Shown piece after piece: positions 1-64,000 of a stretch of 64,000 bases of DNA (within the stretch, counting starts at the first letter, position 1; each line of letters opens with the position of its first letter). Source of the stretch: Halalkalibacter suaedae. GTDB taxonomy: Bacteria; Bacillota; Bacilli; Bacillales; Bacillaceae_D. The notes under the pieces are model-generated. The model was not told the DNA's origin, searched no databases, and worked only from the letters and a program-made list of their open reading frames with translations. The position numbers and the translations under genes were made by a program. The DNA is taken from the NCBI RefSeq assembly GCF_017939705.1, contig NZ_JAGKSQ010000002.1, forward strand, positions 310,001 to 374,000. The letters run 5' to 3'.

Positions 1-485
1 ACAAGGGCATCAAACATAAACATTGTTTTCCCCATACTCCAGCCAAGATATTTAAATCCAAGCTTAGCTATTATATCAACACCACCAGTAGTCCCACCAT
101 ATCTAAAGACAATCCCTAGTCCGACACCGATGAAGACACCAGCAAACAATGCGGCAAGCGTCATATCATCATGAAGAGGGATCTTTACCATCGTGTAACG
201 CTGAAAGACTTCTAGAAAGATCGAAACACCTATAGTGCCAATAATGGTGTAGATGAAAGTAGTTCTACCTAGTATTTTCCAACCCAGAAAAAACAAAGGA
301 ATATTTAGAACGAGATTACTAATTGCTGGGTTAAATCCGAAAATAAAAAATAAAATGAGCGTGATTCCCGTAAAGCCACCATCTGCTAAATTATTTTCCA
401 TGTTAAAATAAACAAGCCCAAATGATAAAATAGCAGAACCAAGTAAAATAAAAAAGATATTTTTAATTCGAACATGTTGAAGAAT
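1..485 (-). CDS. ypjC: YitT-family membrane protein YpjC (3' end beyond window)
   Basis: Partial gene; about 161 codons are visible and the C-terminus lies off the left edge. The translation has several hydrophobic segments and the YitT-type stretches GGFTGIT, NIPLFFLGWK and GGTTGGVDIIAK, so it is a multi-pass membrane protein of unknown substrate; full-length relatives end in a cytosolic DUF2179 domain not visible here. The frame opens right after a strong GGAGGAG ribosome site, but no ATG, GTG or TTG is available there. The best-spaced codon is ATT at 485-483, a rare initiator. The first in-frame ATG lies about 25 codons later without a ribosome site. It diverges from the ypjD operon, as in B. 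subtilis. Confidence 0.8.
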   Translation of the reverse strand, partial: MLQHVRIKNIFFILLGSAILSFGLVYFNMENNLADGGFTGITLILFFIFGFNPAISNLVLNIPLFFLGWKILGRTTFIYTIIGTIGVSIFLEVFQRYTMVKIPLHDDMTLAALFAGVFIGVGLGIVFRYGGTTGGVDIIAKLGFKYLGWSMGKTMFMFDAL

Positions 486-623
486 AACGATCTCCTCCTA
501 AATTTAGCTTGACTACAACTAGCATTGATCATTATATAGAAAGTAATGGAAACCATCAAATCGAGATTTACTATTTGTCAAATAAACAACAATTCGCTAA
601 CATGTAGAAAGGAAGGTGAGAAC

Positions 624-968
624 ATGGATAAATCAATGGTTCAAATGCAAGAGGAAGTTGATAAGTATATAGGTCAATTCAAGGAAGGTTATTTCAGTCC
701 ACTTGCGATGCTCGCACGGATGAGCGAGGAGGTTGGTGAACTCGCTCGCGAAGTCAATCACTTCTACGGTGAAAAACCAAAGAAGGATACGGAAGCAACT
801 AAGACGATGGAACAAGAAATGGGCGATATACTGTTTGTGTTAATTTGTTTCGCTAATTCCTTACATATTGATTTAGAAGAGGCTTTTGACCTCGTAATGA
901 CGAAATTTAATACTCGAGATAAAAATCGTTGGACAAGATTAGAAGAAGAGGGTGCGTTAAATGACTAA
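624..968 (+). CDS. ypjD: MazG-like nucleotide pyrophosphohydrolase YpjD
   Basis: A 114-residue all-alpha NTP pyrophosphatase of the MazG/dUTPase-like superfamily, thought to remove non-canonical nucleotides. The metal-binding signature is visible: an EExxEL helix at residues 35-40 (SEEVGEL) and a downstream ExxD element near residues 65-68 (EMGD). ATG at 624 was chosen because GGAAGGTGAG lies just upstream; an earlier in-frame start at 546 would add a poorly conserved leader. It overlaps dapB by 8 bp, so the two are probably translationally coupled as the first genes of a long operon running to birA. Confidence 0.9.
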   Translation: MDKSMVQMQEEVDKYIGQFKEGYFSPLAMLARMSEEVGELAREVNHFYGEKPKKDTEATKTMEQEMGDILFVLICFANSLHIDLEEAFDLVMTKFNTRDKNRWTRLEEEGALND

Positions 969-1764
969 AAGGATTAAAATTGTGGTAGCAGGGCCAAGAG
1001 GGAATATGGGACGTGAGGCTGTTCAACTCGTTGCCAAGACCGATACATTTGATCTAGTCGCTGTTGTTGATTCTAGAAATGACGGTAAGCTACTAGAAGA
1101 CGTTGAGGGTTTTTCAGGACTTTCAGTTCCCGTTTATACAGATATGCAAAATTGTTTTGAACAACATCAAGCAGATGTATTAATTGATTTAACTTCTCCT
1201 GCATTCGGTCGTAAGCATATGGAGATTGCCTTTGCTAATGGTGTGAGACCGGTTGTCGGGACAACAGGTTTTTCAGATGAAGATATTTCTGAGTTAAGAA
1301 AGATGGCTGAAGAAAAGGGGCTTGGTGCAATTATTGCTCCGAACTTTGCTATTGGAGCTATTTTAATGATGAAGTTTTCACAGCTTGCTGCTAAATTTTT
1401 GCCTGATGTAGAGATTATTGAAAGACATCATGACCGAAAGCTTGATGCCCCTTCTGGGACAGCATTGAAAACGGCTCAGTTAATTGCCGAAGTCCGCGAA
1501 GCGAAAAAACAAGGAAATGAGCTTGAAAAAGAAGAACTTGCAGGTGCACGTGGAGCAGATTTTGAAGGAATGCGGATTCACAGTGTCCGTTTACCTGGTT
1601 TGGTGGCACATCAGGAAGTTATTTTTGGTGGGGAAGGTCAAACACTAACGATTCGACACGATTCAATGAATCGAGCATCATTTATGCCAGGTGTGAAGCT
1701 TGCTGTAGAGACAGTATTAAAAATTGATACTCTAGTTTATGGTCTAGAACATATTATAGAGTAA
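961..1764 (+). CDS. dapB: 4-hydroxy-tetrahydrodipicolinate reductase
   Basis: Second committed step of the diaminopimelate/lysine pathway, supplying peptidoglycan and, in spore formers, dipicolinate. The 267-residue length is normal. The N-terminal dinucleotide-binding loop AGPRGNMGR is at residues 10-18, and the family signature [13 protein letters not shown] with the catalytic His pair is near residues 155-168. The start overlaps the end of ypjD and mgsA follows 17 bp later. dapA is not adjacent but lies far downstream (58610-59497, minus strand) behind a lysine riboswitch, so the two enzymes are controlled separately. Confidence 0.97.
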
Positions 1765-1781
1765 AAAGGGGAGAAATCGGG

Positions 1782-2192
1782 ATGAGAATCGCTTTAATTG
1801 CACACGACAAAAAGAAAAACGATATGATTACTTTTGCAATTGCTTATCAAAATATTCTGGCTGAACACGAATTAGTTGGAACTGGTACAACAGGGACAAA
1901 AGTAATGGAAGCGACAGGTCTTCATGTCACTCTGTTCAATTCAGGTCCACTTGGTGGTGATCAGCAAATTGGAGCATTAGTTGCCGAAAATAAGCTCGAT
2001 CTCATTTTGTTTTTCAGAGATCCATTGACTGCACAGCCACATGAGCCTGACGTCATTGCCCTTGTAAGACTATGTGATTTACAACAAGTACCACTAGCTA
2101 CGAATTTAGGAACAGCTGAAATTTTAATAAAGGGCCTAGAGCGTGGAGATTTCGCTTGGAGAGATGCAAGAAAGGACAAAGTGAATGAGTAG
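1782..2192 (+). CDS. mgsA: methylglyoxal synthase
   Basis: Converts dihydroxyacetone phosphate to methylglyoxal, a phosphate-releasing bypass of lower glycolysis. At 136 residues it matches the family. The phosphate-binding motifs GTTGTKV and [11 protein letters not shown] are present, and the catalytic Asp lies in FFRDP near residue 77. An AGGGGAG ribosome site precedes the ATG. The gene overlaps bshB1 by 8 bp. Its place directly before bacillithiol genes is sensible, since bacillithiol takes part in methylglyoxal detoxification in Bacillus; that link is inference from known physiology. Confidence 0.97.
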
Positions 2193-2904
2193 GCTGGATA
2201 TACTAGCATTCGGTGCACATCCTGATGATGTTGAAATTGGAATGGGTGGTACCTTAGCAAAGTATAGTGAAATGGGTTATAAGGTTGGCATTTGTGACTT
2301 AACAATGGCTGAGCTTTCTTCAAATGGCACTCCTGAATTACGTCAACTAGAAGCTGCACAAGCTAGTGAGTTTCTAGGTCTAACTAAACGAATTCAGCTT
2401 GCCCTTCCAGACAGAGGATTATCTCAAATTTCAAATGAGCAGTTAGCTGAAATTGTTTCTGTTATTCGTTTATATAAGCCAACCTTTATCTTTGCCCCTT
2501 ATAAGATTGACCGCCACCCTGATCATGGTGACTGTGCCAATGTGATTAAACAAGCAGTATTTAATGCGGGGATTCGTCGTTATATATGTAAGGACAATCT
2601 AGATGCATTTAAACCGAATGATCTTTTCTATTATTTTATAAATGGATATGAACGACCTGACTTTGTGATCGATATTTCAAGTTATGTGGAACAAAAAGAA
2701 TCTGCTTTACTTGCTTATAAGAGTCAATTCGTTACTACAGAAAACTCTGTACAGACACCGTTAACAAATAATTATGTTACTGTCGTAAAAGCAAGAGATC
2801 ATTTATTTGGGAAAGAAACAGCGGTCACTTATGCAGAGGGATTTAAAACATCAAAGCCTTTATTGGTTAGTGATTTGTTTACTGGAGGGGAAAGACAGGA
2901 ATGA
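2185..2904 (+). CDS. bshB1: N-acetyl-glucosaminyl-malate deacetylase BshB1
   Basis: Second step of bacillithiol synthesis: deacetylation of GlcNAc-malate. It is a PIG-L/LmbE-fold zinc hydrolase of 239 residues. The zinc motif AHPDD is at residues 11-15 (His12, Asp15), and a second metal His lies in DRHPDHGDC near residues 109-117. It overlaps mgsA at its start and bshA by 4 bp at its end (ATGA), giving tight coupling with the preceding pathway enzyme. BshC, the last enzyme, is not in this window. Confidence 0.96.
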
Positions 2905-4028
2905 AGCTACGTATCGGAATTAGTTGCTATCCCACTGTAGGTGGTTCAGGTGTTCTTGCTACAGAACTCGGAAAACTTCTGGCCGAAAGAGGCCATGAGG
3001 TCCATTTCATTACCTCAAGTGTTCCATTTAGATTAGATCGTGTATATCCCAATGTTTACTACCATGAAGTTGAAGTGAATCAATACTCAGTGTTTCAATA
3101 CCCACCATACGATTTAACATTAGCAAGTAAAATGGCTGAAATCGCTAAGCGACAAAAACTAGATATTATACATGTGCATTATGCGGTACCACATGCGATT
3201 TGTGCTATTTTAGCGAAACAAATGCGAAATGATGAGATTAAAATCATGACAACACTTCACGGAACGGATATTACAGTTCTCGGCTATGATCCATCCTTAA
3301 AAGAGATTATTCGATTCGCAATCGAAAAGTCAGACTGTGTTACGGCTGTCTCAGATGATCTTGTCTCACAAACACATGATCTTGTTCACACGCAAAAATC
3401 GATCGAGACTGTTTATAATTTTATTGATGAACGTGTGTATACTAAAAAAAATGTCGATCATTTAAAAGAACACTATGATATTAAAGAAGACGAGAAAGTT
3501 ATTATACATATTTCGAATTTTAGGCAAGTTAAACGAGTACCAGATGTAGTAAAAAGCTTTGCTAAAATAGCTGATAAAATGAAGGCGAAGTTACTTCTTA
3601 TTGGTGATGGTCCTGAATTGGTTGTTGTTAGAAAGCTAATTAAGGAATTAAACATTGAGGAGAATGTATTGTTACTTGGTAATCAAAAACATATTTCTGA
3701 ACTTCTATCAATGAGTGATCTAATGCTATTGCTTAGTGAGAAAGAAAGCTTTGGTCTCGTTGCACTTGAAGCAATGGCCTGTGGTGTACCTGTTATAGGT
3801 ACAGTGGCCGGTGGAATTCCTGAAGTCATTGTCGATGATGAAACTGGCTTCCTATGTCCAGTTGGCGACATAGATTGTGTAGCAGAAAAAGCATTAGAAT
3901 TATTGCAAGATGAAACTAAATATCTCTCCTTTTCTACTAAAGGAATAGAGCGCGTACAAAAAGTATTTGCATCTGAATTGATTGTTAGTCAATATGAGAA
4001 TTTATATATTCAAATGCTTAGAAATTGA
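2901..4028 (+). CDS. bshA: GlcNAc-malate synthase BshA
   Basis: First step of bacillithiol synthesis: a retaining GT4 glycosyltransferase that joins UDP-GlcNAc and L-malate. The 375-residue protein has the N-terminal acceptor-side loop CYPTVGGSG (residues 9-17) and the GT4 EX7E donor motif ESFGLVALE near residue 283, followed by ACGVPVIGT. Length and motifs agree with BshA rather than a cell-wall glycosyltransferase, and adjacency to bshB1 settles it. There is a 27-bp gap to cca. Confidence 0.96.
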
Positions 4029-4055
4029 TAGATAGTTGAAAAGAGGAATTCAATT

Positions 4056-5186
4056 GTGAAGCAAATGGAGGAAGCAAACGAAATCCTGTCTACCTTAAAT
4101 AAAGAAGGTTTTCATGCATATATTGTTGGGGGGGCAGTCAGAGATTTCTTGTTAAACCGCAGAAGTGCTGACATTGATATCGTCACATCGGCTCAACCCG
4201 ATGAGATTCGCTCCCTATTTCCGAAAACAATTCAGATGAATACTGAACATCAAACAGTTATTGTCCGTCTAAATAGTCAGCTATATGAGGTAACGACATT
4301 TCGTGGAGATTCGCTCCAACAAGATCTGTTTGAAAGAGACCTTACCATTAATAGTATGGCAATGGATGTTGAAGGTAACCTCATTGATCCAGCAAACGGT
4401 GAAAAGGATTTACAAGGTAGATATCTAAGATCAGTTGATCCAGTAAAGACAATGACAGATGACCCGTTACGAATGCTTAGAGTGGCAAGATTTGTTAGTG
4501 AACTTGGTTTTGCTGTTGATGAAGATTTAATGAAAGTAATTTATTCTAACCATTCAATACTACATAGTGTTGCAGTGGAGCGTGTAGCAAAAGAATGGTT
4601 AAAGCTGTTTAAAGGAATCCATCGTCAGAGTGCTTTTAAATTATTGATTAATTCTTCTATGTACGAATCGATTCCTGGTTTAACTTTAGATAAAGATGTC
4701 CTTAATAAATTGTCTCGTCTTGACATCGATCAAGATGAGACTGATGTTGTTTGTTGGACTGTTTATTGCTTAGTACTGAACGTAGACAATGCAAATATAT
4801 TAAAGTGCCTAGCCTTATCTAGTCAATTAATCCGTGATGTCAACAAAAGGTTGGTAGGGTATTGGCTTAGAACGGAACAGCTCTGGACTAACTTATCCTT
4901 ATACGATACAACCATTCAAGTCGCAAAAGATATCGAATATATTCGAAGTCTTTTAGGTGAAGCGGCGTACAAAGGTACAGAGCTTGAACAGATCTGGGGT
5001 TTAATTCCAATTCATTCTCGTTCTGAATTAGCCATTACCGGCCGAGACTTATTAAATGAAACAAATAAGCAATCAGGACCTTGGATTAAGGATGAGCTTC
5101 GTGCAGCTGAAGAAGCAGTCGTGACAAATAACTGTGAGAATGAGAAAGAATGCTTACTTGAATGGTTAGAGAGGAGGAGAAAGTAA
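4056..5186 (+). CDS. cca: CCA tRNA nucleotidyltransferase
   Basis: Adds or repairs the CCA end of tRNAs. A class II nucleotidyltransferase of 376 residues: GGAVRDFLL at residues 23-31, the metal-binding DIDIVTSA at about 39-46, DLTINSMA, and DDPLRMLRVARF, which contributes to base selection. Translation starts at GTG 4056 behind an AGAGGAA site. The stop overlaps the birA start by one base (TAATG). Unlike Gram-negative enzymes there is no C-terminal HD domain, which is normal for Bacillus. Confidence 0.96.
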   Translation: MKQMEEANEILSTLNKEGFHAYIVGGAVRDFLLNRRSADIDIVTSAQPDEIRSLFPKTIQMNTEHQTVIVRLNSQLYEVTTFRGDSLQQDLFERDLTINSMAMDVEGNLIDPANGEKDLQGRYLRSVDPVKTMTDDPLRMLRVARFVSELGFAVDEDLMKVIYSNHSILHSVAVERVAKEWLKLFKGIHRQSAFKLLINSSMYESIPGLTLDKDVLNKLSRLDIDQDETDVVCWTVYCLVLNVDNANILKCLALSSQLIRDVNKRLVGYWLRTEQLWTNLSLYDTTIQVAKDIEYIRSLLGEAAYKGTELEQIWGLIPIHSRSELAITGRDLLNETNKQSGPWIKDELRAAEEAVVTNNCENEKECLLEWLERRRK

Positions 5187-6163
5187 TGAAAGAGCAGTTA
5201 TTAAAAATATTTAATGAGCATGAGGGGCAATACGTATCTGGCGAAAAAATAAGTGAGGCTTTAGGTTGTTCGCGAACAGCTATTTGGAAGCATATTGATG
5301 CACTGAGGAAAAGTGGTTATGAATTACAATCAGCTCCCCGTAAGGGCTATCGTCTTATAAAAAAAGGGGATAGTATTCAACCGCATGATATTAAATCAAG
5401 TCTTACCACGAAAAGACTTGGACAAGAGCAAACGTACTTTGAGTCAACTGAATCAACTCAAATCATTGCTCACAAGTTAGCCCAAGAGGGAGTAAACGAA
5501 GGACATCTTGTTGTTGCAAATGAGCAAACATCGGGGAAGGGACGCCTTGCAAGAAAATGGTATTCCCGTGCCGGTGCAAGTATTTCTATGAGTGTTATTC
5601 TCAGACCAAAGCTTTCCCCGCAGGAAACGCCACAATTGACATTACTTACTGCAGTTGCTGTCGTTCGTGCGATAAAAAAACAAACTGGATTATCAGCCGA
5701 TATTAAATGGCCCAATGATGTTCTACTAAATGGAAAAAAGGTCGTTGGAATTCTAACTGAAATGCAAGCAGATCCTGACTTTGTTCATTCTGTTATTATA
5801 GGAATTGGCATTAATGTCAATCATCATGCAACTGATTTAGATTCTGAGATTTTAGGGATCGCAACATCCTTAGCCATTGAAAAAGGCAGTGATGTTGACC
5901 GTGCAGCACTTATTAGTGTTATTCTTTTAGAATTAGAAACATTATATGAATTATATCTCACCGATGGATTTTCAACGATTCGAACACTTTGGGAGACTCA
6001 CTCTAATAGTATTGGCACCTATTTAACAGCCAAAACTGCAAAGAGTAGCATATATGGTTTTGCAAAAGGAATCTCAGATGAAGGTTGTCTGTTGCTTGAG
6101 GATCAACTAGGAGAGGTTCACCAAATTTATTCCGCTGATATAGAACTAATGTCGAACTCTTGA
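5186..6163 (+). CDS. birA: bifunctional biotin ligase / biotin operon repressor BirA
   Basis: Attaches biotin to carboxylases and, in the biotinyl-AMP form, represses biotin genes. The 325-residue protein has an N-terminal winged helix (about residues 18-58, with SRTAIWKHI as recognition helix), then the ligase core with NEQTSGKGRLARKW near residues 112-125 and KWPNDVLL near 175, and a short SH3-like C-terminus. ATG 5186 follows a GAGGAGGAG site and overlaps the cca stop; an upstream in-frame ATG at 5162 is rejected because it precedes that site. Last gene of the run from ypjD. Confidence 0.96.
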   Translation: MKEQLLKIFNEHEGQYVSGEKISEALGCSRTAIWKHIDALRKSGYELQSAPRKGYRLIKKGDSIQPHDIKSSLTTKRLGQEQTYFESTESTQIIAHKLAQEGVNEGHLVVANEQTSGKGRLARKWYSRAGASISMSVILRPKLSPQETPQLTLLTAVAVVRAIKKQTGLSADIKWPNDVLLNGKKVVGILTEMQADPDFVHSVIIGIGINVNHHATDLDSEILGIATSLAIEKGSDVDRAALISVILLELETLYELYLTDGFSTIRTLWETHSNSIGTYLTAKTAKSSIYGFAKGISDEGCLLLEDQLGEVHQIYSADIELMSNS

Positions 6164-6390
6164 TATAATGGATAAGTGGGCGGTATCTTATAAGAACTGC
6201 ACCAGAAATAGAAAGCTAAATTTAATGATAATGATCTGCCTTGATCGAAAAGACTAGGACAGAGGAGTTCAAACCATCTGTTTTTATGCCAATAAAAATA
6301 GTTTCTTTAAGATGTTTAATCCTCTTTCGCTTTGGAAGTGGATTTTTTTGTGTTTGATCATCTCCTCTCAAAAAATAGGAGGACTATCTC
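6164..6390. other. intergenic gap between birA and panB
   Basis: A 227-bp non-coding stretch. I found no convincing reading frame, no strong terminator for birA and no known riboswitch class. A TATAAT-like hexamer lies just after the birA stop, but no good -35 accompanies it. The panB ribosome site AGGAGGA is at its right end. Confidence 0.5.
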
Positions 6391-7236
6391 ATGAAAACAA
6401 CTGGTACATTTAAAAAAATGAAACACGATAATGAAAAAATCACAATGATGACTGCATATGACGCACCTTCAGCTAGACTTGTCGAAGAAGCAGGGGTTGA
6501 GATGATTCTTGTTGGCGATTCATTAGGAATGGTTGTCCTTGGATATGATTCAACAATTCCTGTAACCGTTGAAGATATGCTACACCATACAAAAGCCGTG
6601 AGACGTGGAGCACCAAATACATTTATTGTCACAGATATGCCATTTCTTTCTTATCATGGCGATTTTCAACATACACTACTTGCAGCGAGTTCTCTTATGC
6701 AAGAAGGTGGAGCACATGCCTTGAAACTCGAAGGTGCTGATGAAGTAATTGAAACGGTTGCTAAATTAACAAAAGCAGGTGTACCGATTATTGGTCACTT
6801 AGGCTTAACACCGCAATCTGTTGGTGTCTTAGGTGGGTATAAGGTTCAAGGAAAAGAAGCGGAAGAAGCTAAGAAGCTAATAAATGATGCATTAAAGTTA
6901 GAAGAAGCCGGTGCTGTAGCAATTGTTGTTGAATGTGTTCCACAAAATGTAGGGAAATTGTTAGCTGAGACTTGTAAGATTCCAATTATAGGGATCGGTG
7001 CTGGCATTGACACTGATGGACAAGTATTGGTGTATCATGATGTGATTGGTTATGGGGCAGGACATGTCCCGAAATTTGTTAAAACTTATACAAATGTCTC
7101 GGTTTCGATTAAAGGGGCAATTGAATCCTATGTAAAAGAAGTAAAGGACAAGAGTTTTCCAAGTCAAAAAGAGAGTTTTACGATGTCTGAAGCTGAACTT
7201 GACATGCTCTACGGGGGCTCACATGAAAATAATTAA
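6391..7236 (+). CDS. panB: 3-methyl-2-oxobutanoate hydroxymethyltransferase
   Basis: First step of pantothenate synthesis: transfers a hydroxymethyl group from methylene-tetrahydrofolate to ketoisovalerate, giving ketopantoate. The 281-residue TIM-barrel protein carries [17 protein letters not shown] at the N-terminus, the metal-binding VGDSLGMV near residue 47, GHLGLTPQS, and the catalytic Glu in VVECVP near residue 181. A clear AGGAGGA site precedes ATG 6391. The 3' end overlaps panC by 14 bp, so panB, panC and panD form one coupled operon. Confidence 0.97.
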
Positions 7237-8077
7237 AACAATAAGTGAACTCAGAACATGTATTCAACAAGAGAGAAGCTTTAGTAAATCAATAGGGTTT
7301 GTTCCAACAATGGGTTTTCTTCATGAAGGTCATCAAAGTTTATTACAACATGCCCGTGAAAATAATGACGTTGTTGTTTTAAGTATTTTTGTTAATCCAC
7401 TACAATTTGGTGTAAATGAAGATCTTGACCGTTATCCTCGTGATTTTGAACGTGATGAACAAATAGCCACTAAAAATGGTGTCGATATTTTATTTTATCC
7501 AGCTGTGGCTGAAATGTATCCGAAAGAGATGCCTATGACAATAACGGTTACTAAAGGGGTCGATGTTCTTTGTGGGCAAAGTAGACCTGGTCACTTTGAC
7601 GGTGTTGCAACAGTTGTGATGAAGTTGTTTCAACTTGTCCAACCAACTAATGCCTATTTTGGACAAAAGGATGCTCAGCAACTCGCGATCATCATGAATA
7701 TGGTCGAATCATTTAATATACCTGTCACTGTCATTCCATGTCCGACGATTCGTGAAGTCGATGGTCTTGCGAAAAGTTCAAGGAATGTTTATTTGACTGA
7801 AAGAGAGCGTATCGAGGCACCCTTCCTTTACAAAACATTGCAAGAAGCTAGAGCACTGATCCAAGCTGGTGAAACAAATCGTACAAAAGTTGTCGATATG
7901 ATGAAGCGCAGGTTAGCTCAAGGGTTAGGGCAAATTGATTACGTAGAAGTTCTTTCCTATCCTGACTTAGAAATAGACGATACACTAAAAGGTCAAATTA
8001 TCATCGCCTTAGCTTATCGTTACGAACACGCAAGGTTAATTGATAATGACATCATCCATATTAAGGAGGAAGAATAA
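7223..8077 (+). CDS. panC: pantothenate synthetase
   Basis: Condenses pantoate and beta-alanine with ATP. The 284-residue protein has the nucleotidyl-transferase loop [10 protein letters not shown] (HxGH type, about residues 28-37), [15 protein letters not shown] and the KMSKS-like KSSRNVYL near residue 188. ATG 7223 lies inside the panB end behind ACGGGGG; an in-frame start at 7199 would lengthen the overlap without a better ribosome site. One base (TAATG) is shared with panD. Confidence 0.97.
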
Positions 8078-8460
8078 TGTATAGAACGATGATGAAGGCG
8101 AAAATCCATCGAGCTCGTGTAACAGAGTCAAATTTAAACTATGTAGGAAGTATTACAATCGATGAAGATATTATGAATGCTGTAGATATCGTGGAAAATG
8201 AAAAAGTCCAAATTGTTAATAATAACAATGGTGCTAGGCTTGAAACATATGTTATAAAAGGCCCAAGAGGTAGTAGGATGATGTGCTTGAACGGGGCAGC
8301 AGCTAGGCTTGTTCAAGAAGGTGATATCATTATTGTCATATCTTATGCGATGTTTTCTGAAGAAGAATTGAAGTCGCATCAACCTAAAGTGGCAATTATG
8401 AATGAGCATAATGAAATTGAGGAAATTTTAGGTACAGAGCCAGCTTCTACCGTACGCTAA
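8077..8460 (+). CDS. panD: aspartate 1-decarboxylase proenzyme
   Basis: Makes beta-alanine from aspartate for pantothenate. It is a self-cleaving pyruvoyl enzyme of 127 residues; the processing site Gly24-Ser25 is visible in YVGSIT, and Ser25 becomes the pyruvoyl group. The nearby NGAA loop and Lys9 region match the family. Start and panC stop overlap by one base. A hairpin that doubles as the ribosome site of the next gene follows. Confidence 0.97.
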
Positions 8461-8470
8461 ACCGCATATT

Positions 8471-8525
8471 CCCTCCTTGTTCGTTGAACACTTTATAATA
8501 AGTGACCGAGAGGAGGGCTTTTTTT
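8471..8525 (+). terminator. hairpin with T-run whose 3' arm is the ribosome site of the next gene
   Basis: CCCTCCT at 8471-8477 is perfectly complementary to AGGAGGG at 8511-8517, followed by a run of T at 8519-8525. It reads as an intrinsic terminator after panBCD, but the 3' arm is also the Shine-Dalgarno sequence for ATG 8526 and the T-run is its spacer. The 33-nt loop is long for a plain terminator and contains a TATAAT hexamer at 8494-8499. Confidence 0.5.
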
Positions 8526-9500
8526 ATGGATGATTCGCAGTGGCTTGAAGTACTTAATGAAACTGAAAAAAAATGGTCGCTCTTATCGAAGAGCGAGCAA
8601 GAAGAAAAGCTTAGCTATTTAGAAGAAACAGCTGGAATGCTGTTAGATCAGTGGATAGAATTAGACGAGAAAATTCAACAGCTTGAAACAAAGAAAGACA
8701 ATCATTTCTTAGACACATATTACACGTCAAAGGGAACGACCTTCTTTGAAATAGATATGTTTGCTCAAGCAGTTCATGCTCTAAAGAATGAAAAGCCTAC
8801 AGGGACAGAGGATGAAATCAGAAGATTGTATCTGGGCTTTGCTTATTTGTATGAAGATCAATACGAAAGAGCTAAGGAACCATTTATTTATGTTGTTCAA
8901 GTGGCCACCCACCCTTTAATTAAGCACTTTGCGAACATTGGACTCGGTTGTCTAAATATTCGATTAAACCAGATCGAAGAAGCCACTGTCTATTTTGATA
9001 AAGCATATAGACTTACTTCAACAGATGATGTCGTGTATAATTTAGGCATCTGTTATTATTCACTAAACATGTATTCGCTTGCTAGAACATTTTTTGAAAC
9101 GTATGTTACAAATGTCCCTGAGGATGGAGAAGCTTTTTTTTTCCTTGGCTACTGTTATTGGGAAGAGCAACTACATGATGATGCGTGGTCAGCGTGGACA
9201 ACCGCTATTCACTTATTAAATACAACTGAAGCCCTTAACGCATTAGCTTATATATGTGAGTGGCACGGGCACCATCAGGCAGCTATTCATTGTTATGAAC
9301 GAGTAAAAGAAAAGCACGGGACATCATTGGACGTTTTACATGGGTTAGCATGGAATATGGCACTTGTAGGAAATAAAGATGAATCTCTACAGCTTTTTAA
9401 ACAAGCTTTAAGTCAGGATTCAAAAAATAAAAATCTAAAAAAGTCGCTTTCTTGGCTTAGTCAGAGCGATCCTATGTTCAAATTTGAAGCATTGGAGTAG
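8526..9500 (+). CDS. tetratricopeptide-repeat protein of unknown role
   Basis: A 324-residue soluble protein with no signal peptide. After an N-terminal helical region with a short coiled-coil-like stretch (residues about 20-55), the body consists of degenerate TPR units, such as the one holding YNLGICYYSLNMYSLARTFF and a later one with AAIHCYERVKEKHG. TPRs mediate protein contacts; the partner is not evident. ATG 8526 was preferred to an in-frame GTG at 8502 because GGAGGG sits just before it. It lies between panD and dinG, which are adjacent in B. subtilis, so it is an insertion relative to that order. Confidence 0.8.
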   Translation: MDDSQWLEVLNETEKKWSLLSKSEQEEKLSYLEETAGMLLDQWIELDEKIQQLETKKDNHFLDTYYTSKGTTFFEIDMFAQAVHALKNEKPTGTEDEIRRLYLGFAYLYEDQYERAKEPFIYVVQVATHPLIKHFANIGLGCLNIRLNQIEEATVYFDKAYRLTSTDDVVYNLGICYYSLNMYSLARTFFETYVTNVPEDGEAFFFLGYCYWEEQLHDDAWSAWTTAIHLLNTTEALNALAYICEWHGHHQAAIHCYERVKEKHGTSLDVLHGLAWNMALVGNKDESLQLFKQALSQDSKNKNLKKSLSWLSQSDPMFKFEALE

Positions 9501-9555
9501 AAAGAGTTATCGCTTTTCTATTTATGTTTGGGTGTTATTAAATTGAGGTGTGTGT

Positions 9556-12357
9556 ATGAATAAGCGTTATGTAGTAATTGATATTGAAACAACAGGTCAT
9601 TCTGTTACAAAGGGTGATCGAATTATTCAAATTGGAGCTGTTGTCATTTCAGGAAACGAAATTGTTGATACCTATTCTACTTTTGTTAACCCTGGAATGG
9701 CGATTCCGCCATTTATTAGAGATTTAACGGGAATTACCGATGAAATGGTTGAAAATGCACCTACCTTCCATTCGATTATCCCAACACTCGTTACTTTATT
9801 AGATCAAAGTCAGTTTGTGGCTCATAATGTCGATTTTGATCGGACGTTTTTGCAAAGACAAATGGAAATGGAAGGCTATGATTTCCCCAATCTTTCTGTT
9901 TTCGATACAGTTGAATTGTCGCGAATTTTACTTCCTAAGCAGGAAAGCTATAAACTTAGTCAATTAGCAGAGCAACTTGGCTATGATCATGACCGTCCGC
10001 ATCAAGCAGATAGTGATGCAGATGTAACTGCAACGTTATTTTTGAAATTATTACATAAATTAGAGCAGTTGCCTCTATTAACATTACAAACACTTGCACC
10101 AATGTCGAGGAAATTCAAAAGTGATCTTGAGCCATTACTCGATGAAATAATTTTACGTAAGCTAACGTTTCATAAGACTGAAGAGGACTATGACTGTTTT
10201 AGGCAATTGGCTCTAAAGAAAATGCCTGCTGAAGAAAAAAAGAATGCTCCTACTGATATTCAGTTTTCTGAATTTCTCGCAACAACATTCGAGGAAAAAA
10301 TGTCGTCGGCATTTGATCACTATGAATTACGACAAGGGCAAAAGCAAATGATGGTTGAAGTCGATGAAGCCTTTCAATTAAATGAGTATAAATTGATTGA
10401 AGCTGGAACTGGAACAGGGAAGTCCTTGGCCTATTTACTACCTGCAGTCTTTTTTGCAAGGAATACGAATCAACCTGTGATTATAAGTACACAGACCATT
10501 CCTCTTCAAGAGCAGTTGTTATCTAGGGATTTACCATTAATTGAGAAATTGATTCCTTTTTCTGTGAAAATTGCTTTGCTTAAAGGAAGAAGTCACTATT
10601 TATGTTTAAGGAAATTCGAACAATCATTACAGGCTGAACATGATAGTTATGATGTTCTATTAACAAAATCAATGCTACTCGTTTGGTTAACCGAAACGGA
10701 AACAGGTGATGTAGAAGAAATAAATATCCCTACTGGAGCAAAAGCATTTTGGTATGAAGTCCAAAGCAATGCTGCTGATGACCTAGGAAGATTCAGCCCG
10801 TGGCTTTCAAGATGTTTTTATCATAGGGCCAGACAAAATGCATTACAGGCAGATATCGTTATTACAAACCATTCATTATTATGTACAGATCTTGTTAATG
10901 AACAGAGAATTCTTCCTAGCTATACCCATGCGATTATTGATGAAGCCCATCATTTAGAAGAAACAGCGAGTAGTCATTTAGGGATAAATACGGATTACTT
11001 TGCTTTTTCACATATCTTTCAGCGTTTTGGTATTGATCAGGAATTCGGCTGGCATGAACAAATGGTTCGCTTGCTAGAGCAACACAAGCTACCAATGGCA
11101 AATCTGGGTACTAACTCAAAACGTCTTATTCTACTAAAGGAAGAAATCGATGAGTTATTTAGGATGCTACATGCATATGTGTTAAGAAATAGACAAGCGA
11201 GCTCGACAGATGTCGGCCGTATTCGATACAGATATAATAGCTATCAAGAATATGGAACACAGTGGCAATCAATATTGGAATGTACGATGCGCGTTCATAT
11301 GCAGACGAAGGATACGCTCGCTGATCTTAGAGCATCTATTAAGCCATTAACTGAAATCAAGGAACAGTTAGCCTATTCTGAAAAGGCACAATTGGCCGAT
11401 TTAGAGGGTTTAATTGAATCGCTGTATGAGCAAGAACAAAACCTATATGAACTTTTGCTTGAAGCGGATCCGAATGTTGTCTATTGGATTGAAATTGAAC
11501 CACGTGGAGCTAGAAACGCTACGTACTTATATAGTAAACCAATCGATGTAGCGGAACTGCTGGCAGATAAATTTTTCGCGAAGAAAAAGAGCGTTATTCT
11601 TACTTCGGCAACCTTATCTGTTAATGGCTCCTTCTCATATCAGGAGAGAAGACTTGGCTTAGAAGATTTTGCAGCAAAGACATGTATCATTCCTTCTCCA
11701 TTTTCTTATATTGATCAAGCGAAGCTGCTTTTGCCAACGGATATCCCTGCAATTAAAGATGTTCCAGATACTATATTTGCAATGGAACTCGCAAGTAAGC
11801 TTTGGAGAGTAGCAGATGTAACAAAAGGAAAAATGCTTGTTTTATTCACCTCCTACGAAATGCTCAGACAAGTCTATGAAAATGTTAAAGATTTAAATGA
11901 GTTTGGGACCTTACAGTTAATTGGACAAGGTGTTACAACTGGAAGCCGAGCCAAATTAATGAAAATGTTTAAACAAAGTGAACATGCGATATTATTTGGA
12001 ACAAGTAGTTTTTGGGAAGGGATTGATTTACCTGGGGATGAATTACGAACAGTTGTCATTGTTAGGCTGCCATTTTCTCCACCAGATGAACCGTTGCTAC
12101 AAGCACAGTATGAAAAAGCGAAACAAGAAGGACAAAATCCATTTATGTCAATCTCCCTCCCACAAGCGATTATTCGTTTTAAGCAAGGGTTTGGTCGATT
12201 AATACGTACGAGTAGAGATAAAGGTTCTGTTTTTGTATTTGATCGACGAATCTCTACTTCACGATACGGAAAACAATTTATTAAATCACTTCCTGATATC
12301 TCTGTTCAAGAAGGGAAGTTAGAGGATTTACTGGAACAGAATAAGGAATATTTGTAA
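9556..12357 (+). CDS. dinG: DinG-type 3'-5' exonuclease / helicase-like ATPase
   Basis: A 933-residue fusion typical of Firmicutes DinG. Residues 1-165 form a DEDD exonuclease domain (IDIETTG near residue 8, HNVDFDRTF near 95, HQADSDADVT near 150). The rest is an XPD/DinG-type helicase core with Walker A AGTGTGKS near residue 283, the DEAH box IIDEAHH near 461, and C-terminal motifs GTSSFWEGIDLPG and QGFGRLIRT. The four Cys that bind Fe-S in E. coli DinG are not apparent, as in Staphylococcus DinG, which acts as an exonuclease. An in-frame GTG six bases upstream is a possible alternative start. Confidence 0.93.
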   Translation: MNKRYVVIDIETTGHSVTKGDRIIQIGAVVISGNEIVDTYSTFVNPGMAIPPFIRDLTGITDEMVENAPTFHSIIPTLVTLLDQSQFVAHNVDFDRTFLQRQMEMEGYDFPNLSVFDTVELSRILLPKQESYKLSQLAEQLGYDHDRPHQADSDADVTATLFLKLLHKLEQLPLLTLQTLAPMSRKFKSDLEPLLDEIILRKLTFHKTEEDYDCFRQLALKKMPAEEKKNAPTDIQFSEFLATTFEEKMSSAFDHYELRQGQKQMMVEVDEAFQLNEYKLIEAGTGTGKSLAYLLPAVFFARNTNQPVIISTQTIPLQEQLLSRDLPLIEKLIPFSVKIALLKGRSHYLCLRKFEQSLQAEHDSYDVLLTKSMLLVWLTETETGDVEEINIPTGAKAFWYEVQSNAADDLGRFSPWLSRCFYHRARQNALQADIVITNHSLLCTDLVNEQRILPSYTHAIIDEAHHLEETASSHLGINTDYFAFSHIFQRFGIDQEFGWHEQMVRLLEQHKLPMANLGTNSKRLILLKEEIDELFRMLHAYVLRNRQASSTDVGRIRYRYNSYQEYGTQWQSILECTMRVHMQTKDTLADLRASIKPLTEIKEQLAYSEKAQLADLEGLIESLYEQEQNLYELLLEADPNVVYWIEIEPRGARNATYLYSKPIDVAELLADKFFAKKKSVILTSATLSVNGSFSYQERRLGLEDFAAKTCIIPSPFSYIDQAKLLLPTDIPAIKDVPDTIFAMELASKLWRVADVTKGKMLVLFTSYEMLRQVYENVKDLNEFGTLQLIGQGVTTGSRAKLMKMFKQSEHAILFGTSSFWEGIDLPGDELRTVVIVRLPFSPPDEPLLQAQYEKAKQEGQNPFMSISLPQAIIRFKQGFGRLIRTSRDKGSVFVFDRRISTSRYGKQFIKSLPDISVQEGKLEDLLEQNKEYL

Positions 12358-12388
12358 CTACGATAAATGAAAGAAGTGAGGTGGAATT

Positions 12389-13693
12389 GTGTCAGTTCTA
12401 ATTAAAAATGTATCGATCGTTACAATGACAGAACCTGAACTTGTTTATGGCTATGTCCTAATAAAGGATGGTATGTTTCATACAGTCAATAGTGGTGAAC
12501 CAACAGATGAGTTAATAAGTGAAGTAGGGCGTATCGTAAATGGACAAGGAAAATGGCTATTACCTGGTTTAATTAATACACATGGACATAAAGGGATGGC
12601 ACTTCTTAGAGGTCACTCAGATGACTTGCCATTACATCGCTGGTTAGAAGAGAAGATGTGGCCATTTGAAGCTAAACAGGACCGTCAAGCAGTTAGAGCA
12701 GGAAGAGATATGGCTATGGCTGAAATGATCCTTTCTGGAACAACGACATTTTTAGAAATGTATCATCTTTTCATGGACGATTTCGCAGAAAGAATTGAAG
12801 AAGTTGGAATGCGAGCAAGTTTAATGAGGTCAATGATTGGACTTTGTCCGAAATCAGAGCAAGAGGCTAAACTAGATGAGGCGAAGCTTTTTGCCAAACA
12901 ATGGCATAAAAAGGCAAGTGGACGTATCCAGACTATGCTTGCCCCACATGCTCCGTATACTTGTCCACCTGACTTTATCGAAAGAATTGTGGAAGAAGCA
13001 CGTCATATGAGTATTCCGGTCCATATGCATCTTGCTGAAACACAATTTGAAGTGAATAAACACCAAGAGCAATACGGGATTCATCCATTTGATCATTTAG
13101 AGGAAATGGGGTTACTCTCAAATGTCCATTGGTTATTTGCACATGGTGTGTATTTGGAAGATACTCATTTAGATCGAATGAAAGAATATGATCTTGCAGT
13201 AAGTTATAATCCTGTCAGTAATTTGAAGTTAGGTTCCGGTGTTGCAAGGGTAGATGAAATGCTTAGAAAGGGATTGACTGTTGGCATCGGGACAGATAGT
13301 GTTGCTTCTAATAATACATTAGATTTATTTGAAGAGCTTAGAATGGGTGCCTTAATCCAGAAAGGTCAATCCCATGATCCAACAACCCTTCAAGCAAGGG
13401 ATGCGTTGAAAATGGGCACTGTCAATGGAGCAAAAGCATTACAATTTGAAAATTTAGGGAAAATAGAAAAAGGATATGAGGCAGATTTTGTCCTCGTTGC
13501 ACCGAATGAGGTTCATCTACAACCTAAAGAACATATTATTTCACATCTTGTATACGCTACGAAAGGAACAGATGTGACAGATGTATATGTCAAAGGAAAG
13601 CCACTCCTTGAAAATCGAGAGCTACTAACATTAGATAAGGAACGAATTGTCTTTGAGGCGAATGAAGAATATCAGCGGATTTTGCAGAAATAA
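12389..13693 (+). CDS. mtaD: 5-methylthioadenosine/S-adenosylhomocysteine deaminase-type amidohydrolase
   Basis: A 434-residue metal-dependent amidohydrolase of the MTA/SAH deaminase group, related to TRZ/ATZ enzymes. Visible elements are NTHGHKGMALLRG near residue 65 (the HxH position reads HGH), HAPYTCPP, the metal His in HLAETQFE, and the catalytic GTDSVASNN near residue 306. It probably deaminates adenosine-type sulfur nucleosides in methionine salvage; cytosine or other aminohydrolase activity cannot be excluded by eye. GTG start at 12389 follows GAGGTGG. A strong inverted repeat follows the stop. Confidence 0.8.
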   Translation: MSVLIKNVSIVTMTEPELVYGYVLIKDGMFHTVNSGEPTDELISEVGRIVNGQGKWLLPGLINTHGHKGMALLRGHSDDLPLHRWLEEKMWPFEAKQDRQAVRAGRDMAMAEMILSGTTTFLEMYHLFMDDFAERIEEVGMRASLMRSMIGLCPKSEQEAKLDEAKLFAKQWHKKASGRIQTMLAPHAPYTCPPDFIERIVEEARHMSIPVHMHLAETQFEVNKHQEQYGIHPFDHLEEMGLLSNVHWLFAHGVYLEDTHLDRMKEYDLAVSYNPVSNLKLGSGVARVDEMLRKGLTVGIGTDSVASNNTLDLFEELRMGALIQKGQSHDPTTLQARDALKMGTVNGAKALQFENLGKIEKGYEADFVLVAPNEVHLQPKEHIISHLVYATKGTDVTDVYVKGKPLLENRELLTLDKERIVFEANEEYQRILQK

Positions 13694-13696
13694 AAG

Positions 13697-13726
13697 ATGT
13701 TCTGCACTGGGCAGGGTGCAGAACAT
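13697..13726. terminator. perfect 11-bp inverted repeat between convergent genes
   Basis: Arms 13697-13707 and 13716-13726 are exactly complementary around an 8-nt loop. On the plus strand the tail is short (TTTTA); on the minus strand the hairpin is followed by CTTTTATTT. It probably ends transcription of both the deaminase gene and the convergent small gene at 13748-13924. Confidence 0.75.
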
Positions 13727-13747
13727 TTTAGAGGTGTGGGCGAAATG

Positions 13748-13924
13748 TTATTCTGGTTTTTCATTTTCATTTATCTTTTGAAATATGGAAGGGAACAACG
13801 TTTGACGGATGGAAACAGGAAATGCCTCATGCCATTCAAGTCCTTCTCGACGAAGTAAAGCTATATTATCTTTTTCAACTTGATACCGCTCAGCCAGCTT
13901 TGTGGCGAGGTTATTAGTTGTCAA
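13748..13924 (-). CDS. small conserved-looking protein, 58 residues, function unknown
   Basis: A frame of 59 codons opens at TTG 13924 behind AAAGGGGG at 8-nt spacing; an in-frame TAG two codons upstream excludes a longer form. The product is soluble, charged and likely helical (begins MTTNNLATKLAERYQ; ends INENEKPE). It shows no signal peptide or Cys motif and I do not recognise the family. It is convergent with the deaminase gene, shares its terminator, and is divergent from ypmA across 89 bp. A forced start, good ribosome site and terminator together argue that it is real. Confidence 0.55.
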   Translation of the reverse strand: MTTNNLATKLAERYQVEKDNIALLRREGLEWHEAFPVSIRQTLFPSIFQKINENEKPE

Positions 13925-14013
13925 GAACTACGCCCCCTTTCATTGGCGTATTACTATTCTTACCTGCTCGAGTAACTATATGTTTATTAACTTTATCCAG
14001 TGGAGGATTTATA

Positions 14014-14184
14014 ATGGAACAAAGGGTCGAAATATTATCAACCGTAAAAGTAAACCATACTTCTGACTTGTACAAAATTGTTGATTCCTTAAATCGAACG
14101 TTGAAGGAGCAGGATCTAATGTTTGGTTTAGCACTTGACCAAAAAAATGAAGAAAAAATGGTTTTTACCATTTATCGGACATAG
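14014..14184 (+). CDS. ypmA: DUF4264 small protein YpmA
   Basis: A 56-residue protein matching YpmA, which sits just before ypmB in B. subtilis. It begins MEQRVEILSTVKVNH and contains LYKIVDSLNRTLKEQ and MFGLALD; no membrane segment. The role is unknown. ATG 14014 follows GGAGG; a longer reading of the frame from 13918 lacks a ribosome site. It ends 10 bp before ypmB. Confidence 0.85.
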   Translation: MEQRVEILSTVKVNHTSDLYKIVDSLNRTLKEQDLMFGLALDQKNEEKMVFTIYRT

Positions 14185-14194
14185 AAGGGGTAAT

Positions 14195-14677
14195 ATGAAA
14201 AAATGGATTATTCTTAGTTGTTTAGTCGTCGTTTTAATCATAGCTGGATTGAGTGTTTACGCCTACCAAGTAGTCAGAGGTCCGCTCGTCCATCAGTATG
14301 AACAGGTTGAAAGATATATCTATGGTCAAGGCTTACTCGAGACAATTAATGAAATTAGCTATTATCATGGTACTGAGGCATATTATGTTGTCGAAGGATT
14401 AGACGAGGAAGAAAAAAACCTGTTTATTTGGGTGTCTGATGCCTTTAATAACGTGTACGAGGCAGAAGCAGCAGATGGGATTAGTGAGGAAGAGGCAATA
14501 GCAATAGTAAATAATGAAGAAGAGATAAAAGAAATCGTATCGATTCGGTTAGGGTATGAGCGAAAGAGACCTGTATATGAAGTGACTTTCACTCATGAGA
14601 ACAATCGAAAAGGGTATTATTATCTTGATTTTAAAGATGGATCTATCATTAAACACTACACATTAAGAGTAGAATAA
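14195..14677 (+). CDS. ypmB: membrane-anchored YpmB/TseB, PepSY-like
   Basis: A 160-residue protein with a single N-terminal membrane anchor (residues 3-22, IILSCLVVVLIIAGL) and an extracellular PepSY-like alpha/beta domain. In B. subtilis the homologue (TseB) associates with a penicillin-binding protein and affects cell elongation and tetracycline sensitivity. ATG 14195 follows AGAAGGGG. It sits between ypmA and aspB as in B. subtilis, but a good sigma-A promoter precedes aspB, so aspB can be expressed separately. Confidence 0.88.
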   Translation: MKKWIILSCLVVVLIIAGLSVYAYQVVRGPLVHQYEQVERYIYGQGLLETINEISYYHGTEAYYVVEGLDEEEKNLFIWVSDAFNNVYEAEAADGISEEEAIAIVNNEEEIKEIVSIRLGYERKRPVYEVTFTHENNRKGYYYLDFKDGSIIKHYTLRVE

Positions 14678-14698
14678 GCGTTACAATAACTTTGCTAC

Positions 14699-14727
14699 TT
14701 GAATCATTCGCGATATGCTACTATAGT
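14699..14727 (+). promoter_or_regulatory. sigma-A promoter for aspB
   Basis: TTGAAT at 14699-14704 and TATAGT at 14722-14727, with a 17-bp spacer, lie 30 bp before the aspB start. Both hexamers are close to consensus. Confidence 0.65.
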
Positions 14728-14757
14728 GTATAGTAGAACCAAATGGGAGGGAAGACA

Positions 14758-15942
14758 ATGAGATTAGCAAAAAGAGTATCTACATTAACACCTTCAACAA
14801 CATTAGCGATTACCGCTAAAGCTAAGGAGTTAAAGGAAGAAGGACATGATGTCATTGGTTTAGGAGCGGGCGAACCTGATTTTAATACACCTCAATACAT
14901 AATAGATGCCGCTGTTCGTTCGATGGAAGAAGGACATACGAAATATACCCCTTCTGCAGGCTTACCGAAATTAAAAGAAGCGATTATTGGTAAATTTCAA
15001 GCAGATCAACACATTACTTATTCACAAGCTGAAGTGTTGGTCGGGTCTGGTGCGAAACATGTTCTTTATACATTGTTTCAAGCAATTCTAGACGATGGTG
15101 ATGAAGTCATTATTCCAACTCCTTACTGGGTTAGTTATCCTGAGCAAGTTAAGCTTGCCGGAGGAAATCCAGTATACATTGAAGGACTTGAGAGTAATGA
15201 GTTTAAGGTGACTGCCGAGCAGCTCGAACAAGCAATTAATGAGAAGACAAAGGCTTTTATTCTTAATTCTCCTAGTAATCCTACTGGTTCAATGTATACT
15301 GAAAGTGAATTAAAAGAGCTTGGGGATGTATGTGTAAAGCATGATGTGCTGATTGTTTCAGATGAAATTTATGAGAAGCTCGTCTATGGTGGGGCAACAC
15401 ACACATCGATCGCTCAACTTTCGGACGAATTAAAAGCACAAACAATTGTCGTGAATGGTGTCTCCAAATCCCACTCAATGACTGGCTGGAGAATTGGATA
15501 TGCTGCTGGTGACAAGGAAATTATTAAAGCCATGACAAATCTGGCGAGTCATAGTACATCTAATCCTACTTCAAATGCCCAATATGGTACAATTGCGGCA
15601 TATACAGAGGATGATGGCTCTGTAGAAACAATGAGACAAGCGTTTGAAGAGCGTCTTAATGGTGTATTTGAGAAGTTAGTCGAGATCCCAGGTGTTTCGT
15701 GTGTGAAACCAAAAGGGGCTTTCTATTTATTTCCTAATGTTAGTGAAGCTGCCAAAATGAATGGTTTTGACTCAGTGGATGCATGGGTTGAAGCAATATT
15801 AGAAGAAGAAAAAGTTGCATTGGTTCCTGGTTCAGGTTTCGGTGCACCTAATAACGTCCGATTATCATATGCTACTTCTTATGACGCACTTGAAGAAGCT
15901 TTAATAAGAATCGAGCGTTTCGTTCGTAATCATACAAAGTAA
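14758..15942 (+). CDS. aspB: aspartate aminotransferase, class I PLP enzyme
   Basis: Interconverts aspartate/2-oxoglutarate and oxaloacetate/glutamate. The 394-residue protein has GLGAGEPDFNTP near residue 38, the substrate-loop SPSNPTG near residue 171, and the PLP lysine in SKSHSMTGWRIGY near residue 235. ATG 14758 follows GGGAGGGAAG; an in-frame ATG at 14743 overlaps that ribosome site and is rejected. A strong terminator separates it from asnS, unlike a simple read-through operon. Confidence 0.95.
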   Translation: MRLAKRVSTLTPSTTLAITAKAKELKEEGHDVIGLGAGEPDFNTPQYIIDAAVRSMEEGHTKYTPSAGLPKLKEAIIGKFQADQHITYSQAEVLVGSGAKHVLYTLFQAILDDGDEVIIPTPYWVSYPEQVKLAGGNPVYIEGLESNEFKVTAEQLEQAINEKTKAFILNSPSNPTGSMYTESELKELGDVCVKHDVLIVSDEIYEKLVYGGATHTSIAQLSDELKAQTIVVNGVSKSHSMTGWRIGYAAGDKEIIKAMTNLASHSTSNPTSNAQYGTIAAYTEDDGSVETMRQAFEERLNGVFEKLVEIPGVSCVKPKGAFYLFPNVSEAAKMNGFDSVDAWVEAILEEEKVALVPGSGFGAPNNVRLSYATSYDALEEALIRIERFVRNHTK

Positions 15943-15961
15943 GAACGTTTTAACAGCTTGG

Positions 15962-16002
15962 GGATCTGAATAAGGAGCCAATCCTTGTTCAGACCCTTTT
16001 TT
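15962..16002 (+). terminator. intrinsic terminator after aspB
   Basis: Stem arms near 15962-15976 and 15982-15995 (GGATCTGAATAAGGA against TCCTTGTTCAGACC, one mismatch) around a 5-nt loop, followed by CTTTTTTC. Confidence 0.85.
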
Positions 16003-16023
16003 CGTGTTCATTTTAAGTCGATT

Positions 16024-16052
16024 TTGAAATATAGACTTAAGAAGAGTATAAT
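16024..16052 (+). promoter_or_regulatory. sigma-A promoter for asnS
   Basis: TTGAAA at 16024-16029, a 17-bp spacer and TATAAT at 16047-16052. The leader to the asnS start is only about 30 nt, so there is no room for a T-box. Confidence 0.75.
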
Positions 16053-16089
16053 AAATGATATACATATATAATTTTTTGGAGGGTTTATT

Positions 16090-17382
16090 TTGAAAACAAC
16101 AATAGGAAAGATTGGTAAATCAAAAGATCAGGAAGTAACAATTGGTGCTTGGCTTGCTGGTAAGCGTTCTAGTGGGAAAATTGCTTTTCTTCAGCTACGC
16201 GACGGGACAGGCTTTATACAAGGAGTCGTTGTAAAGGCAGATGTTGGTGAAGATGTATTTCAACAAGCGAAAAGTTTAACACAGGAAAGTTCATTGTACG
16301 TTACAGGTATAGTACGTGAAGATGAGCGAGCTCCTTCTGGCTATGAATTAACTGTAACAAAAGTTGAAGTATTGCATGAAGCTGTTGACTATCCAATTAC
16401 ACCGAAAGAACATGGAACTGAGTTTTTAATGGACCATCGTCATCTTTGGTTACGTTCTAAACGTCAACATGCAGTTATGAAAATTAGAAATGAAATTATT
16501 CAAGCGACATATCAATTTTTCACAGAAAATGATTTTGTCAAAATAGATCCACCAATCTTAACTGGTAGTGCACCTGAAGGGACATCGGAATTATTTGCAA
16601 CAAAATATTTCGATGAAGATGCCTACTTATCTCAAAGTGGTCAATTGTACATGGAGGCAGCGGCAATGGCAATGGGACGTGTGTTCTCCTTCGGCCCAAC
16701 ATTCCGTGCCGAAAAGTCTAAGACAAGACGACATTTAATTGAATTCTGGATGATTGAACCAGAGATGGCTTTTGTTGAATTCAATGAGAATTTAGAAATC
16801 CAAGAGCAGTATGTTTCTTATGTTGTCAAAGCAGTGCTGGAAAATTGTGTAATCGAGTTGAACACACTTGGTCGTGATCTATCAAAATTAGAAAAAATCG
16901 AAGCCCCATTTCCACGTATTACTTATGATGAAGCCATTTCTTTTCTACAAGAAAAAGGCTTTGACGATATCGTTTGGGGTGATGACTTTGGTTCACCACA
17001 TGAGACAGCAATTGCTGAACACTATGACAAACCGGTTTTCATTACCCATTATCCAACTTCACTAAAGCCATTTTATATGCAACCAGATCCGAACAGAGAG
17101 GATGTTGTTTTGTGTGCAGATTTAATCGCTCCAGAAGGATATGGTGAAATTATTGGGGGCTCTGAGCGGATACATGATTTCGAATTGCTGAAGAAGAATA
17201 TTCAAGCACATCAATTATCACTGGAAGATTATCAATGGTATCTAGAATTACGTCAGTATGGTTCTGTTCCTCATTCAGGCTTTGGATTAGGGCTTGAACG
17301 AACAGTTGCTTGGATTTCCGGTGTAGAGCATGTTCGTGAAACGATTCCATTTCCACGTTTGTTAAACCGTCTATATCCATAA
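16090..17382 (+). CDS. asnS: asparaginyl-tRNA synthetase
   Basis: Charges tRNA-Asn. A class IIb synthetase of 430 residues: N-terminal OB-fold anticodon domain (about residues 1-105), then the class II core with motif 2 [15 protein letters not shown] near residue 200 and motif 3 [13 protein letters not shown] near residue 397. TEFWM-like [11 protein letters not shown] supports Asn/Asp specificity, and Bacillus gene order supports Asn. TTG 16090 is the start, behind TGGAGGG; no ATG lies nearby in frame. Short leader without T-box features. Confidence 0.96.
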
Positions 17383-17401
17383 TTCTTTCATAGTAAGATA
17401 G

Positions 17402-17446
17402 AAGGGTGTCTCAAGGTTTATAACCTTAAAGACACCCTTTTTGGGA
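17402..17446 (+). terminator. intrinsic terminator after asnS
   Basis: AAGGGTGTCT and AGACACCCTT arms with an inner AGGTT/AACCT stem and a TATA loop, then a T-run. Very stable. Confidence 0.9.
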
Positions 17447-17506
17447 TGTAATTACAACTCAAATTAATGTGCTATCGTGTTATAATACGTGAAGAGGTGT
17501 TTGCAC

Positions 17507-18211
17507 ATGGATCAAAAAGTAATTAGTAAATGGACAACACAACGATTCCTATCAATTCCAACTTTGTTGTTTAAACATTATAAAGAAATTGGCTTAAAAG
17601 AGGACGAGCTAGTTGCTCTTTTGCATATACAATCATTTATAGATGAGGGCGATCAATTCCCAACCCCGGAATTAATTAGTGACCGAATGACATTATCTAT
17701 GTCAGACTGTGCTGAATTACTAGGAAGACTGATTAAACATGGTTTTGTATCAATTGAAAAGAAATGGGACAATGAAGGCATTCTTTTTGAGGTGTTTTCA
17801 CTTGAACCTCTATGGGTTAAGTTATTACAATTATTAAAAGGTGAAGAGCAACAAGTTAAGGAGCGGACGCAGCAAGAAGAGGAAGGACAATTATTCAAGC
17901 GGTTTGAGGAAGAGTTCTCTAGACCGCTTTCTCCGATTGAAGTTGAAACATTGTCAATGTGGTTAGATCAAGATCACCATAGTCCTACTCTAATTATTGC
18001 AGCATTAAGAGAATCGGTTGTTTCTGGAAAATTAAATTTTCGATACATTGATCGTATCCTATTTGAGTGGAAACGAAACAATGTTCAGACATTAGAGCAA
18101 GCACGTGCACATGGTGAGAAGTTCCGAAAATATAATCAACCTGCAAGGCAGGAAAAAAGTCGTGCACGCGTAGAATCAGCTCCAGGCTTTCAATGGCTTG
18201 ACCAATCGTAG
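17507..18211 (+). CDS. dnaD: primosomal protein DnaD
   Basis: DNA-remodelling protein acting with DnaA, DnaB and DnaI in replication initiation and restart. The 234-residue protein has an N-terminal winged-helix DDBH1 region (residues about 10-110) and a C-terminal DDBH2 domain ending in the IDRILFEWKRNNV-type motif near residues 180-193. TATAAT at 17481-17486 preceded by TG forms an extended -10 promoter. ATG 17507 follows GAAGAGGTG. nth follows after 14 bp, as in B. subtilis. Confidence 0.93.
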   Translation: MDQKVISKWTTQRFLSIPTLLFKHYKEIGLKEDELVALLHIQSFIDEGDQFPTPELISDRMTLSMSDCAELLGRLIKHGFVSIEKKWDNEGILFEVFSLEPLWVKLLQLLKGEEQQVKERTQQEEEGQLFKRFEEEFSRPLSPIEVETLSMWLDQDHHSPTLIIAALRESVVSGKLNFRYIDRILFEWKRNNVQTLEQARAHGEKFRKYNQPARQEKSRARVESAPGFQWLDQS

Positions 18212-18225
18212 AAAAGGAGTAAGAG

Positions 18226-18885
18226 ATGAGTTTAAAATCAAAAAAACAAACAATCCATGCATTAGACGTCATTGCAGAAATGTTCCCAGATGCGGAGTGC
18301 GAATTGACTCATTCTAATCCTTTTGAATTGTTAATCGCAGTCGTTCTTTCCGCACAATGTACAGATGCTCTCGTCAACAAAGTAACCCCAGGTCTGTTTG
18401 CTAAATACAAAAAGCCTGAGGATTATTTATCCGTTCCTTTAGAGGAATTAGAACAGGATATTCGTTCCATTGGACTTTTTCGAAGTAAGGCTAAAAATAT
18501 CCAGAAACTATCTCAATCGTTATTAGATAACTATAATGGAGAGGTACCGAAGGAAAGAGATCAACTAGTTGAATTAGCTGGTGTCGGAAGAAAAACAGCG
18601 AATGTCGTAACATCTGTTGCATTTGGGGTTCCAGCTATTGCAGTAGATACACATGTTGAGCGTATTTCAAAAAGATTAGGAATTTGTCGTTGGAAAGATA
18701 ATGTGCGGCAAGTGGAAGATACGTTAATGAAAAAGATCCCCGAAGAACGCTGGTCTGATGCTCATCATCAGATGATCTTTTTTGGTCGCTACCACTGTAA
18801 GGCACAATCACCACAATGCGTGCACTGTCCACTTCTAGACGAATGTCGGGAAGGTCAAAAACGACTAAAGAAAAAAGTATCATGA
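18226..18885 (+). CDS. nth: endonuclease III
   Basis: Base-excision repair glycosylase/AP lyase for oxidised pyrimidines. At 219 residues it is standard size. The helix-hairpin-helix LAGVGRKTANVV near residue 115 holds the catalytic Lys, the catalytic Asp is in VDTHVERISKR near residue 144, and the 4Fe-4S loop is a full C-X6-C-X2-C-X5-C at the C-terminus. The last codons overlap ypoC by 4 bp. Confidence 0.96.
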   Translation: MSLKSKKQTIHALDVIAEMFPDAECELTHSNPFELLIAVVLSAQCTDALVNKVTPGLFAKYKKPEDYLSVPLEELEQDIRSIGLFRSKAKNIQKLSQSLLDNYNGEVPKERDQLVELAGVGRKTANVVTSVAFGVPAIAVDTHVERISKRLGICRWKDNVRQVEDTLMKKIPEERWSDAHHQMIFFGRYHCKAQSPQCVHCPLLDECREGQKRLKKKVS

Positions 18886-19382
18886 ATATTCCTTTAGTTT
18901 ATTATCACAGACCCTTTTTTGAGGATAAGACTATAACTATTACTGGTATTAGCTTTGAAGAGAAAATGCGTCAATGTCCATTTTATTTTGATATATCTGA
19001 AGAGGTCAAACCATGGACTGATAAACACTTCTATGTACCAAAACTTTTTCAGATTTGGGGCGTAGAAGAAAATAATCTTCGTCTTTTATTTAGACAAAGA
19101 AAATCAGCTTTTGCAAAGCCAATCATGACTTTAATGGTTGCTTTATTTATTGACTTACTTTTTTGGAGTAATGAGCAACGAGTGTTGGATCTAGGAGATC
19201 AGTTCTTCCTTGATCTAGACACTCTTACATATAAGCCGATCAATTGTAAAGAGAGGCTAGAATTCATTTTGCAATCACTAGATCAGTATCACGCATTAAT
19301 TCAATTATCAGCATTGTTTGAAGAACACAAAAAAGGATTTGCTAAAATGGTTATACTGGAAAAAAAGAATCAAGAAATGTAG
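18882..19382 (+). CDS. ypoC: YpoC-like protein, function unknown
   Basis: A 166-residue soluble protein starting at ATG 18882 within the nth stop (ATGA), so translation is coupled. The sequence is rich in aromatic and charged residues, with no signal peptide or known catalytic motif visible. Its position after nth and its size match B. subtilis ypoC, which is uncharacterised. Identification rests on synteny and general composition. Confidence 0.7.
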   Translation: MNIPLVYYHRPFFEDKTITITGISFEEKMRQCPFYFDISEEVKPWTDKHFYVPKLFQIWGVEENNLRLLFRQRKSAFAKPIMTLMVALFIDLLFWSNEQRVLDLGDQFFLDLDTLTYKPINCKERLEFILQSLDQYHALIQLSALFEEHKKGFAKMVILEKKNQEM

Positions 19383-19402
19383 AGAGAATGGGTGGAGAGT
19401 GG

Positions 19403-22400
19403 ATGGAACAAGTTCATGTGATCAAGCAAACAGAAAAAGAAATTGAAAAAAAACAGAAAATTGAACAGAAGAAAAGCCAACAAATGTTTCAGGTCGCGTT
19501 TTGTGGACATTTTTCAGCTGGCAAATCGACCGTGTTGAACCAATTAGTTGGGGCAGAAGTGTTACCAACTAGTCCGATTCCTACTAGTGCTAATATTATC
19601 GGAATTTTTAATGGTGCGCTTGGTCTTACGATTGATGGAGTGAACGGTGAGTCAGAACAATGGGATGGTGATATACCATGGCAAAAGGTTCGTGAATGGG
19701 GGATGAATGGTGGAGAAATTCGCTCACTTACGATACACGCACCGCTGCCATTTTTAGCCGACCATAGTGCGATTTTTGATACGCCAGGGGTCGATTCAAC
19801 AGATCCAACACATCAAGAAATTACGCTTGATGCACTATATCAAACCGATATGATTGTCTATGTGATGGATTATAATCATGTTCAATCAGAAACGAATTTA
19901 ACCTTTCTTAAACAACTTTCTGATGAGAAGAAACCTATCTACATTCTTGTTAATCAAATTGATAAACACGATGACCTAGAACTATCCTTTTCTGAATTTG
20001 ATCAATCAATACGTGATACTTTATCGGTTTGGAATATTGATTATTTAAAGCTGATGTATACGAGCATGAAAGTGGATAACCATCAATTGAATCAATGGGC
20101 AATCGTTAAAGAAGATCTAAAGAAAATACTCTATTATGGTAAAGAATTAATCCCCTATGCAAATCAACGTTTGCAGCAAGGCTATTATCTAAGTTTAATG
20201 CTACGACTTGAAGAAGATAAAGGCGAAGCAATCGAGCAAGTGAAGGATGAAATGGTACAGGCAGGAATAGATAGCAAACAGTTAGAAGAGCGAGAGCAAA
20301 TTGTTGAACAGTTTGAAAAGATCAAAAAGGCTCAAAAACATTTAGAGGATTCGTTTGAAAAACAATGGAAGACACTTGTGAAGGATGTTACCATTTTCCC
20401 TTATACAACTACTGAATTGGTTCGTCAATGGCTAGAAACATTACAACCAGGATACAGGGCTGGATGGTTGTTTGCAAAAAAGAAAACAGAGCAAGAACGA
20501 GATGAGCGGTTGGAGCGTTTACTTGTTGAAGCAAGGGATAAGATTAAGAGTCATTTAATTTTTCCATTACAAAAGATCTTCTTATCCTTTGAGTTGACGT
20601 TACTAACAAACCGTGAAGAAGTTGAAAATGCAATTGAACAACTTAATAGCACAATTGATCGTTCCTTTTTTGAAGATGCAGTCCAAGCAGGACCAAAAAG
20701 TCGTGAGTATGTCTATACATTTACTAAAGATCGAACAGAGGCATTTATCAAACAACTTAGACAGAAATCTGCTTCGGTAATGGATTTAATTATTGATGGA
20801 TTGCAGGAACATTGGAATAGTAGAATAGCTGAGTTAAATGAGCAATTAGAAACTCTAAATACACTAGATGAATATGTAGAAGAAATTTCTAGAATCACTG
20901 ATGCCTATGATCATCTGATTGCAACCTATGCAAAGAACAGCAACCAATTTCAAGATGGACAGGCGTTTGAACGAGTACTCATGGATACAATGAAAAAGAC
21001 TAGTCCTCTTGATACAAATGAAACATGGTACGTATCAGATATGAATGACGATAGCAGTGTAATTGAAACTGATTGGGAGCAAGTAGAGGTTAAACCATTA
21101 AATAATTTTGATCAAGCCGAAGCGGAATCCTGGGTAAAACACTTTAAAACAACACTTGAAGCTTTTCAAGGGAAAAGTCAGATTGAAATGGAACGTACTA
21201 CATTATTAAATCGGATACAACGATTCGAGGAACAATCTTTTACTATTTCACTATTTGGAGCATTTAGTGCGGGGAAATCAAGTTTTGCAAATGCCTTACT
21301 TGGGGAAAATGTTCTACCAGTTTCACCACACCCAACGACAGCAACTGTGAACATTGTTCGGGAATCAGATCAAGATCATGAAAATCGAACAGCTGAGATT
21401 ATAGTAAAATCTCACCAAGAATTAAGCGATGAAATTAAAACGGTTGCAAAACAGCTTGATCTTCAAATAACGATAGAATCGATTATAGAATGGTCTAATG
21501 ATTCATACCAAGCTTCAACGAGTTGGCAAAAAACGTATTATTCTTATTTAATGACATTAAAAGAGAGTATCGAAAAGACTAATTGGGAGAATGGTTCTAC
21601 ATTTAGTGTCAAACTAGCTGAACTCGCACCGTATGTTGCTAATGAAAAGCATGCATGCTTAATTAAACAGGTTACTCTATATTATGATTGTGAACTAACG
21701 AAAAAAGGTATTGTACTTGTTGATACTCCAGGGGTTAATTCCATTCATGGACGTCATACGCGTGTGGCCTTTCAACAACTACGTGATTCAGATGCCATTT
21801 TCTATGTAAGCTATTATAACCATTCATTTTCAAAAGCAGATCAACTATTCCTACAGCAAATGGCAAAAGTAAATGATGGTTTCAGGCATGACAAGCTTTA
21901 CTTCGTCTTAAACGCAGCTGATTTGGCCGATAACGCAGCTGAGTTAAATGGAGTAAAAAAGCATGTCTATGATCAACTTGTCCAAAATGGCGTAGAAAAA
22001 CCTCGACTATATCCATTGTCGAGTAAAAAAGGGCTAGCAGGTAAAAAGGAAAATCAAACGTTAGATCCACTTTTCCAGAAATTTGAACGAGCATTCTTCC
22101 AAGAAACGATTCAAGAATTAAAACAACTTAGCTTCACCTTATTAAAAGAAGAGGCACTTCGTTATCAAAAAATGTTGCATGATGGAATTGAATTCAGTGA
22201 GGAACAAGAAGAAGTAAAAGAAGAGAGGAAGCGACAGCTAGCAGATCAAGTTCAATCTTGGAAACAGAAGATAATAGATGATCAAGCAACAGTTGTATAT
22301 CAGCATAGTGTACAGGAGTTAACTCAATTATTTCTTTATTTACGAGATAGAGCTCGGTATCAACTAGCTGATCTATTTTCAGAAATGGTAAACGTCTCGA

Positions 22401-22966
22401 CAGTAGTAGGTTCAAACAAGCGTGATCAAAAGAATGCATTTCTAATATCATTACAGGAGTGGAGAAGAGAAGGAGATTATTTCTTTGAACAGGAAATCCA
22501 AGCAACGTATGTTCGTATTGAAACAGCTGTACGAAATGAGCTTGAAAAATGGTTTGCTGAAACAACCGCAGGTATCCGCCATTCGTTTCCTTCGTTTAAC
22601 ACAGAAGCCACTTCGTTTTCTTCGTTTAATATGAATGGATTAGAACAATTTTTGAGAGTTGATATTGAGGAAATTGCTAATCGTTTTCACTCGCTAAAAC
22701 GCCTTTTTGAGGAAGGGCAAATTAAGACTTTGAAGGAAGAACTCATTCAATCTAGCACTGAGCAAATGGGCCATTGTCTAAGAGAAGAGGAAGAGCGGAC
22801 GATTAACTATGTGGAAGTTTATATTAAGGAAAATATCGATGTAGTAAAGAATGGTTTGGTTGATGGATTAGAACGCGAAATCGAACGTTTCACTACCTTA
22901 AGTGATCCTCATTCGATAAAGCTTTTAAAAGAAGAATATCAACATCTGTTGAAATTGACATCATAA
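19403..22966 (+). CDS. dynA: tandem dynamin-like GTPase DynA
   Basis: A 1187-residue internally duplicated bacterial dynamin. Each half has a GTPase with P-loop (GHFSAGKST near residue 38; GAFSAGKSS near residue 618), switch DTPGV (near residues 128 and 775) and long coiled-coil stalks. B. subtilis DynA tethers and fuses membranes and protects against phage and antibiotics; length and fusion match. ATG 19403 follows GGTGGAG; an in-frame ATG at 19388 is a weaker alternative. The convergent ponA ends 46 bp away beyond a shared palindrome. Confidence 0.94.
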   Translation: MEQVHVIKQTEKEIEKKQKIEQKKSQQMFQVAFCGHFSAGKSTVLNQLVGAEVLPTSPIPTSANIIGIFNGALGLTIDGVNGESEQWDGDIPWQKVREWGMNGGEIRSLTIHAPLPFLADHSAIFDTPGVDSTDPTHQEITLDALYQTDMIVYVMDYNHVQSETNLTFLKQLSDEKKPIYILVNQIDKHDDLELSFSEFDQSIRDTLSVWNIDYLKLMYTSMKVDNHQLNQWAIVKEDLKKILYYGKELIPYANQRLQQGYYLSLMLRLEEDKGEAIEQVKDEMVQAGIDSKQLEEREQIVEQFEKIKKAQKHLEDSFEKQWKTLVKDVTIFPYTTTELVRQWLETLQPGYRAGWLFAKKKTEQERDERLERLLVEARDKIKSHLIFPLQKIFLSFELTLLTNREEVENAIEQLNSTIDRSFFEDAVQAGPKSREYVYTFTKDRTEAFIKQLRQKSASVMDLIIDGLQEHWNSRIAELNEQLETLNTLDEYVEEISRITDAYDHLIATYAKNSNQFQDGQAFERVLMDTMKKTSPLDTNETWYVSDMNDDSSVIETDWEQVEVKPLNNFDQAEAESWVKHFKTTLEAFQGKSQIEMERTTLLNRIQRFEEQSFTISLFGAFSAGKSSFANALLGENVLPVSPHPTTATVNIVRESDQDHENRTAEIIVKSHQELSDEIKTVAKQLDLQITIESIIEWSNDSYQASTSWQKTYYSYLMTLKESIEKTNWENGSTFSVKLAELAPYVANEKHACLIKQVTLYYDCELTKKGIVLVDTPGVNSIHGRHTRVAFQQLRDSDAIFYVSYYNHSFSKADQLFLQQMAKVNDGFRHDKLYFVLNAADLADNAAELNGVKKHVYDQLVQNGVEKPRLYPLSSKKGLAGKKENQTLDPLFQKFERAFFQETIQELKQLSFTLLKEEALRYQKMLHDGIEFSEEQEEVKEERKRQLADQVQSWKQKIIDDQATVVYQHSVQELTQLFLYLRDRARYQLADLFSEMVNVSTVVGSNKRDQKNAFLISLQEWRREGDYFFEQEIQATYVRIETAVRNELEKWFAETTAGIRHSFPSFNTEATSFSSFNMNGLEQFLRVDIEEIANRFHSLKRLFEEGQIKTLKEELIQSSTEQMGHCLREEEERTINYVEVYIKENIDVVKNGLVDGLEREIERFTTLSDPHSIKLLKEEYQHLLKLTS

Positions 22967-22977
22967 TATCAAAGCAA

Positions 22978-23013
22978 AAACAGACCATTATTTAAATAAT
23001 GGTCTGTTTCTTT
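22978..23013. terminator. bidirectional terminator between dynA and ponA
   Basis: A perfect palindrome of about 32 bp with AAACAGACCATTAT arms. T-rich sequence follows on the plus strand and TTTTTG on the minus strand, so it can end both convergent genes. Confidence 0.9.
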
Positions 23014-25562
23014 TAGTTATTGCTATCATCTTGAGGTGGTTCTTCACCTTCAACTGGGTCAGTCGGTTGTTCTTCAACTTCATCGAGTGGGTCTGGGATT
23101 GGATCCTCCTCGGCAGAGTCTTCATCAGTTGGTTCTTCAGCTGGCTCATCTTCGCCAGGATCCTCTTCAACAGGTTCTTCTTCAATTGGTTCATCTTCAA
23201 GCTTTAATTCGACAGAAATTGCATCACTCTTTAAATTAGAGTGTTCATCAGAAAGGGCTGTGACAGTAAATACATAGGTTGCTCCTTTTTCAGGGGAGTT
23301 GTAGATGTATTGCATGTCTTTTTTTCTGTCAAGTATTTGTGGCTCTCCACCATCAATCTGTACTTGTATTTCAAAGGTAATCTGATCACGTGCTTCCTCA
23401 GGATAGTCCCAACTCATAAGGATTTGATCGGTTGATTCATCATAGTTTGCCATGACGTTAGTAGGTGCTTCAATATCGATAAATTCTTCAGAAACACGGG
23501 TTGGTTCATTTCCTCTTACAAATAGTTCATATGTGATTTCACTTTCAGGGGTAAAATCACTAGGTAAAAGACCAGTGCTTCGTTCAACACCAATTCGAAC
23601 AACTGAATTCGGCATTTCGAAATCTGGTGTCTCAATGGATGAAGATACTTCTTGAACAACTGCTTTGAAGATTTGCTGGGCAATTTGTCTAGAGTTATGT
23701 TGACTAGGAAAATAGTTCTCAGAAGAATTTTCCATAAAGCCGGTCCAAACAGCAGCTGTGTAATTGGTTGTATATCCAGCAAACCAAATATCAGGGACAG
23801 CATTAGCAGGAATATTGTATTCGCTTCTAACTTCAGATTCAAAATTAGTAGTTCCTGTTTTACCTGCCATTGGTAAACCTTGAATATTTGCAACTCCGCC
23901 AGTACCATTTGTGACAGCTGTTTTTAACATATCGCTAACCATGTAAGCAGTATAATCATTCATTGCTCTTTCAGATTCTGGCTCCAAATCAATAATGCGT
24001 CCATCGGGAAACTCAACCTTTCGAACCGTATAAGGTTTGGTGTAGGTGCCGTTGTTTCCAAATGCTGCGTATGCACCAGCAACCTCTTTAGTAGTAAGTG
24101 AGATAGCACCTAATCCGTACGATTCATACATTGGCTCAGGTTCAATAGGTAAGCCTAATGCTTCACCAAATGATTTTGAACGTTCAACACCGACCTCTTG
24201 AAGAGCTTTAATGGCTGGAACATTTCGTGATTCAGCCAATGCACGTCTCATTGACATTGCTCCCTTAAAACGACCATCAAAGTTATTTATTGCAGGACCT
24301 CCTGTATATGTATGAGGTTCATCCACAAGGACTTTACCGGTAGACCATTGTAAATACTCAATAGCCGGACCGTAATCAAGTAATGGCTTTGCTGTTGATC
24401 CAACTTGTCTAGACGCTTCTGTGGCTAAATTATAGCCACGCTGCTGATTCGTATCTTCACGACCACTACCTATTGCTTTTATTTGACCTGTTTTTGTATC
24501 CATTAACGTTATCGCGGCTTGAAAATCCTCGTTGTCTGGATAGTTATTAATATATTCGTCCGTTTGTAAGACAGTTTCAACATGCTCTTGTGCACTAATA
24601 TCAAGAGTCGTATATACTTTTAATCCTGAGTTATAAATATCATTCATCGTTATGCCATCAATTTGTTCAAGTTCTGCAAGCACTTCGTTATAGAAGGCTT
24701 CGTATGGATACGACTCTTTTTCAGTTAAGACGATCTGGTCCTCGATTGGTACAGCTTTTGCCGTTTCTGCTTGCTCGCTAGTGATTTTACCGTGTTGTTC
24801 CATTAGTGAAAGAACCAAGTTCCGTCTCTCTTCGGCAGCTTCTGGATTAATTGTCGGATCATAATAACTAGGTCGTCTAGGTATACCAGCTAATAATGCC
24901 GCATCTTCGAGTTTGAGTTGATCAACTGACTTATTGAAATAAGTTCTTGAAGCAAGCTCAATTCCATACACGCCCGATCCTAAATAGATTTGATTTAGAT
25001 ACATTTCTAAAATTTGATCTTTAGAAAATTGCTGCTCTAATTGGATTGCTAAATACTGTTCTTGAATTTTTCTTTTTATTTTCTTTTCTTGTTCTAGAAA
25101 CAAGTTCTTAACAAGTTGTTGCGTAATCGTACTCGCACCTTCTGCACCAAATCCATCAGTGATATTTGCGGCAACTGCTCCAAATAATCGTTTAATATCA
25201 ATACCAGAATGTTGACGGAAACGTATATCCTCTACTGAGATGAATGCATCTTCGACAAGTTCGGGAACATCTTGAATATTAACGTTAATCCTTTTTTCAG
25301 TTGTATCTAATTGTGAGACAAATGTGTCGTTTTGGTCATACATTTGTGCCCCTTGGGTAAGCATTAATTTATCTTCGTCTAAATCAGGAGCATCTTGGAT
25401 CATTGAAAAAATTGTAATACCACCAGCTATTACTGCAATTAAGCCAAGGACAAACATTATAAGAACTATTTTTTTGAAAAGTCTTTTTTTAGACTTTTTT
25501 GGTTTTGAGGATTGTTGTCGGGCTTGACGACGCCCTTGTCTTGTATTCGTTTTATCTGACAT
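23013..25562 (-). CDS. ponA: class A penicillin-binding protein 1 with acidic C-terminal tail
   Basis: Bifunctional peptidoglycan synthase of 849 residues. Order: basic cytosolic tail (1-28), one membrane segment (about 30-54), GT51 glycosyltransferase with the catalytic Glu in SVEDIRFRQHSG near residue 107, and transpeptidase with SxxK in GSTAKP near 384, SRN near 440 and KTGTT near 569. Then a fibronectin-III-like domain (about 690-790) and a tail of roughly 60 residues made mostly of Glu, Asp and Pro. The tail is much more acidic than in neutrophilic Bacillus and would face the alkaline or saline outside. It lies 30 bp after recU, the classical recU-ponA operon. Confidence 0.95.
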   Translation of the reverse strand: MSDKTNTRQGRRQARQQSSKPKKSKKRLFKKIVLIMFVLGLIAVIAGGITIFSMIQDAPDLDEDKLMLTQGAQMYDQNDTFVSQLDTTEKRINVNIQDVPELVEDAFISVEDIRFRQHSGIDIKRLFGAVAANITDGFGAEGASTITQQLVKNLFLEQEKKIKRKIQEQYLAIQLEQQFSKDQILEMYLNQIYLGSGVYGIELASRTYFNKSVDQLKLEDAALLAGIPRRPSYYDPTINPEAAEERRNLVLSLMEQHGKITSEQAETAKAVPIEDQIVLTEKESYPYEAFYNEVLAELEQIDGITMNDIYNSGLKVYTTLDISAQEHVETVLQTDEYINNYPDNEDFQAAITLMDTKTGQIKAIGSGREDTNQQRGYNLATEASRQVGSTAKPLLDYGPAIEYLQWSTGKVLVDEPHTYTGGPAINNFDGRFKGAMSMRRALAESRNVPAIKALQEVGVERSKSFGEALGLPIEPEPMYESYGLGAISLTTKEVAGAYAAFGNNGTYTKPYTVRKVEFPDGRIIDLEPESERAMNDYTAYMVSDMLKTAVTNGTGGVANIQGLPMAGKTGTTNFESEVRSEYNIPANAVPDIWFAGYTTNYTAAVWTGFMENSSENYFPSQHNSRQIAQQIFKAVVQEVSSSIETPDFEMPNSVVRIGVERSTGLLPSDFTPESEITYELFVRGNEPTRVSEEFIDIEAPTNVMANYDESTDQILMSWDYPEEARDQITFEIQVQIDGGEPQILDRKKDMQYIYNSPEKGATYVFTVTALSDEHSNLKSDAISVELKLEDEPIEEEPVEEDPGEDEPAEEPTDEDSAEEDPIPDPLDEVEEQPTDPVEGEEPPQDDSNN

Positions 25563-25592
25563 CGTAATTCTCCCTTTCTGCTTGCTTTATGA

Positions 25593-26198
25593 CTAGTTTG
25601 AAAAATAGACAGAATCTACAATCTTTAAATAGTCGACACGTGGATGGAACCCCATTTTAATTAGATGCCCATTTTTTTCAATATCTGATTTTCTAATCGA
25701 TTTTCGAGTCGTATCCATATTTTGATAATAAGAAATAAGAAAGCGACTATCAAGCAAATATATTTCTTCTGTTTGAGTAAACCTAAGGATAACAAAAGAA
25801 ATTCCATTCTGTTCGATGACTTTTTGCATATGAACGACTTGGTGGTCATGGAAGTTACTTAAAGGAAAGGAGGTTTTATTTTTCGTTTCCTTTGCTTCAA
25901 AGTCTATGTACTTACCTTGATAGACCCCATTAAAGTCAGTTGTAGAAGCTTGCTTGAAATAAGCTTCTTTTATTACAGCTGCACTACGTTTTGGATAATC
26001 AACTGAAACAATCTGAACAGGTGTTGGTTTTTTGTGGATCACAGCAAGACCATGCTCCAAATAATAACGATTCGTCTCGTTTAGGTCTTCCTCTAGAGTC
26101 ATTCCGCGATTACTGTACGATATTTTCTTTGGTGCTGGACTTCTTTTTTTCGTGTTCGTTTCGTGAAAGCGCCGACCGTTTGGATAATGGATGGGCAA
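25593..26198 (-). CDS. recU: Holliday junction resolvase RecU
   Basis: Resolves recombination intermediates in Firmicutes. The 201-residue protein has the PD-(D/E)XK-like core: [21 protein letters not shown]-type region around residues 90-110 with Asp, Glu and Lys ligands, then [12 protein letters not shown]. The start is TTG 26198: an in-frame stop lies two codons upstream and GGGAAGGTG precedes it. First gene of the recU-ponA operon. Confidence 0.95.
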
Positions 26199-26256
26199 TC
26201 AAATCACACCTTCCCAAACTGATATGCATTGATGGAACCTGACAGAACCAAAAGCG

Positions 26257-26273
26257 ATGTGATTCCATCACAT
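26257..26273. promoter_or_regulatory. perfect 7-bp operator-like dyad upstream of recU and yppC
   Basis: ATGTGAT and ATCACAT flank TCC in the 136-bp space between divergent recU and yppC. It resembles a CRP/FNR box, but the TGTGA and TCACA halves are 5 rather than 6 bases apart. The binding protein is unknown. Confidence 0.35.
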
Positions 26274-26334
26274 TATCTTATCATAAAAAAGGTGAGAAGA
26301 GGTACAGATTTTTCTAAATGAAGGAGTAAAGCAA

Positions 26335-27294
26335 ATGACGGAACAAACGATCATTAATAATATTAAACAAAAGACGTTTAAAGGAAATTTGGATAATATT
26401 TCACGTACCGTATTTTATGAGCATTTTTATAAAAAAAACCCAGAAATTAAATGGTCACTATTAGCAGGAATTGTGTCAAGAAATGCAGGCTGGAATATGA
26501 CGGATTTAGAAAGTAAATGGTTTCAACTTTTATTAGAGAAAAAGTATCGAGATTTACTGTTTCATACATTTGAACGGGCTAATTGGACCATTTTCGAAGA
26601 TGCGTACCCACAATTGTTATGGTATGAACTAGCTAAGAAAACAGGAGAACCTAATTTTCGGATTTTGAATAGACTTGGAGTTTCTAGGTTTATGCAACAT
26701 GAATGGTGGAGGTTTTTTAAGTGGAGAGATGAAGAAAGACTTTGTCATGCTCTTATTATTAATGAACAATTTATGTTGGAGAACACTGTCATGAAGCATC
26801 CCATCTATAATAAGAAGGTGTTTTCATCGCTAACTTACGTTTTAGAAGAGCATGCCCATATGAGTTATGTTATCTTCCCTACTTTAAAAGGTGATCTTTT
26901 CGGTTTATATGTTAGAAATTTCAAAGATGTATCTGCTCGAATATGGTTAGGTAAGCAGCTTCAGCAGTTGTTATTTCATCCTGATGTTTACGAACAAATT
27001 TATCAATTTACATTACGCACAGAACCTACAGGCTCTAGAAGAGACTATGAAAGATATATCGCATGGTCTACTGGGAATTCAAGTCCTTTTTTACGAACAA
27101 CCTATCCGATCATAAGCCATAATTGGAAGGACAAGAAAGATTGGTCATTGGATATGAAAACAAGTTCTTATTTTCGTGCCATTAAAAAATCAGAACCAAC
27201 TGAGAGAACTAAGTGGTTGCAATTTAAGTGGATTGAGTTATATCTGTTAACAAAATTAAAAAAGGTATCTCAACAGGTCAGTTTAGACCAATGA
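26335..27294 (+). CDS. yppC: DUF2515 protein YppC
   Basis: A 319-residue protein of the DUF2515 family found next to recU-ponA in Bacillus. Many Trp and aromatic residues, a helical look, no signal peptide, and the family-like stretch SLLAGIVSRNAGWNMTD near residues 43-59. Biochemical role unknown. ATG 26335 follows AAGGAG. Its stop codon is inside the terminator stem. Confidence 0.85.
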   Translation: MTEQTIINNIKQKTFKGNLDNISRTVFYEHFYKKNPEIKWSLLAGIVSRNAGWNMTDLESKWFQLLLEKKYRDLLFHTFERANWTIFEDAYPQLLWYELAKKTGEPNFRILNRLGVSRFMQHEWWRFFKWRDEERLCHALIINEQFMLENTVMKHPIYNKKVFSSLTYVLEEHAHMSYVIFPTLKGDLFGLYVRNFKDVSARIWLGKQLQQLLFHPDVYEQIYQFTLRTEPTGSRRDYERYIAWSTGNSSPFLRTTYPIISHNWKDKKDWSLDMKTSSYFRAIKKSEPTERTKWLQFKWIELYLLTKLKKVSQQVSLDQ

Positions 27295-27305
27295 GATACC
27301 TTTTG
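27260..27305 (+). terminator. terminator overlapping the yppC stop
   Basis: AAAAGGTATCTCA pairs with TGAGATACCTTTT, with an inner GGTC/GACC stem. The yppC stop codon lies in the 3' arm. The same hairpin also follows the convergent spore-protein gene on the minus strand. Confidence 0.8.
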
Positions 27306-27313
27306 ATTTCTTA

Positions 27314-27436
27314 TTATTCAGCTGGGCGATCTGGTCCGCCTAATTTCTTGTCTCCAGTATAACCCTGCTTACGTTGTTCTTTTGTTTGGTCAACTTTATT
27401 TTCTTGGTTAAACGATTGTTTACGATCTTTTGCCAT
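27314..27436 (-). CDS. sspM: small acid-soluble spore protein, SspM-like
   Basis: A 40-residue, Lys/Gln-rich protein that ends in DKKLGGPDRPAE, very close to the C-terminus of B. subtilis SspM (KKLGGPNRPST). SspM-type minor spore proteins are made only in the forespore. ATG 27436 follows a GAAAGGGGGA site. A sigma-G-like promoter about 36 bp upstream agrees with this. The gene shares the yppC terminator. It is somewhat longer at the N-terminus than SspM (40 against 34 residues). Confidence 0.75.
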   Translation of the reverse strand: MAKDRKQSFNQENKVDQTKEQRKQGYTGDKKLGGPDRPAE

Positions 27437-27471
27437 GATTCATTCCCCCTTTCACTTATATCGAACATTAT

Positions 27472-27502
27472 TAGTATGCGAGGCAAATCGATTTAGCATA
27501 CA
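27472..27502 (-). promoter_or_regulatory. forespore sigma-G-type promoter for the SspM-like gene
   Basis: On the minus strand TGTATG (27502-27497), an 18-bp spacer and CATACTA (27478-27472). The -10 is a perfect match to the sigma-G/F consensus and the -35 differs at one position. The predicted leader is about 30 nt and includes the ribosome site. Confidence 0.7.
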
Positions 27503-27618
27503 TCACTATAGAGAAAATCCACCATCTTTGGCGAATGAGTTCTAGTTTTGTCAATAGTGAAGGGAAGTTAGAAATGATAGCGAAAATGTTCAGTAAAGAA
27601 ATAAGGAGGTTGGGACTC

Positions 27619-28167
27619 ATGACAAACGGATTAACACTAATCGAGGTTTCAAATAAGGTAGGGATAGAACCAAAGACCATCCTACGTTGGTCGTCTTATT
27701 TCGAATTAAATTGTGAACGCAACGAGCAGGGGTATGAATTATTTACTGAGCATGAATTAGTAGTAATTGAATTTGTCTCGAACAAAGTTAATGATGGAAA
27801 GAAAATAGAGAATATTATCATTCCTACTGATCTATATAATAAGAGCAAAATTATTCAAAAGACGGTTGAGAGGGCAGAATATGAAAATAAGGTTGACTCG
27901 ATTCTGATTCAACTAGAAAATCTTCAGGAAAAGATGTCTAGAAAATCTGGTGAACGGATTAGGAAGAGAGTTAACGTACATCAATTAAAAATGGAATCAA
28001 TCAATAATAATGTTTCTTTACTACAAACAAAACTCGAAAAGATTGAAATAAATGCAGAAAGAAGAACTCAATCAGAGGCGGAGGACTTACCACTCGCATC
28101 AGGAGAGAAATTGAAGAAAAAACAGATGCATAGCTTTAGACCAGTTAAGCAGGTGTTTTCCTTTTAG
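27619..28167 (+). CDS. racA: RacA-like chromosome-anchoring protein
   Basis: A 182-residue protein with an N-terminal MerR-like helix-turn-helix (VSNKVGIEPKTILRWSSYF, residues about 9-27, then ERNEQGYELFTEHE) and a wing ending in IENIIIPT, followed by a coiled coil (about residues 85-155) and a basic C-terminus. Length, HTH style and coiled coil match RacA, which ties chromosome origins to the cell pole through DivIVA at sporulation. ATG 27619 follows AAGGAGG. It could instead be a generic MerR-like paralogue; placement beside a spore gene supports RacA. Confidence 0.6.
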   Translation: MTNGLTLIEVSNKVGIEPKTILRWSSYFELNCERNEQGYELFTEHELVVIEFVSNKVNDGKKIENIIIPTDLYNKSKIIQKTVERAEYENKVDSILIQLENLQEKMSRKSGERIRKRVNVHQLKMESINNNVSLLQTKLEKIEINAERRTQSEAEDLPLASGEKLKKKQMHSFRPVKQVFSF

Positions 28168-28201
28168 TAGACATTTGCTAAGATGGTAGCGGAGGTGTCT
28201 G

Positions 28202-28582
28202 ATGGAACAGCAAAAAAAAATAGAGCTTTATAATCATACTGTGGAGTTACTTAACTTAAATAAAGAAGCAGAATTATATTATTTAAATGTAGCAAGGGAA
28301 GAAGGGATTGAACCTGATTTTTATGGGAAGGTGAAGCCTTTTGCAGATAAAGTAAAAGAGGTAAGAGATAAATGGGTGCCATTAGCTTTAGATTTTGTGC
28401 AAACAGAAAAGCCTTTGCACCTCCATCCAAGCCAGATCACGCAAACAGAGGAGAACTTAGAGATTGTTGCAATAAAATCATTTTTTCCGAAAACCGGTAA
28501 AAAGAGACAAATTGAAACATTTAAGTCGGTAGAATATGTCTTACAACAATTGGCAAATCAAATAAAAGAAAAGAGCTGTTGA
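28202..28582 (+). CDS. yppE: DUF1798 protein YppE
   Basis: A 126-residue, mostly helical soluble protein of the YppE/DUF1798 family, found close to yppC in Bacillus. Contains LNLNKEAELYYLNVAREEGIE-type N-terminal helices and the conserved KPFADKV and PLHLHPSQI stretches. Function unknown. ATG 28202 follows GGAGGTG; it lies 34 bp after the RacA-like gene and may be cotranscribed. Confidence 0.82.
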   Translation: MEQQKKIELYNHTVELLNLNKEAELYYLNVAREEGIEPDFYGKVKPFADKVKEVRDKWVPLALDFVQTEKPLHLHPSQITQTEENLEIVAIKSFFPKTGKKRQIETFKSVEYVLQQLANQIKEKSC

Positions 28583-28609
28583 GATTTCAACTGCTCTTTT
28601 CTTTTTTTT
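28571..28609. terminator. terminator between yppE and the convergent small gene
   Basis: AAGAGC-T-GTTGA pairs with TCAAC-T-GCTCTT, followed by TTTTCTTTTTTTTC on the plus strand. Confidence 0.8.
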
Positions 28610-28612
28610 CAT

Positions 28613-28810
28613 TTATCCATTATCTCGTAATTCTAGAAATACTAAGAAAATTAATGTAGCAAAAGATAGGATAATTAATGAAGTCATTAATAAACCAGAA
28701 GGTTCTTCATGTGCCCCTTCAGCAGCACCCCCACCTGCAGCAAGTACTTGAATAGGGATAAATAGCATTGTTACAAAGATCGCAGTAATTGCAGACCATT
28801 TTAATTTCAT
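28613..28810 (-). CDS. small membrane protein, 65 residues, function unknown
   Basis: Begins with a hydrophobic segment (about residues 6-24) that could be a cleaved signal peptide ending near VLA-A, then a short Gly/Ala/Glu-rich outside loop, and a second membrane segment (about 42-58) ending in a charged tail. ATG 28810 follows AAGGAGGG at good spacing; a TTG two codons earlier is too close to that site. I do not recognise the family. Predicted location is the cytoplasmic membrane. Confidence 0.65.
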   Translation of the reverse strand: MKLKWSAITAIFVTMLFIPIQVLAAGGGAAEGAHEEPSGLLMTSLIILSFATLIFLVFLELRDNG

Positions 28811-29007
28811 GTTCAACCCTCCTTAATAAAAACCGCATATGTACAGTTATTTCTATCTCCCTATTATAGTGATGCCGATTTAAATAATCAATCCTATTCT
28901 ATATATCAACTGAACAAAGGCTCAGTAGCTTAGGGGTTCGCAAACGAATAACCTTGTGATAATATAGGAGTATTGTATAAGAATGTTCGAGCGAAAGGGA
29001 TAGGATA

Positions 29008-30255
29008 ATGGGAATTTTACATATAGAAGATATTATTATAGCTAACCAACGCTTAAAAGATGTTGTCACACATACACCATTACAAAAAAATCAGGTGTTA
29101 TCTGAACGATATGAATGCAATGTGTATTTAAAACGTGAGGATCTTCAAGTTGTTCGTTCGTTTAAAATTAGAGGAGCTTATTATCAAATTTCAAGCTTAA
29201 CAGAAGAAGAGCTTAACAACGGGGTCGTTTGTGCCAGTGCTGGAAACCATGCACAAGGTGTAGCATACTCCTGCCGTGCTCTGCAAATCAAAGGAAAGAT
29301 ATTTATGCCTTCTACAACACCGAGGCAAAAGGTAGACCAGGTTAAATTCTTTGGGAAAGAATTTGTTGAAGTCCATTTAACAGGTGATACGTTTGACGAT
29401 TCCTTTAATGAGGCGATGAAATACAGTAATGAATATAATCTAGCATTCATTCACCCATTTGACCAAGAAAAGATTGTCGCTGGACAAGGCACTGTAGGAA
29501 TGGAGATCATGAATGATATTGATGAAAATATTGATTATTTATTTTCATCTATTGGTGGAGGCGGCTTAATTAGTGGGACGGGCACTTATATAAAAAGCAT
29601 TAGTCCACAAACGAAAGTCATTGGTTGTGAGCCACTAGGAGCTCCAGCAATGAAAGAGTCTCTGAAACAAGGAAAAGTAATAGAGCTTGAGAAAATTGAT
29701 AAATTTGTTGATGGAGCAGCAGTGAAAAAAGTAGGTCAAATTCCTTTCGAGATTTGTCAAACTCTTTTAGATGATGTAGTCCTTGTACCTGAGGGGAAAA
29801 TCTGCACAACTATACTTGAATTATACAATCAAAATGCTATTGTCGCAGAGCCTGCTGGCGCAATGTCCATTTCAGCATTAGATTTTTATAAAGATGAAAT
29901 AAAAGGGAAAAATGTTGTATGTGTCGTCAGTGGTGGAAATAATGATATAGGACGGATGCAAGAAATGAGAGAGCGATCATTAATTTATGAAGGTTTACAA
30001 CATTATTTTATTATTCACTTTCCACAAAGAGCAGGGGCTCTAAGAGAATTTATCCAAGATGTTCTTGGACCTGAAGATGATATTACAAGATTTGAGTATA
30101 CTAAGAAAAATAATCGCTCAAATGGACCTGTTCTTCTTGGGATTGAATTGAAACATAGCCACGATTATGATCAACTAATAGAAAGATTAACGAAAAAAGG
30201 CTTTGCATATCACGCTCTTAATAAGGATGAAAGTCTATTTCAATTACTTATTTGA
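29008..30255 (+). CDS. ilvA: threonine ammonia-lyase
   Basis: Deaminates threonine to 2-oxobutyrate, the entry to isoleucine synthesis. The 415-residue fold-type II PLP protein has the lysine motif SFKIRGAYY near residue 54, SAGNHAQGVAYS near 87, the glycine loop SSIGGGGLISG near 183, and a C-terminal ACT-like regulatory part (from about residue 325). Length fits the Bacillus short form. ATG 29008 follows GAAAGGGATAGG. A weak promoter TTCGCA-17-TAATAT is possible upstream; no T-box was seen. EutB-type hydroxyectoine lyases share this fold, but IlvA motifs and the regulatory domain favour IlvA. Confidence 0.92.
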   Translation: MGILHIEDIIIANQRLKDVVTHTPLQKNQVLSERYECNVYLKREDLQVVRSFKIRGAYYQISSLTEEELNNGVVCASAGNHAQGVAYSCRALQIKGKIFMPSTTPRQKVDQVKFFGKEFVEVHLTGDTFDDSFNEAMKYSNEYNLAFIHPFDQEKIVAGQGTVGMEIMNDIDENIDYLFSSIGGGGLISGTGTYIKSISPQTKVIGCEPLGAPAMKESLKQGKVIELEKIDKFVDGAAVKKVGQIPFEICQTLLDDVVLVPEGKICTTILELYNQNAIVAEPAGAMSISALDFYKDEIKGKNVVCVVSGGNNDIGRMQEMRERSLIYEGLQHYFIIHFPQRAGALREFIQDVLGPEDDITRFEYTKKNNRSNGPVLLGIELKHSHDYDQLIERLTKKGFAYHALNKDESLFQLLI

Positions 30256-30297
30256 ACGATGATATCCAACTGTACTGCCTTAGGAGGACATACATCA

Positions 30298-31203
30298 ATG
30301 AATGATAACAAACAAGGAATTTTATTAGAGAGTGGTACGAATGAATTAGAGGTTATTGTCTTTCAAGTAGGTACTGGAACATTTGGAATTAATGTAATGA
30401 AAGTTCGAGAAATCATCCAAGTATTACCACTTACCGCCGTGCCTAATAGTCATCCTAACATTGAGGGGCTTATCCGCTTGAGGGATGAGGTAATTACAGT
30501 TATAAACTTAGCGAAAGTACTGGAATTTCCACCTTCCGAAAATCCTGCTGAAGATAAGTTGATTATTGCTGAATTAAATAAGCTTAAAGTGGCCTTTCGA
30601 GTTCAAAATGTATCTAGAATTCACCGTATTTCATGGGATCAAATCGAGAAGCCAGATGAGCTTGCACAGAACATTCAAAGCACATCAACTGGTGTGATTA
30701 AGATGGATGATCAAATGGTTTTATTGTTAGATTTTGAAAAAATTGTTGTTGAAATTAACCCAGAAAAGGGAATCACGGTTGATCAAGTTAAACAACTAGG
30801 ACATCGTGAGAGAAGTAATAAAAAGATTATGATTGCGGAAGATTCTGCAGTCCTTAGAAAATTAATCTCTGATACACTAGTTGAGGCTGGCTATGATCAG
30901 ATTAAATTCTTTGATAACGGACTGGCCCTATGGAATCATCTAGATGAGATTAAGGATCATGAGGACCTTACGTCATCTGTTCAACTAATCGTAACCGACC
31001 TAGAAATGCCTAAAATGGATGGACTCCACTTAACGAAAAGAATTAAAGAAAATGATAATTTGAAACAAATCCCTGTTGTTATTTTCTCTTCGTTAATTAC
31101 GGAGGATCTTTTCTATAAAGGGAAAAGCGTAGGAGCCGACGCTCAAATAAGCAAACCTGAAATAGTTAAGCTTATCGAAGTAATCGATTTGCTTGCCTTA
31201 TAA
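30298..31203 (+). CDS. cheV: chemotaxis coupling protein CheV
   Basis: A 301-residue protein with an N-terminal CheW domain (residues about 15-155: VFQVGTGTFGINVMKVREI, IRLRDEVITVINL) and a C-terminal response-regulator receiver (about 178-300). In the receiver, the acidic pair is in AEDSAV, the phosphoacceptor Asp is in VTDLEMPKMDG, and the Lys is in QISKPE. CheV couples receptors to CheA and adjusts adaptation. ATG 30298 follows TTAGGAGGA. It stands apart from other chemotaxis genes and is followed by a very strong terminator. Confidence 0.95.
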   Translation: MNDNKQGILLESGTNELEVIVFQVGTGTFGINVMKVREIIQVLPLTAVPNSHPNIEGLIRLRDEVITVINLAKVLEFPPSENPAEDKLIIAELNKLKVAFRVQNVSRIHRISWDQIEKPDELAQNIQSTSTGVIKMDDQMVLLLDFEKIVVEINPEKGITVDQVKQLGHRERSNKKIMIAEDSAVLRKLISDTLVEAGYDQIKFFDNGLALWNHLDEIKDHEDLTSSVQLIVTDLEMPKMDGLHLTKRIKENDNLKQIPVVIFSSLITEDLFYKGKSVGADAQISKPEIVKLIEVIDLLAL

Positions 31204-31207
31204 TTTG

Positions 31208-31251
31208 AAAAGAAGACCTAGAAAGAATATTCTTTCTAGGTCTTCTTTTCA
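31208..31251 (+). terminator. intrinsic terminator after cheV
   Basis: A perfect long palindrome with AAAAGAAGACCTAGAAAGA arms centred on AATATT, ending in CTTTTC. Confidence 0.9.
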
Positions 31252-31367
31252 TTTAAATGTTAGTTTAATGTATAAAATAATGTATAAACTTTGTTAGATA
31301 TTCTAACAAACACTTATAAAATATAAATTTCTGATAATTCAGATGAATAAAAATACACTCATATTCA

Positions 31368-31396
31368 TTGACCTTATCACTTTTTTTGCGTATGGT
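31368..31396 (+). promoter_or_regulatory. sigma-A promoter for the short YitT-type gene
   Basis: TTGACC at 31368-31373, a 17-bp spacer and TATGGT at 31391-31396, about 24 bp before the ATG. Confidence 0.6.
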
Positions 31397-31419
31397 AGAG
31401 TAAGAGGAGGAGTGGTAAA

Positions 31420-32052
31420 ATGGCTGAAAAGTTAAAATTAGTTAGTTTTGTCCTGACAGGTTTGCTGTTAACGTCGTTTGGTTTAAGAATTTTAGCGACT
31501 CAAGATTTAACATTTGGAGGCACAGCAGGTCTTGCGACGGTTCTAACATTCATTAGTCCGTGGTCGTGGGGTGTGCTGTTCTTTCTGATAAACATACCTT
31601 TCTTTTGGATCTCAATAAAAAAACTAGGAGTTTGGTTCACCGTTTCCAGCTTCATGTCAATTATTGGTATATCTTTAATCCGAGATAGTCTTGATTATGT
31701 CCAAATTCAAACCTTACCTGTTCTGCTAGTTGCGATTATTGCAGGTCTATGTATTGGATTTGGAGTGACATTGGTTCTAAATAACGGATCTTCGCTTGGG
31801 GGAATTCATATTCTTGCCCTCTATGCTGATCAACGTTGGGGATTAAACCGCGGCTTGGTTATTTTTATTAGCGACTTACTCATCATCATCTTGGCCGGTC
31901 TTTTGGCCGGGTGGGGTCAAGCAATTATATCTATATTTGTCATTTTCATTGCTAGTATGATAATAGGCCGATACAAAAAGTCTCCAATTAAAGAAGGTCC
32001 TAGCATAGAAAAACAACCTGCCTATACTCATAAACACTCTCAATCATTATAA
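31420..32052 (+). CDS. short YitT-family membrane protein
   Basis: A 210-residue multi-pass membrane protein with about five to six hydrophobic segments and YitT features such as GGTAGLATVL and NNGSSLGGIHILAL. Classical YitT proteins have about 280 residues with a C-terminal cytosolic DUF2179 domain; this one stops after the membrane part with a short basic tail. Substrate unknown. ATG 31420 follows AGGAGGAGTGG. It is monocistronic between two strong terminators. Confidence 0.8.
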   Translation: MAEKLKLVSFVLTGLLLTSFGLRILATQDLTFGGTAGLATVLTFISPWSWGVLFFLINIPFFWISIKKLGVWFTVSSFMSIIGISLIRDSLDYVQIQTLPVLLVAIIAGLCIGFGVTLVLNNGSSLGGIHILALYADQRWGLNRGLVIFISDLLIIILAGLLAGWGQAIISIFVIFIASMIIGRYKKSPIKEGPSIEKQPAYTHKHSQSL

Positions 32053-32094
32053 AAAAACATCGGTAGGTCACTAATGACTCTACCGATGTTTTTT
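32051..32094. terminator. bidirectional terminator
   Basis: AAAAAACATCGGTAG and CTACCGATGTTTTTT are perfectly paired around a 13-nt loop, with A/T runs on both sides, between convergent genes. Confidence 0.9.
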
Positions 32095-32099
32095 ATCTG

Positions 32100-33266
32100 C
32101 TAAAACCGTTTTGCCCCAAGGTAACGTTTTGACCAATAAGATGAATCTAATGAAGCGTGTGTGACACCGTTAGAGGAGCCAGAATGAATAAATTGGCGAT
32201 CGCCAATATAAATGCCAGCATGGGAAGGGCCGCTACGATATGTAGTGAAAAAAACGATATCGCCTGCCTGTAATGTTGATACCGGTTGACCTTGATTAAA
32301 TAGTTCCTTTGTTGTTCTCGGTAATTTTTTTCCATGTTGATTAAATACATATTGAATAAATCCACTACAATCAAAGCCGGCAGGGGTTGTTCCACCCCAG
32401 ACATATGGAGTTCCTTTTAAGGAAGAAGCTGTTGTAATTAGGTTAGAAGAATGTGTCGAAACGCTTTTTTCAACTGGTTCTTGTTGTTGTTCGGTCGTTT
32501 CTGCAATTGCTACTTCTGCTGCTTGTGTCTCATCAGTCTTTTGAATGTCAACAGTTGCGGAAGCAGTTATCTCAGGTGTCGGAGGACTATAATCAATAAT
32601 TTCTTCTGTATTCTCAAACATCTTTTTCGTCTCCGGTCCAATAATTCCGTCAACCGCTAAATTATGGACACGTTGAAACTCTTTTACAGCTGACATCGTT
32701 TTCGAACCGAATATTCCATCTACACCATCGTAATAGCCATGGTCTTCAAGTACCTCTTGAAATTTCTTTATTTGTGAGCCTTGATCACCAATTTTATATA
32801 ATTGAATTGACTCTCCTTTTAGTACAGAGGTGTCTTCTTTAGCAATTAACACCTCTTCAGGATTGTTCTCCTGTATTTGTATGGAAGACATTAGCATCGT
32901 GTTATTTACATTAACAGAAACATCACTCGAATGAATCAAATGACCAAGGGTTTGAGGTCCTGAAATGCCATCGATTGTTAGTTTGTGATTTTTTTGAAAT
33001 GAAGTAACCGCTTGCTTTGTTAATAATCCGTATACACCATCGTGGACCCCTCTGTAATAATCAAAAGCTTTTAAATAGCTCTGAACCTCAAATACAGAAT
33101 CACCGACTGATCCGAAGCTAAGTTTTTGGTTATACTGAGACTTTTTTGGGGAAGGGGTTATAGGAGTTGAAGTCATTTCTGCTTTGCTAATCTCAAATGG
33201 TAGTGATAATGCCGACCCAAACATGGCAGTTGACAATAGCAGTGTTCCTTTGGCCTTTGCATTCAC
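32100..33266 (-). CDS. secreted NlpC/P60 peptidoglycan endopeptidase with two PG-binding domains
   Basis: A 388-residue exported cell-wall hydrolase. Signal peptide at residues about 1-29; two PG_binding_1 repeats (about 48-108, ending GISGPQTLG, and 155-215, ending GIIGPETKK); a Thr/Gln/Glu-rich linker; then NlpC/P60 at about 275-388. The catalytic Cys is in GFDCSGFIQYVF and the catalytic His in SHAGIYIGDRQF. It should cut D-Glu-diaminopimelate bonds, as LytE/LytF/CwlS do, but those have LysM rather than PG_binding_1 anchors. GTG 33266 follows GGAGGGA. Confidence 0.9.
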   Translation of the reverse strand: MNAKAKGTLLLSTAMFGSALSLPFEISKAEMTSTPITPSPKKSQYNQKLSFGSVGDSVFEVQSYLKAFDYYRGVHDGVYGLLTKQAVTSFQKNHKLTIDGISGPQTLGHLIHSSDVSVNVNNTMLMSSIQIQENNPEEVLIAKEDTSVLKGESIQLYKIGDQGSQIKKFQEVLEDHGYYDGVDGIFGSKTMSAVKEFQRVHNLAVDGIIGPETKKMFENTEEIIDYSPPTPEITASATVDIQKTDETQAAEVAIAETTEQQQEPVEKSVSTHSSNLITTASSLKGTPYVWGGTTPAGFDCSGFIQYVFNQHGKKLPRTTKELFNQGQPVSTLQAGDIVFFTTYRSGPSHAGIYIGDRQFIHSGSSNGVTHASLDSSYWSKRYLGAKRF

Positions 33267-33414
33267 AATTGATCCCTCCAGTGTTTAGATCATGATGGTT
33301 GGTCATTTATCACTTAGTTTATGATGGGTGAGAAGGGCTAGAACCGTTGTAATCATTTTGAAATGAAAATAGACATGTTATACTACTAGTACATACATAA
33401 GAAGGGGTGGAACT

Positions 33415-33939
33415 ATGCGTCTACAAAATAAGAAAATTATTGCACTTGTTGATCATGATTTTGAAGATTTAGAGCTTTGGTACCCAGTAATGCGACTCCA
33501 AGAAGAAGGAGCAACTGTTCATTTAGTAGGAGATGAGAAGGGAAAGAAGTATATTGGAAAATATGGTGTTCCCGCTACATCTGATTTCGCATTTTCTGGT
33601 ATCTCGAGTTCAGACTATGATGGAATCTTAGTTCCAGGGGGATGGGCTCCAGATAAATTGAGAAGATACCCAGAAGTCTTAACTTTCGTAAAAGAGATGG
33701 ATAAAGCCCAAAAACCAATTGGACAAATCTGTCACGCTGGTTGGGTTCTCATTTCAGCGAAAATATTAGAAGGAAGAACAGTTACTAGTACGCCGGGGAT
33801 TCGCGATGATATGGAAAATGCAGGGGCAACCTGGTTAGACGAAGCTGTTGTCGTTGATGGGCATATTATCTCAAGTCGCCGTCCGCCAGATCTTCCCCCA
33901 TATGCAAAAGCTTTTGCGGACGCAATTGCGGGAGAATAA
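33415..33939 (+). CDS. DJ-1/PfpI-family protein
   Basis: A 174-residue class I glutamine-amidotransferase-like protein. The nucleophile elbow GQICHAGW holds the conserved Cys near residue 104, with an upstream Glu in FEDLELWYP near residue 17 and GGWAPD. The family includes general stress proteins and proposed deglycases such as YraA and YfkM of Bacillus; the exact substrate is uncertain. ATG 33415 follows GAAGGGGTGG. It ends 3 bp before rnz and may be cotranscribed with it. Confidence 0.88.
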   Translation: MRLQNKKIIALVDHDFEDLELWYPVMRLQEEGATVHLVGDEKGKKYIGKYGVPATSDFAFSGISSSDYDGILVPGGWAPDKLRRYPEVLTFVKEMDKAQKPIGQICHAGWVLISAKILEGRTVTSTPGIRDDMENAGATWLDEAVVVDGHIISSRRPPDLPPYAKAFADAIAGE

Positions 33940-33942
33940 GGA

Positions 33943-34854
33943 ATGGAATGTCATTTTCTAGGTACAGGATCCGGTATCCCGTCTAAATCACGTAATGTGA
34001 GTGCGTTGGTTGTTCGTTTTCTACAGCAAAAAGTCCAGTGGCTTTTTGATTGTGGAGAAGCAACTCAACATCAGATTCTATCGACACCCGTCACCTTGTC
34101 GAGAATAAATCGCATTTTTATTAGTCATTTGCATGGTGATCATATTTTTGGGCTACCAGGATTGCTTTGCTCTAGATCTGCCCAAGGTGCAGTCTCGGAA
34201 TTAACCATATACGGTCCAAGCGGTTTGCAGGAATACATTGAAACATCATTATCATTGTCACAATCTTATTTAGGCTATTCGATCACCTACGTCATTGTAG
34301 AAGAAGGAGTTGTCTATTCGGATGATTCAGTAACGGTTGAAGCTCTTTCTCTAGATCATGTGATGCCAAGCTTTGCTTATAAAATAACGGAATGTGATAA
34401 GCCAGGAACCTTGCAGGTGGACAAACTTAAAGAACTTGGTATTGAACCAGGACCGATCTATCAAAAAATAAAAAATGGTGAAGCAGTTACATTATCAAAT
34501 GGTCTCGTAATCGAGAGTTCAGAATTTCTGAGTGAGCCGATCAAAGGGCGTTCGATTGTTATTGCAGGAGATACGCGAGTGATAACTAAAATGGCTGCTT
34601 TCTCCTCAGGCGTCGATTTACTCATTCATGAAGGCACATTTTCAAGTGATAAAGCTGAACATGCTGAGAAATTTGGACATTCAACGATTTTGGAAGTAGC
34701 GAATCTGGCAAAGGAAGCAAAAGTGAAAAAGCTAATTTTGACTCATATTAGTTCTCGTTATGTAGACAAGGAAGAAGAATTGTTATTGGAAGCAACGTCT
34801 GTTTTTGAACAATCGATCATTGCTCATGATTATATGATTTATCGATTTGAATGA
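33943..34854 (+). CDS. rnz: ribonuclease Z
   Basis: tRNA 3'-end endonuclease with the metallo-beta-lactamase fold, 303 residues. Signature SHLHGDHIFGLPGLL near residues 62-76 provides the zinc ligands, with further ligands in SLDHVMPSFAYK, AGDTR and THISSRY. N-terminal FLGTGSGIPSKSRN is typical. Processing of CCA-less tRNA ends fits with the presence of cca in the same window. Start ATG 33943 follows a weak AATAAGGA site and is probably coupled to the PfpI gene. Confidence 0.95.
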   Translation: MECHFLGTGSGIPSKSRNVSALVVRFLQQKVQWLFDCGEATQHQILSTPVTLSRINRIFISHLHGDHIFGLPGLLCSRSAQGAVSELTIYGPSGLQEYIETSLSLSQSYLGYSITYVIVEEGVVYSDDSVTVEALSLDHVMPSFAYKITECDKPGTLQVDKLKELGIEPGPIYQKIKNGEAVTLSNGLVIESSEFLSEPIKGRSIVIAGDTRVITKMAAFSSGVDLLIHEGTFSSDKAEHAEKFGHSTILEVANLAKEAKVKKLILTHISSRYVDKEEELLLEATSVFEQSIIAHDYMIYRFE

Positions 34855-34912
34855 ATACATTAACAGATTATGCACAAATTAAGATCAGTCCATTATTAGG
34901 AGGGTGATCTTA

Positions 34913-35179
34913 ATGACAGAAAGAAGCCATTTAAAGCAATTCTTAGAAAAAGTTGATATGACGATGGAACAAGCTGAAGCCATTTTTGATGAGTCACAAA
35001 AGATAGAGAGTGTTGATGAGCAAGAGTACATACAAACTCAAACTCAATTAGAAGAACTGCACGGAGAGTTAGAAGGATTAATTCGTGCGGCAACTCCAGA
35101 ACAGCGCGAGGAATTGAATCGTACTCAGCAGCAAATTAGACAGTTGCAAAATCATATGATCTTAAAAAAGGAATATTAA
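34913..35179 (+). CDS. small helical protein, possibly DUF2524/YtzC-type
   Basis: An 88-residue, charged, fully helical protein with heptad-like Leu/Gln spacing, suggesting a coiled-coil bundle. The C-terminal stretch TPEQREELNRTQQQIRQLQ resembles DUF2524 (YtzC) proteins of Bacillus as I remember them. Function unknown. ATG 34913 follows GGAGGGTGA; an in-frame start at 34904 would overlap that site. A clear terminator follows. Confidence 0.55.
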   Translation: MTERSHLKQFLEKVDMTMEQAEAIFDESQKIESVDEQEYIQTQTQLEELHGELEGLIRAATPEQREELNRTQQQIRQLQNHMILKKEY

Positions 35180-35205
35180 TATGTTAACCTTATCTTAACA
35201 AACGT

Positions 35206-35240
35206 AAGCCGAGTACAAAACGCTCGGCTTTTTGTTTTTT
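35206..35240 (+). terminator. intrinsic terminator
   Basis: AAGCCGAG and CTCGGCTT arms with a 9-nt loop, followed by TTTGTTTTTT. Confidence 0.88.
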
Positions 35241-35275
35241 TTCTGCTACAATTGAGCTTGAAAGAGGGATAGGTT

Positions 35276-35593
35276 ATGATTGAAATAACAAATGATGAAT
35301 TACATAAGAAACTTGAGAGCAGGGAACCACTAACAATTATTTTTATTTATACACCTTTATGTGGTACGTGTAAGTTAGCTGAGAAAATGATTCGTATTGT
35401 GGAAGAGATGTTACCTACGTTACCAATATACTCGCTAAACGTGAACCATGCTGCAGGCTTTGCTCAAACATGGAAGGTGAAAAGCGTTCCCGCCTTATAT
35501 GTATTTCAAAAGGGGTTTGGGACCAAACAAATTTACGCATTCCATTCAATTATGAATGTTCATCAATTATTAAAACCTTATACTATAAATTGA
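35276..35593 (+). CDS. thioredoxin-family protein
   Basis: A 105-residue thioredoxin-like protein with the active-site CGTC near residues 30-33 (YTPLCGTCKLAEKM) and the cis-Pro in KSVPALYVF near residue 68. It lacks the WCGPC of TrxA and resembles YusE-type accessory thioredoxins. It lies 16 bp before brxA, so it may help reduce bacilliredoxin or bacillithiol disulfides; this is inferred from context. No signal peptide. Confidence 0.85.
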   Translation: MIEITNDELHKKLESREPLTIIFIYTPLCGTCKLAEKMIRIVEEMLPTLPIYSLNVNHAAGFAQTWKVKSVPALYVFQKGFGTKQIYAFHSIMNVHQLLKPYTIN

Positions 35594-35609
35594 AGGGAGA
35601 AATTTATTT

Positions 35610-36053
35610 ATGTCAATGGCTTATGAAGAATATATGAAGCAAGTTGTTTTACCAATGCGGGCTGAGTTAACAGAGAATGGATTTAAGGAATTAGTAACTG
35701 CCGAAGAGGTAGACCAGTATATGGAACAAACAGAAGGGACTACATTAGTTGTTATTAATTCTGTTTGTGGCTGTGCTGCCGGATTAGCACGTCCATCCGC
35801 TGTGACATCACTCATGCATGATCATACACCAGATCATCTCGTAACAGTGTTTGCTGGCCAAGACAAGGAAGCGACAGCACGTATGAGACAGTTTATCGGG
35901 GATGTACCGCCATCATCACCATCAATGGCTTTATTTAAGGAGAAAGAATTGGTTCATTTCATTCCTCGTGAGGAAATTGAAGGAGCTTCACCCGAAGCTA
36001 TTATCAGAAACTTGGCACTTGCTTACAATTCATTTTGTTCAGAGTCAAAATAA
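35610..36053 (+). CDS. brxA: bacilliredoxin BrxA
   Basis: De-bacillithiolates proteins using the CGC active site in NSVCGCAAGLARP (Cys near residues 53 and 55 of 147). The N-terminus MSMAYEEYMKQVVLPMR matches BrxA (YphP) rather than BrxB (YqiW), and VTVFAGQDKEATARMR is the family signature. It complements bshA and bshB1 at the start of this window: bacillithiol is made by those and used here. Likely cotranscribed with the preceding thioredoxin-like gene. Confidence 0.94.
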   Translation: MSMAYEEYMKQVVLPMRAELTENGFKELVTAEEVDQYMEQTEGTTLVVINSVCGCAAGLARPSAVTSLMHDHTPDHLVTVFAGQDKEATARMRQFIGDVPPSSPSMALFKEKELVHFIPREEIEGASPEAIIRNLALAYNSFCSESK

Positions 36054-36060
36054 TGTGAAG

Positions 36061-36104
36061 AAAGGTGACTTTTTGCAGGATCTGCATAAAAGTCACCTTT
36101 TTTA
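36061..36104. terminator. terminator between brxA and a convergent gene
   Basis: AAAGGTGACTTTTTGCA pairs with TGCATAAAAGTCACCTTT (one bulge), followed by a T-run. Confidence 0.85.
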
Positions 36105-36115
36105 TTATGTGCTAG

Positions 36116-36838
36116 TTATGGACGTACACCATAAAATATAACCGGGGCCATAGTCTGTGTATTTGGATAGCCACCTTGTTTGTAGATTTCAACCACATGT
36201 TCTCTATTATAAGGAACGCGATTTAAGTGTAATCTATGTCTACCTTCCTCAATTTCGGCTATTAAATAAGATGCTAGTGGATGACCATCAAATGGCAGAC
36301 CGACACTTCCGACATTTACGATGTTCTTTCCATGCATTGAACGAATATACGGGTGATGAATGTGACCGTATACATATAAATCGGCATCGTCTCTCTGCAT
36401 TAATGTGTTTTCGATTTTCTCTGTTTCGTCTGGTAATACAACATCAAATAAACTGTCTGGTGTCGCGTGAAAAGCATGAACAATCGTATCTAGACCATCA
36501 TCTAACACTAATTCTGTTGGTAGGTTCTTTAAGTATTCAAGATCCGCTTGATTTAAACGTTGTAGTGTCCAATCGCGTTCTTGCCTCATAATACTTAATG
36601 ACTTATCAGGAACTTCGCCTTCTTCAATACCTCTGACAAGCCATTCGTCTGCATTACCCTTAATTACTTGAGCATTTAGTGATTGGACGGTTTCTAGAAC
36701 CCGCTTAGGTTCAGGTCCACGGTAACAAAGGTCACCTAATATACATATCTTATCAACACGTTGTAACCTGATGTCTTGTAAAACAGCATCAAGTGCTGTA
36801 GCGTTTCCATGAATATCAGATAAAAAAGCAATTCTCAC
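36116..36838 (-). CDS. metallophosphoesterase, calcineurin-like
   Basis: A 240-residue enzyme with the full binuclear-metal signature: DxH in LSDIHGN (residues about 6-12), GDxxxRG in LGDLCYRGP, GNAD in KGNADEW, a metal His in VHAFHATP, and GHIHHP near residue 175. Relatives include phosphodiesterases and diadenosine-type phosphatases; the substrate is not clear. GTG 36838 follows GGGAGG at 8 nt; the longer frame from 36877 reads through that site and is rejected. Confidence 0.88.
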   Translation of the reverse strand: MRIAFLSDIHGNATALDAVLQDIRLQRVDKICILGDLCYRGPEPKRVLETVQSLNAQVIKGNADEWLVRGIEEGEVPDKSLSIMRQERDWTLQRLNQADLEYLKNLPTELVLDDGLDTIVHAFHATPDSLFDVVLPDETEKIENTLMQRDDADLYVYGHIHHPYIRSMHGKNIVNVGSVGLPFDGHPLASYLIAEIEEGRHRLHLNRVPYNREHVVEIYKQGGYPNTQTMAPVIFYGVRP

Positions 36839-37011
36839 TAGAAAAACCTCCCTTTTTCTTTTTATTATAACAGACAAGCATCAATTTACAGTATTTCATT
36901 TCCGTTAAATTGATAATTAAAACATGATAATCAACAAAAGCTGATCACTGGCATGACATTAGCTCGTATGATAAAGTTAAAAACAAATGAAAAATACAGG
37001 AGGTTTCTTAT

Positions 37012-38157
37012 ATGTTTATCAAAACAATTGAACCAACCCCAAGTCCTAATACGATGAAATTAATTTTAAGTGAAAGTTTAGGGGATAGTTCACGACATAC
37101 GTACACCGCAAAAAATAAACAAGAGGCACCATCATACATACAACAATTGTTTGACATAGAAGGAGTAAAGGGAGTGTATCATGTAGCTGACTTTATTGCG
37201 ATTGACCGTCATCCGAAGGTAGATTGGAAGCAAATTCTTCCCCAAGTTCGTACTGTGTTTGGTGAAGACTCAGAAGGATCTTTAAATAATGAAGATGCTG
37301 TTAATGAACATTATGGTGAAGTGAGTGTATTTATTCAGACATTTAAAGGGATTCCAATGCAAATTAAATTAACGGATGGCGAACAAGAGAAGCGAGAAGG
37401 TCTCCCAGCACGTTTTGTTGATGCGGTAACTAAGGCTCAAAGCCCTGATGATAATGTTGTCTTAGAACGTAAATGGGTTGAAAAAGGAGTGCGTTATGGT
37501 GACTTCGAACAAATTGCAAAAGAAGTTGCAGATGAATTATTAGCAGCTTATTCAGATGAACGCTTACATGCTCTAATTGCATTAGCACAAGGTAATCCAT
37601 CTGAGGTTCAAGAGGCACAAGCGGACCGTTTTATTGAGGTTACTTTAGACATGCTTGATGATGAGGATTGGAGAAAACGATATGCGGCCCTTGAAAGAAT
37701 GGATCCTAAGGAGAAGGATATTCCAGTATTAGAGAAAGCTCTTTCTGATGAGAAAGCATCGATTCGAAGATTAGCAACTGTTTACTTTGGTATGATTGAA
37801 ACAGAAGCCGTTCTCCCTTATTTATATAAAGCCCTTCAAGACAGTTCTGTTACAGTTAGACGAACAGCTGGTGACTGTCTCTCGGATTTAGGAAATCCAG
37901 ATGCAATACCAGCAATGATTGAGGCACTAAAGGATAAGAATAAGCTCGTGCGTTGGAGAGCAGCAATGTTTTTGTATGAAGAGGGAGATGAAACAGCTAT
38001 TCCAGCCCTGAAAGAAGCAGAATCTGATAATGAATTTGAAGTTGCTCTCCAAGTGAAAATGGCACTTGAACGAATCGAGGGCGGAGAAGCTGCGAAAGGT
38101 TCTGTTTGGAAGCAAATGACTGAGGCGAGAAAAAATAAAAGTGAAGGGGAAGCTTAA
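37012..38157 (+). CDS. cvfC: CvfC/YpgR: Nfu N-terminal domain fused to HEAT repeats
   Basis: A 381-residue protein matching conserved virulence factor C of Staphylococcus and YpgR of Bacillus. Residues 1-85 form an Nfu/NifU N-terminal domain (TPSPNTMKLIL, GVKGVYHVADFIAIDR) without the Cys-containing Nfu C-domain. A middle helical part follows, then HEAT/PBS-lyase-type repeats (about 215-355) such as DSSVTVRRTAGDCLSDLGNP. An Fe-S or protein-quality role has been suggested but is unproven. ATG 37012 follows CAGGAGG. A 71-residue gene follows one base after its stop. Confidence 0.88.
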   Translation: MFIKTIEPTPSPNTMKLILSESLGDSSRHTYTAKNKQEAPSYIQQLFDIEGVKGVYHVADFIAIDRHPKVDWKQILPQVRTVFGEDSEGSLNNEDAVNEHYGEVSVFIQTFKGIPMQIKLTDGEQEKREGLPARFVDAVTKAQSPDDNVVLERKWVEKGVRYGDFEQIAKEVADELLAAYSDERLHALIALAQGNPSEVQEAQADRFIEVTLDMLDDEDWRKRYAALERMDPKEKDIPVLEKALSDEKASIRRLATVYFGMIETEAVLPYLYKALQDSSVTVRRTAGDCLSDLGNPDAIPAMIEALKDKNKLVRWRAAMFLYEEGDETAIPALKEAESDNEFEVALQVKMALERIEGGEAAKGSVWKQMTEARKNKSEGEA

Positions 38158-38158
38158 G

Positions 38159-38374
38159 ATGACAAGGGATGAGATCGTAAATGAGCTCAAACGATTAGAA
38201 ATGGATGATGTTCTTGAAATAATAGAGGATGCCGAGACTGGACATCTGGAGGAACTTGAATTAGTGGAATCGATTGGTCTAGTCTACGATCAAGATTTAA
38301 ATAGAGAAGTCATTAACTTATTAAAGCAATTAAATGTGTCGATCGTTTATTTGACAGATGAAAATGAAGATTGA
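38159..38374 (+). CDS. 71-residue acidic protein coupled to cvfC, function unknown
   Basis: Starts one base after the cvfC stop, so translation is almost certainly coupled; GGGGA precedes it inside cvfC. About one third of the residues are Asp or Glu. The C-terminal half (REVINLLKQLNVSIVYLTDENED) resembles region 1.1 of primary sigma factors, which ends in a short helix, a beta strand and an acidic tail. This is a visual resemblance only. No membrane segment or Cys. Confidence 0.65.
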   Translation: MTRDEIVNELKRLEMDDVLEIIEDAETGHLEELELVESIGLVYDQDLNREVINLLKQLNVSIVYLTDENED

Positions 38375-38388
38375 TTTAGTAGTAGAAA

Positions 38389-38427
38389 GAAACTGACCAC
38401 TATGTATAATGGGTCAGTTTCTTTTTT
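38389..38427. terminator. terminator between convergent genes
   Basis: GAAACTGACC and GGTCAGTTTC arms around a 13-nt loop, then TTTTTTG. The 3' arm contains the stop codon of the minus-strand gene. Confidence 0.85.
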
Positions 38428-39337
38428 GTTTCGTATTACGGTCATAACGTAATGATTGGAGCTGAAAAAGATAATCCATACGCGACACACGCTCTTTTTC
38501 TAGCTTCTCATTAAAATCAATTAAAGTAAGTTCCATTTTTGTTAAAGTCATATAAATATTTTCTATTTGTGCGGCTTGATGCTCCGCTGTTAATGAGATG
38601 AATGTGTGAAGAAGTGATGGAATATCTTCTCGCAACATTCTTCTAACAACATGTCTCTCTTCAAAATCAAGTAATGAAAAATCATCCTGTAATTGATTAG
38701 CTTGCTGGAGGATACGACCTAATCGATTTTCAATCGCAGGATCAACTTGAAAATGTTTGAGCAGTTTTTGATAACGTTTTGCTTCTTCAATTAGAAATAA
38801 AATATCATGTCCATCACTTGTTTTTAAAAGAGTTTCTTGCTGCTGTAACATCGCTTTAGATGTTTCTTGAAGTAACGTAATATCGTTAGCAAGTGCTGAG
38901 TCTAAATAATGTATCCTGTAGAATAATGTTCTAAATAAAGGAGAATCCTTGACGGACCTAATTTGGGCTCGTCCATCCTTTATATAGTGAATGGAAGCTT
39001 CCTTGCATACACCTACTCCATTATCTGCCTTTATGTATTTACGATAACATCGGATCACTATTCGTTTGTTAATTGGTGCAGTTGATTTCTTTTGATCTGT
39101 GAGAGTGATTATTATCATTGTTTGCTTAATTTTTACTTTTATTTTCCACTCAGGTTGTTTTCTAGTAATTGTTTTGTTTTGATTGTTTTTTGGTAGATTT
39201 TCAGTAATACGAATTAATAAGTCTTCGGCATCTTCTAGTAAGCGCCTTGTCGTTGAATCACTAATTAAATGTTCGTCGATAGGCTTTTTATGTGATGGAG
39301 TAAAGAAGGAGCTTACTTGTTCAAGTAATAGTTTCAT
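38414..39337 (-). CDS. TelA-associated coiled-coil protein, function unknown
   Basis: A 307-residue soluble protein in an operon with telA (30-bp gap). The N-terminal third is rich in Lys/Thr beta-prone sequence; from about residue 150 it is helical with long coiled-coil-like stretches. In B. subtilis TelA genes sit beside xpaC, and the position is equivalent, but I could not see clear XpaC membrane segments, so I do not transfer that name. ATG 39337 follows GAGGAGG. Confidence 0.7.
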   Translation of the reverse strand: MKLLLEQVSSFFTPSHKKPIDEHLISDSTTRRLLEDAEDLLIRITENLPKNNQNKTITRKQPEWKIKVKIKQTMIIITLTDQKKSTAPINKRIVIRCYRKYIKADNGVGVCKEASIHYIKDGRAQIRSVKDSPLFRTLFYRIHYLDSALANDITLLQETSKAMLQQQETLLKTSDGHDILFLIEEAKRYQKLLKHFQVDPAIENRLGRILQQANQLQDDFSLLDFEERHVVRRMLREDIPSLLHTFISLTAEHQAAQIENIYMTLTKMELTLIDFNEKLEKERVSRMDYLFQLQSLRYDRNTKQKRN

Positions 39338-39367
39338 TAAGTTCCTCCTCTCGAATGAGCTCGTCCA

Positions 39368-40369
39368 TTAGCGTAATAGCTTTGTCTTCATTTGGTTATT
39401 AAGTGTTTCCAGTTCTTTAATAAACTCCTGACCGTTTTGAACGATACGTTCGTTTGATTTCTCAGTAAGTTCAATTGCAGCAAACACATTTTCATAAGCT
39501 TTTCTAAATGATTCTAATGCAATCGCAGGTTCTTCCATTGTTTTTAGGGTCTGTTCCGTGTTTTGTTTAAGTAGCTCAGAGTTACTTAGTAACATTGATT
39601 CGGTTGCTTCATTAACGTGTTTGACAGCCTTAATAACTTTCTGCTGGTTCGCCAAAGCAAGTTGAATAGAAGCAGATACAGTAATAACATTTTTAGTCAT
39701 CGTAATAGCGTTGAAAATAGCTTCTTCAAGCTTGTCATTGTTTTCCATAATTAAATCAACGGAAGCTAGGGATTGTTGGAGAACTACAACAGCCTGGGAC
39801 ATATTTTTCACACGAGACACGACTTTAACTTGTCCTTTTTTAATTTCATTTAGATCCGTAGTAGTCGTGTCCTCATCTTCAAGTTTTTGTCTAAGCATAT
39901 CATGAAGGGTTTGACCCAATTCTATTTGTTCATTCAACCTATCGATCCGCTCAATTGCGACACCTTTTAACTGGTCAAGCATGATATTATCTTCTTCCAG
40001 TTTATCCTTACCACTTAGAAGTCCTTCGATAATTTGATCGACCTGAGCTTCGACTGTTTGATATTTTCTCGCATACTGTTCAATCGGATTGCGTCGTAAC
40101 AATTTATTAACCAGCTGCTTTGTTTTACCAGCACGGAGATAGGTTGGTTCTAACTGGCTAACTGTTTCTTTTAGTTGATGAAGTTGGGTAGGTAATTGAT
40201 TATTTTGATCTTGCATCATTTCTTTAACAGGTCGTTTAAGTGCTTCTAATGATTCTCCTGCTTCTTTTTGTTCATTCTCACCTAAAGAATCTAGAGAAGA
40301 TAAGACAGACTTTAAATCATCCGTTTCTTTGTATTCATTAATTACTTTAGAAAAGTCTTTATTAGTCAT
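39368..40369 (-). CDS. TelA-family (toxic anion resistance-like) protein
   Basis: A 333-residue, almost wholly helical protein of the TelA/YaaN/YceH family. Recognisable stretches include LNRGQD-type positions replaced by DNIMLDQLKGVAIERI and NAITMTKNVITVSASIQLALANQQKVI near residues 220-250. Family members are linked to tellurite, nisin or cell-envelope stress tolerance, often with tellurium-resistance-like or envelope-stress operons; the mechanism is unknown. ATG 40369 follows AAGGAGG. A perfect dyad lies 30-50 bp upstream. Confidence 0.85.
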   Translation of the reverse strand: MTNKDFSKVINEYKETDDLKSVLSSLDSLGENEQKEAGESLEALKRPVKEMMQDQNNQLPTQLHQLKETVSQLEPTYLRAGKTKQLVNKLLRRNPIEQYARKYQTVEAQVDQIIEGLLSGKDKLEEDNIMLDQLKGVAIERIDRLNEQIELGQTLHDMLRQKLEDEDTTTTDLNEIKKGQVKVVSRVKNMSQAVVVLQQSLASVDLIMENNDKLEEAIFNAITMTKNVITVSASIQLALANQQKVIKAVKHVNEATESMLLSNSELLKQNTEQTLKTMEEPAIALESFRKAYENVFAAIELTEKSNERIVQNGQEFIKELETLNNQMKTKLLR

Positions 40370-40398
40370 GAAGTTCCTCCTTCAAAAAATTAACATAT

Positions 40399-40419
40399 AT
40401 ATAAGTAGATTACTTATAT
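40399..40419. promoter_or_regulatory. perfect 9-bp operator-like dyad in the telA promoter
   Basis: ATATAAGTA and TACTTATAT flank GAT, 30 bp before the telA start. On the minus strand a possible promoter TTCGCA-17-TATAAG has its -10 inside the dyad, where a bound repressor would block it. The regulator is unknown. Confidence 0.5.
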
Positions 40420-40772
40420 TATGATTGATTTTTGTTGCGAACACAATGATCTTACACCAGATTCATCTACTGGTAGGATCTTTCATTAGAAATTTATTAG
40501 GATCTATCTTATGATAAATGAGAAAGAATCATTGATGCATAATTAATATGAAGAAAGACAATTTTTGGTTTTCTAAAAAATTGAATGTTTCCTTGGGAAA
40601 ATCCGAGTAGTGTTCGCAAATAAACAAATGTCCTGTAAGGGAGCACGAATAAGAGGGAATTCCAAAATACAAAATCAATGCATTTTTATACAATATAAAT
40701 CTATATCTATGCAAAAGAGGAATTTGCTGTATTAATCTAGTTATTTTAGAAAATCAGTTAAAAATACGCTGT
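40420..40772. other. non-coding stretch between telA and gltA
   Basis: AT-rich sequence of about 350 bp. The reading frames here lack ribosome sites and look random. Divergent promoters for telA and gltA lie at its two ends. A divergent gltC regulator, present next to gltA in B. subtilis, is absent. Confidence 0.5.
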
Positions 40773-40786
40773 AGTAACCGCTTTCA
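40773..40786 (+). promoter_or_regulatory. possible CcpA cre site upstream of gltA
   Basis: AGTAACCGCTTTCA matches the cre consensus TGNAANCGNTNNCA at all specified positions but the first. It lies about 25 bp upstream of the gltA -35. Confidence 0.35.
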
Positions 40787-40810
40787 TATTAAAGTTTTGT
40801 AAATTTTAAT

Positions 40811-40839
40811 TTGCCGAAATGTCAGAAAAATGATATGAT
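40811..40839 (+). promoter_or_regulatory. sigma-A promoter for gltAB
   Basis: TTGCCG at 40811-40816, a 17-bp spacer and TATGAT at 40834-40839, giving a leader of about 58 nt before ATG 40904. Confidence 0.65.
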
Positions 40840-40903
40840 CCTGTATATTAGCTCATTAGATTTGGGGAGAGTTGATTGATATTTATTTTTTGGAGAAAGG
40901 TTG

Positions 40904-43900
40904 ATGCCAATGCGGTACGCACAATTCCCGAAGAAACAAGGCTTATATGATCCGCAATTTGAACATGACAATTGCGGGATCGGTTTTTTAGCCCATATGA
41001 AAGGGAAAAAATCACATAAAGTAGTCGAAGATGCCCTTCATATTTTACGAAATTTAGAGCATCGTGGTGGTCAAGGTGACGAAGTAAACACAGGAGATGG
41101 TGCAGGTATCCTTCTACAAATTCCTCATCGTTTCTTTGAGAAAGTTTGTTTGGCTGAAGGTATGACGCTGCCAGAACAAGCTGGTGAGTACGGAGTAGGG
41201 ATGCTATTTTTGCCACAGGATGAAGAAGCTAGAGGAAACTGCGAAAAAGGTTTAGAAGCGATTATAGAAGAAGAGAACATGGAGCTTCTAGGCTGGCGTA
41301 CAGTTCCTGTTGATGATTCGATGCTTGGTAATGCGGCAAAAGCAGCTATGCCATTTATCCGTCAACTTTTCATTAAAAAAGATAAAACAATAAAAACAGA
41401 GATTGATTTTGAACGTAAATTGTATGTTGTACGCAAACGAGCTGAGCGGGAGCTCATTTCGTCTGTTCCTGAAAATGAATCATTTTATTTTACAAGTCTT
41501 TCGAGTCGAACAATTGTCTACAAAGGAATGCTTACAACAGAACAAGTAGATCAATTTTACTTAGATATTCCAGATCATGATTTTGAAACGGCGATTGCAT
41601 TAGTTCACTCGCGTTTTAGCACAAATACATTCCCAAGCTGGGAGCGAGCTCATCCTAATAGGTATATGATTCATAACGGTGAAATTAATACTGTTAAAGG
41701 AAATGTCAATTGGATGCATGCTCGTGAGGCGAAATTTGAATCGGACTATTTTGGAGAAGACATGAACAAGATTTATCCGGTTGTTGATAAAGACGGTTCA
41801 GATTCATCAATGTTCGATAACACAATTGAGTTTCTTTCCCTGTCAGGACGTTCATTGGCTCATTCTGCAATGATGATGATCCCGGAACCTTGGCAAAATG
41901 ATAAACAAATGTCCGCTGAAAAGAAAGCTTTTTACCAGTTCCATAGTACGCTAATGGAGCCATGGGATGGACCAACGGCCATTGTATTTACTGATGGAAA
42001 ACAAATCGGTGCGTCTCTGGACAGAAATGGACTTAGACCATCACGCTACTATATAACAAAAGATGATTATATTATCATGTCATCTGAGGTTGGAGTTCTT
42101 GATATTGATGCTGATAACATCTTATACAAGGAGCGTTTGCACCCTGGACATATGTTATTAGTTGATACCGAAGAAGGAAGAATTATCCCTGACGAGGAAA
42201 TCAAGCACGAAATTGCAAGTGCACAACCTTATGATCAATGGGTTAACGAGCATTTAATTAATCTGGAAGATGTTTTAGAGACGGCACATGTTGAGAATAC
42301 TGATTTTCAGACATTAGAGACGCGTCAATTAGCCTTTGGTTATACGTATGAAGAATTGTCTAAAATGATCCAACCTATGGTAACTGCAGGTGTAGATCCA
42401 ATTGGATCAATGGGGTATGATTCACCTCTTGCAGTTTTATCGAAGAAACCTCAACTTTTGTACAACTACTTTAAGCAGTTGTTTGCACAGGTAACGAATC
42501 CTCCAATTGATGCGATTCGTGAGGAAATTGTAACAGCAATGGGGACAACAATTGGGGCGGAAAGAAATTTATTGAAGCCGGAACCACTTAGCTGTCGTCA
42601 TATTCATCTCCCATATCCGATTTTAGATAACGAGGAGATGGCGAAGTTACGTCATAATAAAATGGATGGATTTAAATCTATTACTCTTCCAATTTTGTTT
42701 GATGTAAAAGGAGAAAATCAACTTGAACAGGCACTTGATCAACTGTTTGCCCAAGCTGATGAAGCAATTAAATCTGGACATACGTTAATTGTCTTAAGTG
42801 ACCGTGGAATCAATGAGAATAAGGCTGCGATTCCAGCTCTATTAGCTGTATCTGGCTTACACCATCATCTGATTCGTCAAGGTACAAGAACTGAGGTTAG
42901 TTTACTAGTTGAATCTGGAGAGCCACGTGAAGTGCATCACTTTGCTGTCTTACTAGGTTATGGTGCAGAAGCGATTAATCCATACTTAGTCTTTGATTCA
43001 ATTGATGGACTTATCCATGAGTCACTTCTTGAGGATATTTCATATGTTCAAGCAGTTAATAAATATATCAAAGCCGCTTCAAAAGGTATTATGAAAGTAT
43101 TATCTAAAATGGGGATTTCTACGATTCAAAGTTATCGTGGAGCTCAGATTTTTGAGGCTGTCGGGATTCACTCTTCTGTTGTAGATAAGTATTTCACTTG
43201 GACTGCAACTAGAATTGGTGGAGTTAACCTAGACATAATTGAAAAAGAAGTGAGAGAACGACATAATCGTGCATATTCTGAGCAAGAAGGCGTTGACAAG
43301 ACTTTAGATCCTGGTGATGACCTTCAGTGGCGTCGAAACGGTGAACCACACCAATATAACCCACATACGATCCATATGCTCCAAAATGCTTGTCGTGCGA
43401 ATAACTATGATCTTTTTAAGAAGTATTCAAAAGCAATTAATGAGCAAACAAAGGAACAAACAACACTTCGTGGATTGTTGAAATTCAAAGCTGATCGTAC
43501 GTCAATTTCAATTGATGAAGTAGAGCCGGTTGAAGAGATTGTGAAACGATTCCGTACTGGTGCGATGTCGTTTGGTTCGATTTCTCAAGAAGCTCATGAA
43601 ACATTGGCTATTGCTATGAACCGCCTTGGTGGTAAAAGTAATACTGGTGAGGGTGGTGAACATCCTGATCGATTTACTCAAGATGAAAATGGAGACTTAC
43701 GTCGTAGCTCAATTAAACAGGTTGCCTCTGGCCGATTTGGCGTAACGAGTCATTATCTTGTAAATGCTGATGAGATCCAAATTAAGGTTGCACAGGGAGC
43801 GAAGCCTGGTGAAGGTGGACAATTACCTGGTAATAAAGTGTATCCATGGGTTGCTGAGGTTCGTGGCTCAACTCCAGGTGTTGGCTTAATCTCGCCTCCA

Positions 43901-45505
43901 CCACATCATGATATTTATTCAATTGAAGATTTAGCTGAATTAATTCATGACTTAAAAAATGCTAATCCAACCGCAAAAGTAAGTGTAAAGCTTGTAGCCG
44001 GTACTGGTGTAGGAACAATTGCAGCAGGTGTAGCTAAAGGGCGGGCTGATGGCATTATTATTAGTGGTTATGATGGTGGTACTGGTGCTGCTGCAAGAAC
44101 AAGTATTAAGCATACCGGTTTACCATGGGAGATTGGTTTAGCTGAGACTCATCAAACACTACTATTAAATAACTTGCGTGATCGCGTCACTCTAGAAACT
44201 GACGGGAAATTAATGACTGGTCGCGATGTTGTAACAGCGGCATTGCTTGGAGCAGAAGAATTTGCATTTTCAACTGCACCACTTGTTGTCTTAGGCTGTA
44301 TAATCATGCGTGTATGTCATCTTGATACATGCCCTGTGGGAATTGCAACACAGAATCCGGAGCTTCGCAAAAAATACATGGGTCAACCTGAACATGTCGA
44401 GAACTTCATGCTATTCATTGCTCAAGAAATCCGTGAATTAATGGCAGAGCTAGGTTTCAAAAAAATTGATGAACTCATTGGACGTACAGATGTTCTAGAA
44501 ATGAATATGGATATCGAGAATGAGAAGGCCAAGACAGTTGATCTTTCTAACCTATTGCATAGACCGAAAACTGATTCACATGACAGACATTTTAAAACGA
44601 AAGAGCAAGATCATCAGCTTGACATTTCTCTTGATCATCGCGAGTTACTTGCAGCAAGCCAACCTGCAATATTAAAGGGAGAAAAGGTTACAGGAACATT
44701 CCCTATTCGTAATATTGATCGTGTTGTTGGTACAATTGTTGGTAGTGAAATTAGTAAAAAATACGGTGCTGCTGGCTTACCAGACGATACAATCACTTTT
44801 GATTTTAAAGGATCTGCAGGTCAGAGCTTTGGTGCCTTCGTTCCAAAAGGGATGACTCTTCGTCTTGAAGGAGATGCCAATGATTACACTGGTAAAGGAC
44901 TTTCAGGTGGTAAAGTAGTCGTCTATCCGCCGAAGGAGTCGTCATTCAAAGCAGAAGATAATATCATTATCGGTAACACATCTTTCTATGGTTCAACTGG
45001 AGGAGAAGCGTATATTAATGGGATTGCTGGCGAACGCTTTGGTGTGCGTAACTCTGGATTAAAGGTTGTCGTTGAAGGTGTCGGTGATCATGGACTAGAG
45101 TATATGACTGGTGGGGTTGTCGTTAACCTTGGAACAGTTGGTAAGAACTTCGCTGCTGGGATGTCTGGTGGAATTGCCTTTGTACTTGATGAAAATGGGA
45201 CATTCGAGAAGAAATGCAATAAGGAAATGGTCCTTCTAGAGGATGTAATTGAACAAGATGATATTGATCAACTTCATAGTTTACTAGAAAACCATGTTTC
45301 TTATACTGGTAGTCCTCGTGCCCAATCGGTCCTTAATAATTGGAACGAATCACTACCGAAATTCGTTAAAGTGATTCCTAAAGATTACAAGAGAATGCAA
45401 GAAGCAATTAACCGTGTCAAGCAAGAAGGTTTGACAGGAGTAGATGCTGTCATGGTTGCATTTGACGAAAATAAAAACGATAAGTCTCGAGTTAGCGGAA
45501 AATAA
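40904..45505 (+). CDS. gltA: glutamate synthase large subunit
   Basis: Transfers the glutamine amide nitrogen to 2-oxoglutarate. The 1533-residue protein has a class II glutaminase domain whose nucleophile Cys24 (in HDNCGIGF) becomes the N-terminus after propeptide removal; a central domain; the FMN-binding synthase domain with [12 protein letters not shown] near residue 965; the 3Fe-4S cluster loop [12 protein letters not shown] near residue 1143; and the C-terminal GXGXG beta-helix ([15 protein letters not shown]). ATG 40904 follows GGAGAAAGG; MPM gives a second ATG at 40910. It pairs with gltB downstream. Confidence 0.97.
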
Positions 45506-45581
45506 ATATGAGGGACGCAAAAGCGTCTCTCCCCTTTTTTGAGAGATTGGAGATAGCTAGAAACAGATTGGAGTGAATGCG

Positions 45582-47069
45582 ATGGGGAAGCCAACTGGAT
45601 TTCTTGAATATAAGAGAGAAAACCCAACAAAAAAAGATCCATTTGAACGGACAAAGAGTTGGAAAGAGTTTCAAATATTAATGCCTGAACCAAAGTTACG
45701 TCAACAAGGTGCTCGTTGTATGGATTGCGGCGTTCCATTTTGTCAAACGGGAACAACTATGGATGGGTCCGGTGAAATTGGATGTCCAGTCTACAATCTA
45801 ATTCCTGAATGGAATGACCTTGTATACCGTGGGAAATGGAAAGAAGCCTTAGAGCGATTGCACAAGACAAACAACTTTCCGGAGTTTACTGGTCGAGTTT
45901 GTCCTGCACCGTGTGAAGGATCCTGTACAGTAGCAATTAGTGACGATGCTGTCTCAATTAAAAGCATTGAATATCATATTGTTGAACGAGGATTCCAAGA
46001 GGGTTGGATTGTACCACAACCTCCAGTTACTCGTACTGGTAAAAAAGTAGCAGTTGTTGGATCTGGTCCTGCTGGATTAGCAGCGGCAGCTCAATTAAAC
46101 AAAGCAGGTCATTCTGTAACAGTTTTTGAAAGAGAAGATCGTATTGGCGGCCTTCTTACTTATGGTATTCCTGATGTTAAGTTAGCTAATGCTACTGTTG
46201 AACGTCGTATTAAAATTCTTGAAGAAGAAGGAATTACGTTCAAGGCTAACACGGAAATCGGAAAGGATATATCTGCAACAGAGCTTAAGGCACAATTTGA
46301 TTCTGTCCTATTATGTACTGGTGCGACAAAGCCTCGTGATGTTGAAGTTGAAGGACGAGAATTAAAAGGTATTCATTTCGCAATGGATTTCCTTACTGAG
46401 AATACAAAGAGCTTATTAAATTCAGATCTTAAAGACGGCAAATATACTACAGCTAAAGACAAGCATGTAATTGTTATCGGTGGTGGAGATACAGGCGTTG
46501 ACTGTATCACAACTTCGGTTCGTCATGGTGCTGCTTCAATTACACAATTTGATATTAATCGTCCTAAGTCTGAAGAACGACCAGATGCTAATCCATGGCC
46601 ACTATTTCCAATTGTTCATACAGTAGAAGATGGTCAAAAGGAAGCAAAAGCTGTCTATGGTAAAGACCCACGTAGCTATCAAGTTAGCACGACTAAATTT
46701 GTTGGCGATGAAAATGGAAACGTTAAAGAGCTTCATACAATTGGCGTTGAGACGACAATTGATGATAGTGGTCGTAAAGTTCGTACACCAATTCCTGGTA
46801 CTGAAAAGGTATGGCCAGCAGATTTAGTATTGCTTGCTGTAGGGTTTACAGGACCTGAAGAACGTATTATTAATGAACTATCACTTGAGACAACTTCGCG
46901 TTCAACAATTGATGCTGAGTACGGTAGTTACGCAACAAGTGTTCCTGGAGTTTTTGCAGCTGGGGATAACCGTCGCGGCCAAAGTTTAGTTGTTTGGGCC
47001 ATTCATGAAGGTCGTGAAGCCGCTCGTGAATGTGATCGTTATTTAATGGGAAGTTCAAATCTACCTTAA
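45582..47069 (+). CDS. gltB: glutamate synthase small subunit
   Basis: Electron-entry subunit that oxidises NADPH for the large subunit. 495 residues: N-terminal Cys clusters for 4Fe-4S centres (CMDCGVPFCQ near residue 47; CPAPCEGSC near 107), the FAD-binding GSGPAGLAAAAQL near residue 155, the NADPH-binding GGGDTGVDC near residue 303, and a C-terminal FAD-closing GVFAAGDNRRGQSLVVWAI. ATG 45582 follows TTGGAG; GTG 45573 is less well placed. The 76-bp spacer after gltA shows no strong terminator. Confidence 0.97.
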   Translation: MGKPTGFLEYKRENPTKKDPFERTKSWKEFQILMPEPKLRQQGARCMDCGVPFCQTGTTMDGSGEIGCPVYNLIPEWNDLVYRGKWKEALERLHKTNNFPEFTGRVCPAPCEGSCTVAISDDAVSIKSIEYHIVERGFQEGWIVPQPPVTRTGKKVAVVGSGPAGLAAAAQLNKAGHSVTVFEREDRIGGLLTYGIPDVKLANATVERRIKILEEEGITFKANTEIGKDISATELKAQFDSVLLCTGATKPRDVEVEGRELKGIHFAMDFLTENTKSLLNSDLKDGKYTTAKDKHVIVIGGGDTGVDCITTSVRHGAASITQFDINRPKSEERPDANPWPLFPIVHTVEDGQKEAKAVYGKDPRSYQVSTTKFVGDENGNVKELHTIGVETTIDDSGRKVRTPIPGTEKVWPADLVLLAVGFTGPEERIINELSLETTSRSTIDAEYGSYATSVPGVFAAGDNRRGQSLVVWAIHEGREAARECDRYLMGSSNLP

Positions 47070-47145
47070 ATTAATAATTTTTTATGGCTCTTTCATAGAT
47101 TTCATGAGAGAATAGAAGAAATGAAAGATGAAAGGGCGTATTAAA

Positions 47146-47805
47146 ATGCTTCCTTGGATGAAACGTGGACTCATCATCTCATCTGCTATTTTGTCATTTG
47201 GTTTAGCTACAACAACTCCTGATCTTGATCAAGCAGTTTTAGCACAGCAACCGAATAAATCGCAGGATGAACTTGATGGTAAATCGGTTATTTATAAAGT
47301 TAACCAAGATAATTATGATTTATTTACTGATGTATTACCTGCTAAAGCAGGGCATTATATTCATCGACATTCATCATCAGCAGAATTGTTAAATGCCTAT
47401 TTTATTGACCAAGCATACGAGCAAAGTCTAATTAAATTTGGCCCATCTATCTCTGATAAAATAGTCGAACCTTTTAATGACCTAATTCTTCCTCAGCTTG
47501 ATAAGGTTGTTCGGGAGACAACGAATACTTTATCTAATGAAGATTGGAAATTTCTCAAAACATCAGTTAGTCCATCTGCAGGAAATGGAGAAAAAATTTT
47601 ACATCTGTATAATGAAGAAAGTGGGGAAGACATTTTCCGTTTTCATGTTCGAAGAGATCAACCACCTAAACAAGGGTATTTCTTCAACTTTCATTACCAC
47701 ACGTATTTAGATCATTATGAAACACATCATGAACTTGGCTCTATTTATTGGGGCAAGGACATGCCACCTCAATGGTCTAGTGAAAGTAATTTATTCAGAG
47801 TTTAA
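47146..47805 (+). CDS. ypjP: YpjP-like exported protein
   Basis: A 219-residue protein with an N-terminal hydrophobic signal or anchor (about residues 6-24), then a mixed domain ending in the YpjP-type signature FNFHYHTYLDH...HHELGSIYWGKDMPPQW, rich in His and aromatics. The function of YpjP is unknown; it belongs to the same Bacillus gene neighbourhood as ypjC and ypjD but is displaced here. ATG 47146 follows AAAGGGC; an upstream in-frame ATG at 47128 precedes that site. Confidence 0.8.
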   Translation: MLPWMKRGLIISSAILSFGLATTTPDLDQAVLAQQPNKSQDELDGKSVIYKVNQDNYDLFTDVLPAKAGHYIHRHSSSAELLNAYFIDQAYEQSLIKFGPSISDKIVEPFNDLILPQLDKVVRETTNTLSNEDWKFLKTSVSPSAGNGEKILHLYNEESGEDIFRFHVRRDQPPKQGYFFNFHYHTYLDHYETHHELGSIYWGKDMPPQWSSESNLFRV

Positions 47806-47815
47806 TGGTTAGGGT

Positions 47816-47858
47816 GTTTTTGAAAGGGCAAGTCTTTTCAAAAACGCTCTTTTTTTTT
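47816..47858 (+). terminator. intrinsic terminator after ypjP
   Basis: GTTTTTGAAA pairs with TTTCAAAAAC around a 10-nt loop, followed by a long T-run. Confidence 0.85.
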
Positions 47859-47950
47859 TGTGAATAAATATCGTCAATTTTTAGCGGTATGTGACAAATA
47901 ATGAGCATGGTGATAAAATAAAAATATTAATATAAAAGTAGGTGAATCAC

Positions 47951-48316
47951 TTGCCAAAACAAATAGCACTTCTGGCGGTTGCTGGCACTTTATTTGTAGG
48001 TATTTGGGTTTTAGTTATTTTACAAGTAACAGGAGATCCATATAGTCAACCAATAACTGATTTAGGGCAATTTGAAACGATTGAAACAATCGAAATAATC
48101 GATGATGAAATGGTTTCGACTGAAGTAGCCGAAGAAGAGACAGTTGAAGAAGATCTAGAAAAAGTATTAACGGAAGAGAACGTAGAGAAAGTGGTAAATA
48201 CAGTTACGCAAAAAGACGATTCGATTAACTTATCAAACTATGACTTTAGTGATATTTCAACTGAAAATGGTATTCCAATTGATGGGATATTAACTAAGCT
48301 TAATTTAGTTAAGTAA
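47951..48316 (+). CDS. membrane-anchored acidic protein, function unknown
   Basis: A 121-residue protein with one N-terminal membrane segment (residues about 4-24, IALLAVAGTLFVGIWVLVIL) and a strongly acidic outside part rich in Glu, Val and Thr with low-complexity runs, ending in a short ordered-looking segment (NYDFSDIS, GIPIDGIL). TTG 47951 has a GTAGGTGA site; an in-frame GTG at 47942 overlaps it. I do not recognise the family. First of three small membrane-protein genes before kapB. Confidence 0.6.
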   Translation: MPKQIALLAVAGTLFVGIWVLVILQVTGDPYSQPITDLGQFETIETIEIIDDEMVSTEVAEEETVEEDLEKVLTEENVEKVVNTVTQKDDSINLSNYDFSDISTENGIPIDGILTKLNLVK

Positions 48317-48347
48317 ACCTAATTGAAAAGGATTGAGGGGATCTTAT

Positions 48348-48602
48348 TTGAAAATAGAAGGTACAAATAGACAAAGCCTTCCATCATGGCTTAAATGGGT
48401 AATTAGAGTTGTACTCGCTTATTTTATTCTACTTGCCATCATTCTTACTATTACAATTATCTCTATCCTAATTACTTTCACATTTATTGTTATTGATGGT
48501 TTTTCCGATGCAAGTTCATTAGGGCGTATTTCAGAAGAATATCTTGTACCGTTATCTGAGTTCATGTGGAACTTGTTTACTTTGCTTATACCGGGATTAT
48601 AG
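48348..48602 (+). CDS. small membrane protein, 84 residues, function unknown
   Basis: Starts at TTG 48348 behind GAGGGGA. A short polar N-terminus with basic residues is followed by a long hydrophobic segment (about 18-47, rich in Ile, Leu and Thr) and a second, weaker one near the C-terminus. No known motif. Nine bases separate it from the next small gene, so the group 47951-49184 reads as one operon. Confidence 0.6.
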   Translation: MKIEGTNRQSLPSWLKWVIRVVLAYFILLAIILTITIISILITFTFIVIDGFSDASSLGRISEEYLVPLSEFMWNLFTLLIPGL

Positions 48603-48611
48603 GGAGCTTAC

Positions 48612-48794
48612 ATGAGAGAAGAGATTTGGATTATTATTGTCGTCTTTGTTTTATTTCTTTTAATAGGAGTGGCCGGAGCTTTGGCCTTTTTCTTTCTTTT
48701 TAAAGGGAAAAAAAGAAAAGCGTTATGGAGTCTGGTGATTGGACTTGTATTGATCATCGTTTATATTGTAAGTATGTTTTCAATCAAGCTATGA
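48612..48794 (+). CDS. 60-residue two-pass membrane protein, function unknown
   Basis: ATG 48612 follows GGGAGC. Two hydrophobic segments (about 5-30 and 39-57) are joined by a very basic loop GKKKRKA-type (KGKKRKALWS), so the loop should be cytosolic. It is followed 15 bp later by kapB. Could be a membrane partner of KapB, but this is only inferred from position. Confidence 0.6.
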   Translation: MREEIWIIIVVFVLFLLIGVAGALAFFFLFKGKKRKALWSLVIGLVLIIVYIVSMFSIKL

Positions 48795-48809
48795 GGAGGA
48801 GTGCATAAT

Positions 48810-49184
48810 ATGGGGAAAGAATATGTTCGTGCTTTTTATAAAACAGGGGCTTATGTTGGTGAATTAATTGAACGACAAGAGGAAAACCAACGTGCACTTG
48901 TGAAGATCGTCGCTGTGTTGAAGCATCCGATGCAGGGAGATCTCCATTCTCCTAAACAAACTGATGTTCCGTTATTTCACCAACGTAAGGCATTGGCACA
49001 ATTTGAAAAAACATGGGTGCCTCTATCCTCGTTGAAATCGTATCTAGAAGAGCCCCCAGTCTATCGATCCTCACTAGAACAAGCCTTATACAGCCAAGAA
49101 GAAGAGTTAAGTAAGGATCGCTCTGCTTGGGCCAAGTTATGTTTGGAACGACTTCAAGAATGTCGAGATGAGTATGGTCTTTAA
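48810..49184 (+). CDS. kapB: kinase-associated protein KapB
   Basis: A 124-residue protein matching KapB of B. subtilis, needed for activity of sporulation kinase KinB. Shared stretches are YKTGAYVGELIE, VLKHPMQGDLHSP, PLFHQRKAL and a C-terminal helix with RSAWAKLCLERLQE. In B. subtilis kapB lies directly after kinB; here no kinase gene is nearby and three small membrane proteins precede it. ATG 48810 follows GAGGAGG. No lipobox is visible despite the historical name lipoprotein. Confidence 0.85.
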   Translation: MGKEYVRAFYKTGAYVGELIERQEENQRALVKIVAVLKHPMQGDLHSPKQTDVPLFHQRKALAQFEKTWVPLSSLKSYLEEPPVYRSSLEQALYSQEEELSKDRSAWAKLCLERLQECRDEYGL

Positions 49185-49203
49185 CGACCATACTCATTTT
49201 TTT
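49167..49203. terminator. terminator shared by kapB and the PucR-type gene
   Basis: ATGAGTATGGTC and GACCATACTCAT pair around TTTAAC and a T-run follows. The stem contains coding bases of kapB and the stop codon of the convergent gene. Confidence 0.88.
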
Positions 49204-50876
49204 GATGTTTCTAGTCGATATAGCCACAGTCTAATACTCATATCTAACAAGAACAAATCATCGGAATTGTCCAAGGAACAATTAGTCAATGTTTCAATTT
49301 TTCTTAATCTGTATAAAAGCGATTGTCGATGCAGATTAAGTTCTCTTGCTGTCTGACTAACATTTCCACGATTTTGATGATAACTAGTAAATGTATGAAG
49401 TAAGTCAATTTGACGGCTTTTTTGATAGTGTAATAGAGAGTCAAGTACTGAGTCTGATATATCTAATAAATCTTCATTCTTAAGCAAATGTTCTAATACT
49501 CGGTCCACTTTCGTATCCGCATAAGAAGAAATACAGCCAGGTCCGAATCTCTTTTTTCCAATTTCACGTGCCCGATTAGCTTCTTGATAGCCTTCAAAAA
49601 AGCAGGAATAGCCATTTTGCTTAGCGATTCCCCAAGTAATACATATACTAGGATAGAGAAATGACACCCTCTTCTGAAGCTTTTCAATATATACTTTCGC
49701 CTGCGATACCGTATCAGGATGGTTTGTTTCTAAATAAATGATCAATTCTTGCTGTTGATACGTGACCATTGATTTTAGTGCTAATGATTTTGCAACACTC
49801 TCCGCTTCTTCTTCTACATATCTAATACATTCATGCTGCCAATGATCAAAAGAAATAACTAGATGAGGTAACCTTTTATAGACATCTTCCATATGTTCGA
49901 GTGAAGCAACTAAACATAGATATGGTAGATTAATTTGATAATTTAACGATTTAGAACGAGAGAGTAGTGATTCAATCGAATCAAAGGATCCTCTCGATAA
50001 TTCCCAAACGAAATCATCACGTAACCGCCATTCTGCTTCTTTTGCTGCTTGTTCATGTAGAAAATGAATAGCAACCGTTGTTGTCACATGTTCGAGAAGC
50101 ATCTCCCATTCATGTTGCTCTTGCGGTGTTAATGGATTCTCTGAAAATCCACCAATAACTAAATACCCTTGGATATTTCCCGCTGAATGGATTGCTAACT
50201 GTAGACCGTAACCCTGATCGTAGGGAATCCATTTAAACGTTTGATTAACTATCTGGTTTATCCCCTCCTCGCTTAGTTGAGCATGAAGAAATTCGCACCA
50301 TTTTTCGTGAAGATTACTTTCATTTGAAAATGATTTACCACGGATGCTCCCACGTTTGTCAGCAATCATCACTTCACAATCAATCGATTGTGCGACATGA
50401 TTAGCTACCTTTTCGAGAGGTTGCCGCGTTAGGATTAACTCAAGTAATGCTTTACGAATTGTTTCGACTTTTTCTACGTACTGATGCTTAGATTGTTGAA
50501 GTAATTCATAAACTGACTCGATAATATCCGAAAAGCGGATAGACCAATCTAGTTCAACTAAGATAAAGTCTCGTTCGCTGGCATAAGTTATGATGGATTT
50601 TGGGATTTGATCAATGAAAGGACCAAGTGCAAAGGCAAGAGCAGCGGCACCTGAATCGATAACATCTTTCACAAATGTCATGAACAAATTTTCATCATGA
50701 GCAAAACTAACACCAGTCGTTAAAATATATTCATTCTTACGCACAAACGATTCCACAGGGGCTTCTATAACAGAAATCCAATCAACAACTTGGACAGGGA
50801 TCGTCTGTGTACCGGTTCGAACACTTGCTTTTTCAAAGGGAGAAAGCGAGTGTACATCTTTTACAACAATATTCAT
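49194..50876 (-). CDS. PucR-family transcriptional regulator
   Basis: A 560-residue regulator with the N-terminal PucR domain (residues about 8-125, including EYILTTGVSF and ALAFALGPFI), a central GAF/GGDEF-like region, and a C-terminal PucR-type HTH (about 497-552: NVSQTARELNLHRQSLLYRLRKIE). Members control catabolism of purines, amino compounds and other nitrogen sources. It is divergent from the PLP/M20/DoeA cluster, with 144 bp between starts, so it is the likely regulator. The extended -10 promoter TGTTATAAT is visible upstream on the minus strand. Confidence 0.9.
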   Translation of the reverse strand: MNIVVKDVHSLSPFEKASVRTGTQTIPVQVVDWISVIEAPVESFVRKNEYILTTGVSFAHDENLFMTFVKDVIDSGAAALAFALGPFIDQIPKSIITYASERDFILVELDWSIRFSDIIESVYELLQQSKHQYVEKVETIRKALLELILTRQPLEKVANHVAQSIDCEVMIADKRGSIRGKSFSNESNLHEKWCEFLHAQLSEEGINQIVNQTFKWIPYDQGYGLQLAIHSAGNIQGYLVIGGFSENPLTPQEQHEWEMLLEHVTTTVAIHFLHEQAAKEAEWRLRDDFVWELSRGSFDSIESLLSRSKSLNYQINLPYLCLVASLEHMEDVYKRLPHLVISFDHWQHECIRYVEEEAESVAKSLALKSMVTYQQQELIIYLETNHPDTVSQAKVYIEKLQKRVSFLYPSICITWGIAKQNGYSCFFEGYQEANRAREIGKKRFGPGCISSYADTKVDRVLEHLLKNEDLLDISDSVLDSLLHYQKSRQIDLLHTFTSYHQNRGNVSQTARELNLHRQSLLYRLRKIETLTNCSLDNSDDLFLLDMSIRLWLYRLETSKK

Positions 50877-50911
50877 TTCTTTCTCCTTATCCTATTAGTT
50901 ATTTTCAGAAC

Positions 50912-50960
50912 ATTATAACAAATTGAACGAATATCGAGGATTTTTTTCATACAGTTTGTT
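50912..50960. promoter_or_regulatory. regulator promoter and candidate operator in the divergent region
   Basis: TATAAT of the regulator promoter (minus strand, 50917-50912) abuts AACAAATTG at 50917-50925, which is repeated inverted as CAGTTTGTT at 50952-50960 (8 of 9 bases). The arms could bind the PucR-type dimer and control both directions. No strong promoter could be picked for the forward operon. Confidence 0.4.
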
Positions 50961-51020
50961 GAATGATTTCCCTTTCTGGATTTCATATCATGGTTGTAAG
51001 AAGAAGAAAGGGGTGGCAAG

Positions 51021-52211
51021 ATGGAAAACAATAAATCATTAAACAAAGCAACAAAAGCTGTATGGTCAGGTGAAAAAGATTCTTTGGCACATGGGGCAAC
51101 TCAAGTGCCAGTCGTTCACAGCGTTGCCTATACCTATGATGATGTTGATCATTGGTATGATGTAGCGATAGGTAAGAAAAAAGGACATATTTATGGAAGA
51201 AACACAAACCCAACTGTTCAAGCTTTCGAAGACAAGGTTAAGTCACTTGAATATGCTGAAGCGGCGACAAGCTTCTCTACTGGAATGGCAGCTATCTCTA
51301 ATGCTTTGTTAACCATTTTAAAACCCGGTGATCGAGTCGTGTCTATTAAAGATACGTATGGTGGTACAAATAAGATATTCTCAGAATTTTTACCACGACT
51401 ACAAATTGAAGTTGTTCTTGTAGAAACAGGAAATCATGAACAAATGGAAACTGAAATTGCGAAAGGTTGCAAGCTTGTTTATCTTGAAACACCAACAAAC
51501 CCAACAGTGAAAATTACTGATATTAAACGAATTTGTAAGGCAGCTCGAGCGGTTAATGCTCTTGTCTTCGTTGATAATACGTTTGCAACTCCGATCAATC
51601 AAAATCCGCTTGCTTTAGGAGTAGACCTTGTCATTCATAGTGCGACGAAATTTCTTGGTGGTCATGCAGATGCACTAGGTGGGGTAGTATGTGGTTCCAA
51701 GTCATTAGTTGATAAAGTGTATCACTATAGAGAAATTAATGGAGCTACCTTGGATCCGATGGCTGCATATCTTCTCCTTCGTGGAATGAAGACATTAGAC
51801 CTGAGAGTTCAAAAGCAGCAACAAAATGCTTTAGCTGTCGCAAACTATTTATCGACACATGAAAAAATAGACCAAGTGTATTATCCAGGTCTTGTCACAC
51901 ATCCGAGTCATGACATTGCCAAAAAGCAGATGAGTGGATTTGGTGGAATGCTTAGTTTTTCTTTGAAAGGAGAAATGGAAGCGGTACGACAATTCCTCCC
52001 AAAACTCAAGCTAGCTCATCGTGCAGCAAACTTAGGGGCTGTTGAGACGACCGTTGGGCCTGCTCGGACGACGAGTCATGTTGAGAATACTGCGGAGGAA
52101 CGAGCTGCGCTTGGAATTCCAGAAGGACTAATTAGATATTCGGCCGGAATTGAGGAAATTCATGACCTCCTGTTTGATCTAGAACAAGCACTTGCGGAAA
52201 TTGATGTGTAA
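51021..52211 (+). CDS. Cys/Met metabolism PLP-dependent enzyme (cystathionine synthase/lyase family)
   Basis: A 396-residue fold-type I PLP enzyme with GRNTNPTVQAFEDKV near residue 59, FSTGMAAISNAL near 93, and the PLP lysine in HSATKFLGGHADA near residue 214. The family includes cystathionine gamma-synthase, gamma- and beta-lyases and methionine gamma-lyase; subtype cannot be fixed by eye. First gene of the operon controlled from the PucR region. ATG 51021 follows AAAGGGGTGG. In context it may act on a diaminobutyrate- or homoserine-derived amino acid, but that is inference. Confidence 0.88.
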   Translation: MENNKSLNKATKAVWSGEKDSLAHGATQVPVVHSVAYTYDDVDHWYDVAIGKKKGHIYGRNTNPTVQAFEDKVKSLEYAEAATSFSTGMAAISNALLTILKPGDRVVSIKDTYGGTNKIFSEFLPRLQIEVVLVETGNHEQMETEIAKGCKLVYLETPTNPTVKITDIKRICKAARAVNALVFVDNTFATPINQNPLALGVDLVIHSATKFLGGHADALGGVVCGSKSLVDKVYHYREINGATLDPMAAYLLLRGMKTLDLRVQKQQQNALAVANYLSTHEKIDQVYYPGLVTHPSHDIAKKQMSGFGGMLSFSLKGEMEAVRQFLPKLKLAHRAANLGAVETTVGPARTTSHVENTAEERAALGIPEGLIRYSAGIEEIHDLLFDLEQALAEIDV

Positions 52212-52214
52212 GCG

Positions 52215-53390
52215 ATGATTTCACTTTTACGAAAGTGGAGAAGGCATCTCCATCAATTTCCCGAGCTGAGCTTTTGTGAATACGAAACAACAGCTTATAT
52301 TATTAATCAAGTGAAAGACCTACCTGGGATAACTATTGAAACAGGAAAAAATGAAATTGGGATTGATACTGGAGTACTTGTGACAATTGGAAATGGAAGA
52401 AAGCCTATTATTGGCTTGAGAGCTGATATTGATGCATTGCCAATACAGGAGCTTAATCAACATTCTTATTGCTCCTCTTTCGATGGTGTGATGCATGCTT
52501 GTGGTCATGATGGGCACACGGCGATGTTAATAGGAGCAATATATCGGTTATCTGAACTATACGAAAAGGATTTTCTAAATGGCACCGTTAAATGCCTATT
52601 TCAACCAGCAGAAGAAACAGAAGATCAATTTGGAAAGACAGGTGCCCAGTATGTACTTGAATCAAGTGCTTTGGATGATGTTGAATCAATTATTGCTCTT
52701 CACCTAGATCCAGAGATTCCTCTTGGAGAAGTGAAGCTGAAGGAAGGTGTCGTTATGGCTAATGTTGATACCTTTCAAATTACGGTTCGTGGGACTGGAG
52801 GACATGGGGCTTATCCAGAGCAAACAATAGATCCAATTTGGATTAGTTCACTAATGCTCCCTGCTCTTTACAGTATGACCAGTCGTAAACTTTCTGCATC
52901 TGATCCGTTTGTTTGTAGCGTTTGTCAGCTAAATGGCGGTACATCGACGAATGTTATTCCTAACACGGTTACATTAGGTGGAACGATTAGAACTTACTCG
53001 GATCACGCTAGAATGATAATTTCAAAGGAATTAAAGAGCCTTGTTAATAGCTTCACGCATTTAGGAGCATCTATTGAAATAATGGTCCATCACGGTGAGC
53101 CAGCTTTAGTTAATGATCGGGATATGGTAGCCATTTTAAAAGAAAGCATTCAAATCGTTTATCCAGATATGCGTATTCATAATCAAACTTACGGAATGGG
53201 TGGTGAAGATTTCAGCCATTTCGCTCAAGTCATTCCAGGGGCTATGATGTTTTTAGGGGCAGGGATTATTGATGTAAATACAAGCTTGCATCAGGCATCC
53301 TTTGATTTCGATGAACAATCACTTGTTTACGGAATGGAGACACTTGTACATTCCGTCTTACTTCGTTTAAGGGGTGATCAACATGCATAA
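52215..53390 (+). CDS. M20-family amidohydrolase (N-acyl-amino-acid deacetylase type)
   Basis: A 391-residue M20D peptidase-like metalloenzyme. Metal ligands are seen in HACGHDGHTA near residue 95, PAEETED near 131, ALHLDP near 159 and GGEDFSHF near 337. Relatives hydrolyse N-acetyl or N-acyl amino acids. Beside a DoeA-like enzyme it is a good candidate to remove acetate from N-acetyl-2,4-diaminobutyrate, replacing the unrelated DoeB/EutE deacetylase. Start ATG 52215 is 3 bp after the previous stop with a weak ribosome site, indicating coupling. Its end overlaps the next gene by 8 bp. Confidence 0.88.
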   Translation: MISLLRKWRRHLHQFPELSFCEYETTAYIINQVKDLPGITIETGKNEIGIDTGVLVTIGNGRKPIIGLRADIDALPIQELNQHSYCSSFDGVMHACGHDGHTAMLIGAIYRLSELYEKDFLNGTVKCLFQPAEETEDQFGKTGAQYVLESSALDDVESIIALHLDPEIPLGEVKLKEGVVMANVDTFQITVRGTGGHGAYPEQTIDPIWISSLMLPALYSMTSRKLSASDPFVCSVCQLNGGTSTNVIPNTVTLGGTIRTYSDHARMIISKELKSLVNSFTHLGASIEIMVHHGEPALVNDRDMVAILKESIQIVYPDMRIHNQTYGMGGEDFSHFAQVIPGAMMFLGAGIIDVNTSLHQASFDFDEQSLVYGMETLVHSVLLRLRGDQHA

Positions 53391-54420
53391 GCTCGCATTA
53401 ATTGGTTTTGGTGGGGTTGGGCAAGGATTTGTAGAGATACTCAGTCAAAAAGAACAGAAGCTAGAAAAGGATGATTATTCATTTTTAATCGTTTCGATTT
53501 GTGATCTTTACAAAGGCTCAATTCATCACGATAAGGGGTTAGATCTAGACAGAGTCTTAGATTCGATCAAAAAAACAGGAACACTGGAACTTTATCCCGA
53601 TTCTGATGAGTTAATACGTGGATGGTCTAGTCAAGAAACGATCAAAAAAACAAATGCAAAAACGATCATTGAAATGACTTATACAGATGTCGATACTGGG
53701 CAACCAGCTATTAATCATTGCGAGCAGGCCTTTAATCAAGGGAAAAATGTTGTTATGACAAATAAAGGTCCTGTTGCATTGGCTTATCACTCATTAAACC
53801 AACTAGCGAAGGAAAAGGGAGTGCGTTGGTTATTTGAAGGAGCTGTGATGAGTGGTACTCCTGCAATACGATTACCTCTAACAACATTAACAGGAAATGA
53901 TATTTCGGAAATAAAAGGAATCTTAAATGGTACAACTAATTATATTCTAACGCAAATGGAAGATGGAATGAGTTATAAAAGTGCTTTAAAACAAGCTCAA
54001 AAACTCGGATATGCTGAAGCTAATCCTAGTGCAGATGTTGATGGCTTTGATGTGCTATATAAAGTATTGATCTTAGCAAATGTTGTTCTAGGAATCCCTT
54101 TAAAACGGGAAGATGTAATCGTTGAGGGGCTCTCAGCTCTTGATAGTGAAGCCGTTATTGAAGCGAAAAGTAATGGTGATCATTGGAAGTTGATTGGTAA
54201 GTTAAAAAAAACAGAGAATGGACTTGAAGCATCTGTAAAGCCAGAAAGATTGTCTAGCAAAGATCCGCTCTCGGCCATTTCAGGTGCAACCAACGCTATA
54301 ACTTATACCTGTGATTTGTCAGGTCCGGTTACCTTAGTTGGAGCAGGTGCTGGTATTAAAGAAACAGCTTTTGCCGTTTTAATTGACTTAATTGAGATTG
54401 AAAGAAGTGAGCGTTTATAA
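53383..54420 (+). CDS. homoserine dehydrogenase-like oxidoreductase without ACT domain
   Basis: A 345-residue NAD(P)-dependent enzyme: nucleotide-binding GFGGVGQGF at residues 7-15, TNKGPVA near 126, and the catalytic signature GILNGTTNYILTQM with YAEANPSADVDGFD near residues 184-225. Biosynthetic homoserine dehydrogenases of Bacillus carry a C-terminal ACT domain for threonine inhibition; here the protein stops before it. It would interconvert aspartate semialdehyde and homoserine. Embedded in the catabolic operon, so likely not the housekeeping enzyme. ATG 53383 follows GGGGTGA. Confidence 0.88.
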   Translation: MHKLALIGFGGVGQGFVEILSQKEQKLEKDDYSFLIVSICDLYKGSIHHDKGLDLDRVLDSIKKTGTLELYPDSDELIRGWSSQETIKKTNAKTIIEMTYTDVDTGQPAINHCEQAFNQGKNVVMTNKGPVALAYHSLNQLAKEKGVRWLFEGAVMSGTPAIRLPLTTLTGNDISEIKGILNGTTNYILTQMEDGMSYKSALKQAQKLGYAEANPSADVDGFDVLYKVLILANVVLGIPLKREDVIVEGLSALDSEAVIEAKSNGDHWKLIGKLKKTENGLEASVKPERLSSKDPLSAISGATNAITYTCDLSGPVTLVGAGAGIKETAFAVLIDLIEIERSERL

Positions 54421-54438
54421 GGAAAGGTGGGGAGTAAT

Positions 54439-55869
54439 ATGGAATGGGTAAAGGAAAAAATGCTCGTTGGCGGAACTTGGAGAAAAGGTGTTCAATCCCT
54501 AGCTGTGTATGACCCAGAAAGCGGTAAGAAGATCGCAGAAGTACCAGCAGCAACAAAGGATGATGTTCAGACAGCTGTTTTTTCAGCGAAGAACGGAGCT
54601 GCTATAAATAAAAAACTCCCTATCCACGAGCGTTCTCGTATTTTACAAGACACGGCAGCTTATATTAACACTCATTTTGAGGTCTTTGTTCATACAATTA
54701 TTTCTGAAAGTAGCAAAACAATCAAAGAAGCTCGCAAAGAGGTACACAGATGCATAGAAACGCTACGTCTCAGTGCAGAAGAATCAAAACGTCTGCAAGG
54801 TGAAACGATTCCATTTTCTCAAATTCCTGGACACGAAAACCGAGTGGGGTATGTTTGTCGTGATCCGATCGGAGTTGTTGCCGCAATTACACCATTTAAT
54901 GATCCGTTAAATTTGGTTGCCCATAAAATTGGCCCAGCGATAGCTGCAGGGAATTCAGTTATTGTTAAACCATCGACATTGACACCCTTAAGTACAATTC
55001 GCTTAGCCGAAGCTTTTTTACACGCTGGCTTACCAGCTGAAATACTATCTGTGATCACAGGAAAAGGTTCAGAAATTTGTGATGTTCTTGTCCAGCATGA
55101 GGATGTACGCTTCGTATCGTTTACAGGTGGGTATGAGACGGGGAGATCTATTTTAGAAAAAGCAGGTGTCAAAAAGACTGCGATGGAGCTCGGTTCTAAT
55201 TCACCAACCATTATTTTAGCAGATAGTAACATGGAGGAAGCCGTTGCTGCTACTGTTGCTGGGGCATTTGGCGTTGCAGGTCAAAACTGTATCAGTGTTC
55301 AGAGAATCTATGTGATCGATTCAATCTATTCAGAATTTATTAAGCAGTATACGAAAGAAACGAAAAAATTAAAAATTGGCTCTAAAATCGATGAAAATAC
55401 TGATATCGGACCAATGATTTCAGAAAAAGAAGCAAGTAGAGTGGAAAACTGGATCCTAGAAGCTGAATCTGCTGGAGCCGAATTGTGTTGCGGTGGGAAA
55501 CGTGTTGGAGCCTTTCTTGAACCAACCGTTTTAACAAATGTGCCTGATTGTGCTTTAATTTCAAAAGAGGAAGTTTTTGGCCCAGTTGTCATAATTAATC
55601 CAGTTTCTTCATTCAATCAAGCAATTGAGCTAGCTAATGATAGTAGATTTGGACTACAGGCCGGTCTTTTTACATCAAGTATAGATCTGGCCTTTCAAGC
55701 AATTGAGCGGTTAGACTTTGGAGCAGTTATGATCAATGATAGTAGTGATGTCCGGATAGACAGTATGCCATTTGGTGGTGTAAAACATTCAGGTATTGGC
55801 AGAGAGGGGGTTCGTTATTCGATTGAAGCAATGACCGAGCGTAAAGTCGTTGCGTTTCGTCTTAACTAA
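54439..55869 (+). CDS. NAD(P)-dependent aldehyde dehydrogenase
   Basis: A 476-residue ALDH-superfamily enzyme. Visible are the Asn/oxyanion region TPFNDPLN near residue 152, the cofactor-side FTGGYETG near 228, the general-base Glu in AMELGSN near 249, and the catalytic Cys in GQNCIS near 283. In ectoine pathways DoeC is an ALDH that oxidises aspartate semialdehyde to aspartate; this gene occupies that role by context. Phosphonoacetaldehyde- or lactaldehyde-type substrates are alternatives. ATG 54439 follows GGTGGGGAG. Confidence 0.85.
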   Translation: MEWVKEKMLVGGTWRKGVQSLAVYDPESGKKIAEVPAATKDDVQTAVFSAKNGAAINKKLPIHERSRILQDTAAYINTHFEVFVHTIISESSKTIKEARKEVHRCIETLRLSAEESKRLQGETIPFSQIPGHENRVGYVCRDPIGVVAAITPFNDPLNLVAHKIGPAIAAGNSVIVKPSTLTPLSTIRLAEAFLHAGLPAEILSVITGKGSEICDVLVQHEDVRFVSFTGGYETGRSILEKAGVKKTAMELGSNSPTIILADSNMEEAVAATVAGAFGVAGQNCISVQRIYVIDSIYSEFIKQYTKETKKLKIGSKIDENTDIGPMISEKEASRVENWILEAESAGAELCCGGKRVGAFLEPTVLTNVPDCALISKEEVFGPVVIINPVSSFNQAIELANDSRFGLQAGLFTSSIDLAFQAIERLDFGAVMINDSSDVRIDSMPFGGVKHSGIGREGVRYSIEAMTERKVVAFRLN

Positions 55870-55899
55870 ACAATGATATCGTGAAAGAAGGTGAGGAGT

Positions 55900-57096
55900 T
55901 TGTTTGCACTAGCAGAGTATCGTCAGCGTTTAAACTCACTGAAAAAACGAATGGTCGATGAAGGGGTGGATGTTTTACTTGTTTCAAACCCTTCTAATAT
56001 GTATTATCTATCTAATTATTCTGCTTGGAGTTTCTATGTTCATCAAATGATGATTATCACTCTAGAAGACGATCAACCCTTATGGATCGGTAGACAAATG
56101 GATGCATTAGGGGTTTCGAAAACGACATGGCTTGATGATCAACATATTATCTCCTATCCAGATTATTATGTTCAATCGAAAGAAAGGCATCCAGTTGATT
56201 TTGTTACGAATATTTTGACAGAAATAGGGCAAAGCAACAGAGTGATTGGAGTTGAAATGGATGTTCACTATTTCACTGGTTTATGTTATGAACGTCTAAG
56301 GGCAGGCTTACCAAATGCAACGATAAAAGACACTTCGAGTATTGTAAATATGGTGAGATTGATCAAATCAGATCAAGAAATTGACTATATGAGAAAAGCA
56401 GCAAAAATTGTAGAGAGTGCAATGCATGCGGCTTATGATTCAATTGCAGTCGGAACAAGAGAATGTGATGTAGCTGCCGCCATTTATTATGCTCAAATAA
56501 AAGGAACACCAGAATATGGGGGTGATTATACGTCGATTGTTCCAATGCTCCCAACCAATGAGAATACTTCTTGTCCTCATTTAACTTGGACAGATCGCAA
56601 GTATGAAATTGGTGATTTCGTCACACTTGAACTTGCAGGTGCTTATAAACGGTATCATGCCCCGATGGCTAGGACGATGGCAGTTGGTCAGGCTCCCTCT
56701 CGTGTTAAAGATCTTGCTTTAGTTGTGGAAGAAGGAATAGAAACAACGCTTGATGCAATAAAACCTGGAATACGCGCAGAAGAAGTTGAACAGGTTTGGC
56801 GGAATACGATAGCTAAATATGGCCATCACAAAAATTCTAGACTTGGGTATTCTGTCGGTTTGAGCTTTCCACCTGATTGGGGCGAGCATACAATTAGTTT
56901 AAGACCAGGAGATAAGTCGGTTTTACAACCTAATATGACATTTCATCTGATGCCAGGAATTTGGTATGAAGATTACGGAGTAGAAATAACTGAAACGATT
57001 CTAATCACTGAAAAGGGAGTGGAAACGTTAACTAAATTCCCGAGAAGCTTGTATGAGAAAATGGATCATCCTTTTGTAGATAAATATTCGTCTTAA
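55900..57096 (+). CDS. doeA: ectoine hydrolase DoeA/EutD-like, M24 creatinase fold
   Basis: A 398-residue pita-bread protein with a creatinase N-domain (about 1-150) and an M24 C-domain. Hallmarks I recall from DoeA/EutD are present: NPSNMYYLSNYSAWSFYVHQ, YPDYYVQSKERHP, IGVEMDVHYF, YGGDYTSIVP, PHLTW, RYHAPMART, and GLSFPPDWGEHTISLRPGD. The two Asp metal ligands of M24 peptidases are replaced (LELAGAY and APMART), as in creatinase and EutD, so it is a metal-free ring or amide hydrolase rather than a peptidase. TTG 55900 follows AAGGTGAGG; GTG 55891 is an alternative. Confidence 0.8.
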   Translation: MFALAEYRQRLNSLKKRMVDEGVDVLLVSNPSNMYYLSNYSAWSFYVHQMMIITLEDDQPLWIGRQMDALGVSKTTWLDDQHIISYPDYYVQSKERHPVDFVTNILTEIGQSNRVIGVEMDVHYFTGLCYERLRAGLPNATIKDTSSIVNMVRLIKSDQEIDYMRKAAKIVESAMHAAYDSIAVGTRECDVAAAIYYAQIKGTPEYGGDYTSIVPMLPTNENTSCPHLTWTDRKYEIGDFVTLELAGAYKRYHAPMARTMAVGQAPSRVKDLALVVEEGIETTLDAIKPGIRAEEVEQVWRNTIAKYGHHKNSRLGYSVGLSFPPDWGEHTISLRPGDKSVLQPNMTFHLMPGIWYEDYGVEITETILITEKGVETLTKFPRSLYEKMDHPFVDKYSS

Positions 57097-57098
57097 TG

Positions 57099-57130
57099 AG
57101 CCATAAGGGTACTAACCTTTATGGTTCTTT
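57099..57130 (+). terminator. weak hairpin after the doeA-like gene
   Basis: A 12-bp stem with two G-T pairs (AGCCATAAGGGT against ACCTTTATGGTT) and a short CTTT tail. It may only partly stop transcription before the transporter gene. Confidence 0.5.
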
Positions 57131-57216
57131 AATGTGAAAAATAAGGATAAAATCCGTGACCATTGTTTGTCAGAGTGATAAGATACTACAAAAGAGAGAG
57201 GAGTGGAAGGTAGTAC

Positions 57217-58140
57217 GTGAAACAACAATCAGTTTTATTTACTTATGGTCTTGTATTTTTTGTCATGATCCTCTGGGGAGTAAATGTTGTCATGCTAAAA
57301 GTATTAGTCGACACGTTTCCGGCAACAACTATGACTTCATTTCGCATTATGACTGCTGGTATTGCTGCAACAGCCATCCTACTAGTAACGAGGAATATGA
57401 GAAGGTTAACAGCAAAAGAGTGGAAGTATACGATTCTTGGAACCGTTTTTGGCGTTGTTGCACATCATTTTTTTCTTGCGGAAGGACTCACACAAACTGG
57501 TGCTTCAAATGCTGTTCTAATTCTTGCACTATTGCCATTAACGACCTCGGTGCTAGCGATTTTAATGTTAGGGGACCGGTTAACAAAATGGCGCTTCCTT
57601 GGAATCGTTCTAGCTTTCATTGGTGTACTCTTTATTCAAGGTGGGGCGGGTTCATGGTCAATTGATCGTGGTGAGCTCTATATTTTTGTCGCGATGCTTG
57701 TGCAAGCAATTAGCTTCATTTATATAAAAAAAGCAACGGCTACACTTGATTCAAGGCAAATGACTGGAATGATGCTTCTGATTGGGTCACTTGGATTATT
57801 TGGCGTAAGTCTTTTGCTTGAGCCTGGTGGAACACAAGCTATGGTCGGTGCACCGCTTAGTGTATATGTGATCTTTTTTATTTCTGCCATTTTTGCTACG
57901 GCTGTTGGCCATTTTCTGTTTAATGGAGCGATTGAACGAATAGGGGCAGGACAAACGGCAATTTTTAATAATTTCGTCCCATTCTTCGGGTTACTAAGTT
58001 CTTCTATATTTCTCAAGGAACAAATTTATTGGTACCAGACATTTGGATTTCTCTTTATCGTTATTGGAGTCTTATTCGGAACGGGTTATGTTGAAAGAGC
58101 CATTTTAAAACGTCGAGTCTCACATCAGAAAAGTGCATAA
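57217..58140 (+). CDS. EamA/DMT-family transporter
   Basis: A 307-residue membrane protein with ten hydrophobic segments arranged as two EamA repeats (about residues 8-140 and 150-290). DMT proteins move amino acids or metabolites, usually outward. It follows the doeA-like gene by 120 bp, in the same direction, so it may serve the same compound or export a by-product. GTG 57217 follows GGAAGGTAG. Confidence 0.85.
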   Translation: MKQQSVLFTYGLVFFVMILWGVNVVMLKVLVDTFPATTMTSFRIMTAGIAATAILLVTRNMRRLTAKEWKYTILGTVFGVVAHHFFLAEGLTQTGASNAVLILALLPLTTSVLAILMLGDRLTKWRFLGIVLAFIGVLFIQGGAGSWSIDRGELYIFVAMLVQAISFIYIKKATATLDSRQMTGMMLLIGSLGLFGVSLLLEPGGTQAMVGAPLSVYVIFFISAIFATAVGHFLFNGAIERIGAGQTAIFNNFVPFFGLLSSSIFLKEQIYWYQTFGFLFIVIGVLFGTGYVERAILKRRVSHQKSA

Positions 58141-58210
58141 CAGTGGTGGGAAAAAGTGTCTGAATTGACTATAAGTCGAATAAGATAGATAGTGTATGGA
58201 CACCGCTCCT

Positions 58211-58312
58211 GAAATATACTTCGCTTTCCGCGGGAAGCCGGTGAGCCTCCTCGTTTGCACTGCGGGGTCTCACCTTTGGCTTTTACATCCCGCAGGAGTC
58301 TACGTATATTTC
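58211..58312. repeat. nested-palindrome Bacillus-type intergenic repeat
   Basis: A 102-bp element bounded by exact inverted repeats GAAATATAC (58211-58219) and GTATATTTC (58304-58312). Inside are further complementary blocks: CGCGGGA with TCCCGC, and GGTGAG with CTCACC. The blocks TTTCCGCGGGA, GCCTCCTCG, TGCGGGGTCTCA and CCCGCAGGAGTCTACG resemble a repeat I recall between genes in many Bacillaceae. It is GC-richer than its surroundings. No second copy was seen in this window. Flanking 58141-58210 and 58313-58520 show no gene. Confidence 0.65.
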
Positions 58313-58521
58313 ATCCGCTAAGTGCTTGCTTTCTTTGCTATCTCAGAGGACATATAGAAAATCAGTTCTCTAATACTGATGCAAATGCGTAATAGCTAAA
58401 ATTTTCATCCAAATATATTAAGTTGCTTTTATTCGTTGGCTTGAAGTTCCAAAAAGGTAGTTATTGTCACTACATGAACATCAATTCTCCGTCATCTATG
58501 AAAAAGAGTCCAATTTACTTG

Positions 58522-58560
58522 AAAACCCCTTTGAGAATTTGATTTCTCAAAAGGGGTTTT
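58522..58560. terminator. strong inverted repeat
   Basis: AAAACCCCTTTGAGAA pairs with TTCTCAAAAGGGGTTTT (one bulge) around a short loop. It may end read-through from the transporter gene. Confidence 0.65.
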
Positions 58561-58569
58561 GTCTATAGT

Positions 58570-58604
58570 AAAAGAAGGTGTCGTTTTGACACCTTCTTTT
58601 TGTT
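58570..58604. terminator. bidirectional terminator downstream of dapA
   Basis: AAAAGAAGGTGTC and GACACCTTCTTTT pair perfectly around a 5-nt loop, with T-runs in both directions. Confidence 0.88.
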
Positions 58605-58609
58605 TTTAT

Positions 58610-59497
58610 TTAGCTCACGAAGAAATTCATTGTTGGATGTACAACGGTTTGTAATTCATGTTGTTGCTCAGCTGATAAAGGGAGTAGAGGCAGTCGAACT
58701 GAACCAACACGAATTCCCTTCATTTCTAGAGCTGCTTTGACCGGAGTTGGATTTGGAGCAATAAATAAATTCTTCATAACAGGTACTAGTTGGCGATGCT
58801 GCATTGCTGCGGCGGCTACTTGACCTGCCTGATAATTACGTACCATTTGCTGCATTTCATTGCCAATAATATGAGAAGCAACAGATACGACACCCACACC
58901 GCCAATTGCTAGTATTGGAAGGGTTAGACTGTCATCACCACTGTATAAAGAGAAGCCTTCAGGGGCATGCTCAATAATTGAGGCCATTGCGTCTAAATCT
59001 CCACTTGCTTCTTTTGTTGCAACGATATTAGGTATTTGTGCTAGTTCTAATGTCGTTTCAACACTCATATTTACTGCACTTCGACCAGGGATATTGTAAA
59101 GCATCACAGGTAATTTTGTTGCCTGTGCAATTGCACTGAAGTGTGCATACATACCTTCTTGAGAAGGCTTATTATAATATGGAACAACTAGCATAACGGC
59201 ATCGACACCAATGGCTTCCGCTTGTTTGGTTAATTCAATAGAAGCTTGTGTGTTATTAGATCCAGTACCTGCAATGACAGGTACTTGTCCGTTAACGGTT
59301 TCAACAACTGTCTGAAAGAGTGTCAGCTTTTCGTCTGTTGAAAGGGTAGGGGATTCACCCGTTGTTCCTCCAACAACTAGAGCATCAGAACCGTTTGCAA
59401 TAAGATGATGCACAAGTTCCTTTGTAGCTTCCTTATCAAATTGTCCATGTTGATTAAATGGTGTTACCATTGCAGTAATTACACGTCCGAAATTCAT
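58610..59497 (-). CDS. dapA: 4-hydroxy-tetrahydrodipicolinate synthase
   Basis: First committed step of lysine/diaminopimelate synthesis: condenses pyruvate with aspartate semialdehyde. A 295-residue TIM barrel with GTTGESPTL near residue 44, the catalytic Tyr in LYNIPGRS near 135, and the Schiff-base Lys in ATKEASGD near 163. ATG 59497 follows GAGGGTGA; a longer frame to 59536 reads through it. A lysine riboswitch and terminator precede it, so it is a lysine-controlled isozyme or the main enzyme, separate from dapB at 961. Confidence 0.95.
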   Translation of the reverse strand: MNFGRVITAMVTPFNQHGQFDKEATKELVHHLIANGSDALVVGGTTGESPTLSTDEKLTLFQTVVETVNGQVPVIAGTGSNNTQASIELTKQAEAIGVDAVMLVVPYYNKPSQEGMYAHFSAIAQATKLPVMLYNIPGRSAVNMSVETTLELAQIPNIVATKEASGDLDAMASIIEHAPEGFSLYSGDDSLTLPILAIGGVGVVSVASHIIGNEMQQMVRNYQAGQVAAAAMQHRQLVPVMKNLFIAPNPTPVKAALEMKGIRVGSVRLPLLPLSAEQQHELQTVVHPTMNFFVS

Positions 59498-59552
59498 CCT
59501 ATTCACCCTCAATTCATCAAGTTTTCTATACGTCACGGGCTACTTTTGGAAG

Positions 59553-59590
59553 GCACAAAAAACAACAATGAGGTCTCGACTCATTGTTGG
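59553..59590 (-). terminator. riboswitch-controlled terminator before dapA
   Basis: On the minus strand CAACAATGAG and CTCATTGTTG form a 10-bp stem with a 7-nt loop, followed by TTTTTTG. It lies between the lysine aptamer and the dapA ribosome site, the expected place of the expression platform. Confidence 0.85.
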
Positions 59591-59624
59591 ATGGTTAGCA
59601 AGGCAATACAAGCAAAACCAAATC

Positions 59625-59812
59625 AATGTGTGAGATAGCCCTCCATATAGCATGTGCTATATGACAGTCCTGTTCTTATTCAAAACAGTCCCAGCAAATG
59701 GGTTATGAGTATCCATTTACTTCGGCAAATACCCCTTTTAACATGTTTCACGAGAGCTCATACTCTTCCGCATGTTTACTAATGATCTTTGCACCTCTAC
59801 CCTCACTTCAAA
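59625..59812 (-). promoter_or_regulatory. lysine riboswitch (L box) controlling dapA
   Basis: Read on the minus strand, the leader carries the conserved L-box blocks in order: GAGGGTAGAGGTGC, GAAGAGTATGAG, GTGAAA, AAGGGGTATTTGCCGAAG, GCTGGGACTGTTTTG, AACAGGACTGTCA and GGAGGGCTATCTCAC. P1 forms between GTGAGGGTAG near 59806 and CTATCTCAC near 59630. With lysine bound the downstream terminator should form and shut off dapA. Confidence 0.92.
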
Positions 59813-59916
59813 TTTTAATGAAGTAAGATATTTCTTAATTGTGTCTACCTTATCAAATGTAATGATTGAATGCAATGCTTTCGGAACAATTTTCCGATAT
59901 TTCTATATCGTTTAGC

Positions 59917-60060
59917 TTATTTATTGAGTTTCATTTGGACTGCATTGAGCAACTTGTCCAATTCTTGACTGCATTGGACAGTGATCTCGGAAGTAAAGCC
60001 ATATTTTTTAGCGGAGGATAGCATTTCAGACCGTTTTTCTTCTATCTTAATCATTATCAT
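59917..60060 (-). CDS. Spo0E-like aspartyl-phosphate phosphatase
   Basis: A 47-residue protein with the two-helix Spo0E architecture: IEEKRSEMLSSAKKYGFTSEI, then the signature SQELD at residues 31-35 and a second helix. Spo0E proteins dephosphorylate Spo0A-P and so delay sporulation. ATG 60060 follows GGAGTG at 11 nt; ATG 60054 is an alternative. A TATAAT sits on the minus strand at 60162-60157, giving a leader of about 90 nt. The frame is too short to be caught by most gene finders. Confidence 0.75.
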   Translation of the reverse strand: MIMIKIEEKRSEMLSSAKKYGFTSEITVQCSQELDKLLNAVQMKLNK

Positions 60061-60335
60061 TTTATTTTTCACTCCATTACTGACATTCAAACAGTCGAGA
60101 AATTGTATGTTGTGATGCATATGGAGGAAAATCTTGGTCCCGTCTGTTCAATAAAGATTATAACCTAAAGAAATTTGTTGAAAAGTGTTTCTGCTAAATT
60201 AGTCAAACTTAGTAAATAAAAGTGCAAATTCGACAACAATTACATCATTTTTCCCCATTTGGTCAAAGCTTTTTTAAGCTCTAATGTTTGAAATCCCTAG
60301 TGTTTTCTCACACTAAGTGAAGGAGGGGATAACCA

Positions 60336-61052
60336 ATGAGACAGTATGTTGTTTTCGCAGTGGCCGTCCTATCATTGAGCGGATGTGTGATACCACAAGA
60401 TCAACCACTAGGATCGAATGCAGATCCTAATCGAGGATACAATCATTTTGGTGTTCAAAATGTACGGTCTTATGAAGGGCCATTAAGTGATTTAATGGTT
60501 CCGGATGCTGCTCCAAACGGAATAGGAAGTACAGCACAAGAGATCTTACGTAATAAAGGAGAAACGTCCCAAAATTATAATTTAAGCATGAGCCATGAAG
60601 GGATAAACAATGCTGGGTCAAGAATTTTAAGCAACAAACCTGGCATCATTAGAGATAAACCCGCACATCAAAATAATCCAAACTTAGAAAAACGACCAAT
60701 CAGAGAAAAATCTCAAGTATTACAGAGTGAATTAAAAACAGAAAGAGCGATTGAACAAAGAGTTGAACAATTTGCAGAGGTAAGAGATGCCCATGTCATT
60801 TCAGATGGTAATGTCTACGTTATTGGTGTTGAGTCAACAGAATCTGATCGAGTAAGCTTGATACAATCAATTGAAAAAGAAGTAGCAGGTATGGATGAAG
60901 CAGAAATCTACATTACAACGAATCGTCGAGTTATTAATCGAATTAAGGCATTGGAACACCATATTAGTCTTCCGCAGCCATTGGAATCAATTGGTGGTGC
61001 AGTGGCAGAAATGGTCGATTTAATTGATGACACTACAAATCATAGAAGATAA
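60336..61052 (+). CDS. YhcN/YlaJ-family sporulation lipoprotein
   Basis: A 238-residue lipoprotein. The signal peptide ends in the lipobox LSGC (Cys17); a polar, Asn/Gly-rich linker follows (to about residue 130), then the YhcN/YlaJ domain (IEQRVEQFAEVRDAHVISDGN, VYVIGVES, YITTNRRVINRI). YhcN and YlaJ proteins are found in spore membranes and influence germination. ATG 60336 follows GAAGGAGGGG. Convergent with a second lipoprotein gene. Confidence 0.85.
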   Translation: MRQYVVFAVAVLSLSGCVIPQDQPLGSNADPNRGYNHFGVQNVRSYEGPLSDLMVPDAAPNGIGSTAQEILRNKGETSQNYNLSMSHEGINNAGSRILSNKPGIIRDKPAHQNNPNLEKRPIREKSQVLQSELKTERAIEQRVEQFAEVRDAHVISDGNVYVIGVESTESDRVSLIQSIEKEVAGMDEAEIYITTNRRVINRIKALEHHISLPQPLESIGGAVAEMVDLIDDTTNHRR

Positions 61053-61063
61053 TTTTAACAAAA

Positions 61064-61087
61064 CCCCAGTCCGAGAAGGCTGGGGTA
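61064..61087. terminator. terminator between two convergent lipoprotein genes
   Basis: ACCCCAG-T-CC and GG-CTGGGGT form a stable stem; TTTTGTT follows on the minus strand. Confidence 0.8.
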
Positions 61088-61094
61088 CTTCGTT

Positions 61095-61661
61095 TTAATG
61101 TAATCCGTATTCTTCAGTGATTGATAAATACTCTCTTTCCATTAGTTTATGTGATACGACAGCATTCTCATAGTGAACTCGAGCATTTGTGACAACTATT
61201 GGGTGAATGGGTTCAGTTATTTCCATTAATACTTTTTCAAGTGCATCAATTTCAACGAGTGTAGCTACATGAACATGATGAAACCCTTCAAACGCTTCTG
61301 GTGGTTGAAAGGTTAAAAAGCTCTGACTTTGTCTTTTAAGTTCTTGAATCGTTGCTAGAGCCTCATCAATGTCATTGGCCGTTGGTGCACCGACCTCAAA
61401 TAATCGAACGGTTTTTTCCAATAAAGTAGCAGTTTCACTAATATACGATCCTGCTTGATTAGCGTAAGAAGTTAATTCGGGATTAGTCATTTGATCTTCA
61501 TTCTGGTCAGCATTGTTCGCCCGTTGTTGAAAGCCGTAGTCTTCGTCAAATTGCTGAACTTCAACATCCTGAACAATATTTTCTTCAGAATCGGTTTGAC
61601 CACAAGCGGATAAGGGTATAAAAACAAGTCCACTACAAATAATAAAAGTAAACTTTTTCAA
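61095..61661 (-). CDS. lipoprotein of unknown function
   Basis: A 188-residue predicted lipoprotein: basic N-terminus, hydrophobic core and lipobox LSAC (Cys20). After a Glu/Asp/Gln-rich linker comes a helical domain (about residues 65-185) with regularly spaced Leu and Glu, including QTDSEE near the anchor and FHHVHVATLVEIDAL. No catalytic motif seen. The start is TTG 61661 behind GCAGGAGG. Family not recognised. Confidence 0.75.
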   Translation of the reverse strand: MKKFTFIICSGLVFIPLSACGQTDSEENIVQDVEVQQFDEDYGFQQRANNADQNEDQMTNPELTSYANQAGSYISETATLLEKTVRLFEVGAPTANDIDEALATIQELKRQSQSFLTFQPPEAFEGFHHVHVATLVEIDALEKVLMEITEPIHPIVVTNARVHYENAVVSHKLMEREYLSITEEYGLH

Positions 61662-61770
61662 TGTATTTAACCTCCTGCAAGTATGTTAAGTTTAGTATGA
61701 GGGTCAAAAGGAAAAAGTATGCATCAATGGATTGAACTGGTGAATTTTTGTTGATCTTTCTAAATCAACC

Positions 61771-61799
61771 TTGCAATTTTAGGATATCTAGGGTATAGT
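61771..61799 (+). promoter_or_regulatory. sigma-A promoter of the structured leader
   Basis: TTGCAA at 61771-61776, a 17-bp spacer and TATAGT at 61794-61799. Transcription should begin near 61806. Confidence 0.65.
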
Positions 61800-61805
61800 A
61801 TTGTT

Positions 61806-62104
61806 AACGGTTGAGAACAACAGGTAAGCGCTTTTCATTCGCTGGCGCGGTCAAGGAACCGCAAGGATGAACGAGAGGCAGGGCTTTCATTGTCTGAAGA
61901 TTGATCAATTGGATCCTTATATTTACCCTTAATATATATTTTGGTTATCAATAGTTACACTGTAAGAGTTCAGTATTCACATGTTATAAGGGATATTCAC
62001 TCCGAACCGTGGTTGATGCTCCTTATAATATGTGAATTTTTATTTACCACGTAAATACGATTGCATATTAAGAAAATTTATTTAAAAGATTGGGGTTTTT
62101 GTAC
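61806..62104 (+). ncRNA. long structured leader of the cold-shock gene, or a separate RNA
   Basis: About 300 nt with no coding sequence on either strand. The first 100 nt are GC-rich for this genome and form visible stems: GCGGT/ACCGC around 61848-61863 inside a larger TTCAT/ATGAA pairing. Farther on, TTATAAGG near 61984 pairs with CCTTATAA near 62022. No terminator was found in between, so it is most likely a cold-shock mRNA leader of the thermosensor kind, although a separate 5' RNA is possible. I could not match it to a known riboswitch. Confidence 0.5.
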
Positions 62105-62305
62105 ATGCAAACTGGTACAGTTAAATGGTTTAACGCAGAAAAAGGATTCGGTTTCATTGAAGTAGAAGGCGGAAATGATGTATTCGTACACTTCAGCGCT
62201 ATCACTGGTGAAGGTTTCAAATCACTTGACGAAGGTCAAGCTGTAGAATTTGAAATCGTAGACGGCGACCGTGGACCACAAGCAGCTAACGTTGTAAAGC
62301 GTTAA
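62105..62305 (+). CDS. cold-shock protein, CspA family
   Basis: A 66-residue single-domain OB-fold RNA chaperone with RNP1 KGFGFIEV and RNP2 VFVHFSAI. It keeps mRNA unfolded at low temperature. ATG 62105 is preceded by GGGG at 11 nt and by a long structured leader typical of csp genes. Which of the csp paralogues it corresponds to cannot be told. A strong terminator follows. Confidence 0.95.
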
Positions 62306-62317
62306 TTTGCTTCAGAT

Positions 62318-62350
62318 AAACACTATCTCTTTTGAGATAGTGTTTTTTTC
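62318..62350 (+). terminator. intrinsic terminator after the cold-shock gene
   Basis: AAACACTATCTC and GAGATAGTGTTT arms with a TTTT loop, then a T-run. Confidence 0.92.
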
Positions 62351-62440
62351 GTGATGTGATTAAAAGGCAGGCATAGTTATTTCGTTTTTCTAAATATAAG
62401 TTATAATACAACTATACTTGTTTAAGGAGTTGACGTTATA

Positions 62441-63526
62441 ATGTACGAATTACTAAAAGAATTGTCCCAATTACATGGTCCTTGTGGTCACGAGCAACAG
62501 GTTTCCTCTTGGATTAAAGATAAAATAGCCCCGATGGTCGATGAAGTTTACATTGATCCAATCGGAAACGTTATCGCAAGGAAAAAAGGTAATAAACCAG
62601 GACCTTCAATAGCAGTGACTGCTCATATGGATGAAATCGGTTTTATCATTAAAAAAATTGAAAACAACGGGTTGCTACGTTTTGAAAAGCTAGGTGGACA
62701 TGATGATCGTATTCTATTAGCACAGCATGTTCAGTTGCTAACTATAAGTGGATACCTACACGGAGTCATTGGAACAATGTCGGCTCATTTTGTTAAATTT
62801 GATGATCCGAATAAAGTCAGAAATCATCGTCAGCTATACATAGATATCGGTGCAAAAAGCAAAGAGGAGGCGGAGCAATTAGGTGTAGAAATTGGCCAGA
62901 CAGTGACTTGGCTACCGTCAATTGATTATCTTGGAAATAAGGAAACAGGCAAACTTGTTGGAAAAGCATTTGATGATCGTGCAGGCTGTGCAGTCATTAT
63001 TGAAGCTTTAACAGAGCTGCAGGATGAACCTTTTTGCGGAGAACTAATCGCTGTTTTTACAGTTCAGGAGGAAGTAGGGTTGAGAGGAGCACAAGTAGCG
63101 GCTCAACAAATTAATGCAGATGTCGCCATTGCTCTAGACACTACTGCAGTTAGCGATACTGTGGAAGAAACAATGGATCAAAGTCTAGCTTTAGGTGCGG
63201 GAACCGGAATTAAGATTATGGACTTTAGCTTAATCTCACATCCTGCAGTCAAGGACAAGTTAATTGAAATAGCAAAAGAACAAAAAATTAATTATCAGTT
63301 AGAGGTATTTCCTGGCATCGGTACGGATGGAGGGGCAATGAGTTTAGCTAACAAGGGTGTTCCAACTGGAGTTCTCTCCATTCCTTCCCGTTATGCACAT
63401 AGCCCAGTTGAAGTTATTGATCAAGAGGATTTACTCGCAACAAAACATCTATTGAAACATTTTATTCTTTCTTTGAGTGAAAGTACGGCCTTTCCATTTG
63501 TGCAACCAAATCGTCCCACTGTTTAA
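62441..63526 (+). CDS. M42-family metalloaminopeptidase
   Basis: A 361-residue TET-type aminopeptidase (glutamyl aminopeptidase/FrvX group). Zinc ligands are visible in TAHMDEIGF near residue 66, KAFDDRAGC near 180, QEEVGLRG near 212 (catalytic Glu), ALDTTA near 234 and YAHSPVEV near 320. Cytosolic oligomer that trims peptides; relatives include YsdC, YtoP and FrvX and the exact match is not decided. ATG 62441 follows AAGGAG. Confidence 0.92.
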   Translation: MYELLKELSQLHGPCGHEQQVSSWIKDKIAPMVDEVYIDPIGNVIARKKGNKPGPSIAVTAHMDEIGFIIKKIENNGLLRFEKLGGHDDRILLAQHVQLLTISGYLHGVIGTMSAHFVKFDDPNKVRNHRQLYIDIGAKSKEEAEQLGVEIGQTVTWLPSIDYLGNKETGKLVGKAFDDRAGCAVIIEALTELQDEPFCGELIAVFTVQEEVGLRGAQVAAQQINADVAIALDTTAVSDTVEETMDQSLALGAGTGIKIMDFSLISHPAVKDKLIEIAKEQKINYQLEVFPGIGTDGGAMSLANKGVPTGVLSIPSRYAHSPVEVIDQEDLLATKHLLKHFILSLSESTAFPFVQPNRPTV

Positions 63527-63543
63527 AACTAGAGAATATTTGT

Positions 63544-63582
63544 AAGTACAAAAGGATCGTAACGACCTTTTGTACTTTTTTA
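63544..63582. terminator. terminator between convergent genes
   Basis: AAGTACAAAAGG and CCTTTTGTACTT are perfectly paired around a 10-nt loop, followed by TTTTTAT. Confidence 0.88.
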
Positions 63583-63601
63583 TTTAGTACGAGCTACACA
63601 A

Positions 63602-64000
63602 TTAACTCATTTCTTTTAGATTGGCTATTATCCAAGGGGCTGCCTCCTGTAACGTAGAAAAATAAGCATCTGCTTCGAATGAATGCTCCTGACCAATAAA
63701 AACAGTTTTGCATCCTGCTTTTCTTCCGGCTTGTATATCTGGTTCGCGGTCACCGACCATGATGCTTTCTTTAAGGTTAATATCATGCTTTTTGGCAAGA
63801 TCTATTAGCATTTGTACCCCTGGTTTTCGACATAAGCATCCTGCTTGAGGCTTGTGTGGGCAATAAGCAATATCATCGATGTATGTTTCTTCGCTTTTTA
63901 ATTGGTTTCTCATTTCTAGATGAATTTTCTCGAGAGCTTCTTTCTTCATATACCCCAGTCCAACTCCACCTTGATTTGTTACAACGAAGGTTGGGATTTT
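63602..64000 (-). CDS. HAD-IIIA phosphatase, heptose-bisphosphate/histidinol-phosphate type (5' end beyond window)
   Basis: Partial: 133 codons are visible and the frame stays open to the window edge, so the true start lies outside. Visible elements are HAD motif II with TNQGGVGLG, the GmhB-type Cys/His zinc loop CPHKPQAGCLCRKP, the motif III lysine in CRKPG, and motif IV GDREPDIQAG. The N-terminal DxD nucleophile is missing because of the cut. GmhB-type enzymes act on D,D-heptose bisphosphate; related ones act on histidinol phosphate. The substrate here is uncertain. Confidence 0.85.
   Translation of the reverse strand, partial: KIPTFVVTNQGGVGLGYMKKEALEKIHLEMRNQLKSEETYIDDIAYCPHKPQAGCLCRKPGVQMLIDLAKKHDINLKESIMVGDREPDIQAGRKAGCKTVFIGQEHSFEADAYFSTLQEAAPWIIANLKEMS

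Follow-up and report, generated by a model that had tools for sequence, protein, structure and literature searches.

The operon analysed here lies in a 64,000-nucleotide stretch of Halalkalibacter suaedae DNA (the window) and may well serve ectoine catabolism under the control of PucR, with homoserine as an intermediate. We give this reading a probability of about one half, each of its chemical steps being predicted. With slightly less confidence, at a shade under even odds, we propose a wider version: that CGS-family PLP enzymes turn diaminobutyrate into homoserine in many Bacilli, as part of a portable trio for gamma-substituted 2-aminobutyrates that is here given an ectoine front end and placed under PucR and a conserved 21-bp operator.

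Reading along the plus strand, the genes encode a CGS-family PLP enzyme of the PRK08249 type (51021–52211), an M20 amidohydrolase (52215–53390), a homoserine dehydrogenase (HSD) without an ACT domain (53374–54420), an aldehyde dehydrogenase (ALDH; 54427–55869) and an M24-family, DoeA/EutD-like predicted ectoine hydrolase (55891–57096). Because the intergenic gaps are 3, -17, 6 and 21 bases, the PLP-to-M24 genes read as one operon. An EamA/DMT transporter gene (PF00892) follows on the same strand (57217–58140), linked to the cluster in many, not all, loci that have a divergent PucR gene. A terminator-like hairpin downstream of it (58570–58600, plus strand; consensus scan) is weak evidence, as terminator-like sites in the region number 6 against 6.3 expected, which is chance level. 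The gene set and order named in the preliminary description held up, every gene being an open frame at its position and strand, and the gene families agreed with Pfam and NCBIfam profile matches. Pfam likewise found no ACT domain in HSD, and the class III aminotransferase said to be missing is indeed absent, from the cluster by Pfam domains and from the whole window by tblastn at 1e-3. The genome's class III aminotransferase elsewhere is EctB, within the ectABC operon on contig C27.

In the proposed route, the M24 protein would convert ectoine to N-acetyl-diaminobutyrate, the M20 protein would remove acetate to leave 2,4-diaminobutyrate, and the PLP enzyme would swap the gamma-amino group for water, giving homoserine and ammonia. 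HSD, running in the catabolic direction, would take homoserine to aspartate semialdehyde, and ALDH would take the semialdehyde to aspartate. The PLP enzyme and HSD would thereby stand in for DoeD, the class III aminotransferase of Proteobacteria; compared with DoeD, the pair would use no 2-oxoglutarate, set ammonia free and yield one extra reduced NAD(P). The DoeA step, M20 deacetylation and a final ALDH step to aspartate had been proposed before and remain likely. Homoserine had been put forward as a possible end product and the PLP enzyme given no role; the comparison of loci instead favours homoserine as an intermediate before the semialdehyde, made from diaminobutyrate by the PLP enzyme. 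We know of no precedent for water entering on diaminobutyrate in this way. The available text on canavanine gamma-lyase (Hauth et al. 2022, cited in PMC10018355) provides a precedent for a PLP enzyme that forms homoserine from a gamma-substituted 2-aminobutyrate; that pathway, which we liken to ours by description, differs in its substrate.

The PLP enzyme scored 741.6 bits against NF006097 (PRK08249 CGS family; cut-off 600). It keeps K210, presumably the PLP lysine, and the remaining columns that are invariant in an eight-protein alignment. Among the NCBIfam matches listed (25 of 49) were gamma-lyases, gamma-synthases, beta-lyases, sulfhydrylases, unnamed members and one racemase, with no aminotransferase family. 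HSD scored 433.4 bits against NF004912 (PRK06270; cut-off 373) and has K131, E215, D221, D226 and K230, to which we assign catalytic roles, in common with the three other HSD-type genes of the genome. ALDH matched PF00171 at 530 bits and attained no NCBIfam cut-off among the matches listed (25 of 43 families).

We compared gene content in 140 fetched M24 loci, counting genes within about 20 kb. The commonest set was the PLP gene, HSD and ALDH together (102/140); HSD was present in 103 loci, and in 102 of them the PLP gene lay alongside. An ALDH orthologue was found in all 102 loci with the PLP gene and HSD and in 0/24 with the PLP gene minus HSD. Since the PLP gene stands without HSD or ALDH in these 24 loci, homoserine would be put to another use there. 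The PLP gene was missing from 14 of the 140 loci, five of which have a class III aminotransferase; none of the five has HSD, and three keep the same ALDH. References for this class III search came in part from two of the five counted loci (L212 and L241), and the aminotransferase of L241 and one of two in L227 are of the GABA-transaminase type.

The arrangement is not due to chance: with a threshold of E 1e-60, the M24 gene was found in 39 of the 41 genomes from the window's own family, and 102 loci bear the trio. Across 397 genomes, the PLP gene was present in 93 of the 94 having HSD. A class sample of 121 genomes, the window's own included, gave nested counts (M24 in 11, the PLP gene in 10, HSD in 9). 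In one genome (G474) the M24 gene stands alone, with neither the PLP gene nor HSD, and its neighbours gave no match to the cluster references except a weak ABC ATPase. We also built an M24 tree of 159 rows; four were proteobacterial DoeA proteins, and other M24 families were represented by two distant paralogues, the outgroup. Over this tree, HSD and ALDH changed the same way in 11 independent pairs, in opposite ways in none and without difference in 2 (P = 0.001); the controls M20 and eutC tracked HSD far less than ALDH did. For the PLP gene against HSD, the counts were 3.4 the same way, 0 opposite and 1.6 without difference (P = 0.125), a dependence resting on about five independent PLP-gene changes.

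Two loci depart from the pattern. L147 has HSD and ALDH and no PLP gene; tblastn found no PLP remnant in it, and the 11 kb around the second M24 gene of the same genome (L268) gave no PLP match. L222 holds a class III aminotransferase, the PLP gene, HSD and ALDH all in one locus, so replacement between aminotransferase and PLP gene is not strict; its aminotransferase is 29% identical to the references and lies 181 bases from the M24 gene. Three further loci with the PLP gene and HSD gave class III matches; EctB accounts for two, and the third lies at a distance of 8.5 kb. In another stretch (L266), a GntR gene accompanies the PLP gene, HSD, ALDH and an amino acid permease gene, with no M24 or M20 gene. 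This stand-alone set suggests that the trio works together on an amino acid taken up from outside.

A possible, although rather doubtful, alternative is that the PLP enzyme replaces DoeD as an aminotransferase-like enzyme, converting diaminobutyrate to the semialdehyde, with ALDH giving aspartate and HSD diverting some semialdehyde to homoserine. The net pathway would then be that of Proteobacteria, and putative Bacillota clusters in the order eutBCD-atf-abgB-thrA-adh carry the label atf in the available text of PMC13188858; from the Priestia gene order, we infer that atf is the PLP gene. If HSD served that diversion, it should persist beside a stand-in aminotransferase, yet it is missing in the five aminotransferase-plus, PLP-minus loci, which makes a plain semialdehyde side branch less likely. 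The absence of aminotransferase families from the listed matches of the PLP enzyme also speaks against this alternative. More doubtful still is a gamma-lyase that would split diaminobutyrate into 2-oxobutyrate and two ammonia, as methionine gamma-lyase acts on methionine. Such a reaction agrees with family chemistry and suits both the 24 loci in which the PLP gene lacks HSD and ALDH and the DoeA-DoeB-PLP cluster of a Klebsiella plasmid; it would, however, leave HSD and ALDH idle in 102/140 loci and their joint loss unexplained. We find it improbable that the HSD-like protein instead acts as a dehydrogenase on diaminobutyrate itself, freeing the gamma-amino group as ammonia and making the semialdehyde directly. 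Diaminobutyrate differs from homoserine in having an amine where the latter has its hydroxyl, and L147, the sole HSD locus minus the PLP gene, would fit; yet the PLP gene would be unneeded in the other 102 of 103 HSD loci, and both the conserved residues and the score above the curated cut-off are those of an ordinary homoserine dehydrogenase.

A role of the operon in ectoine catabolism, as first proposed, is supported by sequence, genomic context and co-occurrence with ectoine synthase. Compared with PDB chains, the M24 protein was nearest to Halomonas elongata DoeA (6twk, E = 4.2e-116; next family 2.6e-34), and is thus closer to the proven DoeA than to other solved M24 enzymes. Against TIGR02993 (DoeA/EutD) it scored 461.2 bits, under the curated cut-off of 613 bits, which the Priestia (530.9) and Haladaptatus (470.6) M24 proteins also missed. 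We located the ligand positions with two M24 paralogues from the window's own genome and take them to be metal-binding in the peptidases; they are altered identically or alike in the M24 proteins of the window, Priestia, Haladaptatus, Rhizobium and Klebsiella, the window's changes matching those of proteobacterial DoeA. M24 and ectoine synthase co-occur, coinciding in 97/119 versus 21/278 genomes, and the window's own genome carries ectABC. Neighbouring eutB/eutC genes were found in 37/140 M24 loci, two Priestia plasmid sister clusters carry eutB and eutC in addition, and EhuABCD-like genes are present in some sister clusters. The M20 protein scored 342 bits against TIGR01891 (cut-off 153.75) and 250.6 bits against the DoeB2 model NF038260, far under its cut-off of 550. 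An M20 partner, earlier described as non-standard, is present but not itself novel for ectoine catabolism, because NCBIfam holds this M20-type DoeB2 model; in 40 of 126 PLP-gene loci, the sequence retrieved lacks an M20 orthologue. That the substrate is another N-acyl or cyclic amidine compound is very improbable: the M24 and M20 scores under the curated cut-offs, the lack of a dedicated ectoine importer adjoining the operon and the lack of close eutB, eutC or doeB in the window (tblastn) would fit it, whereas the coincidence with ectoine synthase, the eutB/eutC and EhuABCD-like neighbours and the nearest solved structure all point to ectoine.

The regulator gene (49194–50876, minus strand) is divergent from the operon and encodes a PucR N-terminal domain (PF07905, 92.4 bits), a GGDEF-like domain (PF17853) and a C-terminal HTH_30 (PF13556, 62.5 bits), all above cut-off. 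Between it and the operon lies a probable operator, TTTCATACAGTTTGTTGAATG (50945–50965, plus strand), a 21-bp imperfect palindrome of moderate symmetry (matrix correlation 0.55). This site, which belonged to the motif training set, scored 28.5 bits, against 13.9 for the next best in the 64-kb window. In 109 held-out M24 loci, 85 of which have a PucR gene, the best motif match immediately or otherwise preceded the operon's first gene on its upstream side in 62, against 0.68 expected; the motif was present in 73/85 loci with PucR and 6/24 without. The motif 5' of the operon is thus probably a PucR-linked operator. Downstream of it, we picked out by eye a possible -10 element, TATCAT (50986–50991, plus strand), which is absent from the sites called by the consensus promoter scan; promoter-like sites in that scan numbered 31 against 26.3 expected (s.d. 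4.6), not beyond chance.

If correct, the homoserine route would close the gap in the ectoine catabolism of Gram-positive bacteria and add an enzyme reaction, diaminobutyrate to homoserine. Neither this reaction nor a PucR operator in ectoine clusters was found in the PMC papers searched. The route would also give HSD and ALDH a common catabolic role, accounting for their joint gain and loss, while sparing 2-oxoglutarate and freeing ammonia directly. With the operator, regulation and chemistry could be tested using few purified proteins in non-pathogenic strains, and the matter is relevant to ectoine-producing strains.

The preliminary description called the enzyme set non-standard, which it is relative to Proteobacteria; it is nonetheless the commonest among the 140 loci and has been published before as a putative cluster of Bacillota. 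Boas Lichty et al. (April 2026, PMC13188858) list such ectoine-catabolism clusters, termed provisional, so the cluster itself is not new. As given in the available text, those clusters share with the window pucR, eutD, atf, abgB (amidohydrolase), thrA (homoserine dehydrogenase) and adh (aldehyde dehydrogenase), and likewise lack EnuR and EutE; unlike them, the window has a divergent pucR and, in a search within the window, no close eutB/eutC. That text assigns no route through these enzymes, and the word cystathionine is absent from the main text.

A Klebsiella plasmid cluster (NZ_CP013713) also has doeA, followed two genes later by a PLP gene of the PRK08249 type that shares 60% identity with that of the window. 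It differs in having a true doeB, EhuABCD and a gene for a PLP-dependent aminotransferase-family (MocR-like) regulator, with HSD and ALDH missing from the stretch. Homoserine use is a known trait of pRL8. On Rhizobium/Agrobacterium plasmids, HSD adjoins ALDH as in the window, accompanied by aspartate ammonia-lyase in 3/3 stretches, but with no M24 or M20 match; the substrate there is likely homoserine or another amino acid. The PLP protein beside HSD-ALDH in one Rhizobium stretch (L044) falls outside the PRK08249 type (301 versus 600 bits) and is thus at best an analogue.

The doe/eut systems of Proteobacteria (Halomonas elongata, Methylotuvimicrobium and others) resemble the window in a DoeA-like hydrolase, a deacetylase and an ALDH, in a pathway that ends at aspartate according to the available text of PMC7192451. 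Pfam and NCBIfam found no doeB-type deacetylase, doeD class III aminotransferase or EnuR among the cluster genes; in their places, the window has M20 for DoeB, a CGS-type PLP enzyme with HSD for DoeD, and PucR for EnuR/AsnC.

The genes, strands and families that the preliminary description assigned to this cluster were borne out by open frames, Pfam and NCBIfam. The operon (51021-58140) comprises six genes in the same direction, encoding a CGS-family PLP enzyme (PRK08249 type), M20, homoserine dehydrogenase (HSD), ALDH, M24 and EamA, with intergenic gaps of 3, -17, 6 and 21 bases from the PLP gene through the M24 gene. The PucR regulator gene (49194-50876, reverse strand) is divergent from it, at an intergenic distance of 144 bases. 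The 4.32 Mb genome also carries ectABC, on a different contig. The sole eutB-like match within the window (29008-30255; 30-33% identical) is probably an ordinary threonine dehydratase.

Two reports mean that the cluster was already known. PMC13188858 (April 2026) describes putative Bacillota ectoine clusters with pucR, eutBCD, atf, abgB, thrA and adh, which it terms provisional, and mentions archaeal cases; PMC10203224 gives doeA as present in all genomes of the paper's own Bacillaceae set and refers to a Sinobaca strain able to produce as well as to degrade ectoine. The cluster is real, conserved and of a kind already reported, and what is new here is a specific proposed route via homoserine and a candidate operator.

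Among proteins of solved structure, the M24 protein was nearest in sequence to Halomonas elongata DoeA (E = 4.2e-116; next-nearest family, 2.6e-34). It scores under the curated DoeA cut-off (TIGR02993), as do one Priestia and one haloarchaeal relative, and is therefore not classed as a TIGR02993 member. When it is aligned with two M24 paralogues encoded elsewhere in its genome, its changes at positions that we take to be metal ligands match Rhizobium and Klebsiella DoeA. Two Priestia plasmid clusters hold, consecutively, pucR, eutB, pdxS, M24, eutC, the PLP gene, M20, HSD and ALDH. Co-occurrence with ectABC was a check proposed with the preliminary reading of an ectoine-catabolism operon. Of 397 genomes sampled from the order, 119 had the M24 gene (E at most 1e-110) and 118 had ectoine synthase above its cut-off, with both in 97, versus ectoine synthase in 21 of the 278 M24-negative genomes (Fisher P = 2.8e-49, kinship ignored). 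We consider it very likely that ectoine is the substrate of the cluster.

Several relatives differ in their surroundings. The Priestia plasmid loci (L036, L037) carry pdxS, for a PLP synthase subunit, inside the ectoine cluster. Six loci (L163, L164, L165, L171, L205 and L213) are of a second type, eutB-eutC-M24, and lack PLP gene, HSD, ALDH and PucR; their genomes hold a main-type cluster as well. Haloarchaeal M24 relatives (L038, L039, L041), about 50% identical to the window's M24, have an amidohydrolase and a threonine dehydratase-like gene within 10 kb; in L038 a BCCT transporter and an aminotransferase of class III are also nearby. A membrane protein gene, possibly for uptake, stands between M24 and EamA in L130 (7783-9207; 474 codons, no Pfam match) and L136 (7729-9093; 454 codons, DctM-like).

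We compared gene content across 140 loci with an M24 gene, each covering up to 20 kb. The order sample supplied 127 of them and the family another 13; second copies in six genomes and about a dozen more family-search matches were left out. Identity thresholds for orthologues against references were 60% for PLP, 48% for HSD, 50% for ALDH, 50% for the class III aminotransferase and 45% for M20. PLP gene, HSD and ALDH were present together in 102 loci; 24 had the PLP gene but neither of the other two. Neither PLP gene nor HSD was present in three loci with an aminotransferase and an ALDH orthologue (L178, L212, L215), two with an aminotransferase and a weakly related ALDH (L227, L241) and one with ALDH and M20 alone (L136), and seven had none of these genes. 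L147, from genome G369, was unique in having HSD, ALDH and M24 with neither PLP gene nor M20, and tblastn found no PLP gene remnant in it. The M20 orthologue was absent from the fetched stretch in 26 of the 102 loci (for example, L166, L195, L207 and L249), where either another enzyme has to carry out the deacetylation or the acetyl group is dealt with in some other way; L207 has a relative, 37% identical, some 4 kb off.

Over a tree of 159 M24 proteins (heading INDEPENDENCE; IQ-TREE quick search, LG+G4, no mixture), the presence of HSD switches at least 15 times. Supported branches gave 13 independent pairs, of which ALDH and HSD differed in the same direction in 11, in opposite directions in 0 and showed no difference in 2 (P = 0.00098). 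The controls, M20 (4.2 same, 0.7 opposite, 8.1 no difference) and eutC (4.0, 0.3 and 8.7), followed HSD less closely. For the PLP gene, with about 5 changes, the comparison with HSD gave 3.4 same, 0 opposite and 1.6 none (P = 0.125). The coupling of HSD and ALDH is therefore firm, and the dependence of HSD on the PLP gene suggestive. In whole genomes, the PLP gene accompanied HSD in 93 of 94, G369 being the exception. In a class-level sample of 121 genomes that contained the window's own, M24 (11), the PLP gene (10, at a slightly laxer threshold of 1e-140) and HSD (9) were nested.

These patterns bear on the step from diaminobutyrate to the semialdehyde, which the preliminary description left open. 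Because ALDH is present where HSD or an aminotransferase is present, its substrate may be aspartate semialdehyde, which both would yield. HSD seems to depend on the PLP gene and so would use the PLP enzyme's product, for which homoserine fits best. The PLP enzyme would form homoserine, HSD would take it onward, and aspartate semialdehyde from HSD, or from the aminotransferase elsewhere, would then be used by ALDH. We put the probability of ectoine breakdown via homoserine at about 0.5; L147 is at odds with it.

A wider search found ten class III genes in nine of the 140 loci: L178, L212, L215, L227 and L241, together with L159, where the gene lies 8.5 kb from M24, L196 and L201, whose proteins are 73-74% identical to EctB of the window's genome and therefore biosynthetic, and L222. 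In L222 the aminotransferase gene (7841-9205; 29% identical to references) lies between PucR and M24, 181 bases from M24, in the same cluster as PLP gene, HSD and ALDH. This speaks against strict replacement of the PLP gene by an aminotransferase and reduces our confidence in the homoserine route. The L212 and L241 aminotransferases are 100% identical to two references, which is circular for the name, not for gene content. Those of L178, L212, L215 and one from L227 are nearest PRK07480, under its cut-off; the other L227 gene and that of L241 score above the GABA transaminase cut-off. In a named set of 80 loci, PLP gene and HSD were absent from six with an aminotransferase match (L062, L070, L073, L081, L090 and L092), a set overlapping the 140, as L062 and L081 share contigs with L212 and L241, respectively. 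Two Shouchella loci of that set, L074 and L078, combine an aminotransferase match about 4 kb from M24 with PLP gene and HSD.

A shared block emerged from an alignment of 32 intergenic stretches between PucR and the operon, among them that of the window. A 21-position matrix was built from 27 of them, the five poorly matching ones dropped. In 62 of 109 held-out loci (0.68 expected), its best match anywhere in the fetched sequence (up to 20 kb) fell between -200 and +40 relative to the first operon gene, at a median distance of 75 bases from that gene; in 79 of 109 the site was among the five best matches. It occurred in 73 of 85 held-out loci with PucR versus 6 of 24 without (P = 3e-8, kinship ignored), and also at the aminotransferase-variant loci L212 and L215. 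The highest score in shuffled loci was 15.8 bits. On either strand, no site exceeded 13.1 bits in L266, a PLP-HSD-ALDH trio, or 8.1 bits in Klebsiella L042, both of which have a regulator other than PucR. The motif is probably the PucR operator.

K210 of the PLP enzyme is conserved, as are the remaining positions that do not vary among the eight family members compared. The HSD residues K131, E215, D221, D226 and K230 are common to the genome's three other HSD-type genes, two of which have open frames (445 and 433 aa) that could, by length alone, hold an ACT domain, so biosynthetic HSD is probably supplied by other genes of the genome. PRK08249-type PLP genes also lie remote from any M24 match in G226, G273 and G373, and as second copies in G201 and G410; in G226 (L267), by visual annotation, the gene adjoins a MarR-like gene, and upstream of it lie genes for a dehydrogenase complex and a sigma54-type activator.

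In three genomes where no M24 match reached 1e-110, PLP gene and HSD are adjacent. One of these, L266, holds a GntR regulator, PLP gene, HSD, ALDH and an amino acid permease, which fits a unit that acts on a gamma-substituted aminobutyrate taken up from outside, to which M24 and M20 would have been joined as a front end. The one Klebsiella plasmid cluster examined is the converse of L266, having DoeA, DoeB and the PLP gene but lacking both HSD and ALDH. Canavanine gamma-lyase, as described in PMC10018355, yields homoserine and shows that chemistry of this sort is possible with a different leaving group.
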